Assembly (NCBI GenBank): GCA_902386535.1 | Contig: CABMJK010000058.1 | Location: 1 to 38,332, forward strand | Length of the DNA stretch: 38,332 nt | Source of the DNA: Candidatus Burarchaeum australiense | GTDB lineage: Archaea; Micrarchaeota; Micrarchaeia; Burarchaeales; Burarchaeaceae | Direction: 5' to 3' | In this document: positions 1 to 38,332 of the stretch, in pieces | Layout of the letters: every line of letters begins with the position of its first letter | Position numbering within the stretch: position 1 is the stretch's first letter | Made by a program: the position numbers and the translations under genes | Notes under the pieces: generated by a model | Told to the model about the DNA's origin: nothing | Database searches by the model: none | The model's input: the letters and a program-made list of their open reading frames with translations, nothing else

Positions 1-2
1 AG

Positions 3-236
3 CCTGAAGCGCAGGTTATGAGGCTGCTCGGCCAGCTTTCGGACGCAGTGACTGAGGGCGGAAAGACTTCCATCACCATGCGCATCAGGGCAGAGGAGGA
101 AGGCGGGGCAGGCCATCAGGTGCTGCAGAGACTCGCGGCTGAAGGCAGACTAATCATCGTGAGCGAGAAAAGGGAGGCCGACGGCGGGCTCGCATTTGAA
201 ATAAAGGCAAATTCTCCTGAAAAAACCGGGAACTAA
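3..236 (+). CDS. C-terminal fragment of a CDS entering from upstream of the window (unknown product)
   Basis: Frame is open to the window start (PEAQVMRLLGQLSDAV...); the ATG at 18 may not be the real start. Stop TAA 234-236. Confidence 0.5.
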   Translation, partial: PEAQVMRLLGQLSDAVTEGGKTSITMRIRAEEEGGAGHQVLQRLAAEGRLIIVSEKREADGGLAFEIKANSPEKTGN

Positions 237-484
237 CCGGGCAGCAGACCGAGGTTTTCCCGCAGTTCTCGCTCGTCCAGCCCGAGCTCGAGCCGCTTCC
301 TTTTGGACTTCAGACCGCCAATCAGCTTAACCTCGCAGCCGAGCAGGCGCGCGAGCCCCTTCACCAGTTCGAGGTTGGCCTTGTTCTTCTCAGCCGGCTC
401 GGTGAGCGAGACGGCCAGCTTGCCGGACTCCAGCTTCACCGCGAACTTGCGCGAGTTTGGCTTTACGGTAACTTCGATGAGCAT
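233..484 (-). CDS. DUF167 / YggU-family protein
   Basis: 83 aa MLIEVTVKPNSRKFAVKLESGKLAVSLTEPAEKNKANLELVKGLARLLGCEVKLIGGLKSKRKRLEL; characteristic DUF167 pattern (KPNS..., PAEKNKANLELVK, GLKSKRK). The 232-aa ORF is an artefactual N-terminal extension. Confidence 0.85.
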   Translation of the reverse strand: MLIEVTVKPNSRKFAVKLESGKLAVSLTEPAEKNKANLELVKGLARLLGCEVKLIGGLKSKRKRLELGLDERELRENLGLLPG

Positions 485-536
485 GCTGCTAGATTGGCGC
501 AAACGCTTATAATAATCCGAGGCCAATTCAGAGGCC

Positions 537-1106
537 ATGTCCCTCATGAGCGACGCAGAAATTCTCGAGGCCATGGAAAAGGGCGAGCTGCGCATCGAGC
601 CTTTCGAGAGGAAAAACCTCGGGCCCGACAGCATAGACATAAGGATGGGCAGGGAGCTGCTGCTGGCCAAGAACGTTGGAAAGACGCTGGACCCGCTCAA
701 GAAGGGCGAGGCGAGCTGCTTTGAGAAAGTTACGCTAAAGGAGGGCGAGCCCTTCATGCTGGGCCACCACCAGTTCGTGCTTGCGAACACGGTCGAGAGG
801 CTGGGGCTAGGGCCTTCAATAGCTGCCCAGATAGAGGGCAGGAGCTCCATAGGCCGCTTTGGCATAGTCATACACATGACCGCAGGCATAATACACGCGG
901 GCTTTGGCTCAAAGGCCCCCAGCACGCTCACGCTCGAAGTCTACTCGGTCAACCCCAATCCCGTCCTCTTGCACCCTGGCATGAAGATAGCCCAGCTATC
1001 ATTCTTCAGGCTCGGCAGGAAGGCGCGGGAGGGCTATGACAGCAGGAAGGGCAGCAAGTATGTAGGACAGAGGGCTCCCGAGCCGCCCAAGGCCTACCTG
1101 GATTAG
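537..1106 (+). CDS. dcd: dCTP deaminase
   Basis: 189 aa with GPDSIDIRMG, GRSSIGRFGI, HMTAGIIHAGF and LTLEVYSVNPNPVLLHPGMKIAQL motifs of the dCTP deaminase/dUTPase fold. May start at ATG 546. Confidence 0.92.
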   Translation: MSLMSDAEILEAMEKGELRIEPFERKNLGPDSIDIRMGRELLLAKNVGKTLDPLKKGEASCFEKVTLKEGEPFMLGHHQFVLANTVERLGLGPSIAAQIEGRSSIGRFGIVIHMTAGIIHAGFGSKAPSTLTLEVYSVNPNPVLLHPGMKIAQLSFFRLGRKAREGYDSRKGSKYVGQRAPEPPKAYLD

Positions 1107-1146
1107 GATTGATTAGGCGGGCTATGGGGGCGCGGATTGGGCCTTC

Positions 1147-1863
1147 TCATCGCAGAAGCCGCACGCTCCTCTTGCTTTTCTTGACCACTAGCGTGTTCAC
1201 TCCAGGCTTCAGCACGTGGCAGAACTGGCCGTCTATGACCGCAATTGCGGGCTGCTTTGTGCGCACTATTAGCTTGCATCTGGCACCTTCACGGACCACC
1301 AGGGGCTTGAAGGCGCGCCTGTAGGGCGCGAGGGCCACGACCTCGAACTTGCGCGAGCTGGGCTTGAGCTCAAAACCACCCGCCGAGTAGGCATAGGCCG
1401 TCGAGCCCGTGGGGGTTGAGAAGATTACGCCGTCGGCGGTAAAGTGGAACTTCCGGCCGTTCACGCGCAGGTCAAAGGTCAGCACGCGGTGGTCGGAGTT
1501 CCGTATGAACACCTCGTTCATCGCGTCCTCGAGCTGCCTGCCGTTGAGCGCGCTTGCAAGCTGGGCGCGCGGGTCGACGCGGGGCCGCGCGAGCGCCTTT
1601 GACAGAATCGGCCGCCAATTGTCGCGGCGCGCCTGGCACACGAAACTCGTCTCGCTGCCTATTCCGAAGATGGGCAGCTCGCTGTGCCTCTTCTCGTGCA
1701 GAATCGTGCCGTCCCCGCCGATGGTTATGAGCAGGTCGGCATGCTGGCGCGCGTGGGTGACCGATATGCCGCGCTCGGCCAGGAATGCGTGCAGCTCGCG
1801 CGCCAGGCTATGGGCCCACCGCTTGCGGGGGTTCGGAGCTATTGCGACTCGCTTTATCCTCAT
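1147..1863 (-). CDS. nadK: NAD kinase
   Basis: GGDGTIL motif, TPTGSTAYAYSAGG motif, 238 aa. Confidence 0.92.
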   Translation of the reverse strand: MRIKRVAIAPNPRKRWAHSLARELHAFLAERGISVTHARQHADLLITIGGDGTILHEKRHSELPIFGIGSETSFVCQARRDNWRPILSKALARPRVDPRAQLASALNGRQLEDAMNEVFIRNSDHRVLTFDLRVNGRKFHFTADGVIFSTPTGSTAYAYSAGGFELKPSSRKFEVVALAPYRRAFKPLVVREGARCKLIVRTKQPAIAVIDGQFCHVLKPGVNTLVVKKSKRSVRLLR

Positions 1864-2495
1864 ATTTTCACCCGTGAATGCCGCTTCATGAACTTCTCGA
1901 ACTTCCGCTGCGCTATCGAGAAAGGATTCTGTGCGAGAGCCGCGCGAACGCGGCCCTTCCTGACCTCCTCGAGCACCGCGTCCTCGCTGGGCTCGCAGTC
2001 GAGTATGGTGTAGGCGTTCGCGAGCTCGTAGAGCGAGTGCGCGTCGCTGCCTCCCGTGCCGACCGGAATCCTGCGCATGGCCACAAGGTTATGGATGAAG
2101 TCGCTGCCGTTGAAGCGCTCGATTGCAGTTGCGCCGACCTTGAAGGCAGCCGAGCGCATGCTGTCCTTGCGCTTCCTGACTGAGAAGGCATGGTTGACTA
2201 TGCTTATGCCGCCGGCCTTTTGCGCGCGTCTCGCAACCTCGGCCGCAGGCATGCCGCGAACGAAGTCGAAGTTGGGCGGAACGCCGAAGACGGACATGTG
2301 CCCCTCGTGCGTGCTGCACTCCATGCCGTGCAGGATGAGAAGGCCCTTGAGCCTGAAGCCCTGCTTCGGGAAGCAGTTGTGGTCGCACACCGCGATGCCG
2401 TCGAGGCCTATCTTCTTCGCCTGGCGGGCCAGCTGCTCGATGCTGTGCAGCGCGTCGGGCGAGGAATCCGAGTGCACGTGGAAGTCGAGTTTCAT
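1860..2495 (-). CDS. PHP-domain metal-dependent hydrolase
   Basis: MKLDFHVHSDSSPDALHSIEQLARQAKKIGLDGIAVCDHN; later VNHAF and GSDAHS metal-binding motifs. Start set at the ATG before KLDFHVHS. Confidence 0.9.
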   Translation of the reverse strand: MKLDFHVHSDSSPDALHSIEQLARQAKKIGLDGIAVCDHNCFPKQGFRLKGLLILHGMECSTHEGHMSVFGVPPNFDFVRGMPAAEVARRAQKAGGISIVNHAFSVRKRKDSMRSAAFKVGATAIERFNGSDFIHNLVAMRRIPVGTGGSDAHSLYELANAYTILDCEPSEDAVLEEVRKGRVRAALAQNPFSIAQRKFEKFMKRHSRVKI

Positions 2496-2559
2496 TTTTG
2501 GCTCACGGCCAGGGATAGGCACCCAACGCTTTTATTCCTTTGAGTTCACATGTGCGCGC

Positions 2560-3285
2560 ATGAAAACCGACCTGCTTTACATGAAGGACTCGTACCTGAA
2601 GGAGTTCGATGCCAAGGTGCTCGAGGTAAAGAACGATGGAGAGAGGCACGCGGTGATACTGGACCAGACGCTATTCTACCCCATGGGCGGCGGCCAGCCG
2701 TGCGACACGGGAAAGATTACCGTAGACGGAGTCGATTATGCCGTGAAGGAAGTGAAGAAGGAGGCGGGCGAGGTGTGGCATTTCCTCGACAGGCCCGCGG
2801 CTTTTGCTGCCGGCGCGGCGGTCCACGGCGTGCTCGACTGGGAGAGGAGATACGCGCACATGCGCATGCACACCGCGGCCCACGTGCTGGCCGCAGTCAT
2901 GTGCCCGCAGGGCGCGCTCATAACGGGCAATCAGCTGGGTGCCGACCAGACGCGCTTCGACTTCTCGTTCGAGAACTTCGACAGGCCGCTGATGGAGAGC
3001 CTCGTGGGCAAGGCCAACGAAAAACTGGCACAGAAGCTCGAAACCAAAAGCTACAGCCTTCCGCGTGAGGAGGCCATGAAGATACCGGGCATCACGAAGC
3101 TGGCGAACGTGCTGCCACCCGCAGTGAGCGAGCTGCGCATAGTTGAAATAGGGGACTTCGACCTGCAGGCCGACGGCGGCACGCACGTGAAGAACACGAC
3201 GGAGTGCGGCAGGATTGTGCTGCTTAAGATGGAGAACAAGGGGAAGAGCAACAGGCGGCTCTACTTCGGACTTGAGAAAGCATAG
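2560..3285 (+). CDS. alaX: alanyl-tRNA editing protein AlaX
   Basis: 241 aa; FYPMGGGQPCDTG, MRMHTAAHVLAAV (HxxxH) and DGGTHVKNTTECG motifs of AlaX/AlaRS editing domains. The longer ORF from 2056 is antisense to the PHP gene. Confidence 0.92.
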   Translation: MKTDLLYMKDSYLKEFDAKVLEVKNDGERHAVILDQTLFYPMGGGQPCDTGKITVDGVDYAVKEVKKEAGEVWHFLDRPAAFAAGAAVHGVLDWERRYAHMRMHTAAHVLAAVMCPQGALITGNQLGADQTRFDFSFENFDRPLMESLVGKANEKLAQKLETKSYSLPREEAMKIPGITKLANVLPPAVSELRIVEIGDFDLQADGGTHVKNTTECGRIVLLKMENKGKSNRRLYFGLEKA

Positions 3286-3343
3286 ACCTGAACAACTGCG
3301 GGCGCGGTGCGAGTGAAGTAATCGGGCTCGGCGGAATTAAAGC

Positions 3344-4339
3344 CTACTCTTCGGGTGGCATGTTCTTCACGAGCTCAGTAATTGCAGTGGCAGCCTGCCG
3401 CATTATCCTGGCCCTTTCGGCTGGGTCGGTTATCTGGTCGAACTGCTCGACCGTGTAGCCTGCTGCCGCAAGTATCGCCCTCATGCGGTAGTCTGAAAAG
3501 AGCATGTTGTTGCCGTCATAGGCAATCTCGTAGCGGTGAATGCTGAACTCGGTGTTGTGGGTGATCGTGAGGCTGGCCGCCGGGTCGAGCGCCGAAATGT
3601 CGCTAAGGGCCCGCAGCTCGGAGTTTGTGAGATTGACGGTGCCGAGCACGATGAACGACTGGTCCGGAGTGGTCTGCCGTATCTCAAGCGTGGCCGCCAG
3701 ATAGTCTTCCTTCTTGTAGGCAATTACCGAGAGCCCGGGCATTGTTGCGGTCACGGGCTGCGGGGCGACGCCTTCGGCTCCGGGAGCCGGTTGCACTGCC
3801 TCGGGAACGACCCCTGCACCGCCCTCGCCTGCAGCAGTCTCGGCCGCTGGCGCGGGAGCCGTGTCACCGCCAGTCGCCGTAGTAGCCCCGGAAGCTGCGC
3901 CTCCTGCGGTGCCTGCAGCGCCCTCAGCCTCATAATGCTCATGCATGGCGCCCACGAACTGGTGCGTCACGTTTATGTAGGAAATCCTGCCCTGGTTGAG
4001 GTCCTCGCCCCACGTGTTCCAGGCCGAATCAAGGGCCCCGAGAAGCTGGTTCCTTTCGAGCGAGCCTTCGGGGAACGTCTCGAGCACCTCGTTCCGCATC
4101 CTGATGTGGAGCATGAGGACGTCAAAAAGCTCGTTGAAAAGCTGGACGTTGTCGCCCGCGCGCTCGCGAATTTGGTTTAGGCGCCGGGTGTACTCGGCAT
4201 ATTCTGGGGCCTGCACGTCGGTGTTGTTGTTCAGCCAGCTGAGGGCATTGGTATGAGCCATGCTCATTGCAGAGACTTGCGGGCCGGCCTGATCTTGTTC
4301 GCCGAGGTTTGTTCCATCCTTGAACTGCACAAATACCAT
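3344..4339 (-). CDS. hypothetical protein with Ala/Gly/Thr/Pro-rich linker
   Basis: 331 aa, ATG start with upstream GTGAT; helical N-terminal domain, low-complexity linker (EGAAGTAGGAASGATTATGGDTAPAPAAETAAGEGG), C-terminal alpha/beta domain. Immediately downstream of the 430-aa ORF. Confidence 0.8.
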   Translation of the reverse strand: MVFVQFKDGTNLGEQDQAGPQVSAMSMAHTNALSWLNNNTDVQAPEYAEYTRRLNQIRERAGDNVQLFNELFDVLMLHIRMRNEVLETFPEGSLERNQLLGALDSAWNTWGEDLNQGRISYINVTHQFVGAMHEHYEAEGAAGTAGGAASGATTATGGDTAPAPAAETAAGEGGAGVVPEAVQPAPGAEGVAPQPVTATMPGLSVIAYKKEDYLAATLEIRQTTPDQSFIVLGTVNLTNSELRALSDISALDPAASLTITHNTEFSIHRYEIAYDGNNMLFSDYRMRAILAAAGYTVEQFDQITDPAERARIMRQAATAITELVKNMPPEE

Positions 4340-4366
4340 CGGATCACTCTGGCCTCAGGACGCTGC

Positions 4367-5644
4367 TCAGACGGCGTTGCCGAGGTCGTTCCTTGTCTCG
4401 TCCCGCGCGCGCTTCAGCTGCTCAATGGATTGGTTCAGGGTGTCCATAGTGTACCAGGCGCTTCTTGCCTTTTCGGCCAGATCGGAGGCAGTGTCATTGC
4501 TTCCGAAAATGCCTCCGAGGCCCACGAGGCTGAACATGTTCCTCAGGGCAGCCCATATCCCTATGGCGCTTAGGAGAACCTTCAGCCAGTCGAATATCTT
4601 GTCAAGGAAGTTCTTGTGGTGCGGAACTTCTCCGGATGCAGGCATGACCTCCTCGAGGCTCGTGTCTGCGGAAGCGGCAACTATGCGCTGCGCGCCGGCC
4701 AGGAAAAGCGATTTCTTCGTTTCGGCAGAGAGATTGGGGAAGTCATTGATCGGGTTGTAGGGGTCGCCGTTTGTCGAGCCGACCATGGGCTCGATTATGA
4801 GCGCCATCACGTCGGCGTTCAGTGTCTGGGTGTGTGCATGACCCTCCTTGTCAGTGTACTGGACCTCGAAGCCAGTCCCCATGACCACTATGGAAGTCAC
4901 GGTATAATCGCCAGCGCCAAACTTGGCGAGCCAGTCGACAACGTCTTTGCCAAAGTCCACGTCGGTCCTGCCGGCAATCGGGTCGTATTGGTCGGTGAGA
5001 AGAGCGCCATCCGAGCCGCGCCTCTGCTTGACCTCGGTCAGCCTCACGCCTCCGCCTTTGATGCGCTGGATCTCCAGGCTGATTATGTTGTCCTCGGCCG
5101 TTTCCACGGTCATCACGGGCGTGGTCGTGGTCTGTTCGGTCGGCGCGCCCTCTTGCACTACGCCGATGTTCGAGTTGCGCGGGTTGCGCTTTGCCGCGTC
5201 AAGGCTGCCGTAAAGGGAATTTATGGAGTTCCACACTTCCTCAATGTTGCCAGTTTCTCCGCGCACTAGGGACCACAACTGCTCGTCTATGAGCGTGTTG
5301 ACGCTGCCTATCAGGCTCGCCCGGTCGACGAAACCGATGGTGCCCTGCTTTTCGGCATTGAGTATTTCCTGTTGAAGCGCAAAAGTCATGTATATTAGCC
5401 TGGCCTTGTCCTCGAACCACGTGACCGCGTTTGCGCCCTGGGTCGCCGCGAATTCCTTTGCCTTTGCCAGCAGTCCGTTGACCGTGCCGAGTGTGGGCTG
5501 GTCCGCTATGCCGAGGCAATAGAATTTCGTGGAGCCGAGGGAAAATGAGTCCGTGGTGGGCGCCGTGAACCTTGCGCCCCAGGCTGCGGCAGAAGTGTCA
5601 AGGGTAGTCGCATTGGCAGGACTTATTTGAGCTTCACCCGACAT
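4367..5644 (-). CDS. hypothetical protein with C-terminal TM segment
   Basis: MSGEAQISPANATT...; GGTGAT RBS upstream of ATG 5644; hydrophobic segment FDWLKVLLSAIGIWAALRNMFSLVGLGGIFG near the C-terminus. Confidence 0.82.
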   Translation of the reverse strand: MSGEAQISPANATTLDTSAAAWGARFTAPTTDSFSLGSTKFYCLGIADQPTLGTVNGLLAKAKEFAATQGANAVTWFEDKARLIYMTFALQQEILNAEKQGTIGFVDRASLIGSVNTLIDEQLWSLVRGETGNIEEVWNSINSLYGSLDAAKRNPRNSNIGVVQEGAPTEQTTTTPVMTVETAEDNIISLEIQRIKGGGVRLTEVKQRRGSDGALLTDQYDPIAGRTDVDFGKDVVDWLAKFGAGDYTVTSIVVMGTGFEVQYTDKEGHAHTQTLNADVMALIIEPMVGSTNGDPYNPINDFPNLSAETKKSLFLAGAQRIVAASADTSLEEVMPASGEVPHHKNFLDKIFDWLKVLLSAIGIWAALRNMFSLVGLGGIFGSNDTASDLAEKARSAWYTMDTLNQSIEQLKRARDETRNDLGNAV

Positions 5645-5714
5645 GGAAATCACCTTCAATGATTTTACCTTGGGCGGCTTGTTTGCCGTCTGTTTTAATT
5701 AGGGGCGGCCGGGT

Positions 5715-5724
5715 ATATTAATGT
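5715..5724 (-). promoter_or_regulatory. Putative TATA box for the 4367-5644 gene
   Basis: Minus-strand TTAATATACC in the 157-bp gap between the giant-gene stop and ATG 5644. Confidence 0.45.
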
Positions 5725-5801
5725 TGGGGTGGGCGGGCGCTAAGGGGTGCGGAATGAGGAAAACGGGGGGTGGCGGTGAATGGGCGATGACGGCGACTTG
5801 C

Positions 5802-8800
5802 CTAGCCTGCGCCCGAGGTGCTGCCCTGGACGGAACCCTCTCCGCCGGCGGTGCTGGACTGGCCGACACCGGGGGCGTTTGCAGACGGGTTGCGAGCATA
5901 AGCATACCACGAATCAGCATAGCGCTTGCCTTGCCCAGAAACCGATGAATTCCATGGGCCCATATTCAGGGCTGCATTCTCGAAAATTGCGCGGGCCCAG
6001 TCTCTTGTGGTTCGGTCCTCAAGCGGGATTGCCTGGTTGCCACTTGCATAGAGGCTGGCAAGGTCAACAAAAAGCTCCCCTGTCGGGTTGCGTATGAAAA
6101 CGCGCATACCAGGCTGGAGTTGCTGGTCTGAAGCATAGGCGGAATCCATGGCAGGGAAGAGCTGCTGCAGCTTTACTGCGTCGGCATCAGTGCCAGTCAT
6201 TATGTCAGCATACACGTGTATGCAGACAGTCAGCAGTTCATCCGCAGTTTTCACGGCCGCACCATCGAGTATCTGCTGAAGTATGCCCTGGTTCTCCGCA
6301 GCCGTAAGGAAGTTGCGGGTTTCAGTCAGATACGTATTCAAGTTCTGCCTGTAAGCATTCGGAACGCGGTCATACTCCGCCTGTTGGGCGGGATTCAGTT
6401 GAATTTGGCTAGGAACCGCGGAAACGAACGGTTCCGGAGGGCCGTTGACCAGAAAGTCCTCCAGTATCGCAGAGTATGTGGAGCCGTTTTGCGGGCCCCA
6501 ACCAAGGTCGAAAACTGCACGGCCCCAGTCCAAAGTCGTCCTGTTTTCGAACGGAATTATCTCGGGTGCGGTTGCATACGCTTTTCCAAGGTCGTTGAAT
6601 AGCTCTGCCGTCGGGTTGCGCATCAGCTGGCGAGGGCCGCCGGGCCGTTGATCGACTTCATATGCAGATGCAAGGGCCGGGAAGAGTTCCTTCAGCCTGC
6701 TTCCAGCTTCGTCATCGGCCGGCGCATCCATTATCTTGACGTAGATTTGAACATAGCGGGTGAAGAGTTCGTCCAAAGTAGCGACTCCGGCATCGGCAAG
6801 TTCCGTGTGCAGCTGCTGCTGGTTGAGAGTCAGCAGATGGCTTACGATTGCCGGGAAATATTCTCCGGTGAACCTCGCCTTGTCCTCTTGCGACATCGTG
6901 CTGCTGTTGAGGATTGCTTGCTGATCTGTGGTTAGTGCGGTCGGCACAGTAAGCTTCTGCATGGCAGCGACGCCGGGGCCTTCGGGCGTGGACTGACCTG
7001 GTTGCACGATTTCTGGTGCATTGCGATAGGTCGCGTATACGCCGCCTCCAACACCAAGGACACTCAGGGCCCATGAAAGAGTCAGCAGCACGCTGCCCAC
7101 ATAATTCGAGCGTATGTTTTCGCGTTGATTATAGGTTAAGTCGGGATCCGCCATTGCAGTCCTATACTCATCCGTTGCTGTACGCAGAAAGTCAGGCAAA
7201 GATCTCCCGGTTATTTCTTGGAATTGATCCAGAATGGCAGTCAATATTGCAGATTCATCGTTTGTACTACGATCGATGAAGCGTTGAAGTATATCTCGAA
7301 TTAACTGGAAATCAACATTTCTGACATCCCCGTTTGCAAGTCGCGTGGCCTGTTCCACGAGCAACCCGGCATCAAGTCGCGCTTGCTCTAGTTGGTCGTC
7401 GCTGGGAACGGCATCAGTTTTGGGTGCGCGGCTCCAGGCATCAAAAAGGTCGCCGATGCCAGTCAGATCTGCTCCAAGATTAGCTATTTCTACGTCGTCT
7501 AGGGGAGGATATGTTGAAATTCCGAGGGAGTCTGCATCTCGGACGGCCGCAGACAAACCGGATGCTCGCCAGGCTGCAACGCCGGATCTTAAGCTCAGAT
7601 CAACGGTTTCTTCTCGGCCTTGAATCACGTATGTTAGCCTCAGATGTCCATCTCTGACGTCCCTGGAAACCGTTCCAACCGCTTCCACTACGCCGCTACC
7701 CGACTCCCATTGCACACGAACGCGATCCGTAGTAGTGCCGGGCGCCATATTATTCAAATCAAAACTCTCCGTATACGTTTGTGCAGGAGTTGGACTGACC
7801 CGATCCCACCAGCCATAAACACCGCGAATGCTAAAGGCCGTGGAAGGATCAATAACTGCTGAAGTTTCGAGCGGGCGGGGCGTTAATAAGAGACCGGCAA
7901 GGAACTCCTGTGAGCGAGTGCGTGCCCTGGTGGTTGGGGGATTCCGCATTTCGGCGTCAAAGGCGTAAAGCCATCCAGCATTCCTTCCTCCGCCGGCCGG
8001 CCGTGTCCAAGACGCCCAGAGGCGAGTAAGGCCCCAGTTAGTAAGGTCAGTAGTCAGAGCAAATGTGCCCCATCCAAGAAGCGGATTGCCGGTGGAGGCA
8101 GTTACAGCAGTACCGGCAATGACGCCAGCAGTTCCGCCAAGAAGCCGGGTAGGCCAGTTGGCATCCTTCCACCAAACGGAACCGACGTGTGTCGCAGCTT
8201 CTCTCAGCATCGCCGTAGGATCTGCCCACATGCTCAGCGGCACCACCACGGCGCGCCCATCGCTATTGAGCTTCACAATTCCAAAGCGCCGCGTTCCGTC
8301 GTTAGAATCCACGACAACGACACTGCCCAAAACCAACGGGTTCTCAGGACTGAACCCGTTCCTGATTTCGTCGCCAGACCAAAACAGGCCCTCGTTATAC
8401 TTATAGGATAGCGGCAGCTTGTAACTCACCCCGGGTTGTATGATGTCCGCGGATTCTATTTGAGCTACGTTAAATGTGCCGCCGTTTGCACCACGCACAA
8501 CGAGCGAAAAGGTGCCGTCGGCTTCCAGGATTGTCCTCTCCACGAAGCCATAAGCAACCCTGGTGAAAGTGCCCGGAGCGTCTGTTGGCGCGCGCAGGTA
8601 AAGAATGACGGTTTTTCCTGACACCTGATCAGAGCTAACTGCATCGCGGTGTTCAGCAGGTGCGGCAAAAAGAACGGATTGTATCTCGCCCAGTCTCACT
8701 GTGCGCGTTGTTCCCTGCGGCGTGTCTATGAAAAGGGTTGTGAGTTCTGGATTGCCCGCAGGACCGAGCGAAATATTGCGTACGGTACCCCTAACGATAC

Positions 8801-11800
8801 TGGTATCATTTAGCTGCAGGAAAATCGTGTAGAACTGACCTTGTGGCAAGCGCTGAGCGGAAATATCCGTGATGATGTTGTTGATCTGCTCGCGAGGCAT
8901 CTGTTGAATGAGCGCCTGGTCGGCAGCACGCAGGGGCGCCTGAAGGTATGGGAGTGTGGTGTCTGCCCGAATATCGACATCTATGGTTCTTGGAGCTGGC
9001 TCGCCCAGCAAGTAACCAGTAAGCCTTACGGTGTTGGAGCCTGCTTGATATTGAGCACCGGTAATCAGGAGTTGCCGGGCCCGATACTCCGCGGGCACGG
9101 AATCTGGAAGACGCACTATCAAACCGCCAATCCCTTCAGGAGCATATTGAAGCGCCATTGGAGGTGCGGGCGTGTCACTTACATAAATATTGCGATTTGT
9201 CCTGTCTGTTGCCGCGTTTGCGCGGGGCAGTCGGTATACTTCCAGAAGATTTCCGTCAGCATCGCGGTATGCATAGCGGTTCCCGACCGCAGGTCCATCT
9301 TGAACTACGGTAGCGTGCCGAGTTTCTCCATTCACACTATAGGTCAGGTCCACATAGTTCCCCTGAGTCGTGGAGGCTCCGTTGGGACCAAAAGTAACTT
9401 GAGGAGTGTTTGCTGCGAAGAGACTGTCTGGCAGATCCCCCAGAACTTCTATCCGCGTGCCGAGCGGATTCACGTTCATGTTCTGACCGCCCGAATACAC
9501 TCGGAGGGTTTGGCCGTCGGAGCCTAACGAAAGGCCGATGTGCGGGCCGTTTTCATCATAAAACAGCACTAACTGACCTTCTGTGCCTGCATAAGTTCTC
9601 GCGTCATAGGTCTGCAGAGTGTCGCTTGCGCGATAGTAGCTGTTTCGGAGCTCCCGGAAAGTGCATGGCACGACTTCCTGAATAGCGAATATATCGACAA
9701 GCGGAATTCCATTTGTCTGCCCCTCTAAGAAAACGCAAAGGGTTCCGTCCACACTCTCCCCAATAGTCCTTACAGTTCCCCGTACTAAATCAAAGGTGCC
9801 GGTAGTGCCACGTGGCGTGAAAATGTAAACTTCTCTGCCAACTAGAGAAGCCTGTGCCTGCTCATCGGTGGTTAAATCACCAGTTGTTCCAATGCGCAAA
9901 TAATTGACGATTCCCGGCTCAGATTGGAAGACGCGGGACATCGCGTCGCTTGAAAGCCACTGGCGGTTCACAAGTCGCGAGGTCGGGTCTCGCACGCTAT
10001 TGAAACTCAGGTTGAAATATCCCCACAAGTTTATTTTTATCCCACTAAACCTTCCACCAGGTAGGCTCTCATACAGCCATAACAGGGTGTCGTCGGTAAC
10101 TCCCGGTAAAATTGTGCTATAGAGCTTATCAGAAGAACTGGAAGGCGACGGAGTGTAAACATCCCCTATGTTAAGCCCGCCCATATCCGCAGGCAGGGTT
10201 GGTCGGGATGCACTTGGCGATTGACGGGCGGCATCCTCGGCCGCAGCTACGTAAGCCGGAAACTCATCGGGATAGGAGCGTATTCCACCTTGCACCAGAG
10301 GAGATGTTGGACTCAGACCGGTAAGCAACTCATTTTTCACAGGCGCATCGGAATCGTAAATCACCAGGAGAGGCCTATCACGCACGCCGTAAATCACGAA
10401 GGCCCTCACGGAGCGGCCTTCAATCGTAAGACTAATCTCTGTGGAGTTTGAACTCGCCAGCCGGTCCTCAAAAGCCGCCTGATCCGAATAGATGGTAAGT
10501 TCATAATATTCCCCGCGCGCATGAGTAACGCCTTCGGATGGTTCCTGGCCCAGGTTGAAGATGGGGTTTTCGCCAGCGGTCGGTTCTGGCACCACGGCTG
10601 CGGCGGAATTCGGGAAGAATTCCTGCAGGAACTCTGAGGAACGTGCCTGCCGAGCACCCGAGGCGGCGATTTCTTCGTATGCAGCAGTACCGGCCACGAC
10701 CCACTTGCCATTCACGAGCGCCAGTTGTATCCAATCGCCTTGGTCGGCGCTCGACTTGACATATCTTATGTTCTCGGAACCTGCGGGGTCATCGGCAACC
10801 AGCAAAATCTGCCCCGAATTGACCAAATCAATTAGCTGGACTGCGGTCGCTCTAAGAAGCTCCGTGGAACGCCAATAGGGGAAGTATTCGGCGAGCGAGA
10901 TTTGTGCTGGGTTACTTACATCGACGCCCGCTGCTTGGAGCTCGGCCGCCGTGGCAAGGCCAGTTACAGACCAGCGTCCATTGCGATATTCTGCTACGAC
11001 CCATAGGTCGCCGCCCTCTGCAGGCCGCATATAAAGCGTGCGCGGTTCCCGTCCTGATGCGGGAACCTCAACGCCGGTGATAGGTCCACCGGCCGTATCC
11101 CAGTCCTGCAAAAGCAGTGCACTGGCATTAGACTTCATTACAGGAAGATAATCAGTCGCGAGGGTCGTAGAACTAAGGGGTTGCCGGGCTGCGGAAGATG
11201 GAAGCGCTTCGGGAGACATTGTACCAGCGATGCGCCATCCCCCGTCACCTATGCGTTCCAGTATAATCCAGGCATCAGGCCCAGCAGTTGGCCGGAATGC
11301 AACCCGCACGGGTTGTCCTTCCTCAACAGGAAGTTCTACTAGTTCATAATCCTTAACACCCGCGCCAAACCAGTTGAGCACACTCATGGCCCCTGCGGAG
11401 ACGCTGGCAGCAGGGAAGTATTGGCGGACAAAATCTGAAGAGGGCAAAGTAGTCGACGTGCTGCCATTCCAGGGGCTGTCGGCTGCTTCGCGGCCGGTGG
11501 GGCGCCAGCTGCCTCGCGGGCCGATCGGATTTTCTTCCATAACGATCCAGGGAACCGTTGAACCGACAGGCCTGACCCGAATGCGAGCAGGAAGCCCTGC
11601 TTGGGAAGGCATTTGCTGGATCTCAAACTCCGAAACGCGGTCTGCAAACCATCCGCCAAAGAGCCTGTTGGCCTCGCCGTTTTCGAACTGGGTACGGCGG
11701 CTTTCTGCACCCGATAGGCTTATGTGAGTTATGATTGCGGCATTCATGACGAAATCCCCGGCCACCATGCTAATCGAATCAGAGATTTGATTGGCCCGCG

Positions 11801-14800
11801 CATAGTCTCCGGAATTTATTGCATCCGCATATTGGGAACCCAGATCGAGCATCTGGACGCCATCCAATATCAGCTGCCCTCCGAGTTGGTAAGTGAATGT
11901 CTGTCCAACAACCGCCTGGGCAGGATTAAGTATGTTGCCCACGGATGCGAATGAACGAGAGCGCGTGAGGCCCTCCAATTCAGAGAACTCGGGAAGAAGC
12001 TGATATACGTCTGAAGCTGCGCCAAGCCCGAACATCGCAGTGCCAAGAAGGGCGCCAAATGTCTCCATACTGATGACATTCCCGTCTCGGACCAGATGGT
12101 CAAGTTCTTCCGCATTGCTCAGGAATAGCGAAACGTTGCCTGCCAAACGGACTGTTTGCAAGGTGGTTTTGATTGTATTGAGCGTGCTGATTGTGCTCAA
12201 TGCTTCCGCGGTGCCTTCGGCAGCCAAAGCAGCTATTCTGGCCGTAAGAGCCCCGATGCCGAGTGGCGTGAGCATGATGGCGCTGAGTGCAATGAAATTC
12301 TGTAACTGCGAGTCTGCCGCGTCATTGTATGAAACTGCTAGTTGCCTATCGAGAGCACCGAGCTGTGAGCTAAGCACAACGAAGTTATCACGACTGGGAG
12401 CTCTGCAATAGTTGCCCAAGGCACGGAGGGCGGAGCTTGCTTCGGCGACAGTAGGATGTGCGCCAGCGGTCGGGAAAAGGCCTTCCATGAGTTCAGACCA
12501 TGCCGAATCGATGGTCAAAGAATATCCGGAAATGTTGAATTGATTTCGGGCGCTTCCATTAATGAGTCCTTGGCGGACATCGTAAATGTTTACTCCAAAC
12601 TCTTGCAAGGAAGCCTGCAGCTGGTAGCGTTCTGATTGCGAGAAAGACTGCACAGATCCGGGATTTTTGATTGCAAGGACCGCACTAATGCCAAGCTCAG
12701 GTATAAGCAGCATCCAGTCTACAAAAGTGTGACGCGGCGTTTCCAACACAGTAGGGCCTAAAGTTGAAGTGAGTTGCTCTTTAGAGCCGTAGATATAGTC
12801 GAGCTGCATGAGCGCGCGCAGGTCTCTGCTGCAAGCACCCACAGAAGGGCTGAGTGCCCTGCTTATTTCAGACTCCGACCGGTCGCCGCTCAAAAGTGCT
12901 CTTCTGACGGCAGCGCGCACGTCCGGAGTGTCGAAATTATTCAAGGACGCAATTCTACTTATGTTCGTAAGGTGGGAGTAACGGTCTTCATTCGAAAGTG
13001 TGGTTCCCTCATTGACGATGGCGCCCGTATCGTACATCGGGGCAGTAAGTTCGAGTTCGGCCTTGAACAGGTTTGCATAGCCATACTTTTGCATCTTCAC
13101 CACAATGCTCGCACAGGCATCCAGCATGAGATTTACGTCGCCCGAGGCGCGCGCAGCATCAAGTTCTCTGATTAGTTCGGTGGCTTGAGCCTGTGTCAGC
13201 CCCATCACCATCGAACCGGCAGCCAACTGGTCGCGAATAGAACCCGGAGCAACTTCCGTTATGGCATTTATGTTGTGCTTGAAAGAATCAATCATTTCAA
13301 TTACATGTCCCGTGTCCTCTGCCACCTGTGTTTTGACTTCTTCGACTTTGCCATTAAAGCCGCTCCAAAGTCCGGCCAGGGTTTGCTCTTGCTGACCCAG
13401 CCTTACAAAAAGCGGGTTCGTGGCGGCGGCAAGGGAATACTGCTCCGCACCCGATGCATCGATTTGCACGAAGCTGCTGGCGAACTCGGCTTGCGTAGTG
13501 TTGGCTATTGTCTGCAGAGACCTCAAAACATCGTCTAGGCCTCCTGGAATTCCGAAATTTGCATCTCGGGACAAGTTCTTGAGCAGCCGGGCGCCATAAT
13601 AATCCTGACAGGCACCGAGTATGAACTTTGAATACAGGAGCTGACCGCTTACTTCGCTCAGGATTGCACTGCCCGCATAGACGTCGCCATTCGAAATCTC
13701 ATCTACGGCCTGGTTAAGCCGATCTCGCACGTTAGCCAATATGGTTCCCAGAGAGGCAAAAGGGAGATCCCCTTGCCAGCCACCGGGTATGTTGGTGGTG
13801 AGACGTTGCAAAGTATTGAGTCCGGTTTCCAGATCTCGTCTCAGCGAATAGGCACCTATCAGCAGCCCGAAATCAGTGAACCTTCTGTTGGTTTCGTAAG
13901 CAAGGGCGAGCTCCTGCGCGGCAAGCGTTTTGTTGCCATGATTGACGGAGTTTAAGGCCTCCTCATAGTGATGTTTTGTCTGGTCCATCAGGTCAAGCAT
14001 CGAATCCCTGAAACTAGCATCAAGGAAGGTTTTGTTCAGAACCGTCTGAGAAAGTGTGCCGTCCCGTAGTTTTGTTTGTATTTCAGACTCAGCGACACCA
14101 AAGGCCAGTAGAGCGCTCTTCGTGGAATCTGAGAGGGGCTGCCGTCCAGCTACTTCATCCCAAAAGGAGCGCGTGAACTGCGGATACTGAACCTGAAAAG
14201 TTCGAATGTCTTCAAGGCCGGCCAATGCTTCATTTTCAAGCTGAGGTTCGGAGAGCTTGCTTGGATCCAAATAGGTGAAGTCAGGCCGCATCAGGGATAA
14301 AGACGTGGCACTCGTACCGGTAGAAAAAGGATCTTGAGATGGAGGCGGAAGCAAGGACGCTGCAGTGAGAGGTTGCCTATACACTATTTCGGTAGTAGGC
14401 GCCTGGGTGCCGCTTTCGGTTGACCCCGGCCCTTCTTCAGGCATTTCAAGCATCTGATGGTGCGGAACGCCCACGCGCGGAAGGTCATGACGCATCATCT
14501 GGGCAGCTCCATCGCCCACGCTAATCTGCGCAATCATCTCGTTGTCGAACTGCACCGTGGCGCCATCACTCTCTACTCGGGAAATCAATATTGCCGAGGG
14601 GTCTTTGCCGAGCCAGGAGGCGACGGCCTGCAGGAGCGCATCATAATAGGTGCTGCCGGACGAGAGCATTTCCGAGCTCATTGCGGTTCCGGTTACACGC
14701 AGATTGTTCCCCCGGCCACGGTAGCTGTAGAGCTTCACCGAGTCTCCGACAACCGCGAAGAATTTGTTATCGCCCAATGTGAAAATTTGTTGTGCAGTAA

Positions 14801-14870
14801 CGGGCTGATGTTCAAGAGCACTTACCCTGGCAGCTAGCTGGTCCTCGATGTTGACTTGCTGCTGGGCCAT
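5802..14870 (-). CDS. Giant 3022-aa multidomain protein, unknown function
   Basis: Single uninterrupted ORF of 9069 bp, ATG start with upstream TATA-like TTTTAAAG; contains several degenerate internal repeats and hydrophobic segments (e.g. YVGSVLLTLSWALSVLGVGGGVYATY). Confidence 0.93.
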   Translation of the reverse strand: MAQQQVNIEDQLAARVSALEHQPVTAQQIFTLGDNKFFAVVGDSVKLYSYRGRGNNLRVTGTAMSSEMLSSGSTYYDALLQAVASWLGKDPSAILISRVESDGATVQFDNEMIAQISVGDGAAQMMRHDLPRVGVPHHQMLEMPEEGPGSTESGTQAPTTEIVYRQPLTAASLLPPPSQDPFSTGTSATSLSLMRPDFTYLDPSKLSEPQLENEALAGLEDIRTFQVQYPQFTRSFWDEVAGRQPLSDSTKSALLAFGVAESEIQTKLRDGTLSQTVLNKTFLDASFRDSMLDLMDQTKHHYEEALNSVNHGNKTLAAQELALAYETNRRFTDFGLLIGAYSLRRDLETGLNTLQRLTTNIPGGWQGDLPFASLGTILANVRDRLNQAVDEISNGDVYAGSAILSEVSGQLLYSKFILGACQDYYGARLLKNLSRDANFGIPGGLDDVLRSLQTIANTTQAEFASSFVQIDASGAEQYSLAAATNPLFVRLGQQEQTLAGLWSGFNGKVEEVKTQVAEDTGHVIEMIDSFKHNINAITEVAPGSIRDQLAAGSMVMGLTQAQATELIRELDAARASGDVNLMLDACASIVVKMQKYGYANLFKAELELTAPMYDTGAIVNEGTTLSNEDRYSHLTNISRIASLNNFDTPDVRAAVRRALLSGDRSESEISRALSPSVGACSRDLRALMQLDYIYGSKEQLTSTLGPTVLETPRHTFVDWMLLIPELGISAVLAIKNPGSVQSFSQSERYQLQASLQEFGVNIYDVRQGLINGSARNQFNISGYSLTIDSAWSELMEGLFPTAGAHPTVAEASSALRALGNYCRAPSRDNFVVLSSQLGALDRQLAVSYNDAADSQLQNFIALSAIMLTPLGIGALTARIAALAAEGTAEALSTISTLNTIKTTLQTVRLAGNVSLFLSNAEELDHLVRDGNVISMETFGALLGTAMFGLGAASDVYQLLPEFSELEGLTRSRSFASVGNILNPAQAVVGQTFTYQLGGQLILDGVQMLDLGSQYADAINSGDYARANQISDSISMVAGDFVMNAAIITHISLSGAESRRTQFENGEANRLFGGWFADRVSEFEIQQMPSQAGLPARIRVRPVGSTVPWIVMEENPIGPRGSWRPTGREAADSPWNGSTSTTLPSSDFVRQYFPAASVSAGAMSVLNWFGAGVKDYELVELPVEEGQPVRVAFRPTAGPDAWIILERIGDGGWRIAGTMSPEALPSSAARQPLSSTTLATDYLPVMKSNASALLLQDWDTAGGPITGVEVPASGREPRTLYMRPAEGGDLWVVAEYRNGRWSVTGLATAAELQAAGVDVSNPAQISLAEYFPYWRSTELLRATAVQLIDLVNSGQILLVADDPAGSENIRYVKSSADQGDWIQLALVNGKWVVAGTAAYEEIAASGARQARSSEFLQEFFPNSAAAVVPEPTAGENPIFNLGQEPSEGVTHARGEYYELTIYSDQAAFEDRLASSNSTEISLTIEGRSVRAFVIYGVRDRPLLVIYDSDAPVKNELLTGLSPTSPLVQGGIRSYPDEFPAYVAAAEDAARQSPSASRPTLPADMGGLNIGDVYTPSPSSSSDKLYSTILPGVTDDTLLWLYESLPGGRFSGIKINLWGYFNLSFNSVRDPTSRLVNRQWLSSDAMSRVFQSEPGIVNYLRIGTTGDLTTDEQAQASLVGREVYIFTPRGTTGTFDLVRGTVRTIGESVDGTLCVFLEGQTNGIPLVDIFAIQEVVPCTFRELRNSYYRASDTLQTYDARTYAGTEGQLVLFYDENGPHIGLSLGSDGQTLRVYSGGQNMNVNPLGTRIEVLGDLPDSLFAANTPQVTFGPNGASTTQGNYVDLTYSVNGETRHATVVQDGPAVGNRYAYRDADGNLLEVYRLPRANAATDRTNRNIYVSDTPAPPMALQYAPEGIGGLIVRLPDSVPAEYRARQLLITGAQYQAGSNTVRLTGYLLGEPAPRTIDVDIRADTTLPYLQAPLRAADQALIQQMPREQINNIITDISAQRLPQGQFYTIFLQLNDTSIVRGTVRNISLGPAGNPELTTLFIDTPQGTTRTVRLGEIQSVLFAAPAEHRDAVSSDQVSGKTVILYLRAPTDAPGTFTRVAYGFVERTILEADGTFSLVVRGANGGTFNVAQIESADIIQPGVSYKLPLSYKYNEGLFWSGDEIRNGFSPENPLVLGSVVVVDSNDGTRRFGIVKLNSDGRAVVVPLSMWADPTAMLREAATHVGSVWWKDANWPTRLLGGTAGVIAGTAVTASTGNPLLGWGTFALTTDLTNWGLTRLWASWTRPAGGGRNAGWLYAFDAEMRNPPTTRARTRSQEFLAGLLLTPRPLETSAVIDPSTAFSIRGVYGWWDRVSPTPAQTYTESFDLNNMAPGTTTDRVRVQWESGSGVVEAVGTVSRDVRDGHLRLTYVIQGREETVDLSLRSGVAAWRASGLSAAVRDADSLGISTYPPLDDVEIANLGADLTGIGDLFDAWSRAPKTDAVPSDDQLEQARLDAGLLVEQATRLANGDVRNVDFQLIRDILQRFIDRSTNDESAILTAILDQFQEITGRSLPDFLRTATDEYRTAMADPDLTYNQRENIRSNYVGSVLLTLSWALSVLGVGGGVYATYRNAPEIVQPGQSTPEGPGVAAMQKLTVPTALTTDQQAILNSSTMSQEDKARFTGEYFPAIVSHLLTLNQQQLHTELADAGVATLDELFTRYVQIYVKIMDAPADDEAGSRLKELFPALASAYEVDQRPGGPRQLMRNPTAELFNDLGKAYATAPEIIPFENRTTLDWGRAVFDLGWGPQNGSTYSAILEDFLVNGPPEPFVSAVPSQIQLNPAQQAEYDRVPNAYRQNLNTYLTETRNFLTAAENQGILQQILDGAAVKTADELLTVCIHVYADIMTGTDADAVKLQQLFPAMDSAYASDQQLQPGMRVFIRNPTGELFVDLASLYASGNQAIPLEDRTTRDWARAIFENAALNMGPWNSSVSGQGKRYADSWYAYARNPSANAPGVGQSSTAGGEGSVQGSTSGAG
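5805..6935 (-). repeat. Two-copy ~180-200-aa repeat at the C-terminus of the giant protein
   Basis: Copy 1 ...LDELFTRYVQIYVKIMDAPADDEAGSRLKELFPALASAYEVDQ...RNPTAELFNDLGKAYATAPEIIPFENRTTLDWGRAVF; copy 2 ...ADELLTVCIHVYADIMTGTDADAVKLQQLFPAMDSAYASDQ...RNPTGELFVDLASLYASGNQAIPLEDRTTRDWARAIF. Confidence 0.85.
10580..11680 (-). repeat. Four degenerate ~90-aa tandem repeats in the giant protein (approximate limits)
   Basis: Aligned cores: PWIVMEENPIGPRGSWRPTG / DAWIILERIGDGGWRIAGTMSPEAL / DLWVVAEYRNGRWSVTGLATAAEL / DWIQLALVNGKWVVAGTAAYEEI, each followed by a (S/A)xx(F/L)xxx(Y/F)(F/L)P segment. Confidence 0.75.
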
Positions 14871-14955
14871 ACGTATAAACTACGGATGCGTTCTTTAAAA
14901 GGCTTTTCATTTTCTCGGCGCACGGATATGAGAAGGCTCAGGAATGTTGCAAAAA

Positions 14956-14970
14956 CCAAGGTATATAAGG
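14956..14970 (+). promoter_or_regulatory. BRE/TATA promoter element ccaaggtatataagg
   Basis: Located 33 nt upstream of ATG 15003; identical 15-mer at 16643-16657. Confidence 0.65.
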
Positions 14971-15002
14971 AAAGAAAATCATAAATAAGCCAGGGGCAGA
15001 CC

Positions 15003-16583
15003 ATGGGCACTACAGGAAAAATTACGAGTGGGAGACCAAGTGAGGTAAAGTCAGCAGACCCTGTAGCGAAAGCTGAAAAGGAGGTTCGCTCGAAGTTGCG
15101 GGAATTTTACTGCAAATTGCCCGATGGCAGGGATGCCGCCAAACGCGGGGCCCTGGAGAAGGAAGTAGACGAGATATTTGGTGATCTTCCGGCCGTAAGG
15201 GAGCTCGTAAGGAGAGAAGGGAAGGGGAAAGGCGAGGGGGAGCTAAAGGAAAAGTTCGGGCAGGAGCTTTACGCCGCCTATGTGGAACGCGCGAATAGCA
15301 TCAAGGAAACGAATAAAGTTCGGGGAAGCAATAGGATAATCGCAAGACTGGCATTGTTCTTCAACAACGCAGTACTGGAAGGCATGGGAGGCGCAATACT
15401 GGCCTTTTCGGCGGCTCTGGGAACCACGGTGGCGGCACTAGACAGCATCGTCTACGGCACGACATTCTTGCATGCGCTTCAGAAGAGCTTCATAGGAACA
15501 GGATTATGGGAAGTATGCGCCATATTTGGTTCCGTATATTTGGTTGGAGCGGTGGTTTCTCGCATCATTGCAGGGAAGCATGGATTTGAACGCCCTGCGC
15601 TCCCGAGGCCATTGGCGCTTGGCATGGCACTTACAGGGGTTAGCGTCGTCGCAGCGCTGATATCGAATCAGATTGCCAACACCCTGTTGAACACCCTTTG
15701 GATGGGCACGGATGCACTCGGGTCGTGGTCCGCTGGGGGCATGATTATGATTGGAAGTATTTATGGAATGGTTAGAGGACTCAGTGCATTATTCAGGACG
15801 GAACGTGCGACCGACAAATTATTCAAGGCGGCAGACGATGTGAGCAGGGAGTTGAAGGCCGCCATCGGGAAGTTGGCAGCGCTGTTACCTATTTCAGGCG
15901 AGAGCAAGGCGGTGGAAATATCAGGGGCAGAAGGCGCCCCGAGAGAACGGGAAATTCCGCTCGAAGAGAGCTCTGCGCCGGGAAGCGCCAGAGTCGACGC
16001 GGACGAGCTCGACATACCTGCATTTTTGCGGAAGTACACGGATGACGAGGATAAAGACAAAAAGGAAAAGCCGCTGGCTTCAGGAACGGTTGAAACCTCG
16101 CATGAAAAAACAGACGAGAAGGTTGAAAAACCCGAGAAAAACGCGGGCAAAATCTTCGAGAAAGGCACGGAAGTCATTGCAGAGGCACGTGGGAAAATTT
16201 CCGTGTTAGAGTTGGCTTTGGGGCTGATGGCGAAGGAATCCAAGGAAAACAGAAGGCGCAAGATTGCTCAGGCGACTGAGGGGCTGACGGGCTCAAAACT
16301 GAATAAAGCACTTGAAAAATATAACGACATAGACAAGAGGGTCAAAGAAGCAGACTTCGCGGTGCAGGCACCAATTATTGTAGAGAACTGCAAAAGCGGA
16401 ATAGAGGGCATTGAACGGGCAATAGACGCGGACAAATCCAAGATGTCAGCAGGCATGACCGCGGACATCATACAAGATCTAAGAGACACCGAAGCGCTTT
16501 GCGACTCGCTTAAGGAAGCGATGACAGTGCGGAATGCCGAGCTTCTGAAGCTGGCCAGCGATATTGTTGTAGCTTACAGTTAG
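15003..16583 (+). CDS. Hypothetical multi-pass (about 4 TM) membrane protein with charged coiled-coil C-terminal region
   Basis: 526 aa; hydrophobic stretches around GGAILAFSAALGTTVAALDSIVYG, LWEVCAIFGSVYLVGAVVSRIIAG, LALGMALTGVSVVAALISNQIANTLL, SWSAGGMIMIGSIYGMVRGL; the remainder is charged and helical. Confidence 0.85.
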   Translation: MGTTGKITSGRPSEVKSADPVAKAEKEVRSKLREFYCKLPDGRDAAKRGALEKEVDEIFGDLPAVRELVRREGKGKGEGELKEKFGQELYAAYVERANSIKETNKVRGSNRIIARLALFFNNAVLEGMGGAILAFSAALGTTVAALDSIVYGTTFLHALQKSFIGTGLWEVCAIFGSVYLVGAVVSRIIAGKHGFERPALPRPLALGMALTGVSVVAALISNQIANTLLNTLWMGTDALGSWSAGGMIMIGSIYGMVRGLSALFRTERATDKLFKAADDVSRELKAAIGKLAALLPISGESKAVEISGAEGAPREREIPLEESSAPGSARVDADELDIPAFLRKYTDDEDKDKKEKPLASGTVETSHEKTDEKVEKPEKNAGKIFEKGTEVIAEARGKISVLELALGLMAKESKENRRRKIAQATEGLTGSKLNKALEKYNDIDKRVKEADFAVQAPIIVENCKSGIEGIERAIDADKSKMSAGMTADIIQDLRDTEALCDSLKEAMTVRNAELLKLASDIVVAYS

Positions 16584-16642
16584 GGGCCCGTTTCCCGCTC
16601 GCAATTACGGACCTTTTCGCGGTTTCCGCCACGCCGTGAATG

Positions 16643-16657
16643 CCAAGGTATATAAGG
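16643..16657 (+). promoter_or_regulatory. BRE/TATA promoter element ccaaggtatataagg
   Basis: 40 nt upstream of ATG 16697; identical to 14956-14970. Confidence 0.65.
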
Positions 16658-16696
16658 GGGGAGAGGCATAGGATAATACTAATCCTGAGTGAGACT

Positions 16697-18211
16697 ATGC
16701 CAGATCCCATAGACCCTTCCAAAGGGCCGCAAAAACTCGTGAAACATACTGCGCCTACGGGCGGAACTGGGCCGAGGAAGCGAGAGGCAGGTTCGAAAGA
16801 CCGGAGGCCCGCTGTTAGCATATTCGGGGCAGCCAAGGCAGTCACGGAGCAAGGCGGAAAAATAGATGCCCAGAGCGCGGAGATTCGGGACCTTTGGGAG
16901 GAAATTGGGAAACTGATTGAAGGAAGAGATAGCGACCTTGCGGAGATTGGCAAGCTCCGGCAGGAACTGCGAAATACCAATTGCAGGATTGATGAGCAGA
17001 CGGAAGCGATGGAGGGATTGCAGGCATGGAATATGGAATTGACTGGCAGGCTGGAGACTGCCGAAGCGACTGTTTCTGTGCAGAATGGATGGATATCCGG
17101 CCTGACCGAACAGAATACCGAGTTAAGGGAAGAACTAGCGGGCACTACGGCCATTGCCGGGAGCCTGCAGGGACGCATGGATGCCCTGGAAGCGTTACGA
17201 GTGAACGTTCTTTTGCTTGAGCAGACCCTGGCAGGAATAGGCCCTAGGGTCGTAGGATTGGAAAGCCTTGTGGGCCCGGTCATCGGCCTGAGGACGGGAT
17301 TGACGAATCTGAAGAATACGCTTGAGAAACAAGAAGCTGCGGCAGAGGCAGGGGAAGGCAAGGTGACGGGACGAGAAGGCCAGCAGAAGCCCGAAGACTA
17401 TGCGTCAAAGGAAAGGCTCGAGGCGTTCATAGGCAAGCTCAACGAGACCATAACTTACATGAACGAAAGCATTATGCCCCTCCTGAAGAGCCTTGAGGCC
17501 GACAGGGCAGTGCTGCTGACGGGTAATGGCGAGGCAGGTAAAGGAGAATCGGTTCTGAAGCGCGCCGCCGAACTATTCGCTGCCGAGCTGACGGCATGGA
17601 GGGAAGGCGTAGATGCAGAGGTGAAGGGAGTCGTGGCGAGGATGAAAGGGATTGACCAGAGGAATAGCGAGAGAAATGAGGAGTTTGGCATCATCATAAA
17701 GTCGGTCAAGGCCCTGCTGGAACAAAACTTGACAATGGTTCAGGAGATGATTGAGACGTTCCTTTCCGCAAAGGAAGGGGCGGAGCAATCGCAGGCAGGG
17801 CTTGAAAAGCTTCAAGATGCACTAGGTAGGGCAGTTTTGGCAGTTCAGGGAATGGAGGTTGGAAGCGCGCAGCACGCCGAGACCAAAGAGGCGCGCGCCC
17901 TCAGCGAAAAGGAAGCCGCGGCCCTCGACGGGGTCGAAGAGAGGTACGTTAAGGCAGCGCTGAGGCTGGAGCTCATGGACGAGGGTGAGGCCCGGGCCGC
18001 GGCCAAGATTGCCCGGCAATTTTTGGAAGACATAATAACTGGGAAAAAGAGCCCGGAAGCGGCTGCAAAAAACGCCATGGCCGTGCTTCTGGGACCTGAG
18101 AAGACGCGGTCCGAGTCTGCCGGGGCGCTCTCCGCTCTAATCGCAGCCTATGCGAAAGGAGACATGACTTCCGAACAGTTTGTGGAAGGCATAGCTACCA
18201 AGGTCTTCTAG
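16697..18211 (+). CDS. Hypothetical coiled-coil protein
   Basis: 504 aa; long heptad-like stretches (IDAQSAEIRDLWEEIGKLIEGRDSDLAEIGKLRQELRNTNCRIDEQTEAM...). The upstream ATG at 16640 overlaps the TATA element, so 16697 is preferred. Confidence 0.8.
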   Translation: MPDPIDPSKGPQKLVKHTAPTGGTGPRKREAGSKDRRPAVSIFGAAKAVTEQGGKIDAQSAEIRDLWEEIGKLIEGRDSDLAEIGKLRQELRNTNCRIDEQTEAMEGLQAWNMELTGRLETAEATVSVQNGWISGLTEQNTELREELAGTTAIAGSLQGRMDALEALRVNVLLLEQTLAGIGPRVVGLESLVGPVIGLRTGLTNLKNTLEKQEAAAEAGEGKVTGREGQQKPEDYASKERLEAFIGKLNETITYMNESIMPLLKSLEADRAVLLTGNGEAGKGESVLKRAAELFAAELTAWREGVDAEVKGVVARMKGIDQRNSERNEEFGIIIKSVKALLEQNLTMVQEMIETFLSAKEGAEQSQAGLEKLQDALGRAVLAVQGMEVGSAQHAETKEARALSEKEAAALDGVEERYVKAALRLELMDEGEARAAAKIARQFLEDIITGKKSPEAAAKNAMAVLLGPEKTRSESAGALSALIAAYAKGDMTSEQFVEGIATKVF

Positions 18212-18278
18212 GCAGGCCTGGAACCGCCAAGGCACCTATTTTTAATATCCCTTCCCCCTAAGTCCTCTGGCGATAGCA

Positions 18279-18518
18279 ATGGCGCAGAAGGGCAAGGACC
18301 CGGAAATGAAAACGGCCATAGAGGAGCTCAGGAAGTTCTACGAGGCCAAGCGCGAGGAGATAAAGGAGAGGCATACGCGGGTCGTGGTCACGCCGGGCTC
18401 CAAGGTCGACCAGGCTGTGCAGGACTACGAGCGGCGCGAAAGGGTGGCCAAGGACATCGGCAAGGACAAGATAAAGAAGACGGAGGAAGGGGACGAGACG
18501 GGAGAGAAAAGCCAATAG
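18279..18518 (+). CDS. Small charged hypothetical protein (79 aa)
   Basis: ATG with upstream TATA-like tttttaatat; highly charged helical sequence. Confidence 0.65.
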   Translation: MAQKGKDPEMKTAIEELRKFYEAKREEIKERHTRVVVTPGSKVDQAVQDYERRERVAKDIGKDKIKKTEEGDETGEKSQ

Positions 18519-18603
18519 GAGGGCGGGAGCGAGGAGGCGGAGAGGCATTAACCAAAACCCAGAGCACGGGCGGGAGACGTTAAGTATTTAAATATTACTT
18601 TCC

Positions 18604-18624
18604 AGAACAGTTCTATATCGAACT
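18604..18624. promoter_or_regulatory. Candidate operator with three GTTC/GAAC half-sites in the PadR promoter
   Basis: agaacagttctatatcgaact: AGAAC-A-GTTCT inverted repeat overlapping AGTTC-tATATc-GAACT; downstream of a tatttaaatatt TATA and upstream of ATG 18639. Confidence 0.5.
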
Positions 18625-18638
18625 ATTGGGCGAACGGC

Positions 18639-19112
18639 ATGGAGGATGAACACAAACTGGAGAAGATAGGCTTCAGGAGCCTGCTGAGGGCCTACCTGCT
18701 CAAGAGCTTCGGGGAAGGCAGGAAGTCGGGCTACGACATCCTGCGCGAGATACGGGTGAAATCGGGCGGCAAGTGGAAGCCCAGCAAGGGCGCCGTCTAC
18801 CCCCTCATAACCGAAAGCGAGCGGCGGGGCCTTATAAGGGTCGTCGAGACTGGCGCGCGGGGCGTGAAGCGATACGCGCTTACGCCGGCGGGCAGGAAGG
18901 CGCTGCTGCACTTCAAGGAGCATGCCAGGCACCTGGGCGAGCAGTACAGGGCCATGGGCAGCGTGATGGGCAACGTGTTCGGCGGCTTTGACCCCGAACT
19001 CCACGACCTGATGGTGAAGGCGAGGTTGCTCATGCTGGCGAAGGGCGGGTGCTCGCACGCCGCGATAAAGAAGATTATGAAGAGGACCGTGGAGGAGTTG
19101 GAGAATGTTTAG
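18639..19112 (+). CDS. PadR-family transcriptional regulator
   Basis: 157 aa; SGYDILREI, GAVYPLITESERRGLIRVVE and KRYALTPAGRKAL winged-helix features of PadR. Confidence 0.88.
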   Translation: MEDEHKLEKIGFRSLLRAYLLKSFGEGRKSGYDILREIRVKSGGKWKPSKGAVYPLITESERRGLIRVVETGARGVKRYALTPAGRKALLHFKEHARHLGEQYRAMGSVMGNVFGGFDPELHDLMVKARLLMLAKGGCSHAAIKKIMKRTVEELENV

Positions 19113-19163
19113 AAGTCAGGCGGACATGACAGAAAAGCCAGATTGCGAGCATAGGGTGTTGTG

Positions 19164-19925
19164 ATGGTTTCAAAACAGGCGCCGAATGCCGTGCAGGCTG
19201 CTGCGGAAGGGCACGAGCACACGCACGGGGCGAGGCAGAGGAAAGTCGTGATGGAAGTCAAGGGCATCACGAAAACCTACCAGATGGGCAGCTACCAGCT
19301 CCAGGTGCTCAGGGGCGTGGACCTCACCTTTGACGACGATGATTTCTTCGCGATCATGGGGCCGTCGGGAAGCGGCAAGAGCACGCTGCTCCACCTGCTC
19401 GGCCTGCTGGACGTGCCCACCTCGGGCAGCGTGAAGATAGACGGCAGGGAGGCGAGCAAGCTGAGCGAGGACGAGCTAGCGCGCCTGCGGGGCGAGAAGA
19501 TTGGCTTCGTGTTCCAGTTCTTCCACCTCATACCCACGCTCTCGGCCACCGAGAACGTGCAGCTGCCCATGATTTTCCTTGGAGTGCCTGAGGAGGAGAG
19601 GAGGAAAAGGGCCAGCGAGCTGCTCACCATGGTCGGCTTGGGCAGCAGGATGGAGCACAAGCCCAGCGAGCTGTCGGGAGGGGAGAGGCAGAGGGTGGCG
19701 ATTGCGCGCGCGCTGGCGAACAGGCCCACGATGCTGCTCGCCGACGAGCCCACGGGCAACCTGGACTCCAAGAGCGGCGCCGAGATAATGAAGCTCTTCA
19801 TCGACCTCCACGAGAAGAAGCACATCACCATGATAATGGTCACGCACGATCCGAACATCGCGAAGTATGCGCACAAGATAATCAGGATAAAAGACGGCGT
19901 GATCCAGAGCATAGACAAGACGTGA
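19164..19925 (+). CDS. ABC transporter ATP-binding protein (MacB/LolD-like)
   Basis: Walker A GPSGSGKST, signature LSGGERQRVAIARAL, Walker B TMLLADEPTGNLDS. GTG 19161 is an alternative start. Confidence 0.95.
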   Translation: MVSKQAPNAVQAAAEGHEHTHGARQRKVVMEVKGITKTYQMGSYQLQVLRGVDLTFDDDDFFAIMGPSGSGKSTLLHLLGLLDVPTSGSVKIDGREASKLSEDELARLRGEKIGFVFQFFHLIPTLSATENVQLPMIFLGVPEEERRKRASELLTMVGLGSRMEHKPSELSGGERQRVAIARALANRPTMLLADEPTGNLDSKSGAEIMKLFIDLHEKKHITMIMVTHDPNIAKYAHKIIRIKDGVIQSIDKT

Positions 19926-20032
19926 AAAACAGGACTGCGCGGGAAAGGCGTGAAAAAGAGACGTATGCGAGAGAAGACGCGAAAATCAGACGAATGAAAC
20001 AGCGAGTGGCGTTAACTTGTGAGGTGATGGGG

Positions 20033-21610
20033 ATGAACGGGAATTGGATTTTCGGGATTGCGGTGGTAATGCTTTTGATGAACGTGGCCTGGGCGGACAT
20101 AACGTTTACGTCCTCCACGGTCACGCCTTCCACGCTGAGGCCGGGCGTGAGCGGAACCGCCAGCTTCGTCGTGACGAATACGGGCACGACGAGCATCACC
20201 GGGCTGTCGTTCGACATCAGCGGTTACGGTTTTGACCTGGCGCAGAAGCAGATAGTCATCGGCGACATCGGGGCGGGCGGAAGCACGCAGGTGACCGTGC
20301 CCTTCAAGATTCGGAGCGACATACCAGCGGGCATCTACACCCTGCAGGCCAGCACGCTGCTCTCGCTGAGCACGGGCGGCACGGCAACGAGCACCGTGGC
20401 GCGCACGTTCACCATCCCCGTGACCGTGAGCAACCCGGCGAATTTCGACGTGGTCTCGAGCACCAACGTTTCGACGATAGGGCTTGGCGACAGCGTAAAG
20501 GTGCACCTGATAATCACCAACACAGGCGGAACGGCGAGCAACGTGAGGCTTAGCGCGAACTCGTCCAACTTCCTCATAAAGGATGCCTCGCAGATCGTGC
20601 TGGGCGACATAGCTGCGGGCGAGAGGGTTGAGGCGGATGTCACGTTCGTTAGCTCATCCTCGCTCACGGGCGGAACCTATTCCATTCCGGTAAAGATAAC
20701 CTACGAGGATGCGCTAGGAACGACGAACAGCGATGGGGCGGCACTCGGGCCCGTGAGGGTCATGGATACTGGCGTTGACTTCATGCTCAGCGCAACCACG
20801 GGCGGCGACGTGCATCCCGGCGACAGGTTCCCGCTCAGGCTCGTGCTGGACAACAGCGGGACCGGAGTAGCTTACTCCTCGGCGCTATCTGTCAAGGGCG
20901 CGAGTACGAGCTCCGGCTACTTCACGGTTGTGGGAAGCGCGGACCAGGAGATTGGCGACTTTGCGGCAGGAGACCGCAAGGTCGTGAATTACGACGTGGG
21001 CGTGGACGGCGCCACGCCGCCGGGCTATTACGCGCTGAACGTGACGCTCGAGTACGTGAGCGAGCAGGGCCAGTCCCTGAAGCTGAGCAAGCAGCTCGGC
21101 ATCGAGGTGGTCGGCAGGTATGACGTATCGGTCATAGGCGAAACCTCGCCGAAGCCGGTGGTGGCGGGCAGGGTTTACTCGCTCTCGCTCCAGGTGTCCA
21201 ACACGGGCACGGGAGACCTGAAGGCAGTGAGCGCCGAACTGCTCTCGAACGACCAGATACAGCTGATAGGCACGCCCTACGGCTTCATTGGCGAGCTCAA
21301 GGACGGCGATTACAGCAGCGCGCAGTACGACATCTACGTGAAGCCCGGCCTCGCTCCAGGCAGGTACCCGCTCAAGGTTAATGTCAGCTTCTTCGACGCC
21401 TACAACAGGGAGCACGACGTGATGAAGCTCGCCTACGTGGACATAGTTTCGCCCGACATCGCGGCGCTGGCGAGCGGGGCGGCCAGCGGGCCTTCCGGAA
21501 CCACGATCCTCATAAGCCTCATAGTGTTGGCCATTGCGGCATGGTATGCCAACAAGAAAGGCTGGCTCGAGGGCGTGAAGGCAAGGCTGCACATGGGCAA
21601 GAAGAAGTAG
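20033..21610 (+). CDS. Secreted/membrane-anchored COG1361-like (CARDB-type beta-repeat) protein
   Basis: Signal peptide MNGNWIFGIAVVMLLMNVAWA after a gaggtgat RBS; repeated NTG(T/G)(T/G) beta-sandwich segments; C-terminal TM TILISLIVLAIAAWYANKKGW. The ORF opens at 19922. Confidence 0.85.
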   Translation: MNGNWIFGIAVVMLLMNVAWADITFTSSTVTPSTLRPGVSGTASFVVTNTGTTSITGLSFDISGYGFDLAQKQIVIGDIGAGGSTQVTVPFKIRSDIPAGIYTLQASTLLSLSTGGTATSTVARTFTIPVTVSNPANFDVVSSTNVSTIGLGDSVKVHLIITNTGGTASNVRLSANSSNFLIKDASQIVLGDIAAGERVEADVTFVSSSSLTGGTYSIPVKITYEDALGTTNSDGAALGPVRVMDTGVDFMLSATTGGDVHPGDRFPLRLVLDNSGTGVAYSSALSVKGASTSSGYFTVVGSADQEIGDFAAGDRKVVNYDVGVDGATPPGYYALNVTLEYVSEQGQSLKLSKQLGIEVVGRYDVSVIGETSPKPVVAGRVYSLSLQVSNTGTGDLKAVSAELLSNDQIQLIGTPYGFIGELKDGDYSSAQYDIYVKPGLAPGRYPLKVNVSFFDAYNREHDVMKLAYVDIVSPDIAALASGAASGPSGTTILISLIVLAIAAWYANKKGWLEGVKARLHMGKKK

Positions 21611-21698
21611 TGTCTGACCCCGGAGGCAGGGGCATCGGGAAAACGCGGGTGCCTGGCGGAGGACAGCTAGCGGATAGCTGGCCAAGTTGGTGTTTGCA

Positions 21699-22907
21699 AT
21701 GCACAAAGACATACTGAGGTATGTGCTCGAAAGCCTCAGCAACCAGAAGCTGCGCAGCTGGCTCACCATCCTGGGCATAGTCATAGGCATAACTGCCATC
21801 ATCACCCTGATAGCCATAGGGCAGGGCCTGGACGCGAGCATAAGGAAGGAGCTCAGCGCCTTTGGCCCAAACACCATCATAGTCACGCCCAAGATAAATG
21901 TCGGGCTGAGCAGCGCACCCACGCGCTCGGGCATCCTGACCCTGAATGACGCCGAGGAAGTCAGGCGCACGCCCGGCATCGACCCTTCCTCCGTCACGTA
22001 TACCGTGGGCGGGCTCATGACCGTGAAATACAAGGACAAGAACGTCAGCACCACGGTGGTGGGCGTCGAGACCAACACGTTCCAGAACAGCGTAATCGGA
22101 GACCTTACGCAGATAGAGAGCGGCAGGAAGCTCAAGGCGGGCGACTCGAAAGTCGTGCTTCTTTCGCATGACCCGGCCTACAACCTGTTCAAGGAAAAGG
22201 TGAACCTTGGCGCCGTGGTCAGGATAGGCGACGAGGACTTCCGGGTCGTGGGCATTTTGAAGAGCCGGGGAGGCTCGACGAGCGGGGGCGACACGCAGAT
22301 TTACATACCGTCGGATGATGCGCGCCGGCTGCTGGGCGACAGCGTGGGGCCGCGGCAGATTTCCAGCGTGTGGGCGCGCACGCTTGAGGGGCAGAACACG
22401 GATGAAGTGGCCAAGAGGCTCGAGCAGAGGCTGATGATGAAGAGGAAGGTGAAGCCCGACAAGCTCGACTTCTCCATCATGACAATGGACTCGATACAGC
22501 AGCAGATAGGCGCTATTACGGGCATGCTGACCGCGTTCCTCGGAGGAATAGCGGCCATCTCGCTTGTGGTGGGCGCCGTGGGCGTTGCGAACACGATGTT
22601 CATGAGCGTGATGGAGCGCACGCGCGAGATCGGCACGCTGAAGGCCATAGGCGCGAAGAGGAGCACGATAATGGAAATATTCATACTCGAGTCTGCGCTC
22701 ATGGGGGCGATAGGCGGAGTCATCGGGCTCGTGGTTGCACTCATAGTTTCGTTCGTGCTGAACGCGCTGGGGGCGCCCAGCGAGATAACGCTCGAACTTG
22801 CCGGCTTCGGGCTCCTTTTCGCGGTTCTCATCGGCGCCGTTTCCGGCTATTTCCCTGCAAAAAGGGCAGCGGACCTGCAGGCTGTCGAGGCGTTGAGATA
22901 TGAGTGA
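21699..22907 (+). CDS. MacB-like ABC transporter permease (FtsX family), copy 1
   Basis: N-terminal TM LRSWLTILGIVIGITAIITLIAIGQGL; C-terminal NTMFMSVMERTREIGTLKAIGAKRSTIMEIFILES motif. Confidence 0.93.
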   Translation: MHKDILRYVLESLSNQKLRSWLTILGIVIGITAIITLIAIGQGLDASIRKELSAFGPNTIIVTPKINVGLSSAPTRSGILTLNDAEEVRRTPGIDPSSVTYTVGGLMTVKYKDKNVSTTVVGVETNTFQNSVIGDLTQIESGRKLKAGDSKVVLLSHDPAYNLFKEKVNLGAVVRIGDEDFRVVGILKSRGGSTSGGDTQIYIPSDDARRLLGDSVGPRQISSVWARTLEGQNTDEVAKRLEQRLMMKRKVKPDKLDFSIMTMDSIQQQIGAITGMLTAFLGGIAAISLVVGAVGVANTMFMSVMERTREIGTLKAIGAKRSTIMEIFILESALMGAIGGVIGLVVALIVSFVLNALGAPSEITLELAGFGLLFAVLIGAVSGYFPAKRAADLQAVEALRYE

Positions 22908-24129
22908 AATCAATGTCGACGAGCACCGGGATTTGCTCCTCTACGTGCTGGCCAATCTGAAGAACAGGCAGCTGCGCAGCTGGCTCACCATCCTGGGCAT
23001 AGTCATAGGCATAACGGCCATCGTGACGCTCATATCCGTGGCACAGGGGCTGGATGACGCAGTGAAGAAGGAGCTTGCCGCGTTCGGCGCGGACAGCATC
23101 ATCGTGACCCCGAGCATAAACCTGGGCCTGGGCGGCTCACCCGGACTGTCGGGCAGCCTTGACACCAATGACCTGCAGGTAGTGAAAAGGACGCCGGGCG
23201 TGGACCCGGCCAGGATTTCGAGCGTGCTTGCCGCCAGCGTGACCCTTGGCTACAAGGACGTGAACATAAGCACCATGGTCAGCGGAGTCGATACGGACAC
23301 GTTCAGCAAGGCTGTTGAAGGATTGGTGGTGGTTGACCAGGGCCGGATGCTGAAGCCTGGAGACTCCCACGTGCTTGTCGTGGGCAGCGCGATCGCAAAG
23401 GAGACTTTCGGGGAAAAGGTGGGGCTGAATACCGGCATAGACATTGCGGGCGAGAAATACCGCATAATAGGGATATTGAAGGCCTCGGGCAGCGCGCTGG
23501 GCGGGGGCTATGATTCCGACATCTACATGCCCATAGACAATGCGCGCGACATCCTGGGCCCGAGCGTGGGCCCGAAGGAAATCACTGCCATAGAGGCCAG
23601 GACCCTGAACGGCGCGGACACCGAGGAGGTGGCGAAACGCGTGAACCAGAGGCTCCTGGTAAAGAGGAAGGTGACCGAGGATAACAAGGATTTCAGCGTG
23701 ATGACTTCGAAGTCCATAATGGACCAGGTGGGAGCGATTACCGGGCTGCTTGCCACCTTCCTGGGAGGGGTGGCGGCCATTTCACTGCTGGTGGGAGGCG
23801 TCGGAATCGCGAACACGATGTTCATGAGCGTGATGGAGCGCACGCGCGAGATTGGAATCCTGAAGGCCGTGGGGGCGAGGAAAAACACGATAATGGAAGT
23901 GTTCATCATAGAGTCGGGCATAATAGGGCTGGGGGGAGGGGCGATAGGCATCGCGCTCGGCTTCCTCATCTCAGCTGGCATGGGAGCAGTGGGCGTGCCG
24001 AGCAAGATTACCCCGGAACTGGCAGGATTTGCAGTGCTCTTCTCCGTGGGCATCGGCATGCTCGCGGGCTATTTCCCGGCGAAAAGGGCTGCTGAACTGC
24101 AGGCCGTCGATGCGCTGAGGCAGGAGTAA
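22900..24129 (+). CDS. MacB-like ABC transporter permease (FtsX family), copy 2
   Basis: Paralogous to copy 1, overlapping its stop by 8 nt; same NTMFMSVMERTREIGILKAVGARKNTIMEVFIIES motif. Confidence 0.93.
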   Translation: MSEINVDEHRDLLLYVLANLKNRQLRSWLTILGIVIGITAIVTLISVAQGLDDAVKKELAAFGADSIIVTPSINLGLGGSPGLSGSLDTNDLQVVKRTPGVDPARISSVLAASVTLGYKDVNISTMVSGVDTDTFSKAVEGLVVVDQGRMLKPGDSHVLVVGSAIAKETFGEKVGLNTGIDIAGEKYRIIGILKASGSALGGGYDSDIYMPIDNARDILGPSVGPKEITAIEARTLNGADTEEVAKRVNQRLLVKRKVTEDNKDFSVMTSKSIMDQVGAITGLLATFLGGVAAISLLVGGVGIANTMFMSVMERTREIGILKAVGARKNTIMEVFIIESGIIGLGGGAIGIALGFLISAGMGAVGVPSKITPELAGFAVLFSVGIGMLAGYFPAKRAAELQAVDALRQE

Positions 24130-24142
24130 ATGAACGGTGGGC

Positions 24143-25546
24143 TCAGAACGGGAGACCGTACCACATTCCCTGCAGCGGGCCCGAGCTGTTCGCATCAGTA
24201 AGGTTGAGCGTGCCCGTCATGAGGGTGCCGTCTGTCAGCCTGACTTTTACGGATATCATCTCTTCATTCCCCCTTGATGCAGTGATGGGCGATAAGCCGA
24301 CTACGAACTGTTTTGTGCCGTGTGCAGGAATTGCGCCACCATTGCCGCCCAAATCAGTCGGAATGTCGTTGAACCATATCCACCGGAGGGGCATCGTAGT
24401 GCGGGAGGTGTTGCGCAGGGTAAGCTCCATGCGCCGGTGCTGCGTCCAGTTCCGGACAGGGCCGTCAGCCACGATGCAGGCACTGCCCGCGAGCTCCAGC
24501 CCGTTCAGGCCAACAAGGCCCGGCCTGATGCTCGGAACCTCTTCGTTGGGCGAATAGACCATGCGGGTCTCGGGGCCGAGCGAGGCAGTGTTTGCCAAGT
24601 ACCTTATTCTGCTCTCGAAGGCACGGGTGAGTTCATCCGCATCCCGGTTCCTAGTCGAAGAGCGCATTGAATTTACGATGTTGGTGAGATCGGCATCATT
24701 AACGAGCAGGTTGTGCTCGGAAGCCAGTTTGATGGCCGCTCGCTGGGAGTTGCCGAAAAGTGCCATGAGCAGCTGAGGAGTTGCCAGCACTTCCGAGACA
24801 GGCACCTCCATGGCATACTGCCGCACCATGGGTTTGTTGCCCCAGTCAGCCAGGAGGCATGTAATCGTGTCGGTTTCAATGTATGGCAGCGAAGTCGTTA
24901 TCGTGCCTTTGGGCTCTGATGGCTGGTTTGGAAGTATCTCCACGTATGTCAGCGTGACTGTCACGCGCCTTTCTGCACCAAACGGCACGTAGCCGTTTGT
25001 CTTGGCGCCCTTCATAGAGAGCATCATGGATTCGTTGGGCATTATCAGCCGCTCGTTTGGCATTGCCTCCGAAACTTCGGTTTGGCCGTTTATCGTGACC
25101 TCGATTTTCGTTATTTGTATCGGCTTTTGGCCGCTGTTCAGGATTTTCCCGCTTACGCAGGGGTTCCAAGTTATGCTTCCGTCCGCCCCTCGCGCATAAT
25201 TCCAAATCGTCATGCCCGTGTCCCGGTAGGAAAGAAGATTCATCGGCCCGGCCTGCCAGGGAGGAAACTCGCTCTGGCTGTGCTGCAGCAAGGATGCATC
25301 GGAGATGCCGGGTTGCGGGGTGTTTTTATCAGTGTTTTTCATCGTGCGGGAGCAGGCTATTGAATTGAGCGTCACAGCAATTCCGGTTCCGAGTAAAAGG
25401 GACTTCAAAAACAGGTTGTCGGAAAAGTTTCCGTGCAGCCCGCCGAAAAAGCCGGTTTCCGGATGCGCCGGGGTTTTCATGTTTTGCTGAGCGGGCCCTT
25501 TGGGGGCGCCGGCAGAAATATTGGCACCAGTTATCCTCACGTTCAT
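24143..25546 (-). CDS. Hypothetical protein with internal N-terminal TM segment, predicted exported/anchored
   Basis: MNVRITGANISAG...; RBS gggtgat before ATG 25546; hydrophobic LFLKSLLLGTGIAVTLNSIACS about 50 residues in; beta-rich remainder. Confidence 0.8.
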   Translation of the reverse strand: MNVRITGANISAGAPKGPAQQNMKTPAHPETGFFGGLHGNFSDNLFLKSLLLGTGIAVTLNSIACSRTMKNTDKNTPQPGISDASLLQHSQSEFPPWQAGPMNLLSYRDTGMTIWNYARGADGSITWNPCVSGKILNSGQKPIQITKIEVTINGQTEVSEAMPNERLIMPNESMMLSMKGAKTNGYVPFGAERRVTVTLTYVEILPNQPSEPKGTITTSLPYIETDTITCLLADWGNKPMVRQYAMEVPVSEVLATPQLLMALFGNSQRAAIKLASEHNLLVNDADLTNIVNSMRSSTRNRDADELTRAFESRIRYLANTASLGPETRMVYSPNEEVPSIRPGLVGLNGLELAGSACIVADGPVRNWTQHRRMELTLRNTSRTTMPLRWIWFNDIPTDLGGNGGAIPAHGTKQFVVGLSPITASRGNEEMISVKVRLTDGTLMTGTLNLTDANSSGPLQGMWYGLPF

Positions 25547-25632
25547 GCTATCACCCACCCTATTGGAATTAGGTTTAATTATGGATTTTGGACTTTTTAA
25601 ACCCCTATGTTTTGGTTAAGCCGGCTCAGGGG

Positions 25633-25974
25633 TCAGCGCGCTATCTCGAACGACGAGTAAGCCGGCGCCTTGTTCTCAGCCTCGTGCACCGTCTGTAAGG
25701 TCTCGACCTGTGGCCCCACTTTCTGCCCTACAGAAAGGGGTCCCTTTCCGCCCGAAGCGGAAAGTGGGCCCCAGTCCTTTGCCTTGCGCGCAATAGCTGC
25801 CTTGAATTTTTGCATGACTTCGGCGCTTTCGGCCTCCGCGACAATCTCGACCGTGCCGTCGGGAAGGTTTTTCACGTAGCCGCGGATGCCAAGCGCCACG
25901 GCCTGCCGGCGCACGAACCAGCGGTAATTGACGCCCTGCACACGGCCGCTTGCAATTAGCTTGCAAAGAATCAT
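25633..25974 (-). CDS. acyP: Acylphosphatase (with in-frame insertion)
   Basis: [49 protein letters not shown]...; acylphosphatase signature GRVQGVxxRxFVRRxA and [13 protein letters not shown]-terminal YSSFEI. Confidence 0.92.
25715..25768. repeat. 54-nt self-complementary (nested hairpin) element inside acyP
   Basis: CCCACTTTC(25715-25723)/GAAAGTGGG(25760-25768) outer arms; inner hairpins CTTTCTG-CCCTA-CAGAAAG (25719-25737) and CTTTCCGC-CCGAA-GCGGAAAG (25744-25764); GAAAGGG-gt-CCCTTTC palindrome in the middle. Confidence 0.8.
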
Positions 25975-26024
25975 GCACCCACACTCGGAATCCGGCCGCG
26001 CGCCATGAACTTGCAAAGAATCAT
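25960..26024 (-). repeat. ~50-bp degenerate tandem duplication of the acylphosphatase start
   Basis: cttgcaaagaatcat occurs at 25960-25974 and 26010-26024, exactly 50 nt apart; the peptides [15 protein letters not shown] and [15 protein letters not shown] are clearly related. Confidence 0.8.
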
Positions 26025-27607
26025 TGCCATAACCTGAGGGCAAAGACCGTAATCGGCAGTGCGAGGCCGAAGTTGCGCCTGACCTCGTCGGACAGCTCGC
26101 CCACGTAGCCGACCTCCTTGCCGTGCTTCTTCACGACGCAGGAGCGCCCGGGGGCCAGGGAAGGAACCTCGTGGGGAAGTATGGCGCAATCGTTTTCGCC
26201 CAGCTCAAGCAACAGGGCCTCAAGCGCGCTCTTGGCCTCGCTGAAGGTGGCGCCCGCGTGCTCGCCCACGCCGCACAGTTCGAGAGATTCGCGGCCGTTC
26301 TTGTCATAAGTCAGGCCGAGCTCGAAGATGCGCTGGGGCATGGGATTGTGTATGTTCTGGCTGAGAATCGAGAGAAGGCCCGGCAGGAGGTGCGTGCGCA
26401 GGGAGGTGAAGTCGGTCGTGAGCGGGTTGACTGCGGTCGCCATTGGGGCGGGCTTAAGGCCGATTTTGGAGAAGTTCAGTTCCGCGTTCGTAAGAGTCCA
26501 GCTTATGGCCTGCGTGTATCCAAGCCCGACCAGGGCCTCGCGCACCTCGGAGGAATTCGGGAGCGGGCGGGCGATGGACGGGAAGGTGGGAAGCGTCTGG
26601 GGCATCTTGTTGTAATCATAGGCAATCGCGACATCCTCGGCCAAATCAACCCAGTGCATCAGGTCCGCGCGGTAGCAGGGGCTGTGCACAGTGCCTGCGG
26701 CATAATCGTGGCCCATGCGCGAGAGCAGTTCTGCCGTTTCAGCCTAGCTCACTGAGAGGCCGAGCAGGCGATTGCATTTTTTGTAGTCGAATTTCATCGT
26801 GCGGGGCGAGAGGTTGGGCGTGACTCCGTCGGTGGTCTCGATGGAATGGAGCTTCGCGCCTCGGTCGGCGAGCATGCAGCAGAGCACGTTGAGCGCATCC
26901 ATTATGGCGCGGGGCGAGGTGCCCGTAACGTCCATCAGCAGGTTGCGCGTCTGGGGCGTGAGCATGGTGATGGTGCCGTTTATTATTGGCGGGAAGGCGA
27001 GCACCTCGGCGTTGCTGTCGAGAAGAAGCGGGTATTTGCCGGGCTGGACCAGGTGCGCGTAATCAACACCCTTCGGGTGTTCCTTGAGAATCTGCGCAAT
27101 GGTCATGGGCCGTTCGCTGTCGAGCGGGGTGAAGGTGAATTCCTTCACGGCCTTGTAGGTGAAAGGCGCCTTGACCTTGTCGGCATCGTGCAGTCCTATC
27201 GAGACCTTGCGCCTTTTCCTGCCGAACGTGTCGTGGATTTTTTCCTGCACGTTGATGAGCGAAAGCAGAAGCTCCTCGTTCAGGTTGACGCCCTTGGCAT
27301 GGGCCATCACGATGTAGGGTCGCGCGCCGCGCACGCTCCGGTCAATCTCGAGCCGCATGCCGCTGGGCTCGGCTGAATATTTCCGCAGCCCGGGCGTCGT
27401 GCCCGTGAAGCTCGCGAGAGCGCGGGCCATACCCTCGACGCTCAGCATGTCTATGCGGTTCGGTGTGATGTCGAGCGAGAACTTGCCGTCCGCGTAGGCA
27501 TCCACGGGCATGCCGAGCATGTCAATCCTCTCGCGCAGCTCGGCTGCCGATAGCTTGGCGCCCATCAGCCCGCACAATTCCTTTTCATCGAATATTACGG
27601 ATGCCAT
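26021..27607 (-). CDS. pheT: Phenylalanyl-tRNA synthetase beta subunit, interrupted by an in-frame TAG
   Basis: Two ORFs in the same frame (26744-27607 and the segment after 26743) join into one archaeal-type PheT of about 528 codons: ...[64 protein letters not shown].... Confidence 0.9.
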
Positions 27608-27645
27608 CAGTTCCACCGTTTCATCGCTTGCATGTTCACGCGCCA

Positions 27646-29055
27646 TCAATCCTGCTGTTTCAGCCTGAAGTCCCTCAGCCACGCCAGGTCGTTCTTGTAG
27701 AACGCCCGTATGTCATCGATGTCATTGGCGAGCATGATGGGCCTTTCGAGCGACAGGCCCCATGCGAGAACCGGGTATTTGCCCCAGAGCGGCAGACAGA
27801 CCTCGGGCCTGAAAATGCCCGCGCCGCCGAGCTCGAGCCATGCCTTCTTCTTCTCGAAGTAGACCTCGACCTCGAGCGAGGGCTCGGTGTACGGGAAGTA
27901 CGAGGGCCTGAAGCGTATCTTCTCGAAGCCCAGCTTGCGGTAGAACTCGCGCAGCAGGCCAAGCAAATCCGTAAATGTCGCCTTCTCCCAGAGCACGATG
28001 CCCTCTATCTGGTAGAATTCCGCAAGGTGCTTGAAATCCACGACCTCATTGCGGTAGACCTTGCCAATGCAGAAATATTTCGCATGCTCGCGCTTCTGCT
28101 CCCTGCTCCTGTCCAGGTAGCGCGCCGAGACCGCGGTGGTGTGCGTGCGTAGGGTCTTCTTGCGCGCAAGCGCCTCGTCCCACTTGTATTTCCATGCGGA
28201 CTGGTGGGCTTTCCTCACCTTCTCGACCACGTCGCCCTTCGGCAGCTGCTCCTCGCCTTCGAGGTAGAACGTGTCGGCCATCTCGCGGGCCGGATGGTCC
28301 TGGGGCTGGAAGAGCGCATCGAAATTCCAGAACGAGCTTTCGACTGCGGGCCCCTGCATCTCCTCAAAGCCGAGCTCGAAGAAAATCTGCCGTATTCTGT
28401 CGGCATGGCGCTGCACTGGGTGGAGCTTGGCGGGGTATGCGCGCGAAGTCGGCGCAGTAAGGTTATAGGAGGGTCGCGCGCCCGCGGAAAGGGCCTCGAG
28501 GCCCTTCGGAGTAATCGCGAGCGCGTGCGCCTTCTCGGCCTTGGGCTCGGTGATGAGGCCGCGCGAGAGAAGGGGTTTTACCAGCTCTGACGCAGCAGTG
28601 CTCACGAAATTGTTCTCAGCCACCTGGGCGAGCATTTTTTTCTGCTCATACGCCCTGAAATCGGGTTCACGCCTAAGGACGAGGGCGCCGGAAACTATTT
28701 CGACCCAGCCATTGCTTTTTGCCCAGCCCAGGCCTATGCGCTTCTCCTCGGCCTCGAGGGAAGCTATGGGCACCGGGGCGCCGGCTTTTTTGAGCTGCGC
28801 GACCAGCCGCTCTTCCGGGAAGCCGTCCTTGACGAAGCGCGCGCCTTCGGGCGTGACTGATGTGCGATAGCCCCGCACGGTCTCGTGCACCTGCACGTAG
28901 GCGCGGTCTGCCAGAAGGCCCGCCGCCTTCCTCACCGCATCCATCGGGAGCTTGGAAGCAGCCGAAACCTCCTCGAAGCTGAAGGAAGTCTTGCCCGCAT
29001 GTTCGTGCCGTAGAGCTTGCAGGTTCTTCAGAAGGATTATCTCGTGTTCATGCAT
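27646..29055 (-). CDS. pheS: Phenylalanyl-tRNA synthetase alpha subunit
   Basis: N-terminal winged-helix region plus class II core: HPVQRHADRIRQIFFELGFEEMQGPAVESSFWNFDALFQPQDHPAREMADTF, FCIGKVYRNEVVDFKHLAEFYQIEG, GGAGIFRPEV, WGLSLERPIM. Confidence 0.95.
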   Translation of the reverse strand: MHEHEIILLKNLQALRHEHAGKTSFSFEEVSAASKLPMDAVRKAAGLLADRAYVQVHETVRGYRTSVTPEGARFVKDGFPEERLVAQLKKAGAPVPIASLEAEEKRIGLGWAKSNGWVEIVSGALVLRREPDFRAYEQKKMLAQVAENNFVSTAASELVKPLLSRGLITEPKAEKAHALAITPKGLEALSAGARPSYNLTAPTSRAYPAKLHPVQRHADRIRQIFFELGFEEMQGPAVESSFWNFDALFQPQDHPAREMADTFYLEGEEQLPKGDVVEKVRKAHQSAWKYKWDEALARKKTLRTHTTAVSARYLDRSREQKREHAKYFCIGKVYRNEVVDFKHLAEFYQIEGIVLWEKATFTDLLGLLREFYRKLGFEKIRFRPSYFPYTEPSLEVEVYFEKKKAWLELGGAGIFRPEVCLPLWGKYPVLAWGLSLERPIMLANDIDDIRAFYKNDLAWLRDFRLKQQD

Positions 29056-29080
29056 GCGTATCAACTGTTTGCTGTTTGCG

Positions 29081-29120
29081 CGGTCAATCGCACGGTCATT
29101 GTGCGGTCAAAAGCTTTTGA
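29081..29120. promoter_or_regulatory. Three phased cggtca repeats plus a 14-bp palindrome upstream of pheS
   Basis: cggtca at 29081, 29093 and 29104 (12 and 11 bp spacing); perfect palindrome TCAAAAGCTTTTGA at 29107-29120. Confidence 0.45.
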
Positions 29121-29129
29121 TTATTTTTG

Positions 29130-29948
29130 TTATTTTTGCGCGCCCATGTAGCGCCTCAGCAATATTAGCGAGGAGAGGAGCACGAGCAGCATGAGCATCA
29201 GCACGAGCCCCTCGGTCGACCTCATGAGGTCGGCCAGGCCGTGCTGGGCATCGCTGAAGAACCGCATGACTTCGGTCTCGAGGGGCTCCTCGCGCGTGAA
29301 ACCCAGGTCGAAGCGGGCCATTACGACGGGCCCGGACCACTTGAGCTGCGAGACGCCGGAAATTGGCAGGTCGGTCTTGGTGAAATATTCGGGAAAGGGG
29401 TTGAGGCGCGTGAGCAGGGAGTCGGGAGGCAGGTTTATGGTTAGCTCGGTGCCCGAGGGCAGCATCACGTCGCCGGCCTCCGAGGTCTCGAAGGAGAGGG
29501 CGCGCGGATTGAGGGTGTAGTTATAGGTGCGCGGCTTGGACTGCTCGACCAGCATGAAGCTGCCGGGCTCCAGGTTGGAGGCCTCATACTCCATGCGCAC
29601 GATGCCGTAGCACGTGCCGGTCCACGGGTTGCAGCCCTGCCTGCGCTGGGCCCGTATGCGCACGTCCTCCACGTCCACGTATTTCGAGTCCATGTGCAGG
29701 CGCATGTTCTCGATGGAGGTAACGTTCTTCCAGGCCGAGATGTCGTTCAGCGACATGACGCTGTCGTAGAAGGTCGAGGACTCGTTCGAGTCCATGTAGA
29801 GCTCGTACTCCTCGAGCACGTGCGCGGTGCCGTCCTCGCGCAGGGTCATGTCGAACGTGTGATAGACCTGCTGGAAGGCGGCGCTGGCCGGCGTGGGCAG
29901 CAGCGAGACTGCAAGCGCGAATACGAGCAAAAGTAAGAAAAGCCTCAT
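29130..29948 (-). CDS. Secreted/membrane-anchored hypothetical protein
   Basis: Signal peptide MRLFLLLLVFALAVSLLPTPASA; C-terminal TM LVLMLMLLVLLSSLILLRRYM. Confidence 0.85.
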   Translation of the reverse strand: MRLFLLLLVFALAVSLLPTPASAAFQQVYHTFDMTLREDGTAHVLEEYELYMDSNESSTFYDSVMSLNDISAWKNVTSIENMRLHMDSKYVDVEDVRIRAQRRQGCNPWTGTCYGIVRMEYEASNLEPGSFMLVEQSKPRTYNYTLNPRALSFETSEAGDVMLPSGTELTINLPPDSLLTRLNPFPEYFTKTDLPISGVSQLKWSGPVVMARFDLGFTREEPLETEVMRFFSDAQHGLADLMRSTEGLVLMLMLLVLLSSLILLRRYMGAQK

Positions 29949-29999
29949 GGGTAAAGATTTGCAGGCACATTTTTAAATCTGAATAGGTAATTTACGACT

Positions 30000-30665
30000 A
30001 TGAAACTAACCTACGTCGGCCACTCGACTTTCAAGATCGAGCTGGGCGGCCTCGTCATCCTGATGGACCCGTTCTTCAGCGGCGACGCGAACGGCAGGCC
30101 GCGCAAGGTGGCGGCGGCACTTTCTCCCGGCCAGATACGGGAGTGCGACTTCATTTTCATCAGCCACGAGCACACGGACCACTGCGACGTGGCGGCGATC
30201 CAGGAAATAGTGGAGCGCACGCACGCCCAGGTCGTGGCCCCTAGGCCCGTGCTCGCGAAGCTCGAGCTGAGCGAGCGAAGGCGCGTGGACGTGAAAGAGG
30301 GCGACAAGTTCGAGATAAAGGGCCTGAACATCGACGTAATCAAGGCGGTGCACCCCCAGTCAACCTATCCGGTCGGCTACAAGCTTTCCATGGGCGGACA
30401 GAGCGTTTACTTCGCGGGAGACACCTACGAGTACAGGGACATGAAGGACATAACTGCCGACGTGGCCATCGTACCCATCGGGGGCTCGTACACCATGGAC
30501 ACCTTTGCGGCCTCGACGGCGTGCAACGAGATGAACATCAAATACGCGATTCCCATGCACTACAACACGCATGACAGGATAGAGCAGTTTCCCGAGGAGT
30601 TCGCGAAGGACGTGAAGAAGGCCAAAGTCGTGATTCTGGAGCCTGGCGAGGATTTCGAATTCTAG
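30000..30665 (+). CDS. UPF0173-type metal-dependent hydrolase (metallo-beta-lactamase fold)
   Basis: MKLTYVGHSTFKIELGGLVILMDPF..., SHEHTDHCD motif, YFAGDT, GGSYTMD, MHYNTH. Confidence 0.92.
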   Translation: MKLTYVGHSTFKIELGGLVILMDPFFSGDANGRPRKVAAALSPGQIRECDFIFISHEHTDHCDVAAIQEIVERTHAQVVAPRPVLAKLELSERRRVDVKEGDKFEIKGLNIDVIKAVHPQSTYPVGYKLSMGGQSVYFAGDTYEYRDMKDITADVAIVPIGGSYTMDTFAASTACNEMNIKYAIPMHYNTHDRIEQFPEEFAKDVKKAKVVILEPGEDFEF

Positions 30666-30695
30666 AATTCTGCTGTGCTTCATGGAGGGGATTGT

Positions 30696-31100
30696 ATGAT
30701 AACGGGAATAAGAATAACGAAGGCCGAAGTGGCGCGCGAGAAGAATGAGGTTCCGCGGAGCCTTGGCATAAACATGTCCATAGCGGACGTGAAGCAGACC
30801 GGCGAGGACCTCGAGATTTCCTTCACCTACAGCGCAGACTACACCGAGAAGGTCGGCCACCTGCTGCTTGAGGGAGTGCTCGTGGTGAGCGAGGACAAGA
30901 AGAAGCGCGAGGACATCCTCCGCACGTGGAAGGCCAAGAAGAGGCTGGAGGACGTGTTCGCCGAGGACATCCTGAACAACATCAACTTCGCGTGCATGGC
31001 GCGGGGCACGGTGCTCGCGATGCTCGTGAACCTCCAGCCGCCCATGACCCCGCCGCGCATAAGGATTGACAAGGCCGGCGCGGACTCGAGCGTGGCCTAG
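30696..31100 (+). CDS. Conserved hypothetical protein
   Basis: MITGIRITKAEVAREKNEVPRSLGINMSIADV...; ggagggg RBS before ATG 30696. Confidence 0.75.
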   Translation: MITGIRITKAEVAREKNEVPRSLGINMSIADVKQTGEDLEISFTYSADYTEKVGHLLLEGVLVVSEDKKKREDILRTWKAKKRLEDVFAEDILNNINFACMARGTVLAMLVNLQPPMTPPRIRIDKAGADSSVA

Positions 31101-31190
31101 GGCCCTTTGTTTTTTCCTTTCTGTTTTTCCTTTTTGCTTTATTTTTCGTTCTTTTTCCTTTCCAGTTTTCCTTCTTTTCCGTTTCCCGCC
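31101..31190 (+). terminator. Long T/C-rich tract between convergent genes, likely archaeal-type terminator
   Basis: ccctttgttttttcctttctgtttttcctttttgctttatttttcgttctttttcctttccagttttccttcttttccg immediately after the stop of the + strand gene. Confidence 0.55.
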
Positions 31191-31196
31191 CGACGC

Positions 31197-31706
31197 TCAG
31201 CGCCGCAGGTTGTTTATCGCGTCCGTAAGATATTTCAGAATCCCGCGGCCGGTGTGGCTGGGCGCGCAGTTCATGCACAGGCAGGTGCCTTCGGAGGAGA
31301 CGTAGCTGATGACCGCCATGCGGCCGCACCTGTCGCAGACGCGCACGCCGTGCCGCCTCCCGCCGCTGCCGCCGGGCGACTGGTCATGCATGCACCTGAT
31401 GCAGAGCCTCGTGCCGTCGGGCTTCTCGAAGCTGGCGCCCTCGATGAACTTGCCGCAAGAGGCGCAGTAGCGCTCGCGGCGGTTCTTCCGCACTTCCTCG
31501 CAGCATTTTTTGCACAGGGTCGTGCCGAGTTCCAGGTTGGCCTCGCGCTGGGGGATGTAAATTCCGCAGCGCGTGCACAGGGCGTTCTTCTCAGTTTGCC
31601 TCCTGCCGCTTTCAGTGTAGCAGGTCGGGCAAAGCATGCCGCGGCCGTAATAGTTGCCGTCCCAGGACTCTATCTCGGCACCGCAGCGGGTGCAGTTCTG
31701 CGCAAT
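31197..31706 (-). CDS. Four-repeat zinc-finger (CxxCG...CxxC) protein; N-terminus probably upstream of the ATG at 31637
   Basis: Repeats CTRCGAEIESWDGNYYGRGMLCPTC / CTRCGIYIPQREANLELGTTLCKKC / CASCGKFIEGASFEKPDGTRLCIRC / CDRCGRMAVISYVSSEGTCLCMNC. The first repeat lies partly upstream of ATG 31637 in the same open frame; ATT 31706 is the only AUN-like start before the TGA. Confidence 0.7.
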   Translation of the reverse strand: MAQNCTRCGAEIESWDGNYYGRGMLCPTCYTESGRRQTEKNALCTRCGIYIPQREANLELGTTLCKKCCEEVRKNRRERYCASCGKFIEGASFEKPDGTRLCIRCMHDQSPGGSGGRRHGVRVCDRCGRMAVISYVSSEGTCLCMNCAPSHTGRGILKYLTDAINNLRR

Positions 31707-31740
31707 GAGGGAAAATTTGAATCAGGAGATATAATAAGAG

Positions 31741-32508
31741 TTATTTGCGCTTTCGCGGGGCGGGGGGCGTTTTTTTCTTCGCGGGCGCGCACGGCTGTTC
31801 CGGCTTCGGTTCTTCCGCCCCCTCCTGTCCGGCCTGCCGCACATAGGCCATGTACTCGAGTTCCTGCAGCTTCTCCTTGCCCACGTCGCCCACCTCGTAA
31901 ATGTGGGATGGCGGCTTGGCCGTCGGGGCTGCGGGCGCAAAGGGAGGCCTTGGTGCGGGCACCTCGTCCTGGCGCTGGGAAGGCGCTGCCGCAGGAGGCT
32001 GGGCAGGGGGAGCGGGAGGAGAGGTTTCCTCCGCGTTTGATTTCGCCTCGCCAGGCTCGAGCATGTCGGTGATTATCCCCAGCAGCTCGTTCAAGTCCTT
32101 GAGCTTCATTCGCCGCATAGTAATTTTGTAGTCAGACCCGCCGCCAGTCGCATAAATGTAGAGCGTGCCCATCCCGAACAGGCGCTCGAGAAGCCCTTGC
32201 TTCGTTGCAAAATCCGATATTTTCTCGTAGGGCACGACCGAACTCTGCTTCATTATCACGCCCTCCCGCTTCTCCACGCCCTCGTGCGTGGCGGAGTAGG
32301 TTATGTCGTCGTTGACGATTTTTATGTAAAGCATGGCCAGGAGGGCTATCGCCAGATAGAGGCCAAGCGCCCACAAAAAGATGCTTGCATCCGACCAGAG
32401 GCCCAGGTAGGTGATGGAAAACAGGGAGAGAAAAATTACGGCTATGCTGAAGTAGCGAATCAGGGTAAAGTAATGGGAATAAACGGGTTTGTAGGATTTG
32501 AGAATCAT
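31741..32508 (-). CDS. PH-domain (YdbS/DUF304-like) membrane protein with Pro/Ala-rich tail
   Basis: Two TM helices (FSIAVIFLSLFSITYLGLW, ASIFLWALGLYLAIALLAMLYI), then ITYSATHEGVEKREGVIMKQSSVVPYEKISDFATKQGLLERLFGMGTLYIYATGG typical of bPH2. Confidence 0.85.
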   Translation of the reverse strand: MILKSYKPVYSHYFTLIRYFSIAVIFLSLFSITYLGLWSDASIFLWALGLYLAIALLAMLYIKIVNDDITYSATHEGVEKREGVIMKQSSVVPYEKISDFATKQGLLERLFGMGTLYIYATGGGSDYKITMRRMKLKDLNELLGIITDMLEPGEAKSNAEETSPPAPPAQPPAAAPSQRQDEVPAPRPPFAPAAPTAKPPSHIYEVGDVGKEKLQELEYMAYVRQAGQEGAEEPKPEQPCAPAKKKTPPAPRKRK

Positions 32509-32567
32509 CCCAGCACCAGCAAGCCTTTGGCAATCATGATTTAAAATTGTTGGCATTTAGTTTCCTC

Positions 32568-33266
32568 GTGGGCAGGGGCCGGCGCCTGGCGCTTGCATTG
32601 CTGCTGGTCCTTCTTTTTCTAGCCGGCTCGATAGAACTCATTGCGCCGCGGCACGTCAGGGTGGGCGAGGAAGTCGAGGCGGTGGCGCTCGTGAACGGAG
32701 TGCAGGCGCCGGGAGAAATCACGGTGGTGTCTCCGGCAGGCGATTCGACATGCTATGCGAACGGGCATGCGAAATTCAACGCGAGCGGGGCGGGCACGTG
32801 GCTCGTGAGGTATTCTGATGTTGAGCGGAGGGTGGAGGTTGAGAACCGCTTGCCGGCCTATGCGGAGCCCCTTGCCTACGGTGCCTTTGCATTCGCAGCG
32901 CTCGCAATTGCATACTCGTTCTTTAGGGGTCGCAGGAAGCTGTTGGTCGAGAAGAGGTTTGAGGCCGGAACCGTAAGCATAGAGGTGCGGAACGCGGGCG
33001 AGGACTTGCTGGGCGTGCGCATTTCAGACCCCGTACCAGAGGATGCCGAACTCGACCTGCCGATGGGTGCGCGGCACGGCGCCAGGGAAAGCGCCGGGCC
33101 TGACGGAAGGAGGTGCGTGCGCTGGCACCTGCCGGTGCTGCGCGCAGGCGAACGCGTCGTGCTCGCCTACGGCATGAGGACTTCGGCGCGCGTGCTGCCA
33201 GGAGCAGAGGTGCGCGCCTCGCTCGGCCGCGAGGTGATTGCGGGGAGCGACGAGGTTCGAACCTGA
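32568..33266 (+). CDS. Membrane protein with Ig-like/beta domains (hypothetical)
   Basis: Signal/TM RRLALALLLVLLFLAGSIELIA, second TM YGAFAFAALAIAYSFF; GTG 32568 or TTG 32547 start. Confidence 0.7.
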   Translation: MGRGRRLALALLLVLLFLAGSIELIAPRHVRVGEEVEAVALVNGVQAPGEITVVSPAGDSTCYANGHAKFNASGAGTWLVRYSDVERRVEVENRLPAYAEPLAYGAFAFAALAIAYSFFRGRRKLLVEKRFEAGTVSIEVRNAGEDLLGVRISDPVPEDAELDLPMGARHGARESAGPDGRRCVRWHLPVLRAGERVVLAYGMRTSARVLPGAEVRASLGREVIAGSDEVRT

Positions 33267-33327
33267 TTTGAAGAAAAAGTGCTGCTTTTTATACTTTGAA
33301 CGCGCCAAGAAAGAAGCAAGTGGGGGG

Positions 33328-34074
33328 ATGAAAATGGTTACTGTTGATGTACGGGAAGGAGCAGACCCGAGACTTGCGAGATGGATGCTGGCGCTCGATA
33401 GAGGTCATTCGTCGCCAGGCCCTGCAAAAACAGTTCTGATTGAAATGGCAGACGCAGGGGAGCCGATGGCAGTGGGACCGATCGTTAAGGCTGTGCTTAG
33501 TTTCAAGGATTCGAACCCGGAATTATCCCGCGAGGCCGCAGAGGCGCTGGCATTGCTGGCGATGCTGCATGACAGCACGCCAGTCCAAAAGCAGTTGAGA
33601 TACGAAGCGATTGTGCCTCTGGGCAGCGGCTTGTGCAACTTCCAGGACCCGAAAGTCGTCGAGGCAGTCGCAACCGTACTTGAGAAAACACGCGATCCGC
33701 TGGCAGCGGAGTATTTGGTCAGGGCAGCGCAGAAAAAGAAGGAGTTGGAAACCGTACTAAGCGCGCTTTGGGAAATCGTAGGAAAATTTGACGCGGGATT
33801 TCAGACTCGCAGCAACCTTGAGGGCATTCGCGGCCGTTTGGAGAAGTTGAAGGCAGAGCTTGACGGCCAGGAAAACGAGCCGATGCGAAGAAAAGTTTCC
33901 GGGCTGTTGGACAGGATAAATGAAAGACTGGGAAGCGCGGTTCCATGCGACACGGCCTCGGACGCGGGCAGGCTCGCAAGGGAGATGACAGCACAGCAGT
34001 CGGGGGACCAGAAACTGAGGGCAGTAAGGCCCCGGCCTCCGATGCTAAATGCGCAACCGCAGGCAAACCACTAA
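33328..34074 (+). CDS. Helical repeat (HEAT/ARM-like) hypothetical protein
   Basis: 248 aa; MKMVTVDVREGADPRLARWMLALDRGH...SREAAEALALLAML...; preceded by a tttttatac TATA and tgggggg. Confidence 0.7.
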   Translation: MKMVTVDVREGADPRLARWMLALDRGHSSPGPAKTVLIEMADAGEPMAVGPIVKAVLSFKDSNPELSREAAEALALLAMLHDSTPVQKQLRYEAIVPLGSGLCNFQDPKVVEAVATVLEKTRDPLAAEYLVRAAQKKKELETVLSALWEIVGKFDAGFQTRSNLEGIRGRLEKLKAELDGQENEPMRRKVSGLLDRINERLGSAVPCDTASDAGRLAREMTAQQSGDQKLRAVRPRPPMLNAQPQANH

Positions 34075-34466
34075 TCCTTCACCAAGAAAAGGAAGGCTAT
34101 GAAGATTATGTTGGCCGTCACCAGTGCGAGCAGATGCGGAGTCAGGGGCGAGAGGTTCAGATAAGGGCTCTGGCCGAAGGCGATTGCCTGGAAGAGGATT
34201 ACAGAGGCCAGCATCACCAATTTCGAGAAGAGAAGGTGAGTGTTGAAAATCAGGTAAATGGCAGCCACGGCAAGCAGAATCATGAGTGCGAAGGAGGAGG
34301 CGAGCACCAATGAGGAAGCGGTGAGGGAGGCGACGCGCATGAGGAACAGCATTATCGCCATTATGAGGAAAACGGTGGTTATGAGCTTGAAATTCACGTG
34401 AGGTGCGTGGGCCAGGTGCTCCTCACCGGTCTTCAAATCATCCCACTGGAAGAAGTTGCGCCCCAT
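34071..34466 (-). CDS. Small 4-TM membrane protein
   Basis: 131 aa MGRNFFQWDDLKTGEEHLAHAPHVNFKLITTVFLIMAIMLFLMRVASL...; the 368-aa ORF in the track is an artefactual extension. Confidence 0.8.
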   Translation of the reverse strand: MGRNFFQWDDLKTGEEHLAHAPHVNFKLITTVFLIMAIMLFLMRVASLTASSLVLASSFALMILLAVAAIYLIFNTHLLFSKLVMLASVILFQAIAFGQSPYLNLSPLTPHLLALVTANIIFIAFLFLVKD

Positions 34467-34526
34467 GAGGGGGCTTCTCGGCAAACTAATAAAAACGTAG
34501 CATAAAACGGTTATGGGGAATGCGTC

Positions 34527-35531
34527 ATGGTGGACGAACATTTGATGCCGCTGGCTATTGCGGTGCTGGTAAGTTTCCTGCTGCTTAACGGATGCACGCA
34601 GGAAGGAGATGGAAAGGCAGCGGAAAGCCCGGATGGCCAGCAGGCCGCCATGCCAGCGCCTTCTCGCGAGGAGGCAATCCCGCTGGACGCAGTGAAAATC
34701 ACTCCTGAGACCGACGCCTATGCGCCACTGATGCATTCCGGCGAGTACGAGGCGCCGGTGCCCGTGGCCGGCCGGGTCAATACTGCCGGGGCAGAGGACT
34801 CTCCCTTCGTGCTCCCGGACGGAAACACGCTTTACTTCTTCTTCACGCCCGACGTGCGGGTTCCGGCAGAGAAGCAGCTGCTCGACAAGGTCACAGGCAT
34901 CTGGGTTTCGCGTAAAGAGGCTGACGGAAGCTGGGGCGAGCCCGAAAGGGTGCTGCTGCAGGATCCGGGCAAGCTCGCCCTGGACGGCTGCGAATTCGTG
35001 CAAGGGAACCGGATGTGGTTCTGCTCGGCGCGCGAGGGGTTTGACGGCATGAACTGGTTTACTGCCGAGCTCGTGGACGGGAAATGGGCCGGGTGGCAGA
35101 AGGATGACGAATTCAAGCCCGAGTACGAGGTGGGCGAACTGCACATAAGCTCCGATGGGAGCGAGCTCTATTTCCATTCCGCGCGCGCAGGAGGGAAGGG
35201 CGGTTATGATGTCTGGATGTCAAAAAAAGCCGGCGGGGAATGGCAGGAGCCGGTGAACTTGGAGGCAATCAACAGCGCCGAGAATGATGGGTGGCCTTAC
35301 CTGAGCCAGGACGGGAAAGAGCTTTGGTTTCTGAGGACGTACATGGGTTCGCCGGCAGTTTACAGGTCGAAGCGCATTGACGGCGCGTGGCAGGAGCCGG
35401 AGCTCATGGTCTCGCAGTTCGCGGGAGAGCCGACGCTCGACGCTGAGGGCAACCTCTACTTCGTGCACCACTTCTACAAGGACGGGAAGATGCTTGAGGC
35501 CGACATCTACTTTGCCAAGAAGAAAAAATAG
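34527..35531 (+). CDS. PD40/TolB-like beta-propeller lipoprotein
   Basis: Lipobox-like LLLNGC; repeats SDGSELYFHSARAGGKGGYDVWMSKK, SQDGKELWFLRT, DAEGNLYFVHHF. Confidence 0.85.
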   Translation: MVDEHLMPLAIAVLVSFLLLNGCTQEGDGKAAESPDGQQAAMPAPSREEAIPLDAVKITPETDAYAPLMHSGEYEAPVPVAGRVNTAGAEDSPFVLPDGNTLYFFFTPDVRVPAEKQLLDKVTGIWVSRKEADGSWGEPERVLLQDPGKLALDGCEFVQGNRMWFCSAREGFDGMNWFTAELVDGKWAGWQKDDEFKPEYEVGELHISSDGSELYFHSARAGGKGGYDVWMSKKAGGEWQEPVNLEAINSAENDGWPYLSQDGKELWFLRTYMGSPAVYRSKRIDGAWQEPELMVSQFAGEPTLDAEGNLYFVHHFYKDGKMLEADIYFAKKKK

Positions 35532-35609
35532 GTGCGGGGGCAAGGCGCGGGCGCGAACCAGGAAGTGCACCGGCTCGTGAAGCGGCTTTATGCGCCCTTC
35601 TTCTGCCGC

Positions 35610-36326
35610 CTACTTTTTAGCTGCAACTTCCTCGCTTGGCTCGTAAATGAGCACGCTGAAACGAAGGTTCAGATACTTCAGGAGCTCAACGGCGGGCGTG
35701 CTGCCATGGTGTTCCTGATTTGCAGAAGCCCAGCTGATTCTCACCTTGTCAACGTTGGCGGAAACGCCGGATATGACAAACTCCTCGGTCGATTTTTCGC
35801 CAGGACCGAATTCGAGGAGTCCACCACCATATTGTTCGTCTTTTGGAAGGCGACCGACGCGAACCTGCGCCGGGTCGTCTATAACCGTGGTGTAGCGGTG
35901 CGGACCGTCCTGCCTTAGCGAGTTTCCGTTATCAACCGCGAAAAAAAGATTGCCGTCATTTTGTGTTATTCCTTGCGCTTTCAAAACGGCTGGGAAGATC
36001 GGGAAGCGCAATTCTAAGCCGGCTGAGCTATAGACGAGATATTGCATGCCGCCATCCGTCATGAGAGGCACGTCAACGAGAGGATCTCTTGAAAAAGCAG
36101 TTTGCGTTCTTGTAATAATGTAGCCGAAATCCCTCGCAGCGGCATAGTTCGCGCCGCGCCAAGCAACTGAAAAAAGATGGGCTTCCAGGAGCGTGGGCAG
36201 ATTCCGCCCATAGGTCATCATGGCTTCCAGCGGGGTGATGCCGCCCTTGCCGTGATTGGAATTCTCGACTGCCCTAAAGCATCCCGAACCATATCGCAAT
36301 ACGGTGCCTGGTGTTGTAGTCATCAT
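35610..36326 (-). CDS. Hypothetical protein
   Basis: MMTTTPGTVLRYGSGCFRAVENSNHGKGG...; ggagggtga RBS and tttatatacc TATA upstream. Confidence 0.75.
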   Translation of the reverse strand: MMTTTPGTVLRYGSGCFRAVENSNHGKGGITPLEAMMTYGRNLPTLLEAHLFSVAWRGANYAAARDFGYIITRTQTAFSRDPLVDVPLMTDGGMQYLVYSSAGLELRFPIFPAVLKAQGITQNDGNLFFAVDNGNSLRQDGPHRYTTVIDDPAQVRVGRLPKDEQYGGGLLEFGPGEKSTEEFVISGVSANVDKVRISWASANQEHHGSTPAVELLKYLNLRFSVLIYEPSEEVAAKK

Positions 36327-36378
36327 AGAACTCACCCTCCCGCATGAAATTATGGGTTTTGAGGTATATAAACGTGAG

Positions 36379-36511
36379 TGCGGGGGGCAGGATTTCCAAT
36401 TCTTTTCCGCAGGCGCTTTTCTTTCTAAGAAAAGGGCCTTTTTGGACCTGCGTAGGCGCTAAGCCAGCGGATCTTAAGTCCGCCCCATTTTCCGGGCTCT
36501 GGCACCCCCGC
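36379..36511 (-). tRNA. tRNA-Leu(UAA), intron-containing
   Basis: Acceptor GCGGGGG/CCCCCGC (7 bp), D-arm CCA/TGG, anticodon arm GCGGA-CTTAAGA-TCCGC (anticodon TAA), type II variable arm TGGCTTAGCGCCTAC, T-stem GCAGG/CCTGC; spliced length 85 nt ending in discriminator A, no encoded CCA. Confidence 0.88.
36393..36440 (-). other. 48-nt BHB-type intron in the tRNA-Leu T-loop (position 59/60)
   Basis: GCAGG-TCCA-AAA...TGGA-AAT-CCTGC forms a bulge-helix-bulge: 4-bp central helix TCCA/TGGA, 3-nt bulges AAA and AAT; intron hairpin CTTTTCTT-AGA-AAGAAAAG. Confidence 0.82.
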
Positions 36512-36666
36512 ATCAGGAACCTACGGTTTCCGATACCTTCCCTTCTAACTTGCCTACGGTTCTTATTATCTCCCTTAACGGTGCGGCGGCTAATATTCCT
36601 TTGGGTTTCTGGTGGGGGTTTTTAAGGTTCGCAGGCCATATACTACTCTATTCCTTGGGCGAGTTT

Positions 36667-37314
36667 GTGGAAGGGCATAAGAAAATTCCGAAAAAAGCAG
36701 GACCAGACCCTACACCTACTGGAAATCCTCCCTACACGAGGCAGCTGAACAAGGATAATGTGCTGATGGCCATGGTGGCGGGCATACGCGCCGAGTTCAG
36801 GGAAGAGGTTTGGGGGCTGTATTCCAGGTCATTGAGTAGCAGGAACTTTGCGATTGAAACGGGAAAGGAGCTGACTGTGGAAATTCTCACTGAAAAAACA
36901 GAGATAACGGCCATTAAAAAAGTGCTGGCCATGGTGGGCGGCGTCGCGGATGTGGTTTCTTCCCTGGGGATAGAGCTCACGAGGGAGGATGCACATCTGA
37001 TTGCAAAGGAGATTGTCGATGCGATGAAAAGCGCGCAGAACGAGGTCATTGAGGACCTTTTTTCTGGGAAAGAGAGGAGTTGCATAGAAGAAACGCTTCA
37101 GATAGCAAGACGCACGGAAACGATGAGGCGAGAGGACAGGATCAGGATCGAGTTTGAATTGACGGATAGATCACTGGATGGAAAGGCACAACTCAAGGTG
37201 GGCACGGCCATAGGGACTTTCATCCTCGTTGAACGGCAGGTGCTTACCGAACTTACGAACAGGCCCGCACTGGCCCTTCTTCTGGCGCCGCCGGGAATCT
37301 TTCCGTCCGCCTAG
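36667..37314 (+). CDS. Hypothetical protein
   Basis: ORF opens at 36550; GTG 36667 (VEGHKKIPKKAG...) lies about 40 nt after a ggtttttaagg TATA-like element; charged alpha/beta sequence. Confidence 0.6.
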   Translation: MEGHKKIPKKAGPDPTPTGNPPYTRQLNKDNVLMAMVAGIRAEFREEVWGLYSRSLSSRNFAIETGKELTVEILTEKTEITAIKKVLAMVGGVADVVSSLGIELTREDAHLIAKEIVDAMKSAQNEVIEDLFSGKERSCIEETLQIARRTETMRREDRIRIEFELTDRSLDGKAQLKVGTAIGTFILVERQVLTELTNRPALALLLAPPGIFPSA

Positions 37315-38042
37315 CCGTACATCGGCCCGAGGGTCGTGGCCTTCTTGTACTCCTCGTGCACGTCCTTGGCCTGGTCGAGAAGCTCCTTTACCTTGGACTC
37401 GATTTCCTTGCTCTGCTCGTTCAGCTCGCGGGTGTCAATCTTGATGTTGATTATCTTTGAGAGCGCATCCAAGACCATGGCCGCGCCTTTCGGGTCCATG
37501 TATTCCGCATGGGCCTCGGCCAGCAGCGAGATGGCGGGGAAACTGCGGGTGGCGCAATCGGCGAGCAGCAGGCCGCTCACGCCCGTGGTGACGCCCTCGC
37601 GTATCAGCTTCACGCCCTTGCGCTCGATCATGCGGCTCAGCTCGGGCAGGCTCGCTATGCCATAGACCTCGTCCTGCTCGCCCTTTATGTTGATGCCGCC
37701 CAGAGAAACGATCTGCCGCACCTTGTGCTTCTTCGCCCAGCCGAATATCTCCTGCGAAAGGGGATAGATGGTGTTCATGGGGACTATGAGCTCCGAAAAG
37801 AGGACCACGAGATTGTGCTTCTTAGACTGATACATGCGCGCGGGATGCAGGGGCATGTGATTGTGCACGGACGCGATGGGAGAGAATTTCTCGCTTGAGA
37901 CGTAGCCCAGGAGGTCCATGCCGAGCTTCTCCACAAGATAGTTGGCGGAAATCGTGCCGACCAGCCCAATGCCGGGAAAACCTTCTATCAGATACGGGGA
38001 CTTCAGGTTGTACTTCGAGGTTTCGATTATGCTCACGGTCAT
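37311..38042 (-). CDS. PAC2 / proteasome-assembly-chaperone family protein
   Basis: YLIEGFPGIGLVGTISANYLVEKLGMDLLGYVSSEKFSPIASVHN..., SGLLLADC, AEAHAEYMDPKGA. Confidence 0.9.
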   Translation of the reverse strand: MTVSIIETSKYNLKSPYLIEGFPGIGLVGTISANYLVEKLGMDLLGYVSSEKFSPIASVHNHMPLHPARMYQSKKHNLVVLFSELIVPMNTIYPLSQEIFGWAKKHKVRQIVSLGGINIKGEQDEVYGIASLPELSRMIERKGVKLIREGVTTGVSGLLLADCATRSFPAISLLAEAHAEYMDPKGAAMVLDALSKIINIKIDTRELNEQSKEIESKVKELLDQAKDVHEEYKKATTLGPMYG

Positions 38043-38108
38043 GAGCCGAGTTCGAGGCTCAGGTATTTTAAGCTATAGGCGGACGCGGGAAACTTAGGTG
38101 GCGCGACT

Positions 38109-38332
38109 ATGAGCGGGCGGGGAATGGAGGCGGCGGAAGTGGGCTGGTCCGGCAAGGCGGGCGAGGAAGCGGGCGGGCGCGGCGGCGGGGCGGACGGCGA
38201 ATTTGGTGTCTTATCCCGAAATAAGTTCCTCTCGTTAAATAAAATCATGAAAAAGCTTAAACAATGGCAGCTAGCGGAGATAATACACCTGCGCCTTTCT
38301 GGGAAAGGCGCCTACAAGATAGGCAGAAAGTA
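38109..38332 (+). CDS. N-terminus of a truncated HTH-domain protein running off the window
   Basis: Frame open to the end; ...MKKLKQWQLAEIIHLRLSGKGAYKIGRK resembles a helix-turn-helix start. ATG 38109 (preceded by aggtgg) or 38247. Confidence 0.5.
   Translation, partial: MSGRGMEAAEVGWSGKAGEEAGGRGGGADGEFGVLSRNKFLSLNKIMKKLKQWQLAEIIHLRLSGKGAYKIGRK

Follow-up and report, generated by a model that had tools for sequence, protein, structure and literature searches.

Noncanonical bulge-helix-bulge (BHB) introns of archaeal tRNA genes, those at position 59/60 included, have been reviewed (PMC4090602, PMC4033280), and the mechanism by which archaeal tRNA introns are mobilised has been stated to be unknown (PMC4090602). 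For the splicing endonuclease of ARMAN-2, the catalytic residues and the essential Tyr-Lys pair of the ARMAN-specific loop have been defined (PMC12397907), while the genome of Candidatus Burarchaeum australiense, a metagenome-assembled genome (MAG) of 1.20 Mbp with 5.4% redundancy, was reported with only 18 tRNAs (PMC8561730). The locus described here lies on the minus strand of a stretch of 38,332 nucleotides, referred to as the window, and is best explained jointly as a functional and apparently the only tRNA-Leu(UAA) gene of its genome, carrying a copied intron that EndA would excise and whose three strands Y1, R2 and R3 most likely form a triple helix; we give this combined reading a probability of roughly 0.7.

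A tRNA-Leu(UAA) gene interrupted in its T-loop

The features of the gene, all on the minus strand, are as follows.

36379-36511, minus: whole tRNA-Leu(UAA) gene, type II, read directly from the sequence
36512-36576, minus: 5′ leader with the repeated unit AAGGGAG...ACCGTAGG, the last copy abutting the 5′ end of the tRNA
36441-36511, minus: 5′ exon, 71 nt (positions 1-71 of the spliced query match at 100%)
36505-36511, minus: acceptor strand GCGGGGG of the 5′ exon
36474-36476, minus: anticodon TAA
36443-36446, minus: exon strand TCCA of the BHB central helix (T-loop positions 54-57; position 55 is C, usually T)
36393-36440, minus: 48-nt BHB intron at 59/60, from the sequence, the fold and its absence in a congener
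36395-36398, minus: intron strand TGGA of the BHB central helix (the Ser(GCU) copy has TGAA, which pairs with its exon TTCA)
36379-36392, minus: 3′ exon, 14 nt, comprising T60, the 3′ strand of the T-stem, the 3′ strand of the acceptor and the discriminator A

When the exons are joined they make an 85-nt type II tRNA-Leu with anticodon UAA, the interruption falling after TCCAAA of the T-loop, and the BHB consists of the outer helix GCAGG/CCTGC, the 4-bp central helix TCCA/TGGA and the 3-nt bulges AAA and AAT, inside which the predicted cuts fall. Folding of the pre-tRNA with ViennaRNA reproduced the T-stem, the central helix, both bulges and the intron hairpin at a predicted energy of -55.2 kcal/mol (z -2.5; 4 of 200 shuffles were equally good), and every stem of the tRNA was intact in this fold. 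The original prediction had placed gene, junction and BHB on the minus strand, and re-extraction of the sequence together with folding returned each of them base for base; it had also expected that a standard tRNA search could miss the gene, as indeed ARAGORN reported no tRNA in the window, Rfam gave no match there at threshold, and a search of the whole genome with RF00005 returned 22 places, none of which was the tRNA-Leu(UAA) at 36379-36511. The region also scored weakly against the Rfam family ATPC, at 18.2 bits where the cut-off is 45, and this was dismissed as chance. Split tRNA genes that escape ARAGORN and Rfam may account for missing tRNAs, such as those of the Burarchaeum MAG with its 18 (PMC8561730).

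A search of 60 related genomes with the spliced 85-nt tRNA established that a congener (G001) has a tRNA-Leu(UAA) 98% identical over all 85 positions, differing at 2 of the 85 nucleotides, in which the 48-nt insert is absent and the exons are contiguous at the exact junction proposed, so that the claim that removal of 36393-36440 restores a complete tRNA is borne out by an uninterrupted gene. The same spliced query found no second tRNA-Leu(UAA) in the window's own genome (G000), where the sole other place matched was a 17-nt fragment; such a second copy had been named beforehand as the thing to look for, and this genome is a draft, 91% complete with 5.4% contamination, in a gap of which one could sit. 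The uninterrupted congener copy and the failure to find a second Leu(UAA) together indicate a real gene and not a pseudogene. That the locus is a tRNA pseudogene is accordingly very improbable: its C at position 55 in place of T and its being missed by standard tRNA finders would suit a decayed gene, but every stem is intact, the BHB pairing is kept, the intact gene of the congener has C55 as well and the draft yielded no second Leu(UAA), and with neither an intact second copy nor broken stems the pseudogene was rejected. Position 55 (window 36445) is C in G000, in G001 and in a more distant genome without the intron (G013), and T in nearly all other relatives listed. Congener empty site, predicted fold and host endonuclease support a tRNA-Leu(UAA) gene with a BHB intron at 59/60, and the precursor is probably spliced in the cell.

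One splicing endonuclease was found in G000, a protein of 386 aa with two tRNA_int_endo stretches in one frame, which aligns end to end (residues 5-386 of 386, E 4e-138) with the ARMAN-2 enzyme of PDB 4fz2; in that alignment the catalytic Tyr/His/Lys are conserved, as is the Tyr-Lys pair of the ARMAN-specific loop (FRLY, HSKH, HSVKK, GSYK). The type of endonuclease, a question raised by the original prediction, is on this alignment epsilon2 (ARMAN-type), a single chain homologous to the three-unit ARMAN-2 enzyme. The protein shares 92% identity with its counterpart in 'Candidatus Burarchaeum sp.', which by this likeness makes the host Burarchaeum or something very near it, within Micrarchaeota; the 59/60 BHB intron of the original prediction stands, its host not belonging to Thermoproteales, the group in which such introns had been said mainly to occur. 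Epsilon2 endonucleases accept relaxed, noncanonical motifs, and the host EndA would excise the 48-nt intron at its BHB.

Several further observations concern the tRNA genes of these genomes. Many tRNAs of G000, G001 and G002, the last a genome of the same family, share a leader in which AAGGGAG or AAAGGAGG precedes a hairpin, around ACCGTAGGT or ACCTTGGT, the arm of which varies and which ends at the 5′ end of the tRNA, sometimes in tandem units (three loci). The leader element also occurs within introns of some Thr tRNAs, immediately ahead of the 3′ half (four loci), and at a few non-tRNA places (three loci). In the three closest genomes, position 8 of tRNA-Ser(GCU) is A, whereas T is nearly universal there. 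Elsewhere in the window an open frame of 3022 aa (5802-14870, minus strand) has no Pfam match.

Copies of the intron and turnover at two tRNA sites

The 59/60 introns of Leu(UAA) and Ser(GCU) in G000 are identical at 46 of 48 positions, the first 41 nt being the same, and both differences fall in the exon-pairing end, where the Leu intron has TGGA facing TCCA and the Ser intron TGAA facing TTCA. The Ser intron of G002 is likewise identical at 46 of 48 positions to that of G000, while its Leu intron matches the Leu intron of G000 at just 41 of 50. In G001 there is no intron at the Leu site, and the one at Ser(GCU) 59/60 is unrelated. As judged from these comparisons, the Leu intron is a member of a family copied between tRNA genes, and the Leu and Ser sites are found occupied, empty, replaced and filled by related introns across three close genomes. 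Direction and mechanism are less firmly drawn: the tRNA-Ser(GCU) intron would be either the source or the recipient of the copied core. The intron strand of the central helix matches the local exon. Spread of the intron by viruses was considered and rejected, a scan of viral contigs having given 11 pattern matches, none of them apparently in a tRNA gene.

A different history, compatible with the main explanation and bearing on the past of the site only, has about an even chance: the Leu intron may be no new insertion but a long-established one, its core replaced through gene conversion from Ser(GCU), with the strand TGGA as a remnant of the older Leu intron, and G001 would then have lost its intron precisely. 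The Leu(UAA) intron of G002, at the same site, ends in ATGGAAA where that of G000 has TTGGAAA, as a shared old intron would lead one to expect, and C55, present in G000 and in the intron-less gene of G001, pairs perfectly with an intron G and may be the scar of a lost intron in G001. The intron-less G013 has C55 too, so that no scar is required, and a new insertion followed by a compensatory A-to-G change fits the same data, which come from three genomes only. Whichever history applies, the same two tRNA sites in four states over three close genomes make gain, conversion and loss datable and testable.

Two other kinds of element were seen in introns of these genomes. In a second intron class (seven loci) a conserved strand, AACCCC, comes after a hairpin AGGGGGC...GCCCCCTT; here too three strands may be arranged together, and it is this class that occupies the Ser(GCU) 59/60 site of G001. 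Repeated hairpins CACCATTCCG...CGGAATGCGTG lie inside introns and adjoining tRNAs (five loci).

A mirror-related purine strand in the intron family

The core of the Leu intron is made up of four consecutive elements, again on the minus strand.

36427-36434, minus: Y1, pyrimidine arm CTTTTCTT of the intron hairpin (from the fold; pattern match with 0 expected)
36416-36423, minus: R2, purine arm AAGAAAAG, the Watson-Crick partner of Y1 in the fold
36408-36415, minus: R2-R3 linker CGCCTGCG, a CG-NNNN-CG turn as in the family
36400-36407, minus: R3, purine strand GAAAAGAA, the predicted third strand, an exact mirror of R2

R3 is R2 read backwards, and is thus a mirror and neither a complement nor a direct repeat. 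The original prediction had described 12 unpaired nucleotides between the intron hairpin and the central helix as a relaxation of the motif; they are no relaxed filler, being a conserved element that consists mostly of R3. Within the linker CGCCTGCG, GCCT can alternatively pair with AGGC below a C-C mismatch.

A search of the three genomes for the hairpin alone, with the tail left unconstrained, returned 46 hairpins, every one of which reads as a tRNA intron in which the pyrimidine arm precedes the purine arm on the tRNA sense strand, that strand being called by an automatic, tail-blind tRNA criterion for most and by eye for the remainder. A mirror run of at least 7 nt lies within 45 nt downstream of 44 of these hairpins, against 1 of 46 on the opposite strand; in the other two no mirror strand is nearby, and some R3 strands carry a mismatch. 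Among 44 asymmetric arms the mirror was longer than the direct repeat in 36 and equal in 8, and the direct repeat, which would correspond to antiparallel pairing of R3 with Y1, was never the longer and was rejected; long asymmetric examples are AGAAAAGAAA/AAAGAAAAGA, AAAGAAAGAAG/GAAGAAAGAAA and AAGAAAAGAGA/AGAGAAAAGAA. When arms and tails were re-paired at random over 20 distinct arm types, none of 20000 permutations matched as well, a test at the level of arm types which lessens, without removing, the dependence among intron copies, many of which are related by copying. On these comparisons R2 and R3 covary as mirrors. That R3 is a mere A-rich stretch is disfavoured by the arm swaps between introns and by the positions outside the pattern.

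Of 301 genomes in the phylum, 38 contain the fixed full Y1-R2-R3 pattern; its reversed-order control gave 1 match. Flanking purines outside the fixed letters are mirror-identical at 131 of 166 positions, as compared to 58.5 expected and a maximum of 84 on shuffling, and R2 and R3 are in most members separated by a palindromic turn of few bases, for instance CG-NNNN-CG or CC-NNNN-GG. When 20 motif stretches in other families were inspected, many proved to be tRNA introns and some lie 3′ of tRNAs or of a protein gene, and in three further families most hairpins chosen tail-blind show the mirror; in one large family none of the genomes listed has a pattern match. The motif outside introns was seen at nine loci and on four viral contigs, the places being 3′ of tRNA genes, 3′ of an apparent thermosome gene, and on viral contigs with no assigned host, the four viral matches resembling true mirror motifs; here it is possibly an RNA 3′-end or terminator element. 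No description of the Y1-R2-R3 module was found in the literature searched on tRNA-intron triple helices or on Micrarchaeota tRNA introns. Ordinary covariance models treat pairs only, and the module is for this reason invisible to them.

A putative RNA triple helix and its relation to known systems

The best, if unproven, reading of this covariation is a purine-purine-pyrimidine RNA triple helix, and the role ascribed to the helix below is to be read in the same way. The third purine strand runs antiparallel to the purine arm and carries its mirror sequence, as is expected of such a helix. The predicted arrangement would be one in which Y1 (CTTTTCTT) pairs with R2 (AAGAAAAG), the chain makes a short turn, and R3 (GAAAAGAA), the mirror of R2, returns alongside it, antiparallel to R2 and parallel to Y1, so that the A and G residues of R3 would contact the A-U and G-C pairs by way of the purine edge of R2. 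The intron would in this manner become a compact, self-folding module within the tRNA loop, leaving the fold of the tRNA undisturbed and holding the exon ends in position for EndA.

Homopurine mirror repeats are also the classic signature of H-DNA, and it may be asked whether the mirror acts in DNA, the R2/R3 repeat promoting copying and the RNA forming no triple helix. The purine mirror repeats fit that signature and the introns are clearly mobile, but H-DNA has no need of the Y1 arm, and the order Y1-R2-R3 lies always on the sense strand of the tRNA with the reversed order almost absent, although the hairpin search itself had required Y1. An orientation tied to transcription and the provision of a partner for R2 point to an effect in RNA rather than to H-DNA, which we consider improbable. 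RNA strands generally support purine-motif triplexes poorly, and R3 could for this reason occupy the minor groove instead or serve as a protein-binding strand. A-rich minor-groove strands are frequent in RNA, which together with the position of R3 after the 3′ strand of the hairpin, the topology of loop 3 in a pseudoknot, lends some credit to R3 as an A-rich, pseudoknot-like minor-groove strand or a protein site, the mirror then arising from A-richness and copying. The G positions nevertheless track the mirror of their own arm better than that of swapped arms (0/20000; 131/166 vs 58.5), and we regard this alternative as unlikely, though not negligible. An ENE/MALAT1-type helix, in which a U-rich loop clamps an A-rich tract, was rejected, as the intron has just one pyrimidine strand.

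The triple helix remains our preferred reading of the intron, and the wider proposal that Micrarchaeota use a natural, sequence-specific RNA purine-purine-pyrimidine triple helix as a portable module, in some families as the core of mobile tRNA introns and in others 3′ of tRNA and protein genes, is one to which we give slightly less than even odds. We know of no earlier widespread natural RNA fold of this type, and the module, if the reading is true, would be the first widespread natural purine-purine-pyrimidine RNA triple helix, a new type of natural RNA fold discovered through sequence comparison alone; it would also account for the spread of the introns into tRNA loops without spoiling the folding of the tRNA.

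The Leu intron shares with the known noncanonical BHB introns of archaea its motif, its class of position and the restoration of the tRNA on removal, and differs from them in its Burarchaeum-like Micrarchaeota host and in the presence of the Y1-R2-R3 mirror module. Families of transposed tRNA introns are known elsewhere, in which several tRNA genes of a genome carry almost the same intron, as is the case here; those families belong to a different phylum, whereas the present sites are variously occupied, empty or replaced among members of one genus and family, and, unlike in the known cases, the exon-pairing strand of the present copies varies to fit its target. The host endonuclease is a full-length homologue of the ARMAN-2 epsilon2 enzyme (PDB 4fz2, 9w2k; PMC12397907) and keeps its catalytic and loop residues, the ARMAN-2 enzyme having been studied experimentally (PMC12397907) and that of the host being known here from its sequence. 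The triple helices of ENE and MALAT1 are made of U.A-U triples with two U-rich strands. Like them the mirror module has its third strand after a hairpin, and some of the Micrarchaeota motifs lie 3′ of genes, a similar location; it differs in being composed of two purine strands and one pyrimidine strand.
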